Source: Streptomyces glaucescens (lineage in GTDB: Bacteria; Actinomycetota; Actinomycetes; Streptomycetales; Streptomycetaceae). From it: a stretch of 54,325 nucleotides of DNA. Shown here piece after piece: positions 1 to 54,325 of the stretch (positions are counted from its first letter, which is position 1; every line of letters begins with the position of its first letter). Below the pieces are notes generated by a model that was given only the letters and a program-made list of their open reading frames with translations, was not told the DNA's origin and did not search any database. Both the position numbers and the translations under genes were made by a program. The DNA lies in assembly GCF_002154375.1 (NCBI RefSeq), contig NZ_MUND01000058.1, forward strand, positions 1 to 54,325, given 5' to 3'.

Positions 1-548
1 GGGCGTACGCCCCCCAGCAGCAGGAACCACACCACCGCGTACGCGAACGCCGCCTGCACCTGGGGGCCGGCCAGCCAGGACACCAGCACGAACAGGCCGC
101 CCGTCAGCACCACGGTCAGCGCGCCGTACGCGTTGCGGATCATCACCAGCATCGCCAGCAGCAGCGCCGTCGCCAGCCACAGCAGCGACGTGATGCGCCC
201 GGAGCCGAGGAGCGCCGCCCCGCCGAGGCCCAGCAGCGGGGGCGCGGTGTAGCCCGCGGCGGCCGTGAGGATCATGCCGAGGCCGTACGGCTTGCCGCGG
301 CTGACGGTGAGGCCGCTGGTGTCGGAGTGCAGCCGTATGCCGGTGAGGGTGCGGCCGGTGAGCAGGGCGACCAGACCGTGGCCGCCCTCGTGGGCGATGG
401 TGATCGCGTTGCGGGACAGCCGCCACAGGCCGTGCGGGACGATCACGGCGAGCGCGGCGACCAGGGTGGCGATCACCACCCACAGGTCGGGCTCGGGCTG
501 GGTGCCGACGAGTTCGTCCCAGAGGGAGGTCGCTGTGGTGCTGTCCAT
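1..548 (-). CDS. M50-family membrane metallopeptidase-like protein, 3' part cut off by window edge
   Basis: Read on the minus strand from ATG at 548, the frame stays open to the window edge (182 codons). The protein begins MDSTTATSLWDELVG, has a hydrophobic segment at about residues 22-40 and then the zinc-site motif AHEGGHGLVALLTGR (HExxH form HEGGH) at about residues 52-66. Several further hydrophobic helices follow. This is the arrangement of M50B-like site-2-type peptidases of actinobacteria. The second zinc ligand lies beyond the window, so activity cannot be judged. A purine-rich AGGGAG lies about 13 bases before the start. The gene is divergent from the SRAP gene at 600, with a 51-base gap. 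The substrate is unknown. Confidence 0.8.
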   Translation of the reverse strand, partial: MDSTTATSLWDELVGTQPEPDLWVVIATLVAALAVIVPHGLWRLSRNAITIAHEGGHGLVALLTGRTLTGIRLHSDTSGLTVSRGKPYGLGMILTAAAGYTAPPLLGLGGAALLGSGRITSLLWLATALLLAMLVMIRNAYGALTVVLTGGLFVLVSWLAGPQVQAAFAYAVVWFLLLGGVR

Positions 549-599
549 GATGGCCGGTGTGCTCCCTGTGGTCGGGCGGAGTCTGGCAGTGTGGCACGT

Positions 600-1415
600 A
601 TGTGCGGACGGTATGCAGCGAGTCGTAGGCCCGAGGATCTCGCCGGGATCTTCGAGGTCGAGAAGTGGGAGCCCGAGGAGACCCTGGCGCCCGACTACAA
701 CGTGGCGCCGACCAAAGAGGTCTACGCCGTTCTCGACCGCCCTCTGAAAGACGCGGACGACCCCCGTCCGGTTCGGCAGCTGCGCACGCTCAAGTGGGGG
801 CTCGTGCCGTCCTGGGCCAAGACCCCCGAGGGCGGCGCCCGGATGATCAACGCCCGCGCGGAGACCGTGCACGAGAAGCCCGCCTTCCGCCGCGCCTTCA
901 CCGCCCGGCGCTGCATCGTCCCCGCCGACGGCTACTACGAGTGGGTCACCGGCAGGCAGGAGCGGGACCTGGAGGTTGAGGGGAAGAAGAAACGGCCCCG
1001 CAAGCAGCCGTACTTCGTGCTGCCGGCCGACGGCTCGGTCTTCGCGATGGCCGGGATCTACGAGTTCTGGCGGGACCGCACCCTCCCCGACGACCACCCG
1101 CGGGCCTGGTGGGTCACCTGCTCGGTGATCACCACCGAGGCGGAGACGGACCCGCTCGCCGTCGCCCCCGCCGACGGCCCGCACGCGCTCGCCGAGATCC
1201 ACCCCCGGATGCCGCTGATGCTGACCCCGGACCGCTGGGACGCCTGGCTGGACCCGTCCCGCACCGACCCGGACGACCTGCGCGAGCTGCTGGCACCGCC
1301 CCCGGCCGGCCTGATGCGCGCCTACCCGGTGAGCACGGCCGTCAGCAATGTCCGCAACAACGGGCCGGAGCTGCTGAAGGAACTGGAGGGCCCCGAGGAG
1401 GGCACACTCTTCTGA
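600..1415 (+). CDS. SOS response-associated peptidase (SRAP/YedK/HMCES family)
   Basis: A 271-residue protein starting MCGRYA. Cys2 becomes the N-terminal catalytic residue after Met removal, so the ATG at 600 is the functional start and upstream in-frame codons are ignored. Family signatures are present: NVAPT near residue 40, the WGLVPSW block, MINARAETVHEKPAFR, RRCIVPADGYYEW and the late His motif IHPRMPLML. SRAP proteins form a DNA-protein crosslink at abasic sites in single-stranded DNA, protecting replication forks. There is no clear ribosome binding site. The sequence CAGTGT followed by 7 bases and ATG suggests a possible leaderless transcript. The stop is one base before the next gene's GTG, so the two are probably cotranscribed. 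Confidence 0.93.
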   Translation: MCGRYAASRRPEDLAGIFEVEKWEPEETLAPDYNVAPTKEVYAVLDRPLKDADDPRPVRQLRTLKWGLVPSWAKTPEGGARMINARAETVHEKPAFRRAFTARRCIVPADGYYEWVTGRQERDLEVEGKKKRPRKQPYFVLPADGSVFAMAGIYEFWRDRTLPDDHPRAWWVTCSVITTEAETDPLAVAPADGPHALAEIHPRMPLMLTPDRWDAWLDPSRTDPDDLRELLAPPPAGLMRAYPVSTAVSNVRNNGPELLKELEGPEEGTLF

Positions 1416-1416
1416 T

Positions 1417-2046
1417 GTGACGACCGAGATCATCAGCACGGACGCGGGCGACGCCCGCGTCACCTGGCACCCGGCGCGCAAGGCCCGGCTCGTCCTCGCC
1501 GTGAGCCATGGCGCGGGCGGCGGCATCGAGGCCCGCGACCTCCAGGCGCTGGCCGCCGCGCTGCCCGGGCACGGGATCACCGTCGCCCTGGTGGAGCAGC
1601 CCTGGCGGGTGGCCGGGAAGAAGATGGCGCCCGCGCCGAAGACGCTGGACACCGGGTGGCGGGGCGTCTGGCCCGCTCTCGCCGGACAGGGCCTGCCGGT
1701 TGTCGCGGGCGGGCGCAGCGCGGGTGCCCGAGTGGCCTGCCGCACCGCCGCCGAGCTGGGCGCGGCCGGAGTGCTGGCGCTCGCCTTCCCGCTGCACCCG
1801 CCGGGCAAGCCGGAGAAGTCCCGCGCCGAGGAACTGCTGGGCGCGGGGGCGCCCACGCTCGTCGTGCAGGGCGGCAACGACCCGTGGGGGAGGCCCGCGG
1901 AGTTCCCCGACGGCGACTTCGAGCTGATCGAGGTGGCGTACGCCGATCACGGCCTCGCCGTGCCCAAGCGGGCGCCGCTGGATCAGGCGGAGGCGCTGGC
2001 GATGGTCACGGACGCGGTCGTGAAGTGGGCCGGCTCGCTCGGGTAG
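1417..2046 (+). CDS. alpha/beta hydrolase, KANL3/Tex30-like
   Basis: A 209-residue alpha/beta-hydrolase fold starting at GTG 1417, one base after the SRAP stop, implying translational coupling. The early HGAGGG segment (about residue 31) resembles an oxyanion-loop motif. GRSAGAR (about residue 97) is the nucleophile elbow. QGGNDPWG (about residue 152) carries the probable acid and ADHG (about residue 175) the His. This order and length fit the KANL3/Tex30-like hydrolase family, related to dienelactone hydrolases. The substrate is unknown. The gene precedes sigR but is separated from it by the sigma-R promoter region. Confidence 0.85.
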   Translation: MTTEIISTDAGDARVTWHPARKARLVLAVSHGAGGGIEARDLQALAAALPGHGITVALVEQPWRVAGKKMAPAPKTLDTGWRGVWPALAGQGLPVVAGGRSAGARVACRTAAELGAAGVLALAFPLHPPGKPEKSRAEELLGAGAPTLVVQGGNDPWGRPAEFPDGDFELIEVAYADHGLAVPKRAPLDQAEALAMVTDAVVKWAGSLG

Positions 2047-2153
2047 GGCACTCGGACAAGGGCGCGGGCGCGGCACTCGGGCGCGGGCGGGGCGCTCCGG
2101 TGAGCGCTCGGGCCCTCGGGCAGGGAACTCGGGCACGGCTTCGGAAGGAGTCC

Positions 2154-2180
2154 GGGAATGCTCCGCCCGCGGCCGCTGTT
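2154..2180 (+). promoter_or_regulatory. sigma-R-type promoter (sigRp2-like) for sigR
   Basis: GGGAAT at 2154-2159 and GTT at 2178-2180 are separated by exactly 18 bases, matching the published sigma-R consensus GGGAAT-N18-GTT. It lies upstream of sigR on the same strand, as the autoregulatory sigRp2 promoter of S. coelicolor does. The expected transcription start is about 2186-2188, giving a 5' region of about 70 bases before the upstream sigR start codon at 2260. Confidence 0.88.
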
Positions 2181-2187
2181 GAGGCGG

Positions 2188-2229
2188 ACAGAAGTGCTGA
2201 CCACCAGCACAGAAGTGCTGACCACCAGC
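2188..2229 (+). repeat. perfect 21-bp tandem duplication at the sigR transcription start
   Basis: Two identical adjacent 21-base units (2188-2208 and 2209-2229), each beginning ACAGAAGTGCTG and ending ACCACCAGC. The array starts at the predicted +1 of the sigma-R promoter, so it lengthens the untranslated leader of the inducible transcript. The unit contains a GTG and the period is a multiple of three, so the upstream reading frame stays open through it. Confidence 0.85.
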
Positions 2230-2240
2230 ACCGACGCCGT

Positions 2241-2262
2241 AGGAGAGGAAGTCCGCCGCATG
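2241..2262 (+). promoter_or_regulatory. ribosome binding site and ATG for the extended SigR isoform
   Basis: AGGAGAGGAA (2241-2250) lies nine bases before ATG 2260, which is in frame with sigR with no stop between. It is a better Shine-Dalgarno match than that of the short form. This supports a 65-residue N-terminal extension made only from the sigma-R-dependent transcript. The 55-residue extension reported in S. coelicolor is from memory. Confidence 0.7.
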
Positions 2263-2454
2263 GGTTCGACCTTCTGCCCGAGCCGCAGCAGCCGTGCCGA
2301 CCTGGACTGGACGGTGCTGCATGCGGCCAAGACCGCCCCGATCCGGGCGGCGGGCGGACCGGATCGACAGGCGTCCCCGACCGTGGGTCGTCTATCCTCC
2401 GAAACGAGTGGGACCGGTTTGGGTCCCGTCCGGAACTTTCGGAGCTTTGAGGAG

Positions 2455-3149
<695 letters not shown>

Positions 3150-3153
<4 letters not shown>

Positions 3154-3452
3154 GCTGCGGAGAGCCGCACGAGACGGACTGCAGTGAGGTCCTGGACCAC
3201 CTGTACGAGTTCCTCGACAGCGAGATGCCGCCCCTCGACCGGGACAAGTTCCAGCACCACTTCGAGGAGTGCTCTCCCTGCCTGGAGAAGTACGGGCTGG
3301 AGCAGGCAGTGAAGAAGCTGGTCAAGCGGTGCTGCGGGCACGACGAGGTGCCGACCGACCTGCGCGCCAAGGTCATGGGGCGGATCGAGCTGATCCGCTC
3401 CGGGCAGACCGTGCCCGAGCACGATGTGACGGCGACACCGCAGGACTCCTGA
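3150..3452 (+). CDS. rsrA: redox-sensing zinc anti-sigma factor RsrA
   Basis: A 100-residue ZAS-family anti-sigma factor that starts at ATG 3150, overlapping the sigR stop. The zinc/redox residues are intact: C11, H37, C41 and C44 (H-x3-C-x2-C in HHFEECSPC), plus C3 and the C61-C62 pair, all at the numbering known from S. coelicolor RsrA. Zn-bound reduced RsrA sequesters SigR. Disulfide formation involving C11 with C41 or C44 expels zinc and frees SigR, and thioredoxin made by the regulon resets it. The gene is shorter than or equal to the family norm and looks functional. Confidence 0.96.
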
Positions 3453-3641
3453 GCCTCGCCCCGTCCCGAGGGACCCCCCGCGCCGTCCCGAGGAACCCCG
3501 CACCGGTCCGCGTGGCACCCGGCGCGCGCCATCGCCGTCACCCGAACGTGCTAATCGGCCGACCATCGGTCCGCACCTTTCCCCCGGCCGTCCTAGGCTC
3601 CGAGCCAGGACGGCACGGACGGGGGCTGGGAGGGCGTCGGC

Positions 3642-4949
3642 ATGGAGGCGGTTCCGGCTCGGGCACGGGTGTACGTCGCCGGTGTCGCCCTCGGCGCGCT
3701 GAGCTGTCTGGAACCGCTGTCCACGGGCCGCGCGCCCTGGTGGGCGATCGCGCTGCTGGCGGTGTTGCACGCCTGCGGTGAGCGGATCACCGGCCGTGGA
3801 TCCCCCGGCACGTGCCACCCCGTACTGCTGGCCGGTGCCTTCCTGCTGTCGCCGCCCGCCGCCGCGCTGGTCGCGGTGCCGGGGGCGCTGCTGTCCCGGG
3901 TCGAACAGCGGCCCGTGCTGCTGCGCCGCGTCTGGCGGGCGGCCGAGCTGGTCCTCGCCGTCTGGGCCGCAGCCCGGGTGTTCCGGGCGCTGGGCGGGCC
4001 GGACGCGGTCGGGGCCGCCGACTTCCCGTACGCGCTGCTGCCCGCCGCGGCCGCGGTGCCGGTCTTCTGCGCGGTGCTCGCCTTCCTCGACGGCAGTGTC
4101 CTGGTGCTCGCCGAGCATGTGCCGCCCCGCCGGGCCTGGCGCGGGCTGTTCGCGCGCTCGCTCGCCCCGCTGGCCGTGCACGGGCTGGCCGGGCTGATGA
4201 TGGCCGTGCTGTGGCGCAGCCCCTACGGGCCGGCCGCCGCGCTGCTGGTGCTGCTGCCGATGTGCGTCGCCTGGTGGGCCTTCGCCCAGTACCACCGGGA
4301 GCAGGCCGCCCACCAGGCCACCATCCGGGCCCTCGTACAGGCCGTCGACATCAAGGACGGCTACACCCGCGGCCACGGCGAGCGGGTCGGGCAGGCCTCG
4401 ATGATGATCGCCCGCGAGCTGGGCATGGACGACGAGCGCGTCGAGGTCCTGCGGTTCGCGGGCATCCTGCACGACGTGGGCAAGCTCGGCGTCCCCACCC
4501 GGCTGCTGCGCAAGGACGGGCCGCTGACCCCCGAGGAGCGGCGGATCATCGAACTGCACCCGGAGTACGGGCACGAGATGGTGCGGGGCATCTCCTTCCT
4601 CGGCGAGGCCCGGGCCGCCGTGCTCCACCACCACGAGCGGATGGACGGCAGCGGCTACCCCTACGGGCTCGTCGGCAGCCAGATCCCCGAGTCCGCGCGG
4701 GTCGTCGCCGTCGCCGACGCCTTCGACGCCATGACCTCCACCCGGTCCTACCGGCGGGCCCGCCCGGTGCCGGCGGCGCTCGCGGAACTGGAGCGGTGCG
4801 CCGGGTCGCAGTTCGACCCCCGGATGGTCAAGGCGCTGGTCCAGGCCCTGGGCAAGTACGGCTGGCATCCCGCGGTGACCGCCGACGAGGTCCCGGCGCC
4901 CCGGCCTCCCGCTGCGTCCCTGCCCGGCCGGCAAAGGGCCCACCGGTGA
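3642..4949 (+). CDS. membrane-anchored HD-GYP domain phosphodiesterase
   Basis: A 435-residue protein from ATG 3642 (GGGAGGG upstream). Residues 10-215 hold several hydrophobic helices without an obvious periplasmic sensor fold. The C-terminal half carries a complete HD-GYP domain: TRGHGERVG (about 247), HDVGKLG (about 277), the HHHERMDGSGYPYG block (about 329) and VVAVADAFDAMTS. All metal ligands and the GYP signature are present, so it could hydrolyse cyclic di-GMP, a key developmental signal in Streptomyces. Its stop overlaps the GTG of a second, degenerate HD protein, so the two are cotranslated. A 189-base gap separates it from rsrA. Confidence 0.88.
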   Translation: MEAVPARARVYVAGVALGALSCLEPLSTGRAPWWAIALLAVLHACGERITGRGSPGTCHPVLLAGAFLLSPPAAALVAVPGALLSRVEQRPVLLRRVWRAAELVLAVWAAARVFRALGGPDAVGAADFPYALLPAAAAVPVFCAVLAFLDGSVLVLAEHVPPRRAWRGLFARSLAPLAVHGLAGLMMAVLWRSPYGPAAALLVLLPMCVAWWAFAQYHREQAAHQATIRALVQAVDIKDGYTRGHGERVGQASMMIARELGMDDERVEVLRFAGILHDVGKLGVPTRLLRKDGPLTPEERRIIELHPEYGHEMVRGISFLGEARAAVLHHHERMDGSGYPYGLVGSQIPESARVVAVADAFDAMTSTRSYRRARPVPAALAELERCAGSQFDPRMVKALVQALGKYGWHPAVTADEVPAPRPPAASLPGRQRAHR

Positions 4950-6253
4950 CGCCCGACGTGCCGGGAGGCGGACCGCCGGTGGCACCCGCCCTGCCGGGAG
5001 GCGGGCCCCGGGTGACACCCGCCCTGCCGCGCGTCCTGATCCACACCTGCGCCGCGCTGCTCGCCGCCGTCTCGCTCGCCGTCACGCTGCACTCCGGACT
5101 CGCCCAGCGCGGCGTCGCACTGGCGTTCGGCGCCTTGGTCGTGCTCGGTGAACTGACCAGGTGGACCGGGCCCGACCGGGTCCGCGAGGCGGCCCCGCTC
5201 GGTGCCGCGGGCGCGCTGTCGTACGCGCTGCTCGGCGAGCACGCCGGACGGCCCACCGGCCACGGCACCGCCCAGGTCGTCACGGTCGTCCTCACCGCCT
5301 CGCTGCTCGGCTCCGTCCCGCACCTCGCCCGCGGCCGGGGGCCGACCCACGACGACCTGGCCCGCCGCGTGCTCACCGCGGGCTTCGCCGCCGCCTGCTT
5401 CCAACCGCTCTACAACCGAGGCGTGTTCGACGGCTGGATCGGACCCGCCTACGCGCTGCTGCTGCTCGCGCTGCTCATCCTCACCGCGCTGTGCGACGCC
5501 GTGCTCGCCGCCGCGCTGGCCCACGCCCGCACCGGCTGGCCGTTCGGCCCGCTGCTCCGCGACGAGCTGCGGGCCATGCCCGGCGTCGGCTCCGCGGTGT
5601 GCGCCACCGGGGCCGTGATCGCGCTCGCCGTCGCGGTCGCCGGGCTGTGGGCGCTGCCGGTGTTCTGTGTGCCGCTGCTGCTCACCCAGGTCTCGCTGCG
5701 CCGGTACGCCGCCGTGCGCGCCACCTACCGGCAGACCATCGCCTCCCTTGCCCGCGCCACCGAGATCGCCGGCTACACCCCGGCCGGGCACGCCCGCCGG
5801 GTCGCCGCCCTCAGCCGCGCCGTCGGCCGGGACCTGGGCCTGTCCGGGCCCGAGCTGGCCGTGCTGGAGTACGCGGCGCTGATGCACGACATCGGGCAGC
5901 TCAGCCTGGTCGACCCGGTGCCGGCCGGGGCCACCGCCGTGCTGCCCGCCGCCGAGCAGCGCCGCATCGCGCTGCTCGGCGGGGCCGTCGTGCGGCAGAC
6001 CGGGGGCAGCACGCAGGTCGCCGAGATCGTGGAGCGGCAGGCCGACCCGTGCGCGGAGCAGCCGCTCGCCGCGCGGATCGTGCGCGTGGTCAACGCCTAC
6101 GAGGAGAAGGCCCGGGACGCCGGGCCCGGCGGACCCCTCACGGCCCTGGAGGAGCTGCGCCTCGCGACGGCGGGGGAGTACGCGCCGGAGGTGGTGGAAG
6201 CGCTCGCCCGGGTACTGTCCAGGGACGGTCTGACCCTGCCCATGAGTGGGTAA
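4946..6253 (+). CDS. membrane protein with degenerate HD domain, partner of the preceding HD-GYP protein
   Basis: 435 residues if translated from GTG 4946, which overlaps the previous stop (GTGA). GTG 5012, with GGGAGG about 7 bases upstream, is an equally good start that skips a repeated Pro/Gly-rich leader. Hydrophobic helices fill residues about 30-235. The C-terminal region aligns by eye with the HD domain (AGHARRVAALSRAVG, then ALMHDIGQLSLVD at about 311). It lacks the Lys of HDxGK (Gln instead), the HHE block and the GYP triplet. It probably lacks catalysis and may bind nucleotide or regulate the canonical partner; this is inference from the overlap and shared architecture. Confidence 0.8.
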   Translation: MTPDVPGGGPPVAPALPGGGPRVTPALPRVLIHTCAALLAAVSLAVTLHSGLAQRGVALAFGALVVLGELTRWTGPDRVREAAPLGAAGALSYALLGEHAGRPTGHGTAQVVTVVLTASLLGSVPHLARGRGPTHDDLARRVLTAGFAAACFQPLYNRGVFDGWIGPAYALLLLALLILTALCDAVLAAALAHARTGWPFGPLLRDELRAMPGVGSAVCATGAVIALAVAVAGLWALPVFCVPLLLTQVSLRRYAAVRATYRQTIASLARATEIAGYTPAGHARRVAALSRAVGRDLGLSGPELAVLEYAALMHDIGQLSLVDPVPAGATAVLPAAEQRRIALLGGAVVRQTGGSTQVAEIVERQADPCAEQPLAARIVRVVNAYEEKARDAGPGGPLTALEELRLATAGEYAPEVVEALARVLSRDGLTLPMSG

Positions 6254-6368
6254 CCCATGGGTAATGAGCGCCCCTGAAGGCGTACGTGGTTGGATGCGAA
6301 GGAGAGGGAGTCCGAGAGGCTGTCCGGGGGCACAGCCGGCCCACTCCACGGAACGGCAGGCGGGAATC

Positions 6369-7376
6369 GTGAGGATCTTCGGCAAGGGACGGCACCGGCC
6401 CTCCGCCTCCTGGCGGCAGGCCACCGACCGCGCGTTCACACTGATCGGCGACGGTCGGTACGAGGACGCGGGGGCGTTGCTGACACGGGCCGCCGACCTG
6501 GAACCCTGGCTGTCGGAGTCCTGGTTCAACCTCGCCCTGCTGCACAAGTTCCGGCACGACTGGGAGCAGGCCCGGGCCGCGGGCCTCAGGGCCGTCGCGC
6601 TGCTGGACCGGGAGACCGGGGCGCCCGACTGGTGGAACGTCGGGATCGCCGCCACCGCGCTCCAGGACTGGCCGCTGGCCCGGCGCGCCTGGCAGGCGTA
6701 CGGGCTGCACGTGCCGGGGGGCAGCTCCCGGCCGAAGGCCGGGGGAGGCGCCACGGCCGCCGGCGAGCCCGTCGGCATGGATTTGGGCAGCGCGGCCGTA
6801 CGGCTGTCGCCGGAGGGCGAGGCCGAGGTGGTGTGGGGGCGGCGGCTCGACCCCGCCCGGATAGAGGTGCTGTCCATCCCGCTGCCGTCGTCCGGGCGGC
6901 GCTGGGGCGAGGTCGTCCTGCACGACGGGGTGCCGCACGGGGAGCGGACCACGGCCGCGGGCCACTCCTATCCGGTCTTCGACGAGATCGAGCTGTGGGC
7001 GCCCTCGCCGGTCCCGACCTGGGTCGTGCTGCTGGAGGCGGCCACCGAGTCGGACCGGGACGCGCTGGAGCAACTGGCCGCGGAGGCCGGGTTCGCCGCG
7101 GAGGACTGGTCGTCGTCGGTGCGGCTGCTGTGCCGGATGTGCTCGGAGTCACGCATGCCGGCGGACGAGGGGGACGGGGAGCACCTGGATCCCCACGACC
7201 ACAGCGAGCCCGGGCATCCGGGGCCGCTCGGGCATCGGACCGACGGACAGCTGTGGGTACCGGAGCGGGAGTGCGGCGTCGCCGCCCCGGCCTCCCTGGT
7301 ACGGGGGCTGCTGGACGGGTGGGTCGCCGACAGCCCGGATTCGCGGGACTGGCGGGATCTCGAAGAAGTGTGCTGA
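6369..7376 (+). CDS. tetratricopeptide-like conserved actinobacterial protein
   Basis: 335 residues from GTG 6369 ([10 protein letters not shown]). Upstream in-frame codons to 6246 encode low-complexity sequence and are probably untranslated. Residues about 15-110 form TPR-like helical pairs ([18 protein letters not shown], then [17 protein letters not shown]). The middle and C-terminal parts have no family I recognise. A Cys/His-containing stretch ([10 protein letters not shown], then a His-rich segment) at about residues 255-290 could bind metal. No signal peptide or membrane helix is seen. It sits alone between the HD pair and def. Function unknown; TPRs suggest protein-protein contacts. 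Confidence 0.75.
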
Positions 7377-7503
7377 CGCCGCTGCCGGGGTGCGGGCCGT
7401 CCCGGGGCGATCGCGCAGTTCCCCGCGCCGCCGAGAGGCGCGTTGCCCGTACCCTGTAGTCGCATCGAACCCCTTGGTTTTTCTAGGAAGGCATACGTCG
7501 GTC

Positions 7504-8154
7504 ATGGCGCAGCAGGACACCGATCAGCAGCACGTGGGCGTGCTCCCCGTGGACGACGAGGGCTTCGTCATCGACACGGAGGACTGCGAGGAGCGCGAGC
7601 AGGCGTACCGCGAGCGCGGCACCTCCCGGCCGATCACCGTCGTCGGTAACCCGGTGCTCCACAAGGAGTGCCAGGACGTCACCGAGTTCGACGACGAGCT
7701 GCGCAAGCTGGTCGACGACATGTTCGCCTCGCAGCGCACCGCCGAGGGCGTGGGCCTGGCCGCCAACCAGATCGGCGTGGACCGGAAGGTCTTCGTCTAC
7801 GACTGCCCGGACGACGAGGGCGTGCGGCACGTCGGTGTGGTCTGCAACCCGAAACTGGTCGAGCTGCCCGCGGAGAAGCGCCGCCTGGACGACAGCAACG
7901 AGGGCTGTCTGTCGGTGCCGACCGCGTACATGCCGCTGGCCCGGCCCGACTACGCCGAGGTGACCGGGCAGGACGAGCACGGCAACCCGATCAAGGTGCG
8001 CGGCACCGGGTACTTCGCTCGGTGTTTGCAGCACGAGACCGACCACCTGTACGGCTACCTGTACATCGACCGGCTCTCCAAGCGGGACCGCAAGGACGCG
8101 CTGCGGCAGATGGCCGAGAACGAGCCCCGCTACCCCGTCGTCCCCAACGACTGA
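7504..8154 (+). CDS. def: peptide deformylase
   Basis: A 216-residue protein with all three deformylase motifs: [10 protein letters not shown] (residues 82-91), EGCLSVP (133-139, metal ligand C135) and HETDH (177-181, ligands H177 and H181, catalytic E178). It removes the formyl group from the N-terminal Met of nascent proteins in the cytoplasm. The N-terminus is acidic and about 35 residues longer than minimal deformylases, as in other actinobacterial copies. ATG 7504 follows AGGAAGG by 13 bases, a rather long spacing. A strong terminator hairpin follows at 8184-8223. Confidence 0.96.
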
Positions 8155-8183
8155 GGTCCACCCGCCCTTCGGGCATGTTTCGC

Positions 8184-8223
8184 ACGGCGTCCGGCCAGGT
8201 TTCGTTTCCTGACCGGACGCCGT
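8184..8223 (+). terminator. terminator hairpin after def
   Basis: An 11-bp perfect stem (ACGGCGTCCGG at 8184-8194 with CCGGACGCCGT at 8213-8223) is extended inward by four more pairs around one mismatch. The loop is about 8 bases. It lies 30 bases after the def stop and separates def from the terpene operon. No U-tract follows, as is usual in Streptomyces. Confidence 0.8.
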
Positions 8224-8443
8224 TCGTCTGTGCGTCGTACGTTCGCATCTCATCGCTTGCGAAGAGATCCAGAATCAGTCACGCATGAGGGGTGTCTCGG
8301 CAGTATGGCGTAGTGAGTGAAGCAAATCCGTTCCCAGACGGGTCAGTTGTAGTGCTGAATGGGATGTGCGGGGATACGCAACGGCGCACGCTCGGCACAA
8401 CGGGAGGGGCGTGTGCCGACCGGCGGCTGAGAGGGGTTTGTTC

Positions 8444-9520
8444 GTGCCTTTCCCACACAGCACCACCGCGACCGCGGTCGCCGTTCCACCGTCGCTCGCA
8501 CTACCGGTGATCGAGGCGGCGTTTCCAAGGCAATCGCATCCGTATTGGCCCAGGCTCCAGGAGAAGACCCGTAGCTGGTTGCTGGAAAAGCGGCTCATGT
8601 CGGCGGAGCAGGTGGAGGAACATGCCGACGGCCTCTGCTACACCGACCTCATGGCGGGGTACTACCTCGGCGCCCCGGACGAGGTCATGCAGGCCATCGG
8701 GGACTACAGCGCGTGGTTCTTCGTCTGGGACGACCGCCACGACCGGGACATCGTCCACCGCCGCCCCCTGGCCTGGGACCGGCTGCGCACCAGACTGCAC
8801 ACGGCACTGGACCGGCCCCAGGAGCACCTGCGGCACGAGGACCCTGTCGTGGCGGGCCTCGCCGACAGCGTGCTGCGGCTCTACCGGTTCCTGCCGGACA
8901 CCTGGAACGCGCGGTTCGCCCGGCACTTCCACACGGTGATCGAGGCGTACGACCGGGAATTCCGTAATCGCATCGAAGGGTATGTGCCCGCCGTCCAGGA
9001 ATACCTGGACCTACGCCGTCTCACCTTCGCCCACTGGATATGGACCGATCTGCTGGAACCGAGTGCGGGAATCGAACTCCCGGAATCCGTGAGGAAACAC
9101 CCGGCATATCGCCGGGCGGCGCTGCTGAGCCAGGAATTCGCCGCCTGGTACAACGACCTCTGTTCCCTGCCCAAGGAGATCGCGGGCGACGAGGTCCATA
9201 ATCTCGGCATCAGTCTCATCGCCCATGAGGGGCTCACACTCGAAGAAGCGGTCGCCGAAGTCCGGCGCCGGGTCGAGACGTGCATCACCGATTTCCTCGT
9301 CGCCGAACGGGACGCGCTGCGGTTCGCCGACGGCCTGGCCGACGGCACGGTGCGGGGAAAGGAACTGAGCCTCGCCGTGCGGGCCTGCCTCGCGAATATG
9401 CGGAACTGGTTCAGCTCCGTCTACTGGTTCCACCACGAGTCCGGCCGGTACCGGGTCGACAGCTGGGACGACCGGTCCACGCCCCCGTACGTCAACAACG
9501 AAGCGGCAGGTGAGAAATGA
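8444..9520 (+). CDS. cyc1: epi-isozizaene synthase (class I sesquiterpene cyclase)
   Basis: A 358-residue terpene synthase that cyclises farnesyl diphosphate to epi-isozizaene, precursor of albaflavenone. The Asp-rich motif DDRHD (residues 96-100, in [11 protein letters not shown]) and the NSE triad NDLCSLPKE (N237, S241, E245) are intact, as is the C-terminal RY pair region. From memory, the sequence closely follows S. coelicolor SCO5222, including its C-terminus [15 protein letters not shown] 8444 is chosen because GAGAGGGG lies 7 bases upstream. The stop overlaps the P450 start (ATGA), so the two are translationally coupled. Parts of the gene (about 8940-9100) use noticeably more A/T-ending codons than neighbours. 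Confidence 0.95.
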
Positions 9521-10896
9521 CCGTCGAGTCCGTGAAGCCCGCAGCCCCCGGAGGGGCCCAGGCGCCGGCGCTGCGCGAACCGCCCCTCGCCGGAGGCGCC
9601 GTACCGCTCCTCGGCCACGGTCTGAAGCTGGTCCGGGATCCGCTGGCGTTCATGTCCCGGCTCCGGGAGCACGGCGACGTCGTACGGCTGAGGCTCGGCC
9701 CCAAGACGGTGTACGCGGTCACCACCCCCGCGCTGACCGGAGCCCTCGCGCTGAGCCCCGACTTCAAGATCGACGGTCCGCTCTGGGAGTCCCTGGAAGG
9801 CCTGCTCGGCAAGGAGGGCGTGGCCACCGCCAACGGCCCTCGCCACCGTCGCCAGCGGCGCACCATCCAGCCCGCCTTCCGGCTGGACGCCATCCCCGCG
9901 TACGGGCCGATCATGGAGGAGGAGGCGCATGCGCTCACCACCCGCTGGCGGCCCGGCGAGATCGTCGACTGCACCTCGGAGTCGTTCCGGGTGGCCGTGC
10001 GGATCGCGGCCCGCTGCCTGCTGCGCGGCGAGTACATGGACGAGCGCGCCGAGCGGCTGTGCAACGCGCTCGCGGTCGTCTTCCAGGGCATGTACCGGCG
10101 GATGGTGGTCCCGCTCGGCCCGCTGTACCGGCTGCCGCTGCCGGCCAACCGTGAATTCAACCGGGCGTTGGCCGATTTGCATCTCCTCGTGGACGAGATC
10201 ATCGCCGAGCGCCGGGCGTCCGGTCAAAAGCCGGACGATTTGCTGACGGCATTGCTGGAGGCAAAGGACGAGAATGGTGAGCCCATCGGGGAGCAGGAGA
10301 TCCACGACCAAGTGGTCGCGATACTCACCCCCGGAAGCGAAACCGTGGCTTCCACGATCATGTGGCTGCTCCAGGTGCTCGCGGAACATCCGGAACACGC
10401 GGACAAGATCCGAGAAGAGGTTGAGTCCGTAACGGGTGGCCGCCCGGTGGCATTCGAGGACGTCCGCAAGCTCCGGCACACCAACAATGTCGTCGTCGAG
10501 GCGATGCGTTTGCGCCCGGCCGTCTGGATATTGACCCGGCGGGCGGTCACCGACACCTCGCTCGGTGACTATCGCATTCCCGCCGGGGCCGACATCGTGT
10601 ACAGCCCGTACGCGATCCAGCGCGATCCGCACTCATACCCGGAGCACCTCGACTTCGACCCGGACCGCTGGCTTCCGGAACGCGCCAAGGAGGTGCCGAA
10701 ATATGCCATGAGCCCCTTCAGTGTGGGTAATCGGAAGTGCCCGAGCGACCACTTCTCGATGGCTCAACTGACGCTCATCACGGCTGCGGTGGCGACGAAG
10801 TACCGCTTCGAGCAGGTGCCCGGATCCGACGACGCCACCCGCGTGGGCATCACGCTCCGTCCGCAGCGGCTGCTGCTGAGGCCCGTGCTCCGGTGA
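9517..10896 (+). CDS. cyp170A1: cytochrome P450 CYP170A-type, epi-isozizaene monooxygenase (albaflavenone synthase)
   Basis: A 459-residue P450. The heme loop is [13 protein letters not shown] with ligand C408. The K-helix ExxR is E328-R331 (EAMRLRP). The I-helix segment [10 protein letters not shown] carries the oxygen-activation Thr. CYP170A1 oxidises epi-isozizaene twice at the allylic C5 position, giving albaflavenols and then the antibiotic sesquiterpene ketone albaflavenone. The S. coelicolor enzyme also has a reported moonlighting farnesene synthase activity. The matching acidic stretch here reads [19 protein letters not shown], so that side activity cannot be assumed. No dedicated ferredoxin gene is adjacent. 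Confidence 0.94.
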
Positions 10897-10903
10897 CGGA
10901 CCA

Positions 10904-10932
10904 GGGGCCGGGGCCGGCCCCGGGCCGGCCCC
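10904..10932. terminator. GC-rich bidirectional hairpin between convergent CYP170 and nrdB
   Basis: The 47-base gap between the two convergent stop codons consists almost entirely of alternating GGGGCC/GGCCCC blocks that can fold into a stable stem on either strand. A shared terminator is the natural reading. The exact pairing is ambiguous because several registers are possible. Confidence 0.6.
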
Positions 10933-10943
10933 GACCGCGGGAC

Positions 10944-11957
10944 TCAGAAGTCCTCGTCGAGGTCCACCGTGCCCTCGACCGCCACCTGGTACGCCGACGG
11001 GCGCCGCTCGAAGAAGTTGGTCAGCTCCTGGACACCCTGCAGCTCCATGAAGGAGAAGGGGTTCTCCGAGCCGTACACCGGGGCGAAGCCGAGGCGGGTG
11101 AGCCGCTGGTCGGCGACGCACTCCAGGTACTGCCGCATCGACTCGGTGTTCATACCCGGCAGGCCGTCCCCGCACAGGTCACGGGCGAACTGCAGCTCGG
11201 CCTCGACGGCCTCCCGCAGCATGTCCGTCACCTGCTGCCGCAGCTGTTCGTCGAAGAGGTCCGGCTCCTCCTTGCGGACGGTGTCGACCACGTCGAACGC
11301 GAAGCTCATGTGCATCGTCTCGTCGCGGAACACCCAGTTGGTGCCGGTGGCCAGACCGTGCAGCAGGCCGCGGCTGCGGAACCAGTAGACGTAGGCGAAG
11401 GCGCCGTAGAAGAACAGGCCCTCGATGCAGGCGGCGAAGCAGATCAGGTTGAGCAGGAAGCGGCGGCGGTCGGACTTGCTCTCCAGCCGGTCGAGCTTCT
11501 CCACCGAGTCCATCCACTTGAAGCAGAACTCCGCCTTCTCCCGGATGGACGGGATGTTCTCCACGGCCGCGAAGGCCGCCGCCCGGTCGTCCGGGTCGGG
11601 GAGGTAGGTGTCCAGCAGCGTCAGATAGAACTGGACGTGCACGGCCTCCTCGAACAGCTGGCGCGACAGGTACAGGCGCGCCTCGGGGGAGTTGATGTGC
11701 TTGTAGAGGGTCAGCACCAGGTTGTTCGCCACGATCGAGTCGCCCGTCGCGAAGAACGCGACCAGGCGGCCGATGAGGTGCTGCTCGGCGGGGGTCAGCT
11801 TGGCGAGGTCGGTGACGTCCGAGTGGAGGTCGACCTCCTCCACGGTCCAGGTGTTCTTGATGGCGTCCCGGTAGCGCTCGTAGAAGTCCGGGTAGCGCAT
11901 GGGGCGCAGGGTCAGTTCGAAACCCGGGTCGAGCAGGTTCTGGTTTCGGGTGGACAT
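10944..11957 (-). CDS. nrdB: class Ia ribonucleoside-diphosphate reductase beta subunit
   Basis: A 337-residue R2 subunit. The diiron/radical motif E104-x2-H107-x3-Y111 (EEAVHVQFY) retains the radical tyrosine, and the C-terminal ligand motif FRDETMH is present. It houses the Fe-O-Fe/tyrosyl radical needed by NrdA for oxygen-dependent dNDP synthesis. ATG 11957 overlaps the nrdA stop (TGATG), so expression follows the nrdA riboswitch. The protein ends VDLDEDF. In S. coelicolor I recall a third gene, nrdS (AraC-like), following nrdB. None fits here, because CYP170 ends 47 bases away. Confidence 0.95.
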   Translation of the reverse strand: MSTRNQNLLDPGFELTLRPMRYPDFYERYRDAIKNTWTVEEVDLHSDVTDLAKLTPAEQHLIGRLVAFFATGDSIVANNLVLTLYKHINSPEARLYLSRQLFEEAVHVQFYLTLLDTYLPDPDDRAAAFAAVENIPSIREKAEFCFKWMDSVEKLDRLESKSDRRRFLLNLICFAACIEGLFFYGAFAYVYWFRSRGLLHGLATGTNWVFRDETMHMSFAFDVVDTVRKEEPDLFDEQLRQQVTDMLREAVEAELQFARDLCGDGLPGMNTESMRQYLECVADQRLTRLGFAPVYGSENPFSFMELQGVQELTNFFERRPSAYQVAVEGTVDLDEDF

Positions 11958-14323
11958 CACTGGCAGGCCTCGCAGGACTCGGGGTTTTCCAGGGAGCAGG
12001 CGACCGCTTCGGGGTCGGGGCCGGCCTGCACGGGGACGGTGGCCTGCGCCTGGGCGGCGCGGGCGATGCGCGTCGCGGGGCGCGAGCGCAGGTAGTACGT
12101 CGTCTTCAGCCCGGACTTCCAGGCGTACGCGTACATCGAGGAGAGCTTGCCGATGGTCGGCGTCTCCAGGAAGAGGTTCAGGGACTGCGCCTGGTCCAGG
12201 AACGGGGTGCGGGCCGCGGCCATGTCGATCAGGCCGCGCTGCGGGATCTCCCACGCCGTGCGGTACAGCCGCCGCACCTCCTCGGGGATCCACGCGAAGT
12301 CCTGCACCGAGCCGTTCGAGTCGCGCAGCGCCTCACGGGTGCGGGCGTCCCAGACGCCGAGCCGCTTCAGATCCGCGACCAGGTAGGAGTTGACCTGGAG
12401 GAACTCGCCGGACAGCGTCTCGCGCTTGAACAGGTTGGACACCTGCGGCTCGATGCACTCGTACGCGCCCGCGATGGAGGCGATGGTCGCGGTGGGCGCG
12501 ATGGCCAGGAGGAGCGAGTTGCGCAGGCCGACCGACGCGATCCGCTCGCGCAGCGCCGCCCAGCGCTCCGGCCAGGTCAGCTCCACGTCGTAGTGGTCGG
12601 GGTGCAGCACACCACGGGCGGTGCGGGTCTTCTCCCAGGCGGGCAGCGGGCCGTTGCGCTCCGCCAGGTCGGCGGAGGCCTCGTACGCGGCGAGCATGAT
12701 CCGCTCGGCGATCCGCGTCGACAGGGCCTTGGCCTCCGGCGAGTCGAAGGGCAGCCGCAGCTTGAAGAAGACGTCCTGCAGACCCATCGCACCGAGGCCG
12801 ACGGGGCGCCACTTGGCGTTGGAGCGGCCCGCCTGCTCGGTCGGGTAGAAGTTGATGTCGACGACGCGGTCCAGGAAGGTGACGGCCGTGCGGACGGTCT
12901 CGTCCAGGCGCTCCCAGTCGAGGTCGCCGGTCGCCGGGTCGGCGAAGGCACCCAGGTTCACCGAGCCCAGGTTGCACACCGCGGTCTCGCCGTCGTCGGT
13001 GACCTCCAGGATCTCGGTGCAGAGGTTGGAGGAGTGGATGACGTGGCCCGGCTCGGCGGTCTGGTTGGCCGTGCGGTTCGCGGCGTCCTTGAAGGTCATC
13101 CAGCCGTTGCCGGTCTGCGCGAGGGTGCGCATCATCCGGCCGTACAGATCGCGGGCGGGGATGGTCTTCCGGGCGAGACCCGCCGCCTCGGCCTCGCGGT
13201 AGGCCGCGTCGAACTCCTCGCCCCACAGGTCGACCAGCTGCGGCACGTCGGCGGGGGAGAAGAGCGACCACTGCTCGTCGGCGTTCACCCGGCGCATGAA
13301 CTCGTCCGGCACCCAGTGCGCGAGGTTGAGGTTGTGGGTGCGGCGGGCGTCCTCGCCGGTGTTGTCGCGCAGCTCCAGGAACTCCTCGATGTCGGAGTGC
13401 CAGGTCTCCAGGTAGACCGCTGCGGCGCCCTTGCGCCGGCCGCCCTGGTTCACCGCGGCGACCGAGGCGTCGAGGGTCTTCAGGAACGGGACGATGCCGT
13501 TGGAGTGGCCGTTGGTGCCGCGGATCAGGGAGCCGCGCGAGCGGATGCGGCTGTAGGACAGGCCGATGCCGCCGGCGTGCTTCGACAGGCGGGCGACCTG
13601 GTGGTAGCGGTCGTAGATGGAGTCCAGCTCGTCCTTGGGGGAGTCCAGGAGATAGCAGGACGACATCTGGGGGTGCCGGGTGCCGGAGTTGAAGAGGGTG
13701 GGGGAGGAGGGCAGGTAGTCGAGGCGGCTCATGAGCCCGTAGAGCGCCGCGACCTCCGTCAGCGCGTGGGTGGTGTCGTCCTCGGCGAGACCGGCGGCGA
13801 CCCGCAGCAGGAAGTGCTGGGGGGTCTCGATCACCTTCCGGGTGAGGGGGTGGCGCAGCAGGTAGCGGCTGTGCAGGGTGCGCAGGCCGAAGTAGCCGAA
13901 GCGGTCGTCGGCGGCGCGGTCGACGAGGGCGTCCAGGCGCTCGGCGTGCAGCCGGACGAACGCGGCGGTACGGTCCGCGATCAGGCCCTCGCGGTGGCCG
14001 ACGGCGACGGACTCGGTGAAGGAGGTGACCCCCTGTGAGGCGGCCTCGGCGGCGATGCCGATCGCCAGCAGCCGGGCGGCCAGCTTGCTGTAGGCGGGGT
14101 CCTCGGAGATGAGGCCGGCGGCGGCCTCCGTGGCCAGTTCCCGCAGCTCCGCCTCGTCCGCGTGCGCGGACCGGCCGCGCAGCGCGGCGGCGGCGACCCG
14201 GCCGGGGTCGGCGTAGGGGAGGTCGGCGGTCAGCTCGGTCAGGGTCCGCAGCAGTGCGGCGCCGGGACCGTCGTCGTGGGACGGGACCGCTGCTGAGGCC
14301 GGATCGGCGGGCGCGATGGTCAC
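11957..14323 (-). CDS. nrdA: class Ia ribonucleoside-diphosphate reductase alpha subunit
   Basis: A 788-residue catalytic R1 subunit reducing ribonucleoside diphosphates. Seen are NSGTRHPQMSSCYLLD (active-site Cys), NLCTEI, the PTATIASIAG block and the C-terminal shuttle ESCEACQ (CxxC). The usual start of an ATP-cone (KRDG-type motif) is not seen; the protein begins with a divergent helical segment, so activity-site allostery may be altered. GTG 14323 is preferred over the TTG eight codons upstream because GAGGGAG precedes it by 8 bases. A cobalamin riboswitch lies upstream. It probably lowers expression when B12 allows a class II enzyme encoded elsewhere to work. Confidence 0.95.
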   Translation of the reverse strand: MTIAPADPASAAVPSHDDGPGAALLRTLTELTADLPYADPGRVAAAALRGRSAHADEAELRELATEAAAGLISEDPAYSKLAARLLAIGIAAEAASQGVTSFTESVAVGHREGLIADRTAAFVRLHAERLDALVDRAADDRFGYFGLRTLHSRYLLRHPLTRKVIETPQHFLLRVAAGLAEDDTTHALTEVAALYGLMSRLDYLPSSPTLFNSGTRHPQMSSCYLLDSPKDELDSIYDRYHQVARLSKHAGGIGLSYSRIRSRGSLIRGTNGHSNGIVPFLKTLDASVAAVNQGGRRKGAAAVYLETWHSDIEEFLELRDNTGEDARRTHNLNLAHWVPDEFMRRVNADEQWSLFSPADVPQLVDLWGEEFDAAYREAEAAGLARKTIPARDLYGRMMRTLAQTGNGWMTFKDAANRTANQTAEPGHVIHSSNLCTEILEVTDDGETAVCNLGSVNLGAFADPATGDLDWERLDETVRTAVTFLDRVVDINFYPTEQAGRSNAKWRPVGLGAMGLQDVFFKLRLPFDSPEAKALSTRIAERIMLAAYEASADLAERNGPLPAWEKTRTARGVLHPDHYDVELTWPERWAALRERIASVGLRNSLLLAIAPTATIASIAGAYECIEPQVSNLFKRETLSGEFLQVNSYLVADLKRLGVWDARTREALRDSNGSVQDFAWIPEEVRRLYRTAWEIPQRGLIDMAAARTPFLDQAQSLNLFLETPTIGKLSSMYAYAWKSGLKTTYYLRSRPATRIARAAQAQATVPVQAGPDPEAVACSLENPESCEACQ

Positions 14324-14439
14324 GTGGGGCTCTCCCTCGCTCGGCAAGGGGCCTCACCGAGGGCAGGGGGCAGCTCACGAGCGCGCGCGGCGTCGCGTCC
14401 ACCGGCCCATTCCGCGAGGCCCGGACGTCAGGCACACCG

Positions 14440-14600
14440 GCCGGACGGCCGGGTGCACTGTCGGCAGGTCCTCGGACTGAACAGGCGTGCGGATGCACGC
14501 AAGTACACCGTTGCGGGACAGTTCCGGATTCGCACCGGATTCCCCTGCGGCGACAGCGAGCATGAGCATACATCTTGTGCCGGGCTGCCGTGCCACCCCC
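14440..14600 (-). promoter_or_regulatory. cobalamin (AdoCbl) riboswitch upstream of nrdAB
   Basis: On the minus strand, reading toward nrdA, the conserved core is present: GGGGAATCCGGTGCGAATCC followed by GGAACTGTCCCGCAACGGT, then the B12 box AGTCCGAGGACCTGCC near 14464-14479 and GACAGTG. This is the standard order of cobalamin riboswitch elements. It lies about 120-280 bases before the nrdA GTG. The remaining leader (14324-14440) must contain the expression platform, with no U-rich terminator seen, so translational control is likely. From memory, S. coelicolor nrdABS is controlled by such a riboswitch. Outer boundaries are approximate. Confidence 0.92.
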
Positions 14601-14621
14601 AGATGTTGTGTCGGGGCGGCT

Positions 14622-15128
14622 TCAGAGCGTCAACTCATAGGTGACGAGCGTGATGTCGTCCAGCTCCGGGAGCGGGTTCCAGTCCCGCTCGGGAGTGCGG
14701 ACGAAGCCGAGACGTTCGTAGAGGCGATGGGCGGCGTGCATGGTGCGCTGGCTCGACAGCACGACACGGACACAGCCCTCCGTGGCCCGCGCCCGGTCCA
14801 CACAGGCGCGGACGAGGGCCTCCCCGGCGCCCCGGCCACGGGCCGCACGGTCCACGGCGAGCATGCGGATCTCGGCTTCGCCGGGCCCGGCTATGTCGGC
14901 CATGGGGCCGCCGGAGGGCACGAAGGTCACGCCGCCGATGACGCGGTCGTGCTCCACGGCGACCAGCACCTCGGCGGCGGCCGCGCGCTTGGCGACGTCC
15001 CTCAGCTCGCCCAGGTACGCGTCGCTCTCGCCGAAGTCGAGGAGGCCGTCTTGGAGGTAGGCCTGCGCGGTGATCTCGGCGACGGTGTCGTGGTCGGCGG
15101 GGGTGGCGGGGCGGATGAGGAGGTCCAT
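14622..15128 (-). CDS. GNAT-family N-acetyltransferase
   Basis: A 168-residue single GNAT domain. The acetyl-CoA pyrophosphate loop is VDRAARGRGAGEALVRAC (about 94-111) after IRMLAV, and RLYERLGFVRT is near residue 141. ATG 15128 (MDLLIRPATP) is the family-typical beginning. Codons further upstream in frame look untranslated. No Shine-Dalgarno is visible. CACACT followed by 7 bases and ATG would suit a leaderless transcript. It is transcribed away from the nrd riboswitch region. The substrate is unknown. Confidence 0.85.
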   Translation of the reverse strand: MDLLIRPATPADHDTVAEITAQAYLQDGLLDFGESDAYLGELRDVAKRAAAAEVLVAVEHDRVIGGVTFVPSGGPMADIAGPGEAEIRMLAVDRAARGRGAGEALVRACVDRARATEGCVRVVLSSQRTMHAAHRLYERLGFVRTPERDWNPLPELDDITLVTYELTL

Positions 15129-15206
15129 GGAGCCGAGTGTGCCGGACCGGCGCGAGAGGAGGCCCGAGTTTTCCACACGGCCGGTACGACAAGACGAAAA
15201 ACCTGG

Positions 15207-15258
15207 TCGCTCCTGGGAGTTTGCTCGCTCCTGGGGGTCTGCTCGCTCCTGGGGTCAG
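15207..15258. repeat. three near-identical 18-bp tandem repeats
   Basis: Units at 15207-15224 and 15225-15242 and a partial unit from 15243, each of the form TCGCTCCTGGGNGTYTGC. The array occupies the gap between the GNAT gene start and the stop codon of the mctP/99-codon frame, and the third copy runs into that stop codon. A replication-slippage minisatellite is the simplest origin. Confidence 0.8.
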
Positions 15259-15554
15259 CCGGAGGAAGGCGGGCAGAAGCCGCCTTGTGCGGTCATGAGC
15301 GGCTGATAGCCGAAGTTCGCCGCCTGTTGGTTGAACCGGTCCGCCATCTGCCGGGCGGTGAGGAGCGCCAGCTCCGGGCTGGGCGCGTTCAGCACGATCG
15401 AGAACGCCGCGCGGCCGCCGTACAGGAAGCAGACCGGCCAGGGCAGGACCTGCACGGTCGAGTCCTGGGACAGGATCGATAGCTGTTGACCGTCGAACGA
15501 GATGTCCGGATCCGCCGCGACGACGTCGTCGACGGTGGGAAGGGCGTCACCCAC
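15255..15554 (-). CDS. possible separate 99-residue protein of unknown function at the end of the mctP frame
   Basis: GTG 15554 has GAGGAGGAG five bases upstream, one of the strongest ribosome binding sites in the window, although it is in frame with mctP. The encoded sequence begins MGDALPTVDDVVAADP and ends TAQGGFCPPSSG. It has no membrane helix, unlike the transporter before it. A central segment (PWPVCFLYGGRAAFSIVLN) is hydrophobic and beta-rich by eye. I do not recognise a family. It is either a small gene whose border with mctP was lost by an upstream indel, or a C-terminal cytoplasmic domain of the transporter. Confidence 0.5.
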   Translation of the reverse strand: MGDALPTVDDVVAADPDISFDGQQLSILSQDSTVQVLPWPVCFLYGGRAAFSIVLNAPSPELALLTARQMADRFNQQAANFGYQPLMTAQGGFCPPSSG

Positions 15555-17219
15555 TGTTCTCCTCCTCACGGCACGCGAGGACAGTCGGGTTCCTCCCTTC
15601 CAGCGTTTCGCGTCCGGCGGCAGCTCCACCTGGACGCCCGGGTCGCCCGCGTCCGCCGTGTAGTCCTCCGGCCTGGTCTCGTCGACGCCCTCGGGCGCCT
15701 TGACCGCCTTGAGGACGAAGGTGAGGACCACGGTGACGACCACGTTGAGCACGAACGCCGTCAGACCGATGTAGCCGATCTCCCCGATGCCCGGGATCTC
15801 CTTCGACGAGCCGCCGAAGTGCTTCTGCGTCGGCGAGGCCACCCCGTACGCGGCGACCGTGCCGTAGACCATGCCGACCGCCCAGCCCGCGAGCAGCGCC
15901 CAGCGGTGGAACCAGCGGGTGAACAGGCCGCCGACGAGCGCCGGGAAGGTCTGCAGGATCCAGATGCCGCCCAGCAGCTGGAAGTTGATGGCGACGGTCT
16001 TGTCCATGGTCAGGACGAAGGCCAGCGCGCCGACCTTCACCAGCAGCGACACCAGCTTGGAGACCTTGGTCTCCTGCTCGGGCGTGGCGTCCTTGCGGAT
16101 GAAGTCCTTGTAGATGTTGCGGGTGAAGAGGTTGGCCGCCGCGATGGACATGATGGCCGCCGGCACCAGCGCGCCGATGCCGATCGCCGCGAACGCGACG
16201 CCCGCGAACCAGTCCGGGAACATGGTCTCGAACAGCTGCGGGATGGCCAGCTGGCCGTTCTGCACCTTGATGCCGGCCGCGATCGCCATGAAGCCCAGCA
16301 GGGCCAGCAGGCCGAGCATCAGGGAGTACAGCGGCAGGATCGTGGTGTTGCGGCGGATCACCTCGCGGCTCTTGGAGGAGAGCGTGGCGGTGATCGAGTG
16401 CGGGTACATGAACAGCGCCAGCGCGGAGCCCAACGCCAGCGTGGCGTAGGTCCACTGGCCGGCCTCGGCCGGGACCAGCGCCCCGCGCGGCGCGCCGGTC
16501 GCCGGGTTGGTCTCGCCGAACGCCTCGCCCGCCTTGGCGAAGATCTCGTCGAACCCGCCGAGCTTGATGGGGATGTAGATGATCGCCACGGCGATGACGA
16601 TGTAGATCAGGGTGTCCTTCACGAACGCGATGAGCGCCGGGGCCCGCAGGCCCGAGGAGTAGGTGTACGCGGCCAGCACACCGAAGGCGATGAGCAGCGG
16701 CAGGTCCTTGATGAACCAGTTGGTGTCCTCGCCGCCGCCGACGCCCATCACGTCCAGCACGGCCTGGATGCCGACGAGCTGGAGCGCGATGTACGGCATG
16801 GTGGCGAGGATGCCGGTGAGCGCCACCGCCAGCGACAGCCCCTTGGAGCCGAACCGGCCGCGCACGAAGTCCGAGGTGGTCACATAGCCGTGTTTGTGCG
16901 AGACCGACCACAGGCGCGGCAGGAACGTGAAGATGAGCGGGTAGACCAGGATGGTGTACGGCACGGCGAAGAAGCCGGCCGCGCCCGCCGCGTAGATGGC
17001 CGCCGGCACGGCGACGAAGGTGTAGGCCGTGTAGAGGTCGCCGCCGAGCAGGAACCAGGTGATCCAGGTGCCGAACGACCTGCCGCCCAGACCCCATTCG
17101 TCGAGGCTTTGCTCGTTCTCGGCCCTGCGCCAGCGCGCGGCCAGGAAGCCCATGACCGTGACGGCCAGGAAGAAGAAGATGAAGACGGCGAGTGCGACGC
17201 CGTTCACGCCGTCCTTCAT
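15255..17219 (-). CDS. mctP: MctP-like monocarboxylate/sodium-solute symporter, frame running on into an unrelated C-terminal stretch
   Basis: From ATG 17219 the frame encodes 654 residues. Residues about 1-530 are a sodium:solute symporter-type transporter with about 13 hydrophobic helices (WGLGGRSFGTWITWFLLGG, then SGLRAPALIAFVKD). The acidic end TADAGDPGVQVELPP normally lies close to the C-terminus of streptomycete MctP. Here translation continues through a basic linker (KRWKGGTRLSSRAVRRRT) into about 99 residues of unknown type. Inside the frame, minus-strand GAGGAGGAG precedes GTG 15554, and a TGA lies just before it in the +1 frame. Either a real fusion or a lost mctP stop is possible. 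ATG overlaps the DUF3311 stop (TGATG). Confidence 0.82.
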   Translation of the reverse strand: MKDGVNGVALAVFIFFFLAVTVMGFLAARWRRAENEQSLDEWGLGGRSFGTWITWFLLGGDLYTAYTFVAVPAAIYAAGAAGFFAVPYTILVYPLIFTFLPRLWSVSHKHGYVTTSDFVRGRFGSKGLSLAVALTGILATMPYIALQLVGIQAVLDVMGVGGGEDTNWFIKDLPLLIAFGVLAAYTYSSGLRAPALIAFVKDTLIYIVIAVAIIYIPIKLGGFDEIFAKAGEAFGETNPATGAPRGALVPAEAGQWTYATLALGSALALFMYPHSITATLSSKSREVIRRNTTILPLYSLMLGLLALLGFMAIAAGIKVQNGQLAIPQLFETMFPDWFAGVAFAAIGIGALVPAAIMSIAAANLFTRNIYKDFIRKDATPEQETKVSKLVSLLVKVGALAFVLTMDKTVAINFQLLGGIWILQTFPALVGGLFTRWFHRWALLAGWAVGMVYGTVAAYGVASPTQKHFGGSSKEIPGIGEIGYIGLTAFVLNVVVTVVLTFVLKAVKAPEGVDETRPEDYTADAGDPGVQVELPPDAKRWKGGTRLSSRAVRRRTVGDALPTVDDVVAADPDISFDGQQLSILSQDSTVQVLPWPVCFLYGGRAAFSIVLNAPSPELALLTARQMADRFNQQAANFGYQPLMTAQGGFCPPSSG

Positions 17220-17473
17220 CACCGCTCACCGCCCCGGCGGGCGCGCTGGTCACGCTGCCACAGCTTGAACGCGATCATGGTCAGCACGGTGGAGATGAGC
17301 ACCCACGCCATCTGGTACCAGTAGAAGAACGGGATGCCGATGAACGTGGGGTCGGTCTTGGCGTACGAACCGACCCAGAGCATCGCCACGAACGGCGCTA
17401 TGAGGCAGAGGGCGATGACGACGCGCACCGGCGTCACCACCGCTCCTCTGCCGACTTCTGGGGCTTGTGACAT
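17219..17473 (-). CDS. DUF3311 small membrane protein, accessory to the MctP-like transporter
   Basis: An 84-residue protein from ATG 17473 (MSQAPEVGRG; GGAG upstream) with two hydrophobic helices: VRVVIALCLIAPFVAMLWVG and IPFFYWYQMAWVLISTVLT. A basic tail follows. DUF3311 proteins regularly precede Na+/solute symporters in actinobacteria, as small partner subunits or chaperones. Its stop overlaps the transporter start, so the two are co-translated. Confidence 0.88.
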   Translation of the reverse strand: MSQAPEVGRGAVVTPVRVVIALCLIAPFVAMLWVGSYAKTDPTFIGIPFFYWYQMAWVLISTVLTMIAFKLWQRDQRARRGGER

Positions 17474-17625
17474 CGGCGGCTCCGTCCCCTCACTGATCAC
17501 CTGCAATGTGCGGGAAATCTAGGTCAGGGAATGGCGCAGACGGAACCCCTCGTCCGCATATCGGTCGCAGCACGGTCGCCGAGACCAGCGGAAACCTTGA
17601 CAAGGGGCCCTTTCCCGCCGGCCGG

Positions 17626-18540
<915 letters not shown>

Positions 18541-18609
18541 TTAAAGGTTCCTGCATATGTAGGTCCCATAACGGCTGGTCGGGCCGTACTTCAGACCCTT
18601 GACACACCT

Positions 18610-18625
18610 TTTGGTCTGGGCCAAG
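18610..18625. promoter_or_regulatory. dre-like site in the dasA promoter region
   Basis: TTTGGTCTGGGCCAAG is an imperfect palindrome with the TGGTCT half-site and a partial right half (GGCCAA). It is centred about 25 bases before the stronger site at 18635. Paired dre sites before dasA are known from S. coelicolor. Confidence 0.6.
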
Positions 18626-18634
18626 CTCCCCGGT

Positions 18635-18650
18635 ACTGGTCTACACCATT
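18635..18650. promoter_or_regulatory. dre operator before dasA
   Basis: ACTGGTCTACACCATT matches dre with a one-base change from the perfect centre. It lies about 85 bases upstream of the dasA start codon, where it can block the dasABC promoter. A further TTGGTCCAGG half-site directly follows. Confidence 0.88.
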
Positions 18651-18732
18651 GGTCCAGGTCCCGGCCCCATGGGCGGTACGTCGGTTCACCGCGGGGAGCA
18701 GGGGGGTTTGTGGCATCCCTGAGGAGGGTGGC

Positions 18733-20010
18733 GTGAAGCGCAAGCTGATATCCGCGATCGGTGTCGCGGGCATGATGATCTCGCTCGCTGCGTGCGGCGG
18801 CGACGACGGCGGCGACGAGGGCAAGACCGGGGCGGACGGCTACGCGGGCCAGACCCTGACCGTCTGGGTCATGGACGGCTCCTCGCCGGACCAGTGGCAG
18901 AAGGACGTGGCCGCCGCCTTCGAGAAGAAGACCAAGGCCAAGGTCAAGTTCGAGATCCAGCAGTGGAACGGCATCCAGCAGAAGCTGACCACCGCCCTGT
19001 CGGAGGAGAACCCGCCGGACGTCTTCGAGATCGGCAACACCCAGACCCCGGCCTACGCCAAGACCGGCGGCCTCGCCGACCTCGCGGACCTCAAGGCCGA
19101 GATCGGCGCCGACTGGACCGAGTCGCTCAACAACTCCTCGGTGTACGAGGGCAAGCAGTACGCGGCCCCCTGGTACTTCGCCAACCGCGTCGTCATCTAC
19201 AACAAGAAGGTCTGGGCCGACGCCGGCATCAAGGACCTGCCCAAGACCCGCGACGAGTTCTACGCCGACCTCAAGCAGATCGACGCCAAGACCGACGCCG
19301 AGCCGATCTACCTGCCCGGCCAGAACTGGTACCACTTCGTCGGCCTGGTCGTCGGCGAGGGCGGCGAACTGGTCAAGAAGGACGGCGACAAGTACGTCTC
19401 CAACCTGGCCGACCCGAAGGTCGCCGCCGCCATGGAGACGTACAAGAAGTTCCAGTCCCTCTCCAAGGCCCCCAAGGACAAGGACGAGGCCACCCCGCAG
19501 CAGGGCGAGGTCTTCGGCAAGGGCAACGTCGGCGCCTTCATCGGCATGGGCTGGGAAGCCGGCATCGCCATCGAGGCCAACCCGAAGATCGAGAAGGAGA
19601 TCGGCTACTTCACCATCCCCGGTGCCACGGCCGGCAAGCCCGAGGGTGTCTTCCTCGGCGGCTCCAACCTCGCCGTCGCCGCGGGCAGCAAGAAGCAGGA
19701 ACTGGCCAAGGAGTTCCTGAAGATCGCCCTGTCCGACCAGTACGAGGGCCAGCTGGCCAAGCTCAACGGCGTCATCCCCAACAAGGAGTCGCTGCAGGGC
19801 AACGTCAAGGGCAACGCGGCCGCCGAGGCCATGGCCCCGGCCGCCGCGGGCGGTGGCACCACGCCGCTGATCCCGGAGTGGGCCGCGGTCGAGAACGCTC
19901 CCAACCCGGTCAAGACCTACATGACCGCGGTGCTGAACGGTAAGTCCCCGGCCCAGGCCGCCAAGCAGGTCGAGGACGAGTTCAACAAGCGCCTGGCACA
20001 GCAGCAGTAA
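18733..20010 (+). CDS. dasA: DasA, chitooligosaccharide/chitobiose-binding lipoprotein of the DasABC ABC transporter
   Basis: A 425-residue family 1 extracellular solute-binding protein. The N-terminus VKRKLISAIG leads through a hydrophobic stretch to the lipobox LAAC with C21, so it is a membrane-anchored lipoprotein. An acidic Gly/Asp linker follows. Ligand-domain features include VWVMDGSSPDQWQ and PPDVFEIGNTQTPAYA. GTG 18733 has GAGGAGGG directly upstream. DasA binds (GlcNAc)2 and passes it to DasBC; the ATPase MsiK is encoded elsewhere. A strong intercistronic hairpin after the stop probably sets a higher DasA level. Confidence 0.95.
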   Translation: MKRKLISAIGVAGMMISLAACGGDDGGDEGKTGADGYAGQTLTVWVMDGSSPDQWQKDVAAAFEKKTKAKVKFEIQQWNGIQQKLTTALSEENPPDVFEIGNTQTPAYAKTGGLADLADLKAEIGADWTESLNNSSVYEGKQYAAPWYFANRVVIYNKKVWADAGIKDLPKTRDEFYADLKQIDAKTDAEPIYLPGQNWYHFVGLVVGEGGELVKKDGDKYVSNLADPKVAAAMETYKKFQSLSKAPKDKDEATPQQGEVFGKGNVGAFIGMGWEAGIAIEANPKIEKEIGYFTIPGATAGKPEGVFLGGSNLAVAAGSKKQELAKEFLKIALSDQYEGQLAKLNGVIPNKESLQGNVKGNAAAEAMAPAAAGGGTTPLIPEWAAVENAPNPVKTYMTAVLNGKSPAQAAKQVEDEFNKRLAQQQ

Positions 20011-20022
20011 GGCGCTCGCCGA

Positions 20023-20063
20023 GGGCGGGGGCCGCACGCGGACACGCGCCAGGGCCCCCGCCC
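20023..20063 (+). terminator. intercistronic hairpin between dasA and dasB
   Basis: A perfect 11-bp GC stem (GGGCGGGGGCC at 20023-20033 with GGCCCCCGCCC at 20053-20063) and a 19-base loop lie 13 bases after the dasA stop. No dasBC promoter is obvious, so it is best read as partial attenuation or 3'-end protection of dasA mRNA. Confidence 0.7.
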
Positions 20064-20100
20064 CGCGAACAGTCGTAGGTCTAGAGAAGAGATGGCGAGC

Positions 20101-21090
20101 ATGACCGTGCAGACCGAACGGCCGCCCTCCGGCCCGGCGGACGTCCGCAAGGGGGCGGACGTCGTGGGATCCGGCCGGCCCACCCAGCGAGCCGCGTCCC
20201 GCGCCGGCGCGCTCGGCCCCTACCTCCTGCTGCTGCCGGCCTGCGCGGCCACCGTGCTGCTGCTCGGCTGGCCGCTGGTCAAGGACGTCCTGCTGTCGTT
20301 CCAGAACCTCAACATGGCGCAGCTGATCCAGCACGTCACCGAGTGGAACGGCGTCGACAACTACAAGGAGGTCCTCACCGGCGAGGACTTCTGGCGGGTC
20401 ACCCTCCGGTCGATCCTGTTCACGGCGGTCAACGTCGTCCTGACGATGCTCCTCGGCGCCCTGGTCGGCCTGCTGCTCGCCCGCCTCGGCAAGCGGATGC
20501 GCTTCACCCTGATGGTCGGCCTGGTGCTCGCCTGGGCGATGCCGGTGGTCGCCGCGTCCACCGTCTACCAGTGGCTGTTCGCCCAGCGCTTCGGCGTCGT
20601 CAACTGGGTCCTGGACAAGCTCGGCTGGCACTCCATGGCCGACTACAGCTGGACCAGCAGCCAGATGTCGACGTTCTTCGTCGTCACCGTGCTGATCGTG
20701 TGGCAGTCCATCCCGTTCGTCGCGATCAACCTCTACGCCGCGACGACCACCATCCCCACCGAGCTCTACGAAGCCGCCTCCCTCGACGGCGCGGGCGCCT
20801 GGCGCAGCTTCACCACGGTCACCCTGCCCTTCCTGCGCCCCTTCCTCTACGCGACGACCTTCCTCGAGATCATCTGGATCTTCAAGGCGTTCGTGCAGGT
20901 CTTCACCATCAACGGCGGCGGGCCCGACCGGCTCACCGAGATCCTGCCCGTCTACGCCTACATCGAGGGCGTCGGCAACCAGCACTACGGCATGGGCGCG
21001 GCGATCGCCGTCCTGACCATCCTGATCCTGCTCGGCCTCACCGCCTACTACCTGCGGATCGTGCTCAAGCAAGAGGAGGACGAGCTGTGA
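20101..21090 (+). CDS. dasB: DasB, ABC transporter permease for chitooligosaccharides
   Basis: A 329-residue MalF-type permease with six predicted membrane helices and the inner-membrane EAA loop EAASLDGAGAWRSFTTVTLP (about residues 220-239), which contacts the ATPase. ATG 20101 is preferred to ATG 20092. The purine-rich AGAAGAG abuts the first ATG but is correctly spaced, 9 bases, from the second. The stop overlaps the dasC start. With DasC it forms the pore through which (GlcNAc)2 enters. Confidence 0.93.
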   Translation: MTVQTERPPSGPADVRKGADVVGSGRPTQRAASRAGALGPYLLLLPACAATVLLLGWPLVKDVLLSFQNLNMAQLIQHVTEWNGVDNYKEVLTGEDFWRVTLRSILFTAVNVVLTMLLGALVGLLLARLGKRMRFTLMVGLVLAWAMPVVAASTVYQWLFAQRFGVVNWVLDKLGWHSMADYSWTSSQMSTFFVVTVLIVWQSIPFVAINLYAATTTIPTELYEAASLDGAGAWRSFTTVTLPFLRPFLYATTFLEIIWIFKAFVQVFTINGGGPDRLTEILPVYAYIEGVGNQHYGMGAAIAVLTILILLGLTAYYLRIVLKQEEDEL

Positions 21091-21917
21091 AGCGCTCGCT
21101 CTTCGGCCGCCTGTGGCCCAACGCCACGGCCGTCGTCCTGTTCATCGGCTTCGTCTTCCCCGTGTACTGGATGTTCGCCACGGCCTTCAAGCCGACCGGC
21201 GACATCATCTCCGAGGACCCGGTCTGGTTCCCGACCGACGTCACCTTCGAGCACTTCAGGACCGCGACCGGCGTCGACCACTTCTGGACGTACGTCACCA
21301 ACTCGCTGACGGTGACGATCCTCGCGGTGGTCTTCTCCCTGATCATCGCGCTCGCCGGCTCCTTCGCCCTGGCCCGCATGCGGTTCAAGGGGCGGCGCGG
21401 CTTCATCATCGGCTTCATGCTGGCGCAGATGGCGCCCTGGGAAGTCATGATCATCGCGATGTACATGATCGTCCGGGACGCGTCGATGCTGAACAGCCTG
21501 GTCCCGCTGACGCTCTTCTACATGATGATGATCCTCCCCTTCACCATCCTGACGCTGCGCGGCTTCGTCGCCGCCGTCCCGCAGGAGCTGGAGGAGGCGG
21601 CCATGGTCGACGGCTGCACCCGCGTCCAGGCCTTCCGCCGGGTGATCCTGCCGCTGCTCGCGCCCGGACTGATGTCGACCTCGCTGTTCGGCTTCATCAC
21701 CGCCTGGAACGAGTTCGCGCTGGTGCTGATCCTCAACAAGGAGGCCGAGTCCCAGACGCTGCCGCTGTGGCTGTCCAGCTTCCGCAGCGCCTTCGGCGAC
21801 GACTGGGGCGCCACCATGGCGGCCTCCTCGCTCTTCGCGATCCCGATCCTCATCCTCTTCGTCTTCCTCCAGCGCAAGGCCGTCAGCGGCCTGACCGCCG
21901 GCGCCGTGAAGGGATAA
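21087..21917 (+). CDS. dasC: DasC, ABC transporter permease for chitooligosaccharides
   Basis: A 276-residue MalG-type permease from GTG 21087, overlapping the dasB stop (GTGA), with AAGAGGAGGA 7 bases upstream. It has six helices and the EAA motif EEAAMVDGCTRVQAFRRVIL at about 170-189. It pairs with DasB. No ATPase gene follows, which agrees with use of the shared MsiK ATPase in Streptomyces sugar transporters. Confidence 0.93.
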   Translation: MKRSLFGRLWPNATAVVLFIGFVFPVYWMFATAFKPTGDIISEDPVWFPTDVTFEHFRTATGVDHFWTYVTNSLTVTILAVVFSLIIALAGSFALARMRFKGRRGFIIGFMLAQMAPWEVMIIAMYMIVRDASMLNSLVPLTLFYMMMILPFTILTLRGFVAAVPQELEEAAMVDGCTRVQAFRRVILPLLAPGLMSTSLFGFITAWNEFALVLILNKEAESQTLPLWLSSFRSAFGDDWGATMAASSLFAIPILILFVFLQRKAVSGLTAGAVKG

Positions 21918-21925
21918 CCCCCTCG

Positions 21926-23410
21926 ATGACGACATTCGCCAGCGAAACCGACACCCTGACCCGGGACGCGCTGACGGTCCTCCAGCCCGGCTTCACCGGC
22001 ACCACCGCCCCCGACTGGCTGCTGCGCCGCCTCGGCGAAGGCCTCGCCTCGGTGGGCCTGTTCGGGCGCAACATCTCCTCCCCGGAACAACTGGCCGCGC
22101 TCACCGCGCAACTGCGCGCCGAACGGGACGACGTCCTGGTCGCCATCGACGAGGAGGGCGGCGACGTCACCCGCCTGGAGGTGGGCACCGGCTCCTCCTT
22201 CCCCGGCAACCACGCGCTGGGCGCCGTGGACGACGTGGAGCTGACCCGCGAGGTCGCCCGTGAACTCGGCCGCCGCCTCGCCGCCTGCGGCGTCAACTTC
22301 AACTGGGCCCCCTCGGCGGACGTCAACTCCAACCCGGGCAACCCGGTGATCGGCGTCCGCTCCTTCGGCGCCGACCCGGACCTGGTCGCCCGGCACACGG
22401 CGGCATACGTGACGGGCCTGCAGTCCGCCGGTGTCGCCGCCTGCACCAAGCACTTCCCCGGCCACGGCGACACCGCCGTCGACTCCCACCACGCGCTGCC
22501 CCGCATCGACGTGGACCCGGTGGTGCTCGGCGACCGTGAACTGGCCCCCTTCCGCGCCGCCATCGCGGCCGGCACCCGGGCCGTGATGAGCGCCCACATC
22601 CTGGTCCCCGCCCTGGACCGGGACCGCCCGGCAACGTTGTCCCGCCGCATCCTCACCGACCTGCTGCGCGGCGAACTCGGCTACGACGGCCTGATCGTCA
22701 CCGACGGCATGGAGATGCAGGCCATCGCCGCCACCTACGGCATCGAACGCGGCAGCGTGCTCGCCATCGCCGCGGGCGCCGACGCGATCTGCGTGGGCGG
22801 CGGGCTCGCCGACGACGAGACGGTACGCCGCCTGCGCGACGCCCTGGTCGCCGCCGTACGCTCCGGTGAACTCGCCGAGGAACGGCTGGCCGACGCGGCG
22901 CGCCGGGTCCGGGAACTGGCCCGCTGGACGGCGGGGGCCGCCACCGAAGCCGGGCGGGACGGTTCCGGTGACGTCGGACTCACCGCGGCCCGGCGGGCGG
23001 TGCGGACCACCGGCGCGGACGGTTTCACCCCGCTCACCGAGGCGCCGTACGTGGCCGCGTTCACCCCGGTCGCCAACATCGCCGTCGGCGACGAGACCCC
23101 CTGGGGTGTGGCCGCCGAACTCGCCGGGCTCCTCCCCGGCACCGAGGCGGGCACCTTCACCGGCCCCGACGCGGGCGGCTCGGCCCTCGCGGCGGCCGGT
23201 GAACGCCGCATCGTCGCCGTCGTGCGCGACGAACACCGCCATCCCTGGATGGCTGCGGCCCTCGACACCCTGCTGACCGCCCGCCCCGACACCCTCGTGG
23301 TCGAGATGGGCGTCCCCCAGGCCCCGGCCCGAGGCGCCCTGCACATCGCCACCCACGGCGCGGCCCGGGTGTGCGGACGCGCGGCGGCGGAGATCATCGC
23401 GGGCGCGTAG
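21926..23410 (+). CDS. GH3 beta-N-acetylhexosaminidase (NagZ-like), cytoplasmic
   Basis: A 494-residue glycoside hydrolase family 3 protein 9 bases after dasC. The NagZ-type loop KHFPGHGDTAVDSHHALP (about 175-192) carries the Asp-His acid/base pair. VTDGMEM holds the nucleophile D260. There is no signal peptide, so it acts inside the cell, hydrolysing imported chitobiose to GlcNAc after DasABC uptake. The C-terminal about 150 residues form the second GH3 domain. Operon position downstream of dasABC makes this role likely. Muropeptide cleavage is an alternative. Confidence 0.9.
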   Translation: MTTFASETDTLTRDALTVLQPGFTGTTAPDWLLRRLGEGLASVGLFGRNISSPEQLAALTAQLRAERDDVLVAIDEEGGDVTRLEVGTGSSFPGNHALGAVDDVELTREVARELGRRLAACGVNFNWAPSADVNSNPGNPVIGVRSFGADPDLVARHTAAYVTGLQSAGVAACTKHFPGHGDTAVDSHHALPRIDVDPVVLGDRELAPFRAAIAAGTRAVMSAHILVPALDRDRPATLSRRILTDLLRGELGYDGLIVTDGMEMQAIAATYGIERGSVLAIAAGADAICVGGGLADDETVRRLRDALVAAVRSGELAEERLADAARRVRELARWTAGAATEAGRDGSGDVGLTAARRAVRTTGADGFTPLTEAPYVAAFTPVANIAVGDETPWGVAAELAGLLPGTEAGTFTGPDAGGSALAAAGERRIVAVVRDEHRHPWMAAALDTLLTARPDTLVVEMGVPQAPARGALHIATHGAARVCGRAAAEIIAGA

Positions 23411-23821
23411 CCGCCGCGCCCAGGGCCCGCCACCGGGCCCTGGGCGGTGCGTGGCGCGGGCCGGTGCGTCGGGGGGCGTTGCCGGCACGACGCCGAAGAC
23501 CTCGGCCGCGGCGCGAAGGGCCTCGGCCGCGGTGCCGGCAGGGCCGCGCCGGGTTCTGTCGTCGGTCGGCTGCGGGTGGGGCGTGGCTGGTCGCGCGGTT
23601 CCCCGCGTACCTGGGTGGGCGGGGTGGCCGTCGGTCTGCCTGCGCAGGCAGTCTCCGCGGGCCTCGTCGCGGTGTCGAGGGCGCCGGTCACCTGAAGAAG
23701 GTGGCCGGCGCCCTTCCGCGCGGCGGGCGCGGGACCCGATGCGCGGCAGGGGCAGGGCACGGACACGGGCACGGCGAGCGGCGGGGTCAGGGCACGGGCA
23801 CGGACACGGCGAGCGGCGGGG
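23411..23821. other. noncoding interval between the GH3 gene and TetR gene
   Basis: About 410 bases between two convergent genes. It is very GC-rich with short CGG/GCC and GGGCACGG runs. No convincing gene is seen: the many open frames are composition artefacts without ribosome binding sites or matching codon bias. Its right end carries the 35-bp tandem duplication described separately. Confidence 0.6.
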
Positions 23822-23839
23822 TCAGGGCACGGGCACGGC
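23770..23839. repeat. 35-bp tandem duplication spanning the tetR stop codon
   Basis: Two copies (23770-23804 and 23805-23839) differ at one terminal base, and each contains GGCGAGCGGCGGGGTCAGGG. The second copy includes the TetR stop (23822-23824), so the first copy is a duplicated 3' end just outside the gene. A partial third GGGCACGG-rich copy lies to the left. Confidence 0.85.
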
Positions 23840-24412
23840 GACGAGGGCACGGACGAGCCGCTCGACCCGGTCCCGCGCATCCGGTGCGTCCGCCCCGTCC
23901 GTCATCAGCAGGTGATGCAGCGTCCCCACCAGGGCGAGTGCGACGGACTGCGGGTCGACCCCGGTGCCGACCCGCCCCAGCCGCCGCTCCTCCCTCAGGT
24001 AGCCGTCGACCGATGCCTGGACCACGTCGAACCCCGGGGCGCCCGCCCGCCACGCCTCCCGGATCCGCCGGGACGCGGCCGGACGGGTGACGGCCAGTCC
24101 CACGACGCCGGGATCCAGGGACAGCACGGCCGACGCCACGGCCATGAGGTTGCCGGCCACCGTGCCCGTGCCCGCCCGGGCCGGCAGTGCCGCCGCGAGG
24201 GCCGAGGCGCGCGCGAACCGGTCGAGCACGAGGTCGGCGACGAACTCGTCGAGGCCCGTGAAGTGGGTGTGCAGCACCCCCTTGGCGCAGCCGGCCTCGT
24301 GTGTGACCGCCCGGCTGGTGAGGGCGGCGGCGCCGTCCCGGGCCACGACCCGTTCCGCGGCGTCGAAAAGGCGCTCCCGCAGATCCGGAATCGCGACTCC
24401 ACGCGGTGACAT
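23822..24412 (-). CDS. TetR-family transcriptional regulator
   Basis: 196 residues from ATG 24412, with GGAGG six bases upstream. The N-terminal helix-turn-helix lies at about residues 20-60 (TSRAVTHEAGCAKGVLHTHF). The C-terminal ligand/dimer domain matches no ligand I can name. It is divergent from a methyltransferase gene. The 128-base gap holds two matching palindromes 42 bases apart, probable operators, so it most likely represses itself and the methyltransferase. Its 3' end lies in a tandem duplication. Confidence 0.88.
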   Translation of the reverse strand: MSPRGVAIPDLRERLFDAAERVVARDGAAALTSRAVTHEAGCAKGVLHTHFTGLDEFVADLVLDRFARASALAAALPARAGTGTVAGNLMAVASAVLSLDPGVVGLAVTRPAASRRIREAWRAGAPGFDVVQASVDGYLREERRLGRVGTGVDPQSVALALVGTLHHLLMTDGADAPDARDRVERLVRALVAVPVP

Positions 24413-24443
24413 CAAGTTCCTCCAGAGACCCGGCCGTTGCAGT

Positions 24444-24501
24444 ATGGGCGATTGCCCATTGCCAGTGCGGGCGTGTGCCCGTACGTTGGGCGGACGCCCA
24501 T
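24444..24501. promoter_or_regulatory. pair of palindromic operators for the divergent TetR regulator
   Basis: ATGGGCGATTGCCCAT (24444-24459) and TTGGGCGGACGCCCAT (24486-24501) agree at 12 of 16 positions. Each has dyad symmetry around GGGC/GCCC. Their 42-base spacing is four helical turns, so dimers would bind the same DNA face in the tetR/methyltransferase divergent promoter region. Confidence 0.75.
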
Positions 24502-24540
24502 TCTAGGCGGTCGGACTACTCGCGCGGGAGGTCACCGCAT

Positions 24541-25476
24541 ATGCACGGCATCGCCAACACCGCACAGGCGCAGGCATGGAACGGCTACGAAGGGTCCCAC
24601 TGGGCCGCCCACCAGGACCGCTGGGACGCCGTCAACGCCGGCTTCGGTCAGCTCCTGCTCGACGCCGCCGCCATCCGTCCCGGCGACCGCGTCCTCGACA
24701 TCGGCTGCGGGGCCGGAGCCACCACCCGGCTCGCCGCCCGAGCGGCGGCCGGCGAGTCCGACGATGCCGCTCCGTCCCGGGACGGTCACGCCCTCGGCGT
24801 GGACATCTCCGCCCCCATGCTGGGGCGCGCCCGGGCCAGGGCGGAGCAGGAAGGGCCCGCCAACATCGCTTTCCTGCACGGCGACGCCCAGGTCCACCCC
24901 TTCGCCCCCGGCTCCCACGACGTGGCGATCAGCCGCTTCGGCATCATGTTCTTCGCCGACCCGGTCGCCGCGTTCGCCAACATCGCGACCGCGCTGCGCC
25001 CCGGCGGACGCATCGCCTTCCTCTGCGCCGCCGAACCCGAGGGCAACGAGTGGCTGCGGGCCCTCACCGCGCTCGGCGACCTCCTGCCGATGGAGGGCTT
25101 CGGCGCGCCCGGCGGACCGGGCATGTTCTCGCTCTCCGACGCCGGCACCGCGACCGGACTGCTCACCGCCGCCGGCTTCGCGGACGTGCGCGCCGAGCAC
25201 GTGCAGGCGTACGGCACCTGGGGGAGCGACGCCGCCGAGGCGGCCGGCTTCCTGCTCGACTCCGGCCCCGGCCGCCACCTCCTCGGGCGCGTCGATCCCG
25301 GCACCCGGGACCGCGTCCGCAGCCGCCTCATCGACCGGCTCCGGCCGTACGAGACGCACGGCGCGCTCCGGCTGCGCGGCACCGCCTGGCTGCTGACCGC
25401 CACCCGCCCGGCCCCTCCCGCCGAGCGTGCGTGCCCGGCGTCGCGGGGCAGGCGGGAATCGCCGGACGCCCCCTAG
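24541..25476 (+). CDS. class I SAM-dependent methyltransferase
   Basis: A 311-residue Rossmann methyltransferase. Motif I is VLDIGCGAGATT (about 54-65), the acidic turn is GVDIS (about 85-89), and motif IV is DVAISRFGIMFF with the following DP. ATG 24541 follows GGGAGGT. Family members methylate small molecules (UbiE/arsenite/sarcosine-type); the substrate is not evident. Divergence from a TetR gene suggests induction by a small molecule. The stop TAG overlaps the nagB stop on the other strand within CTAG (25473-25476). Confidence 0.85.
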   Translation: MHGIANTAQAQAWNGYEGSHWAAHQDRWDAVNAGFGQLLLDAAAIRPGDRVLDIGCGAGATTRLAARAAAGESDDAAPSRDGHALGVDISAPMLGRARARAEQEGPANIAFLHGDAQVHPFAPGSHDVAISRFGIMFFADPVAAFANIATALRPGGRIAFLCAAEPEGNEWLRALTALGDLLPMEGFGAPGGPGMFSLSDAGTATGLLTAAGFADVRAEHVQAYGTWGSDAAEAAGFLLDSGPGRHLLGRVDPGTRDRVRSRLIDRLRPYETHGALRLRGTAWLLTATRPAPPAERACPASRGRRESPDAP

Positions 25477-26258
25477 ATCCCCTGCCACTCCGGCTTGTTG
25501 GCGTACGTGTGCCGGAAGTAGTCCGCGAGCTTCAGCTTGGACGCCGCGGCCTCGTCGACGACGACCGTGGCGTGCGGGTGCAGCTGCAGCGCGGAGGCGG
25601 GACACACCGCGGCGACCGGCCCCTCCACCGTCGCGGCGACCGCGTCGGCCTTGCCCTCCCCGGTGGCCAGCAGTACCAGGTGCCGCGCCTCCAGGATCGT
25701 CCCGATGCCCTGGGTGATGACGTGGTGCGGGACCTGGTCGATGTCGCCCTCGAAGAAGCGCGCGTTGTCGACCCGGGTCTGCTCGGTCAGCGTCTTGATC
25801 CGGGTGCGCGAGGCGAGGGAGGAGCAGGGCTCGTTGAACCCGATGTGCCCGTCGGTGCCGATCCCGAGCAGCTGCAGATCCACCCCGCCGGCCTCGGCGA
25901 GCGCCCTGTCGTACGCCTCGCAGGCCGCCTGGACGTCCTCCGCCTCGCCGTCGGGTCCCATGAACGCGTCCATCGACAGCCCCAGCGGCTCCAGCACCTC
26001 GCGCCGCAGCACGGAACGGTACGACTCCGGGTGCGACGCGGGCAGCCCGACGTACTCGTCGAGCTGGGCGATCCGTGCGCGCGAGGCGTCCACGGCCCCG
26101 GAGCGCACCTTGGCCGTGAGGGCCTGGTAGATGGGCAGCGGCGTGGAGCCGGTGGCCACACCGAGCAGGGCGTCGGGCTTGCGCCGGAGCAGCTGAGCCA
26201 TGGCCTCGGCAATCAGCTCGCCGCCGGCCTGTGCGTCCGGAACGATGACAACTTCCAC
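25473..26258 (-). CDS. nagB: glucosamine-6-phosphate deaminase NagB
   Basis: 261 residues. GVATGSTPLP (33-42) is the phosphate loop, LDEYVGL (66-72) carries the catalytic Asp/Glu, and GIGTDGHIGFNEP (132-144) holds H138. It converts glucosamine-6-phosphate to fructose-6-phosphate and ammonia, the last step joining GlcNAc catabolism to glycolysis. GTG 26258 is chosen because GGCAGG lies six bases upstream. A perfect-looking dre site sits about 50 bases before the start. Its substrate is also the DasR effector, closing the regulatory loop. Confidence 0.96.
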   Translation of the reverse strand: MEVVIVPDAQAGGELIAEAMAQLLRRKPDALLGVATGSTPLPIYQALTAKVRSGAVDASRARIAQLDEYVGLPASHPESYRSVLRREVLEPLGLSMDAFMGPDGEAEDVQAACEAYDRALAEAGGVDLQLLGIGTDGHIGFNEPCSSLASRTRIKTLTEQTRVDNARFFEGDIDQVPHHVITQGIGTILEARHLVLLATGEGKADAVAATVEGPVAAVCPASALQLHPHATVVVDEAAASKLKLADYFRHTYANKPEWQGI

Positions 26259-26308
26259 GCTGGGCCTGCCGATCTGAAGAGGGACTCGAAGGCACCCGGG
26301 AGGGGCCA

Positions 26309-26324
26309 TGTGGTTTAGACCAAT
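26309..26324. promoter_or_regulatory. dre operator before nagB
   Basis: TGTGGTTTAGACCAAT contains the dyad TGGTTTAGACCA, a known dre form, about 50 bases upstream of the nagB GTG. It could also influence the divergent SIS-domain gene at 26571. Confidence 0.85.
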
Positions 26325-26570
26325 CTAACAGAGCGGGGGTGCCCGTCCCAGGTGTCGCGGGCCGTTCGACGCAGGCGTGACGGCGGGATGAACGCCAGGG
26401 ATCGCACCATCCGTGCCGCCCGGCCGTGCCACTCGTCCGGCGGCCGTACGTCACCGCGCCCCGCCCGTTCGGCCGTCCCCCGCTCTGCCCCGGAGATCCG
26501 CCGTGAGCGGGCGCGCCGTCGCGCGGCGGAGTGGAATGGGAGCTGCACCCATGTCACCTCCGGAGGCCCC

Positions 26571-27641
26571 ATGACCGCCACTCCACCGGCCCGCCGCACC
26601 GACGCGCCCGGCCGGATCATGTCCCGCGAGATGGGCGAGCAGCCGGCCGTGCTGCGGCGGATCCTGGAGGGCGGCGCCCCGGACATCCGCCGGGTCGCCC
26701 AGGAGATCGCCGCCCGCGAACCCCGCTTCGTGCTGCTCACCGCCCGCGGCACCTCCGACAACGCGGCCCTCTACGCCAAGTACCTCGTGGAGATCCGTCT
26801 CGGTCTGCCCTGCGGTCTCACCTCCATGTCGACCATCACCGCCTACGGCGCCCGTCCCGACCTCACCGACGTCCTGGTGATCACGGTGAGTCAGTCCGGC
26901 GGCTCCCCGGACCTGGTCGCCTCCACCCGGGCCGCCCGCCAGGCCGGTGCGATCACCCTCGCCGTCACCAACAACCCCGACTCGCCGTTGGCCGGCGTCG
27001 CCGAGTACCACCTCGACATCCTGGCCGGGCCGGAGAAGGCGCTGCCCGCGACCAAGACCTATACGGCCTCCCTCCTCGCGCTCTACCTGTTCGTCGAGGG
27101 CCTGCGCGGCGGCGACGGCACCGCGGCGCAGCCGCTGCCCGGTCTCGTCCAGCAGCTGCTCGCCCGGCAGGACGAGGTGCGCGCCCTCGCCGGCCGCTAC
27201 CGCTTCGCCGAACGCATGGTCATCACCTCGCGCGGCTACGGCTACCCCACGGCCAAGGAAGCCGCGCTGAAGCTGATGGAGACCAGCTACATCCCCGCCC
27301 TCTCGTACTCCGGTGCCGATCTGCTGCACGGCCCCCTCGCCATGGTCGACAACGTCTCACCGGTCATCGCCGTCGTCACCGAGGGCCGGGGCGGCGAGGC
27401 CCTCCAGCCGGTGCTGGACCGGCTGCGCGGGCGCGGCGCCGATCTGGTCGTCTTCGGCCCCAGGCGTCAGGTCGAGGAAGCGTCGGCCGGGTTCGTGCTG
27501 CCCACGGAGGGCGTCGCCGAGGAGGTGCAGCCGATCCTGGAGATCGTCCCGCTCCAGCTGCTGGCCTACGAGGTCACCATCGCCCGCGGCCAGGACCCGG
27601 ACGCCCCCCGCGCCCTCGCCAAGGTGACGGAGACCCGCTGA
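26571..27641 (+). CDS. SIS-domain sugar isomerase/deaminase (GlmS isomerase-like or AgaS-like)
   Basis: 356 residues from ATG 26571 with CGGAGG upstream. Two SIS domains are present: the first with ARGTSDNAALYAKY (about 63-76) and TVSQSGGSPD (about 104), the second with TSRGYGYPTAKEAALKL (about 220) and DLLHGPL. There is no glutamine-amidotransferase domain, so it is not a full GlmS. Such proteins isomerise or deaminate aminosugar phosphates. Divergent position next to nagB and the dre site supports a role in GlcN-6-P interconversion. Confidence 0.88.
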   Translation: MTATPPARRTDAPGRIMSREMGEQPAVLRRILEGGAPDIRRVAQEIAAREPRFVLLTARGTSDNAALYAKYLVEIRLGLPCGLTSMSTITAYGARPDLTDVLVITVSQSGGSPDLVASTRAARQAGAITLAVTNNPDSPLAGVAEYHLDILAGPEKALPATKTYTASLLALYLFVEGLRGGDGTAAQPLPGLVQQLLARQDEVRALAGRYRFAERMVITSRGYGYPTAKEAALKLMETSYIPALSYSGADLLHGPLAMVDNVSPVIAVVTEGRGGEALQPVLDRLRGRGADLVVFGPRRQVEEASAGFVLPTEGVAEEVQPILEIVPLQLLAYEVTIARGQDPDAPRALAKVTETR

Positions 27642-27674
27642 CGCCTCTCCACAGGCCCCACCGGCCCCACCGGC

Positions 27675-28424
27675 TCAGGTCAGCGACCCTCCCGTCGCGT
27701 CCACCCAGCTGCCCGTGATCCACCGGCCGCCGTCGGAGGCGAGGAACGCCACCACGTCCGCGACATCCGCCGGCACGCCCGCCCGGCCGAGCGCCGATAT
27801 CGCCGCGGCCTGGGCCCGCCCTTCCTCCGTGCCGAGGAGCGCGGCCGTGTTGTCGGTGTCGATGATGCCGGGAGCCACCGAATTCACCGTGATGCCCCGG
27901 GGGCCGAGCACCTTGGACAGGTCCCGGGTGAAGACGTCCAGGGCGCCCTTCGTCATCGCGTAGGCCATCTTGTCCGGCATCACCGCCGTGCGGGCGAGCC
28001 CCGACGAGATGTTGACGACCCGGCCGCCGTCGCGGAGCCGGGGGAGGCCGTGCTGGACAATGAAGTGGGGTGCCTTCACGTTCACCGCGAAGACCCGGTC
28101 GAACTCCGCCTCGTCGATCTCCTCCAGGGCCGGCGCGGTGCCGATCCCCGCGTTGTTCACGATGATGTCCACGCCGTCCGCGTGCCGGTCGAACTCGGCC
28201 CACAGCGCCTCGGCGTCTCCGGGCCGCCCCAGTTCCACACCGAGCGGGAAGGCCGAGCCGCCGTCCGCCTCGATCGCCGAGACCGTCTCCTTCGCCGCCG
28301 CCTCGTTCGTGCCGTAGTGCACCGCGACGCGCGCACCGTCGCGCCCCAGCCGCTCGGCGATCCCGCGCCCGATCCCCCTGCTCGCCCCCGTGACGAGTGC
28401 CGTCCTACCGCTCAGCGCACCCAT
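27675..28424 (-). CDS. short-chain dehydrogenase/reductase
   Basis: A 249-residue classical SDR from ATG 28424 (GGAGGGGG upstream). The cofactor motif is TGASRGIGRG (13-22), then VNNAG (about 90). The catalytic Ser is in NISSG and the YxxxK motif is YAMTK (about 155-159). HYGTN after the second strand suggests NADP(H) preference, as in FabG-like enzymes. It is divergent from a TetR-family gene, with a probable operator between. The substrate is unknown. Confidence 0.9.
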   Translation of the reverse strand: MGALSGRTALVTGASRGIGRGIAERLGRDGARVAVHYGTNEAAAKETVSAIEADGGSAFPLGVELGRPGDAEALWAEFDRHADGVDIIVNNAGIGTAPALEEIDEAEFDRVFAVNVKAPHFIVQHGLPRLRDGGRVVNISSGLARTAVMPDKMAYAMTKGALDVFTRDLSKVLGPRGITVNSVAPGIIDTDNTAALLGTEEGRAQAAAISALGRAGVPADVADVVAFLASDGGRWITGSWVDATGGSLT

Positions 28425-28459
28425 GCCGACGCCCCCTCCGCAATTTGCTAGTGGTCGAT

Positions 28460-28497
28460 ACAGAAATGACCGTAGAGCAAGGCTCTGTCATTTGTCT
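28460..28497. promoter_or_regulatory. inverted-repeat operator between SDR and TetR genes
   Basis: ACAGAAATGAC (28460-28470) and GTCATTTGTCT (28487-28497) form an inverted repeat matching at 8 of 11 positions, with a short AGAG/CTCT dyad between them. TATAAA at 28507-28512 would serve as the TetR gene -10 box. This suits autorepression plus SDR control. Confidence 0.6.
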
Positions 28498-28521
28498 AGC
28501 GTCCGCTATAAAATGCACTCC

Positions 28522-29160
28522 ATGGTGAGCGCGCAGGAGAACAAGGCGCGGAGCCCGTCGGCCGCCGGGCAGCGGGGCCGAGGCCGGCCCCGCTCCTTCG
28601 ACCGGGAGACCGCCCTGGAGAAGGCGATCATGGCCTTCTGGGAGCACGGGTACGAGGCCACGTCCGTCTCCGACCTCACCCGCGCCATGGGTATCGGTGC
28701 CCCCAGCCTCTACTCCGCGTTCGGCGACAAGCGGGCCCTGTTCGACGAGGTCGTGCAGGTGTACGGCGTGCGGTACGGCTCGTTCGCCGGGCGCGCCCTC
28801 GCCGAGGAGCCCACCGCCCGGGCCGCCGTCGAGCGCACCCTGCGCGAGGCCGCCGCCGAGTACACCGCCCCCGGCCGCCCGCACGGCTGCCTCGTCGTCC
28901 ACGCGGCGACCAACTGCACCACCCCGGAGGTGGAGCAGTCCCTGCGGGAGCGGCGCAACGCCAACATCGCGGCGTTCGAGAGCCGGATAAGAGCGGACAT
29001 CGCCTCAGGGGCGTTGCCGCCCGGCACCGACGCGGCGGCGCTCGCCCGGCACACCGGGGCCATGATCCAGGGCATGTCCCAGCAGGCGCGCGACGGCGCG
29101 AGCCGGGCGGAACTCGAAGCGCTCGCGGAAATTGCCATGTCTGTTTGGCCCCGCGGATGA
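28522..29160 (+). CDS. TetR/AcrR-family transcriptional regulator
   Basis: 212 residues from ATG 28522; ATG 28513 in the same frame is possible. The helix-turn-helix occupies about residues 35-75 (EKAIMAFWEHGYEATSVSDL, then GAPSLYSAFGDKRALF), typical of the AcrR-like branch that senses electrophiles or drugs. The C-terminal domain contains HAATNCTTPEVEQSLRERR with a single Cys. TATAAA lies only about 10 bases upstream, so the mRNA has almost no leader. The divergent SDR is its likely target. Confidence 0.88.
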   Translation: MVSAQENKARSPSAAGQRGRGRPRSFDRETALEKAIMAFWEHGYEATSVSDLTRAMGIGAPSLYSAFGDKRALFDEVVQVYGVRYGSFAGRALAEEPTARAAVERTLREAAAEYTAPGRPHGCLVVHAATNCTTPEVEQSLRERRNANIAAFESRIRADIASGALPPGTDAAALARHTGAMIQGMSQQARDGASRAELEALAEIAMSVWPRG

Positions 29161-29247
29161 CCGGGGCGGGTTAGGCTTCCCAAGGCCGGGAAACGGCTGT
29201 CGGCCCCGTGCCGCACTGGTCTTCAGACAACAAACGCTTCCGACGCA

Positions 29248-29276
29248 TGGACACGTGGAGTGGTCTAGTCCACAAT
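29248..29276 (+). promoter_or_regulatory. promoter overlapped by a dre operator (for scr5239)
   Basis: TGGACA (29248-29253), a 17-base spacer and CACAAT (29271-29276) form a housekeeping-type promoter. The dre site AGTGGTCTAGTCCACA (29259-29274) covers the spacer and part of the -10, so DasR binding should block RNA polymerase. The predicted start is about 29283. A left-half dre-like element ACTGGTCTTCAGACAA lies at 29215. Confidence 0.75.
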
Positions 29277-29282
29277 CGTTGC

Positions 29283-29441
29283 AGACCGCCGTCATGGAAC
29301 TTGCTGTGCGGTAGTCCCGCAACGGCAGGACCATGCGTGGGAACCAGCATCCGTCTTCCCCGCACAGGAAGACGGACCGAGGAACCGGAGCTCTCTGCCC
29401 TGACTGCCCCGGCTCCTCATCCTTCGGCCGACCGGGACCGC
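29283..29441 (+). ncRNA. scr5239: probable small RNA scr5239 (coordinates approximate)
   Basis: The 445-base gap between the TetR gene and the PdtaS-like kinase gene corresponds to the S. coelicolor interval encoding scr5239. That is a conserved RNA of about 159 nt reported to repress agarase and PEP carboxykinase mRNAs and to depend on DasR. Here a dre-covered promoter points into the gap. Downstream is a perfect 10-bp stem (TCCGTCTTCC at 29350 with GGAAGACGGA ending 29376) with a 7-base loop. The 5' end comes from the promoter; the 3' end is placed using the remembered length, not a clear terminator. No protein-coding frame is convincing. Confidence 0.65.
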
Positions 29442-29592
29442 ACACCCCACGGCCGATATTGCTCCGGGCTGCGGTGCCGGGAGGGTTGAGGGTCCCTCCC
29501 AGGCGCCGCGGCCCGCGGGTGTCTCCGGGCCCGTGCGGGGCCGTACGGCAGCGCCCGAGGCCGCACATTTCAGTGCCGTACAGACCCCCGGG

Positions 29593-29608
29593 TACGCTCG
29601 CACCCGTG
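29593..29608 (+). promoter_or_regulatory. leaderless -10 element for the pdtaS-like gene
   Basis: TACGCT (29593-29598) lies 7 bases before GTG 29606, the spacing expected when transcription starts at the initiation codon. No Shine-Dalgarno sequence is present. Confidence 0.6.
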
Positions 29609-31081
29609 CCCTCCATGAACGAACTGGTCCGCCAGCACACCGCCCTCGACGACTCCGACCTCGAGTGGCTGCATCTGCTGGTCTCGGAGTGGCAGCTGCT
29701 CTCCGACCTCTCCTTCGCCGACCTGGTCCTCTGGGTCCCCACCCGCGACGGCACCCGTTATGTCTCCGTCGCCCAGATGCGGCCGAACACCGGCCCGACC
29801 TCCTACCAGGACGACATGGTCGGCCACCTGGTCCCCCGTGGCCGCCGCCCCATGCTGGACGTGGCGCTCGACGAGGGCCGGATCGTGCGCGAGGGCGACC
29901 CGGAGTGGCGCGAGGAGGTCCCCGTCCGGGTCGAGTCGATCCCCGTACGGCGGGAAGGGCGCGTCCTCGGCGTCATCGCCCGCAACACCAACCTGCTCAC
30001 CGTGCGCACCCCGAGCCGACTGGAGCTGACCTACCTCCAGTCCGCCTCGGACCTCGCCCAGATGATCGCGGCCGGCGCCTTCCCCTTCGCCAACCAGCAG
30101 GTCGACATGGACGCCTCGCCCCGCGTGGGCGACGGCCTGATCCGGCTCGACGCGGACGGCATCGTCCAGTACGCCTCGCCGAACGCCCTCTCCGCCTACC
30201 ACCGCATGGGCCTCGCCGCCGACCTGGTCGGCCACCACCTCGGCCGGACCACCGCCGAACTGGCCCCCACCCGCGGACCGGTGGACGAGGCACTGGCCAA
30301 GGTGGCCAGCGGATGGGCGCCCCGCGAGTTCGAGATCGAGGCCAAGGACGGGGTGATCCAGTTCCGGGCGATCCCGCTCAAGCCCAAGGGGACCCGCATC
30401 GGTTCCCTGGTGCTGCTCCGGGACGTCACCGAACTGCGCCGACGCGAACGCGAGTTGATCACCAAGGACGCCACCATCCGGGAGATCCACCACCGGGTGA
30501 AGAACAACCTCCAGACGGTGGCCGCCCTGCTGCGCCTCCAGGCCCGGCGGATCGAGTCGGAGCGGGGCCGCGCGGCGCTCGAAGAGGCCGTACGGCGTGT
30601 GGGCTCGATCGCGATCGTTCACGAGACGCTGTCCCAGAACCTGGACGAGCGGGTGGAGTTCGACGAGATCGCCGACCGCGTCCTGGCCATGGTCGCCGAG
30701 ATCTCCCCGGGCAAGGTCACCGGCCGGCGCACCGGCCGCTTCGGCATCCTCGACGCCGAGGTCGCCACCCCGCTGTCCATGGTGCTGACCGAAGTGCTGC
30801 AGAACGCCCTGGAGCACGGCTTCCGGGAGGGCGACACCGGCACCGTGGAGGTCTCGGCGGTCCGCGGCGGCACCTCGAAGGAGGCCCGCCTCCTGGTCAC
30901 CGTCCAGGACGACGGCGTCGGCCTGCCACCCGGCTTCGACCCGCGCACCTCCGGCAACCTGGGCCTGCAGATCGTGCGGACGCTGGTCGAGGGGGAGTTG
31001 GGCGGCACTTTCGACATGGTCCCGGCTCCGGAGCGCGGCACGCAGGTGATCCTGGACCTTCCGGTACGGGCGCAGAAGTAG
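29606..31081 (+). CDS. pdtaS: PdtaS-like cytoplasmic sensor histidine kinase (HisKA_2)
   Basis: 491 residues. A GAF-like N-terminal domain (about 15-165; WEWLH-type start, FADLVLWVPTRDG) is followed by a PAS domain (about 170-280), a HisKA_2 dimerisation helix with REIHHRVKNNLQTVAALL (phospho-acceptor H295 or H296) and an HATPase domain (TEVLQNALEHGF, then DDGVGLPPGF, then GNLGLQIV). There is no membrane segment. Homologues phosphorylate the RNA-binding ANTAR regulator PdtaR, which is not encoded nearby. TACGCT followed by 7 bases and GTG 29606 suggests a leaderless transcript; ATG 29615 is the alternative start. A hairpin terminator follows at 31104. Confidence 0.92.
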   Translation: MPSMNELVRQHTALDDSDLEWLHLLVSEWQLLSDLSFADLVLWVPTRDGTRYVSVAQMRPNTGPTSYQDDMVGHLVPRGRRPMLDVALDEGRIVREGDPEWREEVPVRVESIPVRREGRVLGVIARNTNLLTVRTPSRLELTYLQSASDLAQMIAAGAFPFANQQVDMDASPRVGDGLIRLDADGIVQYASPNALSAYHRMGLAADLVGHHLGRTTAELAPTRGPVDEALAKVASGWAPREFEIEAKDGVIQFRAIPLKPKGTRIGSLVLLRDVTELRRRERELITKDATIREIHHRVKNNLQTVAALLRLQARRIESERGRAALEEAVRRVGSIAIVHETLSQNLDERVEFDEIADRVLAMVAEISPGKVTGRRTGRFGILDAEVATPLSMVLTEVLQNALEHGFREGDTGTVEVSAVRGGTSKEARLLVTVQDDGVGLPPGFDPRTSGNLGLQIVRTLVEGELGGTFDMVPAPERGTQVILDLPVRAQK

Positions 31082-31103
31082 GACGGCGAGCGGGAAAGCA
31101 AAG

Positions 31104-31131
31104 AGCCCCGGACCTTGGCGGGTCCGAGGCT
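31104..31131. terminator. terminator hairpin between convergent pdtaS-like kinase and wblE
   Basis: GGACC (31110-31114) pairs with GGTCC (31121-31125). The stem extends through AGCC/GGCT with one mismatch, closing with a 6-base loop. It lies about 22 bases after the kinase stop and serves both strands. Confidence 0.8.
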
Positions 31132-31257
31132 AGTGCTCGCTGCTGCTCTGCTCGTTTGCTAAGCGCATCGGGGTACTGCGCGCTGCGTGCTCGGGGGCGG
31201 GAGTTGCGTACTCGCTGTACGCGCCGCCAAGCTCAGGCTGTCAGCGGGGTGGGTGTG

Positions 31258-31515
31258 TCAGGCGGAGGCCTGACGGGCCCGGTTGCGGGCGGCGCGGCGC
31301 TTCATCGCGCGGCGCTCGTCCTCGCTGAGACCACCCCAGACGCCGGAGTCCTGGCCGGACTCGAGCGCCCACTGCAGACACTGCTCGATCACCGGGCAGC
31401 GACGGCAGACGGCCTTGGCTTCCTCGATCTGCAGCAGCGCAGGACCGGTGTTGCCGATGGGGAAGAAGAGCTCGGGGTCTTCCTCGCGGCAAACGGCGTT
31501 GTGACGCCAGTCCAT
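31258..31515 (-). CDS. wblE: WhiB-like [4Fe-4S] transcription factor WblE
   Basis: An 85-residue WhiB-like protein with the four cluster cysteines C9, C37, C40 and C46 (CRRCPVIEQC), the G-rich turn GVWGG (58-62) and a basic C-terminus (KRRAARNRARQ) for DNA contact. It is the WhiB1 orthologue, essential in mycobacteria and NO-sensitive, acting with the primary sigma factor region 4. The start has AAGGAGAGG upstream. A long leader region (31516-31834) with an A8 tract on the minus strand precedes it. Confidence 0.95.
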   Translation of the reverse strand: MDWRHNAVCREEDPELFFPIGNTGPALLQIEEAKAVCRRCPVIEQCLQWALESGQDSGVWGGLSEDERRAMKRRAARNRARQASA

Positions 31516-31834
31516 GGCTGCTACCTCTCCTTGGTATTACGTGCAGGGTTGCTTGTGAATGTGAACGCTTTCACGAATCCCTCAACAAGTGAAGGGCCGA
31601 CTGCCAGGTTCTCTGGCGTGGTCCTTGGTTTGAGGAGGGGTTCCGGTGATCTGTGGGGGCCGTTCCTGCGGGCCGTCCCGATCGCCACGTAGAGACTCGC
31701 AAACCTCAGCGGCGGATACAACCCCTTCCGGAAAGTTTTTTTTGATTCCTCGGTGTCGACTAGGTCACAGCCGTACTTCCATGGGGTGGATCCTGGCCTA
31801 AACGTTCGAGTGAAAGGACTTTAGCCCCTTCTGC
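31516..31834. promoter_or_regulatory. wblE upstream region
   Basis: 319 bases without a gene. On the wblE strand it contains an eight-A run (31736-31743), rare in this genome and able to act as an UP-like element, and an imperfect dyad GTGAACGCTTTCAC (31560-31573) close to the ribosome binding site. I could not fix the -35/-10 pair with confidence. It is also the 3' region of the lipid kinase gene; no clear terminator is seen. Confidence 0.5.
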
Positions 31835-32803
31835 TCACACAATCACACGCAGTGCACGGCGTACGCCTGTGAACGTCACGCTCGTACGCAGCCCCAGGTG
31901 GTCACCGTCCATCTGGAGGGGCAGGGGCACCTTCGAATGCAAGGTGAACTCGGTCAGGTCGTGCAGGGACACGGCGTGCCTGCCCCGGGGTCCCCGCTCG
32001 GGGGACGAAGTGAGCAACTGGGTGCCATACCGGGCAACCGAGGCCGTGGACAGGCGGCTGAGACCGAATACGTCGAGGCCCGTGTCGAACGATGCCTTAG
32101 GTGACGCATACATGGGGCGATTGCCGAGGAACGTCCACGGGGCGGTGTTCGAAACTATGGACAGCACCAGATCCGTCGCCAGTTCCTCGCCGCCCCGCTC
32201 CAGGGAGATCGTGCCGTGCCGGCGATGCGGCTCGCCGAGGAGCTGGCGCACCACCTGGCGGACGTAGAGGGCGTGCGTCGACTTCTTGCCGCGTTCGCGC
32301 TGCTGCTCGACCCGGCCGACCACACCCGCGTCGAAGCCCAGTCCCGCGTTGAAGGTGAACCAGCGCGACGGGACGGACTCGTCCTCGGAGCCCGGGGTCC
32401 CGGAGGTCAGTCCCAGTCCGACCGTGCGCTCCCGGCCCTCGCGCAGCGCGTCCAGCAGGGCGCCGGTCGCCTCCACGGCGTCATTGGGCAGGCCCAGTGC
32501 GCGGGCGAAGACATTGGTGGAGCCGCCGGGAACCACGGCCAGGCCGGGCAGCCGGTCGGGGTCGGGGCCGGCGTGCAGCAGGCCGTTGACGACCTCGTTG
32601 ACCGTGCCGTCGCCGCCGAGGGCCACGACCAGTTCGATGTCCTCGCTCTGCGCCGCGTGCCGGCCGAGGTCACGTGCGTGACCGCGGTACTCGGTGGTGA
32701 CCGCCTCGAGCTTCATCTCGCTCGCGAGCGCGTGGATCAGGACATCGCGCGTACGTGCGCTTGTGGTGGTTGCCGCCGGATTGACCACGAGAAGTGCACG
32801 CAT
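31835..32803 (-). CDS. diacylglycerol kinase-like lipid kinase (DAGK_cat)
   Basis: 322 residues from ATG 32803 (MRALLVVNPAA). The nucleotide loop GGDGTVNEV (63-71) and PGGSTN (92-97) define the DAGK/YegS/LCB5 family, which phosphorylates diacylglycerol or related lipids at the inner membrane face. On the minus strand TACGCT precedes the ATG by exactly 7 bases, indicating a leaderless mRNA. Upstream in-frame sequence is shadow coding. It is a single gene, divergent from a small membrane protein. Confidence 0.9.
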   Translation of the reverse strand: MRALLVVNPAATTTSARTRDVLIHALASEMKLEAVTTEYRGHARDLGRHAAQSEDIELVVALGGDGTVNEVVNGLLHAGPDPDRLPGLAVVPGGSTNVFARALGLPNDAVEATGALLDALREGRERTVGLGLTSGTPGSEDESVPSRWFTFNAGLGFDAGVVGRVEQQRERGKKSTHALYVRQVVRQLLGEPHRRHGTISLERGGEELATDLVLSIVSNTAPWTFLGNRPMYASPKASFDTGLDVFGLSRLSTASVARYGTQLLTSSPERGPRGRHAVSLHDLTEFTLHSKVPLPLQMDGDHLGLRTSVTFTGVRRALRVIV

Positions 32804-33025
32804 GGATGGCAGCGTACCTACTGGGGGGTACTTGGCCCAGACCGGAGTGGGGATCACGTGAGAGTTCCCGGCGTGAACCTCGACACGAGGGCGCGAGGGG
32901 AGTAAAGGCGCCTGCCCGGCCCCATGCGCGCCCGGGTCCGCCTGCGCCACGGTGCTCCGCCTTCCACCGCGCGGAGCGCCGCACCTCGCCCACGGGGGCT
33001 CCGCCCCGGCCGCTACCCTGCAAGG

Positions 33026-33472
33026 GTGAGCTCTGCGCAGAACCCCAGCCCTGAGACCGCCGATCAAGCGGGCCCGCGTCCCGTCCGGCTGACCGCCGCG
33101 GCGGCCCTGGCCGGGCTGGAGGGCCTGGCGCTGGTGGTCGGCGGCGTCTGGATGCTCGTCCTCGGGCTGACCGGCGAGCCGGACGACCGTCAGCAGGCCG
33201 TCACCGGCGGTGTGACCCTGATCGTGCTCGCGCTGCTGCCGCTGCTCGCGGCCCGGGGTCTGCTGGCCCGGCGCAGCTGGAGCCGCGGACCCGCGATCAT
33301 CACCCAGATCATGGCGCTGCCCGTGGCGTACAACCTGCTCCAGGCCGACAGCATGTCCATCCCGGCCGGAATCGCGCTGGCCGTCGTCGCCGTCGCCGCG
33401 CTCGTGCTGCTGATCAACGCCGAGACGACCCGGGCCCTCGGCATCCGCGGGCCCGGCAACGCCGAGAAGTAA
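33026..33472 (+). CDS. four-helix integral membrane protein of unknown function
   Basis: 148 residues from GTG 33026. Four hydrophobic helices lie at about residues 22-45, 55-75, 82-102 and 108-128 (LEGLALVVGGVWMLVLGL, then VTLIVLALLPLLAARGLL). No family is recognised beyond conserved streptomycete membrane proteins. TACCCT six bases before the GTG supports a leaderless start. It is convergent with sigH, with 11 bases between stop codons. Confidence 0.8.
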   Translation: MSSAQNPSPETADQAGPRPVRLTAAAALAGLEGLALVVGGVWMLVLGLTGEPDDRQQAVTGGVTLIVLALLPLLAARGLLARRSWSRGPAIITQIMALPVAYNLLQADSMSIPAGIALAVVAVAALVLLINAETTRALGIRGPGNAEK

Positions 33473-33483
33473 CCGGCCCCCGG

Positions 33484-34653
33484 CTACTCCTCCACCAGCA
33501 GCTTCTCCCGCAGCTGCGCCAGCGTGCGCGCCAGCAGCCGGGAGACGTGCATCTGCGAGATGCCGACCTCCTGCGCGATCTGCGACTGGGTCATGTTGCC
33601 GAAGAACCGCAGCAGAAGGATGCGCTTCTCGCGCGGGGGCAGGTCCTCCAGGAGCGGCTTGAGCGATTCGCGGTACTCGACGCCCTCCAGTGCCTCGTCC
33701 TCCGCGCCCAGCGTGTCCGCGACCGCCGGGGACTCGTCGTCGGTGTCGGGGACGTCCAGGGACAGCGTGGAGTACGCGTTGGCGGACTCCAGGCCCTCCA
33801 GGACCTCCTCCTCCGAGATCGCCAGCTTCTCCGCCAGCTCGTGCACCGTGGGGGAGCGGCCGTGCAGCTGCGACAGCTCCGCCGTGGCCGTGGTCAGGGA
33901 GAGGCGCAGCTCCTGCAGCCGGCGCGGCACCCGCACCGCCCAGCCCTTGTCGCGGAAGTGCCGCTTGATCTCGCCGACGACCGTCGGGGTCGCGTAGGTC
34001 GAGAACTCCACGCCGCGGTCCGGGTCGAAGCGGTCGACCGACTTGATCAGACCGATGGTGGCGACCTGGGTCAGGTCGTCCAGCGGCTCGCCCCGGTTGC
34101 GGAAGCGGCGCGCGAGGTGCTCCACCAGCGGCAGATGCATCCGGACTAGCCGGTTGCGCAGCTCCGCGTACTCCGGGCTGCCCTGCGGCAGCGAGCGCAG
34201 CTCGACGAACAGGGCACGTGCCCCGCTGCGGTCCTGAGGGTCGTGGTGCGCGGGAGACGCGCCCCGCGCGGCCACCGCGTCGTCCTCGGAATTTCGCTCG
34301 TGCTCGCTCATCGTCCCGCCCGTCGCCCTTCCCCGAGCCCGCGCCTCGGCCCGGACAGGGGAGCCCCCGTTCCGCCGCTCCAGAGGCGCGCCCTGCACGG
34401 CACTGTCCTGATCCCGCTGCCCGTCGCCGGGGAAGTCCGTCCGAGGGGAGTCCTCCTCCGGATGCGGCCGGGCCTGCTCGGGGATGCCGTCGATGCCGTC
34501 CGCCATGCGTCGGGAACCGCTCGGGCCGCCCGCACCCGCCGGACCGCCCGCACCCGCCGAACCGTCCGGTCCGGCCGGCCGGACCGTGCCCTCGGCCGGC
34601 AGCTCCCGTGTGCCGCGCTCTTCGTCCCGCACCGGCCCGTCCCCGTTCCTCAC
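33484..34653 (-). CDS. sigH: SigH-type stress/developmental sigma factor (SigB/SigF family) with N-terminal extension
   Basis: 389 residues from GTG 34653, which overlaps the anti-sigma stop (GTGA). The sigma core starts near residue 115: region 2 (HLARRFRNRGEPLDDLTQVA), region 3 and region 4 (PREKRILLLRFFGNMTQSQ). In-frame ATGs at 34506 (MADGIDGIPEQ) and 34311 (MSEHERNSEDD) could give shorter forms. S. coelicolor sigH is reported to make several isoforms from one gene. The extension (residues 1-114) is low-complexity and acidic/Gly-rich. It controls osmotic stress and sporulation-septation genes in the model species and is held by the adjacent anti-sigma factor. Confidence 0.9.
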   Translation of the reverse strand: MRNGDGPVRDEERGTRELPAEGTVRPAGPDGSAGAGGPAGAGGPSGSRRMADGIDGIPEQARPHPEEDSPRTDFPGDGQRDQDSAVQGAPLERRNGGSPVRAEARARGRATGGTMSEHERNSEDDAVAARGASPAHHDPQDRSGARALFVELRSLPQGSPEYAELRNRLVRMHLPLVEHLARRFRNRGEPLDDLTQVATIGLIKSVDRFDPDRGVEFSTYATPTVVGEIKRHFRDKGWAVRVPRRLQELRLSLTTATAELSQLHGRSPTVHELAEKLAISEEEVLEGLESANAYSTLSLDVPDTDDESPAVADTLGAEDEALEGVEYRESLKPLLEDLPPREKRILLLRFFGNMTQSQIAQEVGISQMHVSRLLARTLAQLREKLLVEE

Positions 34654-35063
34654 GCCGGCCCGGGTCCCGCGCCGCGCTGTTTGTAGAGGCTGATCGAAAC
34701 GGTCTTGTCGTCGTCCACGGCGGAGGAGACCTTGCCCGCCAGTGCGGACAGCACGGTCCAGGCGAAGGTGTCGCGCGAAGGGGCGTGACCGTCCGTGGTG
34801 GGCGCGGAGACGGTGACCTCCAGCGAGTCGTCGACGAGCCGGAAGACACAGCTGAGCACCGAGCCGGGCACGGCCTGCTGAAGCAGGATCGCGCAGGCCT
34901 CGTCCACCGCGATGCGCAGGTCCTCGATCTCGTCCAGGGTGAAGTCCAAACGGGCCGCGAGGCCGGCCGTGGCCGTCCGCAGCACCGACAGGTAGGCACC
35001 CGCAGCCGGCAGCCGGACTTCGACGAAGTCCTGGGTCGCGGGCTCGCCTGCGATCTGGGACAC
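34650..35063 (-). CDS. ushX: RsbW-like anti-sigma factor for SigH (UshX/PrsH)
   Basis: A 137-residue HATPase-fold serine kinase/anti-sigma protein. GTG 35063 is chosen among TTG/GTG options because GGAGG sits 5-6 bases upstream. Motifs: LRIAVDEACAILLQQ (N-box region, with Asp/Glu in place of the classical Asn), VFRLVDDSLEVTVS, and FAWTVLSALAGKV. It binds SigH and probably phosphorylates an anti-anti-sigma factor encoded elsewhere. Co-translation with sigH fixes the ratio. Confidence 0.88.
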   Translation of the reverse strand: MSQIAGEPATQDFVEVRLPAAGAYLSVLRTATAGLAARLDFTLDEIEDLRIAVDEACAILLQQAVPGSVLSCVFRLVDDSLEVTVSAPTTDGHAPSRDTFAWTVLSALAGKVSSAVDDDKTVSISLYKQRGAGPGPA

Positions 35064-35339
35064 CCTCACCTCCAAGGTGGTACAAGCTCAACGGGGCCGA
35101 GGGTCGCCCCCCGGGGGTAACGCGATGTGTGGTTCAGCGGTGACGCTACCGCGCTCTCGATTTTCCTGTCCCCGGGACCCCAACCCCCTGCTGTCACTCA
35201 TAGTAAACACATGAACACGCACAGTGGCTAGAGGGTGGGCGGACCCAATTCGGAACAGGGGGCGCCGGGTTGACGTACCCCGGCGTCAGACGCTCGAACC
35301 GTCCGGATCCGAGCCTCCGGAGCCGGGGTCACGAACGGA

Positions 35340-35600
35340 TCACACCAGCACGTGGTCGACGAAGCACCAACGCCAATTCTCACCCGGTTCGAACGTTCGC
35401 ATCACCGGGTGGCCGGACTTTTCGTGGTGCTCCGTGGCGTGCCGTCCCGGCGAGGAGTCGCAGCAGCCGACGTGACCGCAGGTGAGGCACAGCCGCAGCT
35501 GCACCGGATGCGTACCGGCCGCCAGGCACTCCGGACAGGTCTCGCTCAGCGCGGAAGGTTCCGGGTGCGGCAGCGCGTCGGCATGCGTGCACTGTTTCAT
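35340..35600 (-). CDS. UBP-type zinc finger protein
   Basis: 86 residues from ATG 35600. Cys and His residues follow the UBP zinc-finger pattern: CTHAD, CPECLAAG, LCLTCGHVGCC, HATEHHEKSGHPVM, then EPGENWRWCFVDH. Eukaryotic members bind the ubiquitin C-terminus. Actinobacteria lack ubiquitin, so the ligand is unknown, perhaps a free C-terminal Gly-Gly or Pup-like tail. It is divergent from the antiporter gene, 61 bases away. Confidence 0.85.
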   Translation of the reverse strand: MKQCTHADALPHPEPSALSETCPECLAAGTHPVQLRLCLTCGHVGCCDSSPGRHATEHHEKSGHPVMRTFEPGENWRWCFVDHVLV

Positions 35601-35661
35601 GATTGCCAGATTACGACGGGTGTGCGGATGACCGCGCGGAAAACGAAGGCGGGCGAGAGCC

Positions 35662-37254
35662 ATGGACGTGATGCCCCTGCTGTTGCTGGTGGCCGGGAGC
35701 GCCGTGATCGCCGCGGCCGGCCGCCGCACGCCGGTGCCGGCACCGCTGCTGCTGGTCGCGGCCGGACTGGCGGTGTCGTCCGTTCCGGGCGTCCCCGAGT
35801 TCGCCCTCGACCCGCACATCGTCCTGCCGCTGCTGCTGCCCCCGCTGCTGCACACCGCGGCCACCGACAGCTCGTACCTCGATCTGCGCGCCCAACTGCG
35901 GCCGGTGGCCCTGCTCTCGGTGGGCTACGTCCTCTTCGCCACCGTGGCCGTCGGCTGGGCCGCCTATCTGATCGTGCCCGGGCTGCCGCTGACCGCCGCG
36001 CTGGTCCTGGGTGCCGTCGTGGCACCGCCGGACGCGGTCGCCGCCACGGCGATCGCCCGCCGGGTGGGGCTGCCCTCCCGGATCACCACCATCCTCCAGG
36101 GCGAGTCCCTGGTGAACGACGCCACCGCGATCACCGCCTACCGCGTGGCCCTCGCCGCGGCCGTCGGCGAGGGCGCCACCTGGGCCGAGGGGGTCGGCGA
36201 CTTCCTGCTCGCGGCGGTCGGCGGCATCGGCATCGGACTGCTGCTGATGGTGCCGATCCACTGGCTGCGCACCCGCCTCAAGGAGGCGCTGCTGCAGAAC
36301 ACGCTCTCCCTGCTGATCCCGTTCGCGGCGTACGCCGTCGCCGAGGAGGTGCACGCCTCCGGAGTCCTCGCGGTCGTGGTCGTCGCCCTCTATCTCGGCC
36401 ACCGCGCGTGGGAGGTCGACTTCGCGACCCGGCTCCAGGAGGAGGCGGTGTGGAAGATGGTCGCCTTCGTCCTGGAGTCGTCGGTGTTCGCGCTCATCGG
36501 ACTCCAGCTGCCGGTGGTGCTGCGCGGCCTCGGGGACTACGAGGGCGTCGACGCCGCCTGGTACGCGGTCGCCGTCTTCGTCGTGGTGGTCGTCGCGCGA
36601 TTCGTCTGGGTCTACCCGGCGACGTTCCTGCCCCGGGCGCTGTCCCCGCGGATCCGCAAACGTGAGGACAACCCCACCTGGAAGGGGGCGTTCATCATCT
36701 CCTGGGCCGGGATGCGCGGCGTGGTCTCCCTGGCCATCGCCTTCTCCATCCCGATGACGGTGCACGGCGAGGACTTCCCCGGCCGCAACCTCATCCTCTT
36801 CCTGACCTTCACCACCGTCATCGGCACCCTCGTCGTCCAGGGCCTCACCCTGCCGCCGCTCATCCGCCTGCTGCGCCTGCCCGGCCGCGACCCGCAGGCC
36901 GAGACCCTGGCCGAGGCCAACGCCCAGGCGCAGGCCTCCCGCGCCGCCGAGCAGCGCCTCGACGCACTCCTCGCCGACGAGCGCAACGCCCTCCCGCAGC
37001 CGCTCGCCGACCGGCTGCGCACCGTCCTGGAACGCCGCCGCAACGCGGTGTGGGAACGCCTCGGCCAGCCCAACCCGATCACCGGGGAGACCGCCGACGA
37101 CACCTACCGCCGGCTCGCGCGGGAGATGATCGGCGCCGAGCGCGAGGTGTTCGTCAAGCTGCGCGACCTGCGCTACATCGACGACGAGATGCTGCGGACC
37201 CTGCTGCGCCGGCTGGACCTGGAGGAGGCGGCGGCGTACCGGGAGGCCACGTGA
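35662..37254 (+). CDS. Na+/H+ antiporter (CPA1 family)
   Basis: A 530-residue membrane protein with about 12 helices. Family signatures are APPDAVAATAIARR (about 114-127, ion-binding Asp), GESLVNDATA (about 147-156, second Asp) and WAGMRGVVSLAIAF (helix 10-11). A soluble, helical C-terminal tail of about 120 residues (EANAQAQASRAAEQRLDALLAD) could be regulatory. It exports sodium in exchange for protons, fitting the osmotic-stress neighbourhood of sigH. ATG 35662 follows GCGAGAG. Confidence 0.92.
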   Translation: MDVMPLLLLVAGSAVIAAAGRRTPVPAPLLLVAAGLAVSSVPGVPEFALDPHIVLPLLLPPLLHTAATDSSYLDLRAQLRPVALLSVGYVLFATVAVGWAAYLIVPGLPLTAALVLGAVVAPPDAVAATAIARRVGLPSRITTILQGESLVNDATAITAYRVALAAAVGEGATWAEGVGDFLLAAVGGIGIGLLLMVPIHWLRTRLKEALLQNTLSLLIPFAAYAVAEEVHASGVLAVVVVALYLGHRAWEVDFATRLQEEAVWKMVAFVLESSVFALIGLQLPVVLRGLGDYEGVDAAWYAVAVFVVVVVARFVWVYPATFLPRALSPRIRKREDNPTWKGAFIISWAGMRGVVSLAIAFSIPMTVHGEDFPGRNLILFLTFTTVIGTLVVQGLTLPPLIRLLRLPGRDPQAETLAEANAQAQASRAAEQRLDALLADERNALPQPLADRLRTVLERRRNAVWERLGQPNPITGETADDTYRRLAREMIGAEREVFVKLRDLRYIDDEMLRTLLRRLDLEEAAAYREAT

Positions 37255-37399
37255 TGAGCGCCGACCCGTGCGCCGATCGGGGCGCAGGGGGATCATTGGC
37301 CCCGCGACGCGGGAACTGCGCAGCCGCGGCGATCGTGGAACACCTGGGAAGCGCGGACACGCGGGGCACGAGCGGGACTTGGCGACTCGGAGGGGCGCG

Positions 37400-37951
37400 G
37401 TGAGCGGCACCACACAGCGGTACTTCATCAGTTACGCGGGCGTGGACCGCTCCTGGGCCGAGTGGGTGGGGTACCACCTGGAGCAGGCCGGCCACCGGGT
37501 CACGCTCGACGTGTGGGACTGGCGCACCGGCGACGACTTCGTGCAGCGGATGGACGAGGGGCTGGTGCAGGCCGACGCGGTCGTGGCGCTGTTCTCCAAG
37601 TCCTACTTCGAGCCCGGCCGGTGGACCGGCGAGGAATGGTCCGCCGTGATCGCACGCCGCGACCGCATCATCCCGCTCGCCATCGAACCGCTCACCAACC
37701 GCGACATCCCCCCGATGCTCGCCACCCGGGTCCGCATGGACCTCCACGGGCTGGACGAGAAGGACGCCGTCGCGGCCCTGCTGGCGGCGGTCGGCGGAGG
37801 CGTACGGCCGAGCAGCCCGCCACCGTTCCCGGGCGGGCCCGCCGCGCCGCGCCAGTCGAGCAGCCCGCCGCCGTACCCGGGGACCGCCGCGGCTGCGACA
37901 GCGGCGGCCGCGCCGGCGAAGCCGGACCAGCCGAAGACCGGGACGGCCTGA
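37400..37951 (+). CDS. stand-alone TIR-domain protein with Pro/Ala-rich tail
   Basis: 183 residues from GTG 37400. A TIR domain spans about residues 6-130: RYFISYAGVDRSWAEWVGYH, DVWDWRTGDDFV, VVALFSKSYFEPGRW and TGEEW with E78/E79 at the NADase-type Glu position. The tail (about 133-183) is Pro/Gly/Ala-rich with two PPxPG repeats and no fold. The domain resembles, from memory, the N-terminus of large streptomycete TIR-NB-ARC-TPR proteins, so it may be a free-standing or truncated relative. The 26-bp tandem duplication at its stop codon shows recent 3'-end change. It could be an NAD-cleaving effector or an adaptor. Confidence 0.85.
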   Translation: MSGTTQRYFISYAGVDRSWAEWVGYHLEQAGHRVTLDVWDWRTGDDFVQRMDEGLVQADAVVALFSKSYFEPGRWTGEEWSAVIARRDRIIPLAIEPLTNRDIPPMLATRVRMDLHGLDEKDAVAALLAAVGGGVRPSSPPPFPGGPAAPRQSSSPPPYPGTAAAATAAAAPAKPDQPKTGTA

Positions 37952-37977
37952 ACCAGCCGAAGGCCGAGACGGCCAGA
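37926..37977. repeat. 26-bp imperfect tandem duplication across the TIR gene stop codon
   Basis: Units at 37926-37951 (ending in the TGA stop) and 37952-37977 match at 23 of 26 positions, each starting ACCAGCCGAAG. The second copy lies between the stop codons of the TIR gene and the convergent PLP enzyme. Confidence 0.8.
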
Positions 37978-37979
37978 GG

Positions 37980-38882
37980 TCACGGCTGAGGCGCGCCGGT
38001 GATCACGGCGGCCACCACCGTCCCCGGCGCGAACGCGCCCTCGTCCGCCAGCGCGACAAGGCCGTACAGCATCTTGGCGACATAGAGACGCTCCACGCCT
38101 GTCCCGTGCCGTCTCTCGAAGTCGTCGGCGAACCGGTGGAGTCCGGGCGTGGTCCGGGCGTACCCCCCGAAGTGGAACCGCTCGTCGAGCCGCCAGTCGC
38201 CCTGCGGCCCGCCGAACGTCCGCTCCTGCAACGTCCGTATCTCGTCGCCGAGGAAGCCCCCTTTGAGCACGGGGATCCCCAGCGCCCGCTGTCCCGGTGC
38301 CAGGCCCGCCGCCAGTCCGGCCAGCGTGCCCCCGGTGCCGCAGGCGACCGCCACCACGTCGGCCCGCCCGCGCAGTTCCTCGCCGAGGGCCCGGCAGCCG
38401 CGGACCGCGAGGGCGTTGCTGCCGCCCTCGGGAACGACACAGGCCTCCTCGGCGCCGGCCGCGCGCAGCACACGCGCGAGAGTGGCCGGATTCGTCTTGT
38501 GGCGATACGTCGATCTGTCGACGAAGTGCAGCCGCATGCCGTCGGCCGCGCACCGGGCGAGGGAGGGGTTGAGGGGGCGGTCGGCCAGTTCGTCGCCCCG
38601 GACGACGCCGATCGTGGGGATGCCGAGCAGGCGGCCCGCGGCAGCGGTGGCGCGCAGGTGGTTGGAGTACGCGCCGCCGAAGGTGACGATCGGCCGGCCG
38701 TCCGCCGCCGCCAGATTGGGCGCGAGCTTGCGCCACTTGTTGCCGATCAGGTCGGGGTGGATGAGGTCGTCCCGCTTGAGCAGCAGCCGCACACCGAGCC
38801 GGGCGAACCGGTCGTCCCGCACCTCCTGCACGGGGGAGGGCAGCCGCGGGTGCAGGGCGGCGAGGGTGTCGTGGCTGGTCAC
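37980..38882 (-). CDS. PLP-dependent D-cysteine desulfhydrase / ACC deaminase-like enzyme
   Basis: A 300-residue fold-type II PLP enzyme. KRDDLIHPDLIGNKWRKL (about 36-53) carries the PLP Lys, GGAYSNHLRATA (about 69-80) the substrate/cofactor loop, and CGTGGTLAGL the phosphate loop. This pattern fits DcyD and ACC deaminase relatives, which cannot be told apart without structure-based comparison. GTG 38882 is preceded by GACAAT and 6 bases, a possible leaderless start. It is convergent with the TIR gene. Confidence 0.85.
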   Translation of the reverse strand: MTSHDTLAALHPRLPSPVQEVRDDRFARLGVRLLLKRDDLIHPDLIGNKWRKLAPNLAAADGRPIVTFGGAYSNHLRATAAAGRLLGIPTIGVVRGDELADRPLNPSLARCAADGMRLHFVDRSTYRHKTNPATLARVLRAAGAEEACVVPEGGSNALAVRGCRALGEELRGRADVVAVACGTGGTLAGLAAGLAPGQRALGIPVLKGGFLGDEIRTLQERTFGGPQGDWRLDERFHFGGYARTTPGLHRFADDFERRHGTGVERLYVAKMLYGLVALADEGAFAPGTVVAAVITGAPQP

Positions 38883-38924
38883 CGCACCATTGTCACCCTG
38901 CCCGTGGCCCCCGTCCCGGCGGTC

Positions 38925-39515
38925 TCACTTCAGCCGGGCGCGGATCCGCTCGCGCATCGACTCCATGGTGAAACCGCGCGGATCGACCTTCCCGGGCTGC
39001 CACTCCTTGTGCCCGATGACCGACCGCTCCGTCCACCCGTGGTGGCGGCAGATCGCGGCGGCGGCCCGCTCGACGGCCTCCAGCTGGGCGTTGGGCCAGG
39101 GGTCCTCGCCGTCGCCGAGGTTCTCGCACTCGAAGCCGTAGAAGTGGCGGTTCCCGTCCGTGTTCGCCTCGTTCTCGCGCGGCAGCGCCTTCTCCGCGAT
39201 CACCGCGCGCAGGACCTCGTCGTCGCCCATCCCGGCGTGGTTGGCCCGGCCGTGGCCGACGAGATGGACGGTGCCGTCCTTGGTGATGACGCCGTGGCAC
39301 AGCGGCCCCGGCAGGTCCGCGTGGCCCTGCCGGCACAGCTCCACGGTGTGTTCGCTGCCCCGGGTGACCGTGTGGTGCAGCATCACACCGTGGACGGGCC
39401 CCCACGGGCCCTTGTGATCGCGGTTGTGATGCCGCCAGTCGCCGACTTCGACGACCGTGACGCCTTCCGTCCGCAGGACGTCGAGGAACCGGTCCGCGGA
39501 CATGGGTGAGGCCAT
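38925..39515 (-). CDS. N-acetylmuramoyl-L-alanine amidase domain protein (Amidase_2)
   Basis: 196 residues from ATG 39515, with GAAAGGGG upstream. The Amidase_2/PGRP fold shows VMLHHTV (zinc His), the ANHAG(M)GDDE segment, ECENLGDG, and GHKEWQPGKVDP (zinc His plus Lys and Asp). Such enzymes cut the amide between MurNAc and the stem peptide. No signal peptide is visible, so it is either exported by another route, released by lysis, or acts on recycled muropeptides. Size and form resemble phage endolysin catalytic domains, but no phage genes surround it. Confidence 0.85.
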   Translation of the reverse strand: MASPMSADRFLDVLRTEGVTVVEVGDWRHHNRDHKGPWGPVHGVMLHHTVTRGSEHTVELCRQGHADLPGPLCHGVITKDGTVHLVGHGRANHAGMGDDEVLRAVIAEKALPRENEANTDGNRHFYGFECENLGDGEDPWPNAQLEAVERAAAAICRHHGWTERSVIGHKEWQPGKVDPRGFTMESMRERIRARLK

Positions 39516-39698
39516 GCGCGCCCCTTTCGCTGGTGCGGGGCGGCCGCGCGCCGCGACCTCCCGTACCGCTGCTTCTACCGAAGCGCGATGACGCGGAACC
39601 ATCCATTCGCACAGCGTGCGAGCCGATCCGGACAGTCGGCTTCCGGCTACGCCCCGAAACGAACCCGTCGAAGGTCCCTATGTGTGCCCCGGCGCGCG

Positions 39699-39728
39699 TT
39701 GATCCATTCCCGCTCTTTCGGGTAATAG
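39699..39728 (+). promoter_or_regulatory. candidate promoter for the encapsulin operon
   Basis: TTGATC (39699-39704), an 18-base spacer and TAATAG (39723-39728) form a reasonable housekeeping promoter with a start near 39735 and a leader of about 85 bases. The rest of the 304-base interval 39516-39819 shows no gene and no clear operator. Confidence 0.5.
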
Positions 39729-39819
39729 CACGAGCACGTTGGGTGATGGAAGGGTTGGTCGCGAGATCGGTGCCCGGCGCAGATCGCTGCCAGGCATGAC
39801 CGGGAGGGGTAAATCTTCT

Positions 39820-41226
39820 ATGTCGGTAGGCGAAGAGGTCCGCACGGAGCAGGGCAGGCCTCAGCAGAGCCTCGGGACCGCTGCCGCGCGAAACCTGGCC
39901 ACCACCACCAAGTCCGTCCCACAGATGCAGGAGATCAGCTCCCGCTGGCTGCTGCGCAATCTGCCCTGGGTGGACGTACAAGGCGGTACGTACCGGGTGA
40001 ACCGACGGCTGACCTTCGCAGTGGGCGACGGGCGCATCACCTTCGTGAAGACCGGTGACCGTGTCGAGGTCATCCCCGCGGAGCTCGGCGAACTGCCCGC
40101 GCTGCGGTCGTACCAGGACGAGGAGGTGCTGACCGAGCTGGCCCGGCGCTGCGAGCAGCGGGAGTTCTCCGCGGGCGAGGTGATCGCCTCCTTCGGCAGC
40201 CAGACCGACGCGGTCTATCTCCTCGCGCACGGCCGGGTGGAGAAGGTCGGTACCGGCCCTTACGGCGAGGACGAGAGCCTGGGCGTCCAGGCCGACGGCT
40301 CCTACCTGGGCGATCAGGCGCTGCTCGGCGGGGACGGCATCTGGGAGTACACGGCCCGCGCGATCACTCCGTGCACCGTCCTCGTGCTGTCCCGGCAGCA
40401 CTTCGAGCAGGTCGCCGAGCGCTCCGAATCCCTCCGCGGCCACCTGGAGCAGCTGCGCTCGCTGCCCCGGCAGCGCACCAACAAGTACGGCGAGAAGGAG
40501 ATCGACCTGGAGGCCGGTCACACCGGTGAGCCGGACATCCCGCACACCTTCGTCGACTACGAGGCCCGGCCCCGCGAGTACGAACTGAGCATCGCCCAGA
40601 CCGTGCTGCGCATCCACTCGCGCGTGGCGGACCTCTACAACCAGCCGATGAACCAGACCGAGCAGCAGCTCCGGCTCACCGTGGAGGCGCTGAAGGAGCG
40701 CCAGGAGCATGAGCTCGTCAACAACCGGGAGTTCGGCCTGCTCCACAACTGCGAGTACGACCAGCGGATCCAGCCGCACGACGGAGTGCCCAGCCCCGAC
40801 GACATGGACGAGCTGCTCAGCCGACGGCGCGGCACCAAGATGTTCCTCGCGCACCCGCGCGCCATCGCCGCGTTCGGGCGCGAACTGAACAAGCGGGGCC
40901 TGGTGCCGGAGACGATCGACATCGGCGGCAACCGCATCCCCACCTGGCGGGGTGTGCCGATCTACCCGTGCAACAAGATCCCGGTCACCGAGGCGCGCAC
41001 CACCTCGATCATCGCGATGCGTCTCGGCGAGGCCGACCAGGGAGTCATCGGACTGCGGCAGTCCGGCATCCCGGACGAGATCGAGCCGAGCCTGTCGGTA
41101 CGGTTCATGGGCATCAACGAGCAGGCGATCATCAAGTACCTGGTGACGGCGTACTACTCGGCGGCCGTCCTCGTCCCGGACGCCCTCGGTGTCCTGGAGA
41201 ACGTCGAGATCGGCCGCTGGCAGTGA
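39820..41226 (+). CDS. Family 2B encapsulin shell protein with cyclic-nucleotide-binding-like domain
   Basis: 468 residues from ATG 39820 ([20 protein letters not shown] 11 bases upstream). N-arm and first HK97 segments (about 20-100; [20 protein letters not shown]) are interrupted by a cNMP-binding-like beta barrel (about 103-205; [33 protein letters not shown]). The HK97 fold then resumes (about 235-468; [20 protein letters not shown], then [19 protein letters not shown]). This order defines Family 2B encapsulins, which self-assemble into protein nanocompartments. The phosphate-cassette Glu of true cAMP binders is replaced (LGD), so ligand binding is uncertain. The next gene encodes its probable cargo. 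Confidence 0.93.
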
Positions 41227-41338
41227 CCTTCCTGGCCGTGCGTCCGTGTCCCCGCGCCGTCGGGCGGGTAGATCTCCCGGGTACGCGCCTGTCCGGAGCG
41301 GACACGCCACCGTCCGCGCGGCCCGCGAGGGGGATCCT

Positions 41339-42679
41339 GTGACCGAGTCCATGACGCAGGCCGAGCCGCGCCGCGCCGGGACGCGCGGCGGCGTCACCGG
41401 TCCGCGCCCTGCGGCTTCGCACCGGGACATCGACACGCGCGAAAGGCGGATTTCCATCGCGACGGACCCGGACCCGGACCCGGTCGCCGAGTCGGACCCG
41501 GTCGCCGAGTCGGGCACGGACACCGAGTCGGACCCGGTCACCGAGTCGGGCACGGTCACCGAGTCGGACCCGGACACCGATACGGGCACGGACACCGATA
41601 CGGGCGATACCGGTTCGGGCACGGACACCGGCACGGACAGCCGGCCGGGCCGGTCCACCGGCGACGAGGCTGCGGTGATCCTGGAGAGCGCCCGGGCGTC
41701 GGTCGATCCCCAGCTGCGCGCGGCCGTGGACTCCTTGCCGGGTGCGATGCGCCGGATCGCGCGCTACCACTTCGGCTGGGAGCACGCTGACGGCACCCCG
41801 GCAACGGGCAACGCGGGCAAGGCGATCCGGCCCGCCCTCGTCCTCACCGCGGCGGCCGCGCTCGGTGGCCCCGCTGCCCACGCGGCGGCCGTGCGGGCTG
41901 CCGTGGCGGTGGAGCTGGTGCACAACTTCACGCTGCTGCACGACGACGTGATGGATCGGGACACCACCCGCCGGCACCGTCCCACCGCGTGGACGGTGTT
42001 CGGCGACGCCGACGCGATTCTCGCCGGTGACGCACTCCAGGCCCTCGCCCTGCGGCTGCTCGCCGAGGACCCGCACCCGGCGTCGGCGCCCGCGGCGGCC
42101 CGGCTCGCGGCCTGTGTGGTCGAACTCTGCGAGGGCCAGCACGTGGACACCGCGCTGGAGCGGCGTGCCCCCGCCGAGGTCGCCCTGGACGAGGTGCTGG
42201 GCATGGCCGAGGCCAAGACCGGGGCGCTGCTGGGCTGCGCGTGCGCGCTGGGCGGACTGTACGCGGGGGCGGCCGCCGAGGACGTCGAGGCGCTGGACGC
42301 GTTCGGCCGGGAGGCCGGGCTCGCTTTCCAGCTGATCGACGACGTCATCGGCATCTGGGGCGACCCCAGCCGCACAGGGAAGCCGGCCGGGGCGGATCTC
42401 GCGGCCCGCAAGAAGTCCCTGCCGGTGGTCGCCGCGCTGGCCTCCGGCACCCCTGCGGCGGCGGAACTCGCCGAGCTGTACCGAGCGCCGTATGACGGCG
42501 AGGACCTGGAGCCGATCGTCCTCGCCGTGGAACGGGGGGGCGGCCGGGACTGGGCCCAGGTCCAGGCGGCCGACCACATGGCCCGGGCGATGCAGGAACT
42601 GGCCCGCGCCATCCCGGATCCGGAGGCGGCGGGCGGACTCCTCGCCCTCGCCGAGTTCGTCACCCGCAGAACCGCCTAG
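41339..42679 (+). CDS. polyprenyl diphosphate synthase with disordered N-terminal tail, probable encapsulin cargo
   Basis: 446 residues from GTG 41339 (GAGGGGG six bases upstream), 112 bases after the shell gene. Residues 1-105 are predicted disordered: a basic stretch (HRDIDTRERRISIA, about 29-39), then DPVAES/TDTES-type acidic repeats. The all-alpha isoprenyl synthase follows, with first Asp-rich motif DDVMD (202-206, LLHDDVMDRDTTRR) and second DDVIG (334-338). It condenses isopentenyl diphosphate with allylic diphosphates; chain length cannot be fixed by eye. Family 2B encapsulins are known to pair with terpene cyclases or polyprenyl synthases carrying such tails, which direct loading. Confidence 0.92.
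   Translation: MTESMTQAEPRRAGTRGGVTGPRPAASHRDIDTRERRISIATDPDPDPVAESDPVAESGTDTESDPVTESGTVTESDPDTDTGTDTDTGDTGSGTDTGTDSRPGRSTGDEAAVILESARASVDPQLRAAVDSLPGAMRRIARYHFGWEHADGTPATGNAGKAIRPALVLTAAAALGGPAAHAAAVRAAVAVELVHNFTLLHDDVMDRDTTRRHRPTAWTVFGDADAILAGDALQALALRLLAEDPHPASAPAAARLAACVVELCEGQHVDTALERRAPAEVALDEVLGMAEAKTGALLGCACALGGLYAGAAAEDVEALDAFGREAGLAFQLIDDVIGIWGDPSRTGKPAGADLAARKKSLPVVAALASGTPAAAELAELYRAPYDGEDLEPIVLAVERGGGRDWAQVQAADHMARAMQELARAIPDPEAAGGLLALAEFVTRRTA
41460..41640 (+). repeat. in-frame minisatellite encoding the acidic tail of the prenyl synthase
   Basis: About ten degenerate 18-base units related to CGGACCCGGTCACCGAGT and CGGGCACGGACACCGAGT encode DPV(A/T)ES and GTDTES/GTDTD hexads at residues about 41-101. 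The period is a multiple of three, so copy-number change alters tail length without frameshift. Confidence 0.9.
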
Positions 42680-42851
42680 ACCCCGGGGCGCCCGGCACCG
42701 CGCGGCTCCTGACCCCGCACGGTGACCGGGGGCTCCGGCCCATGGGTCCCGCACTTCCCCACGGTGTGCGGGACCCGCGCCGTCCCCCGCCCCGCGACCG
42801 GCTACGCTCAACGGCCGTACGACCTGGGCAGGTTGAGACAAAGGGGCGGGC

Positions 42852-43454
42852 ATGGGCGTGGCCATCCGGACGGCGGGGGAGAGCGACCGGGAGCTGGTCG
42901 TCCGGCTGCTGGACGAGTCGTTCCGGGAAGACCCGGTCAGCCGCTGGGTCTTCCCCGGCGACGCGTACCTCGCCCGCACCCATCACAAGCTCATGGCCGC
43001 CTTCACCGACATCGTGCTCGCCGAGGGGTGGGTGGACGTCACCGAGGACGGCTCGGCCTGCGCGCTCTGGCTGTCGGTGCCCGCGGCCGACCCGGCCGGC
43101 GCCGGGCACGACGAGGGCCCCGCCCAGGTCCGGGCGGCCGTCGACCCGGCGAACGAGCGCGTGGAACTGATCGGCCGGCTCACCGGGGAGATCCACCCCG
43201 CCGGCCGCGCCCATGAGTACCTGTGGATGATCGGCGTGACGCCGGACCGCCGGGGCGAGGGCCTCGGCACCGCGCTCATGATGCCGGTCCTCGACGGCTG
43301 CGACCGCGAGGGACGGCCGGCCTACCTGGAGGCGAGCAACGCCGACAGCCGCCGGCTGTACGAGCGGCTCGGCTTCACCGTGATGACCGACCGGGTGCTG
43401 ACCCTGCCCGACGGCCCCACGATGTGGCCGATGTGGCGCGAGCCGCGCGGCTGA
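42852..43454 (+). CDS. GNAT-family N-acetyltransferase
   Basis: 200 residues from ATG 42852 (AAAGGGGCGGG upstream). The acetyl-CoA site is IGVTPDRRGEGLGTALM (about 126-142), with EASNADSRRLYERLGF near 158-173. The overall form resembles GNATs with a long central insertion (PAADPAGAGHDEGP). TACGCT at about 42804 may be its -10. The substrate is unknown. It ends 7 bases before the stop of a convergent TetR gene. Confidence 0.87.
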   Translation: MGVAIRTAGESDRELVVRLLDESFREDPVSRWVFPGDAYLARTHHKLMAAFTDIVLAEGWVDVTEDGSACALWLSVPAADPAGAGHDEGPAQVRAAVDPANERVELIGRLTGEIHPAGRAHEYLWMIGVTPDRRGEGLGTALMMPVLDGCDREGRPAYLEASNADSRRLYERLGFTVMTDRVLTLPDGPTMWPMWREPRG

Positions 43455-43461
43455 TCCCGGG

Positions 43462-44052
43462 TCATCCCTCCGGCACCACCGCCGTCACGATCCGGGCGAC
43501 CAGCCCGTCCGGGACGGATGCCCCCGCCAGCACGCCGTCCAGTACGCCGGGGAGCGTGGTCAGCTCGACCATCAGCCCGAGCATGGCCAGGTAGAGCACG
43601 ACGACCGTCGTGTCGCCGCCCGGCAGCCCCGCCTCGCGGTGGAACTCCATGCCGTACTCCAGCTGGGAGCGCACCGACTTGGTGTACGACTCGCGCAGCG
43701 CGGGGCGGCGGGTCGCTTCGAGGCGCAGTTCCAGGAGGGCCAGATAGCCGGTGCGGTCTCGGGCGATCCGGCCGATCAGGTCGTGCATCAGTGCGGTGAC
43801 CAGGGCGCGGTCCTTCGGTGCTCGCATCAGTCCTTCCAGCACCTGTGGGTCGGGCGCCAGCCGGGCGTGCACCCGGGCGTCGATCTGGCGCAGCAGATCG
43901 TCGCGCCCGGCGAAGTAGTTGGAGGCGGTGCCCACCGGCACTCCGGCCTCGGCGTCCACCGCGCGGAACGTGAGGCCGCGTGCCCCCTCACGGGCGAGTA
44001 CCTCGATACCGGCGTCCACGAGGGCGGCCCGGCGCTCCGGATTGCTGGCCAT
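43462..44052 (-). CDS. TetR-family transcriptional regulator
   Basis: 196 residues from ATG 44052 with GAGAGGAAG upstream. The HTH is at about residues 25-55 (RGLTFRAVDAEAGVPVGTAS, then NYFAGRDDLL). It is divergent from a dihydrofolate-reductase-like gene; the 108-base gap carries an ACCACT/AGTGGT inverted repeat, so it probably represses itself and that enzyme. The ligand is unknown. Confidence 0.88.
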   Translation of the reverse strand: MASNPERRAALVDAGIEVLAREGARGLTFRAVDAEAGVPVGTASNYFAGRDDLLRQIDARVHARLAPDPQVLEGLMRAPKDRALVTALMHDLIGRIARDRTGYLALLELRLEATRRPALRESYTKSVRSQLEYGMEFHREAGLPGGDTTVVVLYLAMLGLMVELTTLPGVLDGVLAGASVPDGLVARIVTAVVPEG

Positions 44053-44099
44053 GCGGAACTTCCTCTCCCACTTGTCCCCGACTCGGAAAAACCCTTGCA

Positions 44100-44133
44100 A
44101 CCACTACAGGCGGAGTACTACAACTGGAGTGGT
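44100..44133. promoter_or_regulatory. inverted-repeat operator candidate between tetR and DHFR-like gene
   Basis: ACCACT (44100-44105) and AGTGGT (44128-44133) are perfect inverted arms. ACTACA occurs twice between them (44104 and 44118). This suits binding of the divergent TetR protein. Confidence 0.5.
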
Positions 44134-44160
44134 CATCACAGCCTACGAACAGAGGCCGGC

Positions 44161-44745
44161 TTGCGAAAGCTCACGTACTTCATCGCCTGCTCGATCGACG
44201 GGTTCATCGGGGACCCGGAGGGCGACGCGTCGACGATGTTCCGCTTCATCGACGAGGAGTTCCTCTCCTTCATCAAGGAGGAGTATCCGGAGACCATGCC
44301 GACCCTTGGCCGCCGGGCGTTCGGCATGGACGACCTGCCGAACAAGCGGTTCGACACCATCATCCAGGGCCGCGGCAGCTACGACCTGGCCCTGAAGGAG
44401 GGCATCACCAGCCCGTACGCCCATCTGCGCGAGTACGTCGCCTCGCGCACCCTGACCGAGTCCCCGGACCCGAACGTCGAGATCGTCGCCGACGACCTGG
44501 TGGGCAGGGTCCGCGCGCTCAAGGCGGAGGACAGCCCGCTCGGCATCTACCTGTGCGGCGGCGCGCAGATCGCCGGTGAGCTGATCGACGAGGTCGACGA
44601 GATCGTCATCAAGACGTACCCCCTCGTGTACGGCTCGGGCATGCCGATGTTCGGCTCGGGCTTCGCCGCCACCGAGTTCGCCCTGGAGTCGGTGCGCGGC
44701 CTGAACAACGGCATGGTGGTGCGGACGTACAGCAGGAAGCGGTGA
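44161..44745 (+). CDS. dihydrofolate reductase/RibD C-terminal-like oxidoreductase
   Basis: 194 residues from TTG 44161 (LRKLTYFIACSIDGF), the normal beginning of this family. An in-frame ATG is not available nearby, and AGAGG lies about 7 bases upstream, so a rare TTG start is likely. DHFR-fold features are ACSIDGFIG (8-16), IIQGRGSYDLAL (about 78) and IYLCGGAQIAGELI (about 130). These proteins are NADPH-dependent reductases of unknown substrate. TetR control by the divergent neighbour suggests a detoxification role. Confidence 0.85.
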   Translation: MRKLTYFIACSIDGFIGDPEGDASTMFRFIDEEFLSFIKEEYPETMPTLGRRAFGMDDLPNKRFDTIIQGRGSYDLALKEGITSPYAHLREYVASRTLTESPDPNVEIVADDLVGRVRALKAEDSPLGIYLCGGAQIAGELIDEVDEIVIKTYPLVYGSGMPMFGSGFAATEFALESVRGLNNGMVVRTYSRKR

Positions 44746-44799
44746 GGTACGGGCGTACGGCGGCGGGCGCGCGGCCGTCGGCCGTCCTACCCTGAGGGC

Positions 44800-45096
44800 A
44801 TGGACAGCGAACAGCACGCCTGTCCGGTCTGCGGGCAGCCCGTCGAAACGGTCGTCCGGCGGCACAAGACGCTGGGCGCATGGGTGCCGACCTGGGTGGC
44901 GGGCCCGTGCCGGAACCCCCAGTGCGCGGCCGGTGCCCAGGGGGGCGCCGAAGCCGCCGCCGGGCGGCCCGGGCGCCCCGCCGGGCCGGCACCGCCCACC
45001 CGGGAGGTGCGGCACGCCGGGCACGCCGGTCCCGCCCGGGGTCTGAACGAGAGCCCAGGGCCAGGTCCCGGACAGAGCCCCGAGGCGCAGCGCTGA
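44800..45096 (+). CDS. small zinc-ribbon-like protein, hypothetical
   Basis: 98 residues from ATG 44800. CPVCG (8-12) and CRNPQC (37-42) give a four-Cys zinc-ribbon pattern in the first half. The rest is Pro/Gly/Ala low complexity (residues 45-98), probably disordered. TACCCT six bases before the ATG supports a leaderless start. Codon bias over the first 45 residues looks real. No family name can be given. Confidence 0.65.
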   Translation: MDSEQHACPVCGQPVETVVRRHKTLGAWVPTWVAGPCRNPQCAAGAQGGAEAAAGRPGRPAGPAPPTREVRHAGHAGPARGLNESPGPGPGQSPEAQR

Positions 45097-45124
45097 ATCC
45101 GTATCCGAAGCAAGGAGCGCGCCC

Positions 45125-45556
45125 ATGAAGTACCTCGTCGTCGTACAGGGCACCCAGGCGGACTACGAGGGCATGCGCGGCCGGGCCACCCCGCACGCCC
45201 CCGTGTGGTCCGAGGACGACTTGAAGTCCATGTACGCGTACATGGGGGCGATCAACGCCGAGCTGGCCGAGACCGGTGAGCTGATCGACGCCCAGGGCCT
45301 GGCCGAACCCGCCCGCATCCGGCTGGTCACGCGGGGCGCGCAGGGCCGTACGGTCATCGTCGACGATCCGTACGACGTGGTGGAGGTGCTGCCGGCCGGC
45401 TACTGGGTGCTGGACTGCGCGAGCCTGGAGCGGGTCACGGAGATCGCCGAACGCGTCACGCGCTGCCCCGCTCCGGACGGAGTCCCCGACCTGCCGGTGG
45501 TGATCCGGCCCCTCCTGGACGGCGCCGACGACATCCAGACCACCCCGGACCGTTAG
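45125..45556 (+). CDS. YCII/DGPF-domain protein
   Basis: 143 residues from ATG 45125 with AGGAG about 9 bases upstream. It begins MKYLVVVQGTQADYEG, contains MGAINAELAETGELIDAQGL (about 40-59) and GYWVLDCASLERVTEIA (about 90). These match the YCII-related fold (formerly DGPF) of small proteins sometimes acting with ECF sigma factors or as muconolactone-isomerase-like enzymes. No sigma gene is adjacent, so the role is open. Confidence 0.85.
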   Translation: MKYLVVVQGTQADYEGMRGRATPHAPVWSEDDLKSMYAYMGAINAELAETGELIDAQGLAEPARIRLVTRGAQGRTVIVDDPYDVVEVLPAGYWVLDCASLERVTEIAERVTRCPAPDGVPDLPVVIRPLLDGADDIQTTPDR

Positions 45557-45724
45557 GGCCTGTCGTTCGGATCACCCCGGCGTCGCGGGGTCTGGCACGC
45601 GCTCCCCCATGGCACGCACTCCCCCAAGCTCTGCGAGCAGGGGGCACCCCCAGGCCGCGTTGTCGTCGGTCGCCGACGCTCCGCGTCGAGCCAGCCGCGT
45701 CACCAACCTGTCCGAACAGCACAC
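45557..45724. repeat. dispersed streptomycete intergenic repeat-like segment, possibly MITE-related
   Basis: The interval starts GGGCCTGTCGTTCGGATCA and contains a CCCCC...GGGGG hairpin (45621-45644) and GTTGTCGTCGGTCGCCGAC. I recall the same blocks from many intergenic regions of Streptomyces genomes, often bounded by GAACGACAGGCCC. Only one such terminus is present, so the copy would be degenerate or truncated. The hairpin may double as a terminator for the YCII gene. Confidence 0.45.
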
Positions 45725-46465
45725 CTAGACCGCCGGCAGGCCGCCGGTCTCCGGGTTCCGGCCCGTCAGGCAGTAGGTGCCGCCCGCCGGGTCGCGCAGC
45801 ACCGTCCAGTGGGCGCCCCCCGCCACCGGTACCGCGCCGAGCCGTTCGTGGTCCGCGCGGGTCGCCTCGACGTCCGCGCACGCGAGGTCGAGGTGGGCGG
45901 AGACCGGCCGCTCGTCACCGAGGCGCTGCAGCAGCACCCGCACCGGCAGCCCGGCCGGCGGCACCACCGCATGGAACTCCGGCAGCGATCCCGGCCGGGA
46001 CGTCCAGTCGGACAGCAGCGCGCTCCAGAAGGCGACCTCGGTGGCGTAGCGCGACGGCGGGACGTCGAGGCACACCTGGTCCAGACGGCTGCCGCGCACC
46101 ACGGGGGGCCGGACCGCCTCCCCGTCCCAGGGCACGGCGCAGAACGCCTGCCCGGCAGGTGACCGCAGCACGGCCCAGTCCTGGTGGTCGGCGACCGTCC
46201 GCGCGCCCAGCCGCAGCGCGCCGTCGACGAACCGCCGGACGTCCTCCACGGCGAGGTCGAGATGGGCCCCGCCATCCCCGGATTCCACCCCCTGGAGCTT
46301 CACACAGGCGTCCGCCCCGCCGCCCGGCAACAGCGTGGCGAACTCGCCGCGCTCGCCGCGGGGCGCGGACATCCGGGTGTCCGTGACGGCCGTCCAGAAG
46401 TCGCGGGCCCGGCCCAGGAGGGGAGCGGGGCGGTCGATGAAGGCGTATGTCCAGCGGATGGTCAT
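45725..46465 (-). CDS. two-domain VOC/glyoxalase-like protein
   Basis: 246 residues from ATG 46465. Two vicinal-oxygen-chelate halves: residues about 1-115 (FIDRPAPLLGRARDFWTAVT) and 125-240 (VCLDVPPSRYATEVAFWSAL). Each half ends with an AVLRSPAGQAF or TVLRDPAGGTYCL strand. Such proteins may be dioxygenases, glyoxalases or resistance proteins. On the minus strand TACGAT lies 7 bases before the ATG, suggesting a leaderless mRNA. The substrate is unknown. Confidence 0.85.
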   Translation of the reverse strand: MTIRWTYAFIDRPAPLLGRARDFWTAVTDTRMSAPRGERGEFATLLPGGGADACVKLQGVESGDGGAHLDLAVEDVRRFVDGALRLGARTVADHQDWAVLRSPAGQAFCAVPWDGEAVRPPVVRGSRLDQVCLDVPPSRYATEVAFWSALLSDWTSRPGSLPEFHAVVPPAGLPVRVLLQRLGDERPVSAHLDLACADVEATRADHERLGAVPVAGGAHWTVLRDPAGGTYCLTGRNPETGGLPAV

Positions 46466-46537
46466 GCGCGTGATCGTAGAAGGAAGCACCGCGCGGGCCC
46501 CGCGAATATCCCGCGCGATCCGAGGAGAGGACTCCCG

Positions 46538-46969
46538 ATGGAACCCTGCGCCTTCTGCGCCGTCGTCGCCGACCCGGACCGTGCCCGGGTCGTCCACGAG
46601 GACGCCCACACGGTCGCGTTCTTCCCGCTGACCCCGGCGACCTGGGGACACACCCTGGTGGTGCCGCGGGCGCACTCGGCGGATCTGTGGGAGATGACCG
46701 GGGCGGAGGTGGGGCGGCTGATGGACGCCGTGCTGACGGTGGGCGGGATACTGCGCTCCGTCCTCGCCCCGGAGGGCATGAACGTCATCAACTCGGCCGG
46801 GCGGGCCGCCACCCAGACGGTCTTCCACACCCATGTCCACCTGCTGCCGCGGCACTCCGGCGATGCGATGGGGGACTTCTGGCCACCGCGCCAGGCGCCC
46901 CGTGACGAGGCTGCCCTGGACGGGCTGGCCGAGCGGCTCAGAGCCGCAGGCCTCAGCTCAGGACGATGA
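46538..46969 (+). CDS. HIT-family nucleotide hydrolase/transferase
   Basis: 143 residues from ATG 46538 with GAGGAGAGG upstream. The histidine triad is HTHVHLLPRH (about 96-105) and the N-terminal CAFCAV pair is the usual zinc-binding element. HIT proteins hydrolyse adenylated or related nucleotides. The 3' end overlaps the convergent membrane-protein gene by 17 bases. Confidence 0.93.
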   Translation: MEPCAFCAVVADPDRARVVHEDAHTVAFFPLTPATWGHTLVVPRAHSADLWEMTGAEVGRLMDAVLTVGGILRSVLAPEGMNVINSAGRAATQTVFHTHVHLLPRHSGDAMGDFWPPRQAPRDEAALDGLAERLRAAGLSSGR

Positions 46970-47423
46970 CGAGCGCCAGTTCCGTGAGGACCAGCGCGCC
47001 GTAGAACAGTCCGAGGCTGTCGGACAGGACGGCGCGGTACAGCGGTGCGTCCGGGCGGAACGGCCGTACGTCCATGGACAGCACCTCGACCGTGCTGTCA
47101 GGGCGGCGTGCGGCGTCGTAGAGCCGCCGGTAGAGCCGTTCCTGGCGCAGGAAGTGCGCGTCGAGGAACCAGAAGCACAGCAGCGGCACCACCCCCGCGC
47201 CCGCCACCGTCCCGCTCTTCTGGCCGGCCGACAGCGCGAGGAAGCCCGCGCCCAGCGTGAGCGCCCAGCCTTTGACCAGGAACGAGTTGGTGCCAAGGCG
47301 GGCGATCGTCGCCTGGATGAACTCCAGGTGCTTGACCCGGTCGGCGTCCAGCGGCTGCCGGCCGACGCCGTCGGCTCCGCCCGTACCGTCGGCTCCGCCG
47401 ACACCGTCGTTCAAGGCGGTCAC
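46953..47423 (-). CDS. small integral membrane protein with about three helices
   Basis: 156 residues from GTG 47423 (GGGGGA upstream). After a Gly/Asp-rich leader comes KHLEFIQATIARLGTNSF, then helices at about 51-66 and 75-95 and a C-terminal helix (GLFYGALVLTELALVIVL). The FLDAHFLRQERLYRRLYD segment between them is charged. From memory, proteins of this form occur widely and sometimes beside TIR or other immunity-type genes, but I cannot name a family. The TIR gene of this window is 9 kb away. Confidence 0.75.
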   Translation of the reverse strand: MTALNDGVGGADGTGGADGVGRQPLDADRVKHLEFIQATIARLGTNSFLVKGWALTLGAGFLALSAGQKSGTVAGAGVVPLLCFWFLDAHFLRQERLYRRLYDAARRPDSTVEVLSMDVRPFRPDAPLYRAVLSDSLGLFYGALVLTELALVIVLS

Positions 47424-47485
47424 GCGTGAAGTCCCCCGTCCGGACGCCGGTTCGTCCCTGCCGTTCGATGCTAGCGAACACCGAA

Positions 47486-47515
47486 GGGGGCCGGTCGGTG
47501 TTCCGACCGGCCCCC
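47486..47515 (-). terminator. terminator hairpin after sodN
   Basis: A perfect 13-bp stem (GGGGGCCGGTCGG at 47486-47498 with CCGACCGGCCCCC at 47503-47515) and a four-base loop lie 60 bases past the sodN stop and before the next minus-strand gene. Confidence 0.88.
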
Positions 47516-47575
47516 TGGCATGCCCGGTGACCTGCGATGGTGCACCGATCGCGGGTCGAGAGCGGGGCCCTTGGG

Positions 47576-47971
47576 TCAGGCCTTCTTGGTCTCCCAGAAG
47601 ATCTTGTCGATCTGGGCGATGTAGTCCAGCGCCTTCTGGCCGGTCGCCGGGTCGGTGGACGCCTTGGCGGCCGAGAGGGCCTTCAGGGTGTCGTTGACCA
47701 GCTGGTGCAGCTCCGGGTACTTCTCGAAGTGCGGGGGCTTGAAGTAGTCGCTCCAGAGCACCGAGACGTGGTGCTTGGCGAGCTCCGCGCGCTGCTCCTT
47801 GATGACCGTGGCACGCGCCTGGAAGTGCGGGTCGTCGTTGGCGGCCATCTTCTCCTGGACGGCCTTCACCGACTCGGCCTCGATGCGGGCCTGGGCCGGG
47901 TCGTACACACCGCAGGGCAGGTCGCAGTGCGCGCTGACCTTGACCTTGGGGGCAAACAGGCGGGAAAGCAT
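47576..47971 (-). CDS. sodN: nickel-containing superoxide dismutase
   Basis: 131 residues. A 14-residue leader (MLSRLFAPKVKVSA) is removed so that H15 becomes His1 of the Ni-hook HCDLPCGVYD, with ligands His1, Cys2 and Cys6. The rest is the four-helix bundle ending FWETKKA. It disproportionates superoxide in the cytoplasm as a hexamer. ATG 47971 has GGAA eight bases upstream. The divergent sodX encodes its leader peptidase. Nickel control by Nur is known in S. coelicolor, but I see no convincing Nur box here. Confidence 0.97.
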   Translation of the reverse strand: MLSRLFAPKVKVSAHCDLPCGVYDPAQARIEAESVKAVQEKMAANDDPHFQARATVIKEQRAELAKHHVSVLWSDYFKPPHFEKYPELHQLVNDTLKALSAAKASTDPATGQKALDYIAQIDKIFWETKKA

Positions 47972-48116
47972 GGAGCGTTCCTTCCTCGTGATCGTCTTCT
48001 CAGGTGGGACATTACTCCCTGCGGGACGGGTTTTCGCGAGTGCCCCCTTGGGCTTAGGACAAAAGTCCGGGGTGAGACTGAGACTGGTGGAGGATCGAAC
48101 CGGGGAGGTGCCGGGT

Positions 48117-48551
48117 ATGCGGGAGCCGTCGCGAGGGACCGAGCGCGAAGGGGCGGTGGCGCCCTTCGGGCTGGCCGAGGTGACCGGGCCGTCCATGGTG
48201 CCCACGCTGCTGCACGGGGACCGGCTGGTGGTGCACTACGGTGCCCGGGTACGGCCCGGTGACGTGGTGGTCCTGCGCCATCCGTTCCAGCAGGACCTGC
48301 TGGTGGTGAAGCGGGCCGCGGAGCGCCGCGACGGCGGCTGGTGGGTGCTCGGCGACAACGCGTACGCGGGCGGCGACAGCACCGACTACGGCACCGTCCC
48401 GCAGGAGCTGGTGCTGGGCCGGGTCCGCTTCCGGTACCGGCCGCGCAAGCCGGATCAGCGCTCGCCGCTGGCGGTGCTGCGCTGGGCGCTGTCGGCGGCC
48501 AGGCCGGTCTTCTGCGACCGGTCGGCCTCCAGGCGCTTGCGGGCGCGGTAG
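48117..48551 (+). CDS. sodX: nickel-type superoxide dismutase maturation protease SodX
   Basis: A 144-residue S26-type peptidase without a membrane anchor. Catalytic Ser26 is in GPSMVPT and Lys65 in LLVVKRAAE, with the GDN-type motif VLGDNAYAGGDSTDYG. It cuts the SodN leader to expose the Ni-binding histidine. ATG 48117 has GGGGAGG eight bases upstream. It is divergent from sodN with a 145-base gap. Its last 97 bases overlap the convergent CGNR gene on the other strand. Confidence 0.93.
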   Translation: MREPSRGTEREGAVAPFGLAEVTGPSMVPTLLHGDRLVVHYGARVRPGDVVVLRHPFQQDLLVVKRAAERRDGGWWVLGDNAYAGGDSTDYGTVPQELVLGRVRFRYRPRKPDQRSPLAVLRWALSAARPVFCDRSASRRLRAR

Positions 48552-49084
48552 GCGGCCACGTTCGCCCGGGTGGCGCAGCGGTCGGAGCAGTAGCGCCGGG
48601 AGCGGTTGGTGGAGGTGTCGAGGTAGGCGTTGCGGCACGGCGCCGCCTCGCACAGGCCGAGGCGGTCCACGCCGTACTCGGTGAGGTGGAAGGCCAGGCC
48701 CATCGCCGCGATGGCCGCGTAGCCGGCGGTCGCGTTCGACGGGTGGTCGGCGAGGTGCATGTGCCACAGGGGGCGGCCGTCCTCGTCCCGGAAGTCGTGG
48801 CCGGAGATCTGCGGGCTCACCGGGAACTCGAGGAGCAGCGAGTTCAGCAGGTCCACCGCCAGGGTCTCGTCGCCGTCGTTCGCCGCCTCGAAGACCGCGC
48901 GCAGCCGGGCCCGGACCGAGCGGAAGCGGGTGACGTCCGCCTCGGTGGCGCGCCGGGCGGCCGACTGGTTCTCCACGAAGAGGCCGCGGACGGCCTCGAC
49001 GGACGTCAGCGAGTCCTTGCCCCGGGCCGGCTCCTCGCTGTTGACGAGACGTACGGCGTAGTCCGAGTAATAGGCCAGTTCCAC
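48455..49084 (-). CDS. CGNR zinc-finger protein (ABATE domain)
   Basis: 209 residues from GTG 49084 with AAGGAC five bases upstream. N-terminal ABATE-type stress-response domain (about 1-140; AVRLVNSEEPARGKDSLTS). The C-terminal CGNR-like zinc finger has C145-type Cys residues in LCEAAPCRNAYLDTS and RRYCSDRCATRANVAAYR. It probably binds DNA as a regulator. The last 32 codons are antisense to sodX; the family core ends before the overlap, so the C-terminal tail may be dispensable. Confidence 0.87.
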   Translation of the reverse strand: MELAYYSDYAVRLVNSEEPARGKDSLTSVEAVRGLFVENQSAARRATEADVTRFRSVRARLRAVFEAANDGDETLAVDLLNSLLLEFPVSPQISGHDFRDEDGRPLWHMHLADHPSNATAGYAAIAAMGLAFHLTEYGVDRLGLCEAAPCRNAYLDTSTNRSRRYCSDRCATRANVAAYRARKRLEADRSQKTGLAADSAQRSTASGER

Positions 49085-49157
49085 TTGTAGTCCTTACGCG
49101 GGCGCTCTAAGGTCGTGCTTGCGGTCGGGTAACAGACGATCGTGCTTCCAGGGTATT

Positions 49158-49171
49158 ACGTACGCGTACGT
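49158..49171. promoter_or_regulatory. perfect 14-bp palindrome before the methyltransferase gene
   Basis: ACGTACGCGTACGT is a perfect dyad located 14 bases before ATG 49186 and about 75 bases from the divergent CGNR start. It is a candidate operator, possibly for the CGNR protein. Confidence 0.5.
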
Positions 49172-49185
49172 CAGGGAGGGCGACG

Positions 49186-49968
49186 ATGACGGAGACGGGC
49201 ACCACGGACACCACCGCGGCCACCGGCACCGACTGGCAGGCCTGGCAGGACAGCTGGGACCGCCAGCAGGAGTGGTACATGCCCGACCGCGAGGAGCGGT
49301 TCCGGATCATGCTGGACATGGTCGAGGCGCTCGTCGGCCGCGCACCCCGCGTCCTCGACCTCGCCTGCGGCACCGGCACCATCACCGCCCGGCTCCTCGC
49401 CCGCTTCCCCGAGGCCACCAGCACCGGCGTCGACCTCGACCCGGCCCTGCTCACCATCGCCGAGGGCACCTTCGCGGGCGACGACCGGGTCACCCTGGTC
49501 ACCGCCGACCTCAAGGACCCGGACTGGCCTGCCGGGCTGCCGTACGACTCCTACGACGCCGTCCTCACCGCGACCGCCCTGCACTGGCTGCACAGCGAAC
49601 CCCTCGCGGCCCTCTACGGTCAGGTCGCGGGGCTGGTCCGCGACGGCGGTGTCTTCATGAACGCGGACCACATGATCGACGACGGCACGCCCCGGATCAA
49701 CGCCGCGGAGCGCGCCCTGCGCCACGCCCGGATGGATCAGGCCAAGCAGGGCGGCGTGCTGGACTGGGCCGAGTGGTGGCAGCTGGCCGCCGAGGACCCG
49801 GTGCTCGCCGGGCCCACCGCCCGCCGCTTCGAGATCTACGGCGAGCACGCCGACGGCGAGACGCCGCCCGTCGCCTGGCACGCCCGTGTCCTGCGCGAGA
49901 AGGGCTTCGCCGAGGCCCGCCCGGTGTGGTGCTCGCCCTCCGACACCCTGCTGCTCGCCCTCAAGTGA
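49186..49968 (+). CDS. class I SAM-dependent methyltransferase
   Basis: 260 residues from ATG 49186 with AGGGAGGG upstream. Motif I is VLDLACGTGTITARLL (about 56-71), the acidic turn is GVDLDPALL, and YDAVLTATALHWLH is the motif IV region. Tyr/Trp-rich N-terminus (DWQAWQDSWDRQQEWY). The substrate is unknown. It is divergent from the CGNR gene, with a perfect palindrome between, and ends in a strong terminator. Confidence 0.87.
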   Translation: MTETGTTDTTAATGTDWQAWQDSWDRQQEWYMPDREERFRIMLDMVEALVGRAPRVLDLACGTGTITARLLARFPEATSTGVDLDPALLTIAEGTFAGDDRVTLVTADLKDPDWPAGLPYDSYDAVLTATALHWLHSEPLAALYGQVAGLVRDGGVFMNADHMIDDGTPRINAAERALRHARMDQAKQGGVLDWAEWWQLAAEDPVLAGPTARRFEIYGEHADGETPPVAWHARVLREKGFAEARPVWCSPSDTLLLALK

Positions 49969-49977
49969 CCCGTACGC

Positions 49978-50016
49978 GAGGAGGGGCGGCACGGGTGCTC
50001 CGTACCGCCCCTCCTC
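49978..50016. terminator. bidirectional terminator between methyltransferase and ABC ATPase gene
   Basis: A perfect 12-bp stem, GAGGAGGGGCGG (49978-49989) with CCGCCCCTCCTC (50005-50016), and a 15-base loop lie between convergent stop codons at 49968 and 50028. Confidence 0.85.
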
Positions 50017-50027
50017 GTACGTGACGC

Positions 50028-50834
50028 TTACAGCACCTTGGACAGGAACGCCTTCGTCCGCTCGTGCTGCGGGTCGGTCAGGACGTCGCGCGGGTTGCCG
50101 GACTCGACCACCACACCGCCGTCCATGAAGACCAGGCTGTCGCCGACCTCGCGGGCGAAGCCCATCTCGTGCGTGACGACGACCATCGTCATGCCGGACT
50201 CGGCCAGGTCGCGCATGACGTCGAGGACGTCACCGACCAGCTCCGGGTCGAGCGCCGAGGTCGGCTCGTCGAACAGCATCAGCTTCGGGTCCATGGCCAG
50301 CGCGCGGGCGATCGCCACGCGCTGCTGCTGGCCGCCGGAGAGCTGCGAGGGGTAGTTCCCGGCCTTGTCGCCGAGGCCCACGCGCTCCAGGAGCGCCATC
50401 GCGCGCTCCTTGGCCTCCGCCCTGCCCTTGCCCCTGACCTGGATCGGGGCCTCCATGACGTTGTCCACGGCCGTCATGTGCGGGAACAGGTTGAAGCGCT
50501 GGAAGACCATGCCGATGTCCCGGCGCTTGAGGGCGACCTCGCTGTCCTTCAGCTCGTACAGCTTGTCGCCCTTCTGGCGGTAGCCGACCAGCTCGCCGTC
50601 GACGTACAGCCGGCCGGCGTTGATCTTCTCCAGGTGGTTGATGCACCGCAGGAAGGTCGACTTGCCGGAGCCGGAGGGGCCGATGAGGCAGAACACCTCA
50701 CCCTGCTTGACCTCCAGGTCGATGCCCTTGAGGACCTCGACCGAGCCGTAGCTCTTGTGGACGCCCTCGGCCTTGACCATGGGGACGGCGGCCTGCTTCA
50801 CGGGCGCGTCCGTCTTGCTGAGCTTCTCGGTCAT
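50028..50834 (-). CDS. gluA: amino-acid (glutamate-type) ABC transporter ATP-binding protein
   Basis: A 268-residue ABC ATPase. Walker A is GPSGSGKST (about 51-59), the Q-loop is in [12 protein letters not shown], the signature is [10 protein letters not shown], Walker B is [12 protein letters not shown], and the H-loop is VVVTHEMGF. The polar amino acid uptake (PAAT) family form with a 20-residue N-terminal extension is typical of Streptomyces. ATG 50834 overlaps the permease stop. It powers uptake by the two proteins encoded upstream. Confidence 0.95.
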
Positions 50835-51769
50835 GCCATGCCCCCCTTCGGGCGGCCAAGGGACAACATGTTGGCCCGTACCTTCTGCCACGGCGTCGGC
50901 GGCAGCTGGCGGGAGGAACCGCGGGCGTAGTAGCGCTCCAGGTAGTACTGGCCGACGCTGAACACCGAGGTCAGCAGCAGGTACCAGGCCGCGGCGAGGA
51001 ACAGCATCTCGGCTGGGGCGCCGGAGGTCTGGCCGATGTCCTGGGCGACGCGGAACAACTCGGAGTACTGGACGACCGAGACCAGCGAGGTCGTCTTCAG
51101 CATGTTGATGACCTCGTTGCCCGTCGGCGGCACGATCACCCGCATCGCCTGCGGGATCACGATCCGCCGCAGGGTCTTGGAGTGGCTCATGCCCAGGGCG
51201 TGCGCCGCCTCGGTCTGGCCCTCGTCGACCGCGAGCAGACCGGCGCGGCAGATCTCCGCCATGTACGCGGCCTCGTTGAGGCCGAGGCCGAGCAGCACGG
51301 TCAGGAACGGGGTCATGAAGTCCGACCACTCGTCCTTGTACACCGGACCGAGGTTGATGTACTCGAAGACCAGGCCCAGGTTGAACCAGACGACGAGCTG
51401 CACCAGGACCGGCGTACCGCGGAAGAACCAGATGTAGAACCACGCGATGGTCGAAGTCACCGGGTTGCGGGAGAGCCGCATGACGGCGAGCAGGATGCCG
51501 CCGACGATGCCGATCGCCATGGACAGGACGGTCAGCAGAAGCGTCTTGCCGACGCCTTCGAGGACACGGTCGTCGAAGAAGTAGTCGGGGATCGCGTCCC
51601 AGTTGATCTTGCCCTGGGAGAACGCGTACACGACCGCGCCGAACAGCGCGAGCGCGACGACGGCGGAGACGTACCGCCCGTAGTGCCGGACCGGGATGGC
51701 CTTGATGGCCTCCGGTCCGGCCGGGGGCGTGTCGGCCGGCCCCGTCGTCTTGTCGATGTCAACAGTCAC
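50831..51769 (-). CDS. amino-acid ABC transporter permease (HisM/GlnP family)
   Basis: 312 residues from GTG 51769. A cytoplasmic N-terminus of about 30 residues is followed by an anchor helix and the five-helix permease domain ([38 protein letters not shown]). The EAA loop is [20 protein letters not shown] (about 196-215). It is the only permease in the operon, unlike gluBCD-type systems with two, so it presumably works as a homodimer. The substrate is a polar amino acid, probably glutamate. Confidence 0.93.
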
Positions 51770-51810
51770 GGGTGTTGCCTTTCAGTGCCCGCAGTGCGGT
51801 GGTCACGCCG

Positions 51811-52779
51811 TCACTTGCCGCCGTTGATGACGGCTTCCTCGACGGCGCCCTCGGCGACGCCCCACTTGTCGAGGATCTTGCCGTACTCGCCATTGGCGAT
51901 GATCGCGTCCAGGGCGGCCTTCAGCGCGTCCCGCAGCTGGGCGTCGTTCTTGGCGACCGCGATGCCGTACGGCGCCGCTTCCACCTGCTCGCCGACCAGC
52001 TGGAAGTCCTTGCCGCCGCCGGAGGTCTTCACGGCGTACGCGGCGACCGGGAAGTCCGAGGAGCCGGCGTCCGCGCCGCCGCCGCGCAGGCGGGTCTGGG
52101 CCTGCTGGTCGTTGTCGAAGGCCTCGATGGAGAGCTTCTTGTTCTTCGGGCACTTCTTCGCCTCGGCCTTGGCCAGGTCCTCGGAGACCGTGCCCCGCTG
52201 CACCACGACCTTCTTGCCGCACAGGTCGGACCAGGCCTTGATGCCCTGGTCGTCACCCTTCTTGGTGTAGATCGAGACACCCGCGGTGAAGTAGTCGACG
52301 AAGTCGACGCCCTCGCCGACCTTCTTGCCGGTGTCGGAGTCGATGCCCTCCTGGCGGTCCTTGGTGTCGGTCATCGCGGACATGGCGATGTCGTAGCGAC
52401 CCGAGCGCAGACCGGTGATCAGGGAGTCGAAGGTGCCGTTCTCGAACTGGAACTCGACACCGAGCTGCTTGCCCATGGCGGCGGCGATGTCCGGGTCGAT
52501 GCCGACCGTGTTGCCGGAGGCGTCCTTGAACTCGACGGGCGCGTACGCGATGTCCGAACCGACCTTGATGGCGCCCTTGTCGCGGATCTCCTGGGGGAGC
52601 CGGTCGGCCAGCGGCGCCTCCACGGTCCTCGTCGCGGTGTCCGTGCTGCCCGAGCCGCCGGCCTTGTCCGTCTGGTCGCCGCAGCCGGTGAGCAGCAGGG
52701 CGCCTGCGACCGCGATCGAGCCGACCGCGGCTAGCCGGGAACGCGCGGCGGTCGGACGACGGGTGGAGCTTGCGGTCAT
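51811..52779 (-). CDS. amino-acid ABC transporter substrate-binding lipoprotein
   Basis: 322 residues from ATG 52779 with CGGAGGAA upstream. Twin-Arg-like basic N-terminus, hydrophobic segment and lipobox LTGC (C33) make it a lipoprotein. Ligand domain (SBP_bac_3): GAIKVGSDIAYAPVEFKD (about 89-106), GIDPDIAAAMGKQLGV and GRYDIAMSAMTDTKDRQ. It captures a polar amino acid outside the membrane for the downstream permease/ATPase. The 550-base region before it contains the operon promoter. Confidence 0.94.
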   Translation of the reverse strand: MTASSTRRPTAARSRLAAVGSIAVAGALLLTGCGDQTDKAGGSGSTDTATRTVEAPLADRLPQEIRDKGAIKVGSDIAYAPVEFKDASGNTVGIDPDIAAAMGKQLGVEFQFENGTFDSLITGLRSGRYDIAMSAMTDTKDRQEGIDSDTGKKVGEGVDFVDYFTAGVSIYTKKGDDQGIKAWSDLCGKKVVVQRGTVSEDLAKAEAKKCPKNKKLSIEAFDNDQQAQTRLRGGGADAGSSDFPVAAYAVKTSGGGKDFQLVGEQVEAAPYGIAVAKNDAQLRDALKAALDAIIANGEYGKILDKWGVAEGAVEEAVINGGK

Positions 52780-53329
52780 TTTGGGTTCCTCCGGCGGATG
52801 GGTGGAGTTGCCGATGGGTCGACGAGAACACACACCTTCGGGTGTCGCGACCTCGTGTGATTACGGCATCTTGCCATTCGGACTGAGCCATTCAGGGGAC
52901 TCGCCATGTCAAAATCGGATAACGGGTGACCCCCGAACCGCATCACTCCGGACAACACGGCCGCACCTTCTGCGGGAATCCCTCCCTCCGGCCGGAAGAT
53001 CTTCAGCTCGTCTCACGATGTGGATGTTCGAAACCTGCGCTATGCCGGTTGTCGATCGTTTGTCAAGGGTTTGTCGAGCCCTTGTCCCCATATTCATCCA
53101 TGAGTCGCGGCACCGGCATGTGACCTTCGTGTTATGGACTCGTCGGCGATGCCCTCTGTCCGGTAAGAAGGTTCTTTACACCCCTCATCCGGGGCAGGGC
53201 GCGTGTGCGGCGCGCCCGTCGCGTAGGAGCCCGACGCATCCGTCACGGGGTCCTCGCGGTGCCCGCCCACCCCTCACCAGGAGTGGAACCAAACCCTCAA
53301 ATCAATGAACACTTAAGGGGTAAAACGAA
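52780..53329. promoter_or_regulatory. divergent regulatory region between the amino-acid ABC operon and malic enzyme gene
   Basis: About 550 bases without a convincing gene; short frames lack ribosome binding sites and codon bias. A CAAGGG/CCCTTG inverted repeat with a 9-base loop (53064-53084), flanked by repeated TTGTC words, is a possible operator. It is less GC-rich than neighbouring coding DNA, as expected for promoters. Individual -35/-10 elements could not be fixed. Confidence 0.55.
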
Positions 53330-54325
53330 GTGGCAGCGGAGATCGTCAATCCTCGCAGCGAGACTCATACGGATCAGGAGGGCGGTGCGGAGCCCCTCGA
53401 TTCCTTCGACCCGGCCTTCGCGCTGCACCGCGGCGGCAAGATGGCCGTGCAGGCCACCGTGCCGGTCCGGGACAAGGACGACCTGAGCCTGGCGTACACG
53501 CCCGGCGTCGCGAAAGTGTGCACCGCGATCGCCGAGCAGCCGGACCTCGTGCACGACTACACCTGGAAGTCGTCGGTCGTGGCCGTCGTGACGGACGGTA
53601 CGGCCGTGCTCGGCCTCGGCGACATCGGACCCGAAGCCTCCCTTCCCGTGATGGAAGGCAAGGCCATCCTCTTCAAGCAGTTCGGCGGCGTCGACGCGGT
53701 GCCGATCGCGCTGGCCTGCACCGACGTCGACGAGATCGTCGAGACCGTGGTGCGGCTCGCCCCCTCCTTCGGCGGTGTGAACCTGGAGGACATCTCGGCA
53801 CCCCGGTGCTTCGAGATCGAGCGCCGGCTCCAGGAGCGGCTCGACATCCCGATCTTCCACGACGACCAGCACGGCACGGCCGTCGTCACGCTGGCCGCGC
53901 TGCGGAACGCGGCCCGGCTCAGCGGACGGGAGATCGGGCAGCTGCGGGCCGTCATCTCGGGCGCCGGCGCGGCCGGTGTCGCCATCGCCAAGATGCTGGT
54001 CGAGGCCGGCATCGGCGATGTCGCGGTGGCCGACCGCAAGGGCGTCGTCTCGGCGGACCGGGAGGACCTGACGGACGTCAAGCGCCAGCTGGCCGGGTTC
54101 ACGAACAAGGCCGGTCTCAGCGGCTCGCTGGAGGACGCCCTCGCGGGCGCCGACGTCTTCATCGGCGTCTCCGGCGGCACGGTCGCGGAGGAGGCCGTCG
54201 CCTCCATGGCCGAGGGCGCGTTCGTCTTCGCCATGGCCAACCCGAACCCCGAGGTGCACCCGGACGTCGCGCACAAGTACGCGGCCGTCGTCGCCACGGG
54301 CCGGTCCGACTTCCCGAACCAGATC
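53330..54325 (+). CDS. NAD(P)-dependent malic enzyme, 3' end cut off by window edge
   Basis: 332 codons are open from GTG 53330 (AAGGGG nine bases upstream) to the window end. Malic-enzyme features: [10 protein letters not shown] (catalytic Tyr), [20 protein letters not shown] (catalytic Lys), [16 protein letters not shown] and DDQHGTAVV (metal ligands), then the nucleotide fold [15 protein letters not shown]. It decarboxylates malate to pyruvate with NAD(P)H formation. Beginning at residue 1 it lacks a phosphotransacetylase domain so far; whether one follows cannot be seen. Confidence 0.93.

Follow-up and report, generated by a model that had tools for sequence, protein, structure and literature searches.

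The DNA stretch analysed here (the window, 54,325 nucleotides of Streptomyces glaucescens contig NZ_MUND01000058.1) carries a single-shell family 2B encapsulin operon, in which the gene for the shell protein (39820-41226, plus strand) is followed by the gene for a polyprenyl diphosphate synthase (41339-42679, plus strand). The operon type is not new, since 900 such operons were already listed in 2021 in the part of PMC8346489 available to us, and it is ordinary and widespread in the genus, both genes being named by curated profiles. The explanation that we prefer, and in which we have fairly good confidence, is that this is probably the eshB operon, with a shell that assembles by itself, a GGPP-type synthase that probably sits inside, and a product that is exported for development. 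Ordinary as it is as a find, the operon bears on how, and whether, the synthase enters the shell, and it provides three modest leads, namely nearly tail-less natural operons, a conserved pocket that is not of the nucleotide type, and a conserved upstream element. An earlier sequence-only reading had placed both genes at exactly these coordinates. Its description of a family 2B shell and a prenyl synthase with a disordered tail, in an operon without a terpene cyclase, was borne out by NCBIfam, Pfam and AlphaFold2, because both genes exceed the curated cut-offs, the shell matches solved chains and the tail is predicted to be disordered. The interpretation it built on this description proved only partly right.

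Occurrence and genomic context of the operon

The cargo model exceeded its cut-off in 90 of 121 Streptomyces genomes and the family 2B shell in 118/121; of the sampled genomes, 118 of 121 pass the quality line. The shell was directly upstream in 136/137 fetched synthase loci (80 named and 57 others, which as best matches are biased toward high scores and include a few duplicates), and the exception, L053, begins at a contig end. The 137 operons referred to below are the 136 shell-linked loci and the window. One full shell was found in 78/80 named loci, the other two being interrupted by contig ends, and a profile search of the entire genome of the window returned a single family 2B shell that exceeded its cut-off, so the two-component arrangement of two shell genes in one operon does not apply. 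Between the shell stop at 41226 and the synthase start, a GTG at 41339, lies an intergenic gap of 112 bases (41227-41338), as the sequence-only reading had it, and a gap of 111-113 bases recurs in 48 of the 78 operons (among the 137) with an M-x-E/D-type start. A tree of the 137 synthase cores, 133 of them different, was built with a quick method and rooted at the midpoint; it divides into groups of 28 and 109 (SH-aLRT 100), and the 28 are called the sister clade here.

Upstream of the shell lies a promoter/operator-like block (39685-39760, plus strand), whose conservation is far above that of its surroundings, the ribosome-binding site excepted, when 78 upstream regions (that of the window among them) are aligned. 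The core of this element is TGATCCATTCCCGCTCTTTCGKGTAAT, and its 26-base pattern was matched at 39701-39726; GATCCATTCCCGCTC occurs exactly in 62/78 upstream regions, 93-139 bases ahead of the start codon. With up to two mismatches the 26-base core was found once per genome in 19/41 genomes of the genus, and the reversed control gave 0. By coordinates, 18 of these 19 sites are just upstream of a shell among the matches listed, and the 19th (G013) is about 1.6 kb before the synthase of that genome. Across 118 genomes of the class the core was found in 6, all of the same genus. The idea that the sister clade lacks the element was rejected, as a diverged copy is present there, e.g. CTCTTTTGTGTAATGG. 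No sigma-70-like promoter was predicted, and the terminator scan returned one terminator-like site on the minus strand, inside the shell gene, which is about the shuffled expectation. The S. coelicolor gene SCO5249, the probable counterpart of the shell gene (see below), is given among the possible direct negative targets of AtrA in the accessible part of PMC13170358.

Three neighbouring genes, assigned by Pfam, recur around the operon. A PLP-dependent enzyme (37980-38882, minus strand) is found in 72/80 named loci and 8/8 sister-clade loci, and a GNAT acetyltransferase (42852-43454, plus strand), possibly a third gene of the operon, in 51/80 and 7/8, respectively. The divergent Amidase_2 protein (38925-39602, minus strand) accompanies 62/80 named loci but only 3/8 of the sister clade. 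These recurring neighbours point to one conserved chromosomal site and vertical inheritance.

The shell protein and its pocket

The shell gene encodes 468 amino acids, is assigned to the family 2B encapsulin shells by Pfam, NCBIfam and alignment to solved chains, and is a probable eshB orthologue. The profile search suggested in the sequence-only reading gave 769 bits against NCBIfam encap_f2b (residues 17-466), far above the cut-off of 400. A cNMP_binding match (PF00027, 61 bits, residues 114-201) precedes the SrpI-like Pfam domain (458 bits, residues 216-466), so the HK97 fold carrying an inserted cyclic-nucleotide-binding-like (CBD-like) domain was confirmed, and with it two features of family 2B shells. 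The protein aligned to the solved chains 9bhu (residues 6-467), 9bix (9-465) and 9bje (14-465), the 9bhu alignment spanning the CBD-like and the HK97 parts. In the available text of PMC12407261, 9BHU is the family 2B encapsulin of S. griseus, and 9BIX and 9BJE are the two shell proteins of S. lydicus, of which Enc2 (9BIX, RRR) alone forms shells of ca. 28 nm while Enc1 (TVWK) does not. The Enc2-type RRR is present in the shell of the window, and xRRR stands at that site in 80/80 full-length shells (the window, 78 named loci and one sister-clade locus; 57/137 rows were too short and were dropped). Given the solved relatives and this Enc2-like motif, the shell protein would most likely assemble alone into a small T=1 particle. 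AlphaFold2 returned a mean pLDDT of 52 for the shell from 40 similar sequences, and its HK97 part failed.

The CBD-like domain covers about residues 93-212 (40096-40455, plus strand; ends set by eye, around the PF00027 match). It is the least conserved region of the shell, with a mean major-residue frequency of 0.84 in the 80 shells, as compared to 0.88 in the linker and 0.91-0.94 in the two HK97 parts and the N-arm (residues 1-35, 39820-39924, plus strand, 0.91). Within it lies a non-canonical pocket, W175-E176-Y-T178-A-R180 (40342-40359, plus strand), where the genome's own Crp has R-T-A-T-A-T. The Arg of this cassette binds phosphate in Crp. Trp175 is aligned opposite this phosphate-binding Arg, by which a functional cyclic-nucleotide site is recognised, and Trp occupies the position in 80/80 shells, as do T178 and R180 theirs; E176 is kept in 79/80. 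The W, E, T and R are all retained in 8/8 sister-clade shells, and among the three solved relatives W is found in 3/3 and E and R in 2/3. Judged by this replacement and by the conservation of the four residues, this orthologue group shares a conserved pocket that is not built for a cyclic nucleotide. Another ligand is possible, and the search for it is narrowed by the conserved residues.

The synthase and its N-terminal tail

The second gene encodes 446 amino acids and scored 487 bits against NCBIfam f2_encap_cargo4 ("family 2 encapsulin cargo polyprenyl transferase", cut-off 450) and 195 bits against Pfam polyprenyl_synt. With this curated score and a family 2 shell 112 bases away, it belongs to encapsulin cargo type 4. 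The core, from residue 107, was predicted by AlphaFold2 with confidence as nearly all-helical (38 sequences). In these 38 aligned synthases, all from the clade of the window, the Asp columns of the first aspartate motif (DDVMD, 41942-41956, plus strand), the second aspartate motif (DDVIGIWGD, 42338-42364, plus strand) and K161, R164, R211, R212, K293 and K348 are invariant, and the enzyme is apparently an intact trans-prenyl diphosphate synthase. Position -5 relative to the first motif is Phe in 137/137 rows, window included. Phe at this position points to a C15-C20 product, most likely C20, and on this rule we infer that the product is most likely GGPP.

Residues 1-104 (41339-41650, plus strand) form an acidic tail, with a net charge of -16 over residues 1-110, that is predicted to be disordered (pLDDT below 50, AlphaFold2). 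This agrees with the accessible part of PMC8346489, where the prenyl synthases are given a disordered N-terminus that is 50-100 residues long and lacks a conserved motif. Residues 46-100, about half of the tail, are an 18/36/54-bp tandem repeat (41475-41639, plus strand; Tandem Repeats Finder). When the tail was measured as an upper bound, from whichever in-frame start downstream of the shell stop gave the greatest length, it ranged from 0 to 282 residues across the 137 operons. More than 40 residues before the core are allowed in 111/137, at most 40 in 26/137 and at most 20 in 11/137, including L125, where no start whatever precedes the core, possibly through a sequence error. All 11 operons of the last group fall in the 28-member sister clade, and the shortest bound among the 109 is 24. 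Since the bounds of its other 17 members are 22-70 residues, the sister clade cannot be called tail-less as a whole. The shell of the sister clade is intact at the same locus in 8/8 checked, and in 6/8 sister-clade loci GTGACCGTGACCATGACCAG follows the shell stop within 130 bases, with the core about 15-20 codons further. The core and C-terminus together are alike in length between the clades (medians 335 and 334), so the tail has not been relocated to the other end.

The terpene-cyclase targeting motif (GPTGLGTSAAR-like; LGT[SA]A) was found in 0/137 prenyl-synthase tails, window included, as compared to 10/30 cargo type 2 cyclases with the same pattern. A universal loading motif of the tail was rejected, there being no motif common to all tails. 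Two short patterns are above chance and not general: M[AGST][ED][FL]xT[EKGQ] at a possible start in 47/137 operons (codon shuffles 2/13,700), and ER[RL]xxI in 23/137, the window among them (shuffles 33/27,400). Both are absent from the 11 operons whose bound is 20 residues or less. Many Streptomyces proteins also have MTET-like starts. Either pattern may be a loading signal within its own lineage.

The sequence-only reading had suggested comparing cargo loading with and without residues 1-105. The view that this whole tail is the loading signal is not supported here: a local expansion of repeats makes up about half of the tail, and in part of the sister clade the tail is nearly absent. With no more than 20 residues ahead of the core in 11/137 operons, a tail-borne signal does not appear to be general, and tail-driven loading as the rule for cargo type 4 is doubtful. 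Deletion of residues 1-105 alone would thus be a poor test, and the nearly tail-less natural operons offer a ready-made one of the role of the tail in loading.

Terpenoid enzymes elsewhere in the genome

An epi-isozizaene synthase gene lies at 8366-9520, in the same window and 30 kb away from the operon, and went unmentioned in the sequence-only reading. The genome has 6 further PF00348 loci, one interrupted by a contig end, and five domains of the terpene synthase family PF19086 in four genes. NCBIfam models assign three of these genes, with scores above the cut-offs, to the epi-isozizaene, 7-epi-alpha-eudesmol and alpha-amorphene synthases. The fourth encodes a two-domain enzyme, geosmin-synthase-like, that reached 1127 bits with encapsulin cargo type 3, below the cut-off of 1200. 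All four of these PF19086 cyclases are presumably sesquiterpene types, so that GGPP would not be a substrate for them. The genome has no cargo type 2 (2-methylisoborneol type) over the cut-off. The linker between the domains of the two-domain cyclase contains LGTSA, which resembles the published targeting motif, and this enzyme is therefore a possible second cargo in trans.

Proposed mechanism and alternative explanations

In the explanation that we prefer, the shell protein would assemble alone into a T=1 particle, and the synthase, probably held within it, would condense IPP with allylic diphosphates to C15-C20 products, most likely GGPP. The product would exit by the two-fold pores, which in the solved relatives lie beneath the CBD-like domains, and would supply isoprenoid use elsewhere in the cell, presumably during development. 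If the CBD-like domain gates these pores, its ligand would be something other than a cyclic nucleotide. The nearly tail-less operons, the lack of a motif shared by the tails and the possible second cargo with its LGTSA stretch count against this explanation, and they are also what an enzyme outside the shell would lead one to expect. The synthase could be a co-regulated partner that stays outside or docks on the shell, the true cargo being encoded elsewhere, e.g. a cyclase supplied in trans, and the tail could be neutral and partly driven by repeats. A tail bound that varies from 0 to 282 residues without a common motif, its near loss in 11 operons of one clade of 28 while the shell stays intact (8/8), the repeat that makes up about half of the tail of the window, and the two-domain cyclase just below the cargo type 3 cut-off all fit such a partner. 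However, the linkage of shell and synthase is nearly absolute (136/137), 111/137 operons leave room for more than 40 residues before the core, and a signal borne by the core or by a very short N-terminus could serve the others, so we regard an outside partner as rather unlikely. About as tentative is a joint proposal. It holds that the long tail is no targeting signal, having been lost or never gained in part of one clade, that capture of the enzyme relies on its folded core or on a very short N-terminal stretch, unless it works outside the shell, and, together with this, that the CBD-like domain is a conserved sensor (Trp175, Thr178 and Arg180 invariant, Glu176 nearly so) that sets pore opening in response to a ligand that is no cyclic nucleotide but might be a diphosphate, isoprenoid or otherwise.

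Two further explanations concern the shell protein itself. Binding of cAMP or cGMP might open or close the pores and so set the isoprenoid flux, and both the fold of the CBD-like domain and its location above the two-fold pore in the solved relatives, as described in the available part of PMC12407261, would suit such a gate. The same text, citing an earlier study, states that the family 2B domain binds no cyclic nucleotide, and the position of the phosphate-binding Arg is held by the invariant Trp175. A cyclic nucleotide as the ligand of the shell gating suggested by the sequence-only reading is thus very unlikely. It is hardly conceivable that the first gene encodes an ordinary regulator of the Crp type whose tail resembles HK97 by chance, a case that would have overturned that reading. 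The protein does contain a cNMP_binding domain, and two solved family 2B shells have themselves been deposited as Crp/Fnr regulator, but it scored 18 bits with the CRP model against 769 bits with the encapsulin model, it aligns to solved shells, and Pfam, with E values allowed up to 1, gave no DNA-binding domain. The regulator explanation is refuted by the Pfam, NCBIfam and solved-chain matches.

Comparison with known systems

The sequence-only reading had held that family 2B encapsulins are known mainly from terpene cyclase systems. The operon counts do not agree with this: the accessible part of PMC8346489 lists 904 operons with a terpene cyclase and 900 with a prenyl synthase, 888 of the latter actinobacterial, and prenyl synthase is the commonest family 2b neighbour in that of PMC8049743. 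As regards characterised terpenoid cargo, only terpene cyclases are named in the available part of PMC12407261, a point on the side of that reading. The open-licence literature (preprints excluded, partly best-ranked matches only) yielded no study of the structure or biochemistry of a prenyl-synthase encapsulin. The operon of the window shares with the prenyl-synthase (PT) operons of PMC8346489, as far as described in the part available, the CBD-like insertion, the adjacent synthase, the disordered N-terminus and the actinobacterial host, and nothing essential differs; its tail is near the top of the 50-100 residues and half built of repeats.

The S. lydicus shell proteins Sl-Enc1 and Sl-Enc2, according to the same part of PMC12407261, belong to the same shell family, and the shell of the window has the RRR of the Enc2 type; theirs is a two-component shell of a xylulose-kinase system, whereas the operon and genome of the window have one shell gene. 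In S. coelicolor, SCO5249 is eshB and SCO7699 its paralogue eshA, as named in the accessible part of PMC3878966. The eshA gene is tied to 2-methylisoborneol genes and to regulators in the available parts of PMC8549240, PMC6428758 and PMC5839063, so that eshA with the 2-methylisoborneol synthase genes (SCO7699-7701) presents, like the operon of the window, a family 2B shell in a terpenoid operon; its cargo is a terpene cyclase, whereas the cargo candidate here is a prenyl synthase. Expression of eshB goes up in development, and SCO5250 has been assigned to the MEP/DOXP pathway (PMC3878966 and PMC7494193, in the parts available). Like the operon of the window, SCO5249-SCO5250 joins, by locus number, a cyclic-nucleotide-binding-like protein to a MEP/DOXP-assigned gene. 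From that naming and that assignment, and by way of locus tags with adjacent numbers, the operon of the window is probably the counterpart of the eshB (SCO5249)-SCO5250 locus of S. coelicolor.

Sequence features and genes around the encapsulin operon

The 26-base element at 39701-39726, located 5' of the family 2B encapsulin shell gene (39820-41226, plus strand), is present as a single copy per genome and at this locus only in the genomes with a match. The shell gene also gave a full-length match on the minus strand to Rfam family RF02735 (Sernc350), a Saccharopolyspora antisense RNA, at 39850-40358 with 101 bits against a gathering threshold of 50; because this match lies entirely within the shell gene, protein-coding similarity is its likely cause. 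A TIR-domain protein is encoded close to the operon, at 37268-37951, and was present in just 2 of the 80 named loci, some of which are short, so its gene is perhaps a local insertion. At 8366-10896, 30 kb away from the operon, lies an albaflavenone pair, in which the gene for an epi-isozizaene synthase precedes that for a bifunctional albaflavenone monooxygenase/terpene synthase P450.

A paralogous prenyl synthase, a possible cyclase cargo and the shell N-arm

The same genome encodes a paralogous prenyl synthase (L005), which scored 399 bits with the polyprenyl transferase cargo model, below the cut-off of 450, and which carries an HNFSLLHDD motif of similar type. Against the model for encapsulin cargo type 3, the two-domain cyclase of this genome (locus L011, 1276-3453) reached 1127 bits, below the cut-off of 1200; the enzyme carries LGTSA in its linker. 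The only shell gene of the genome is on a different contig, and the two-domain cyclase is a possible cargo in trans. The best match of the published terpene-cyclase targeting motif GPTGLGTSAAR was the N-arm of the shell itself (residues 1-35, 39820-39924), with 6 of 11 residues identical, and an equal match was found in 18 of 1000 shuffled shells. This resemblance weakly suggests that cyclase cargo in general might mimic the shell N-arm.
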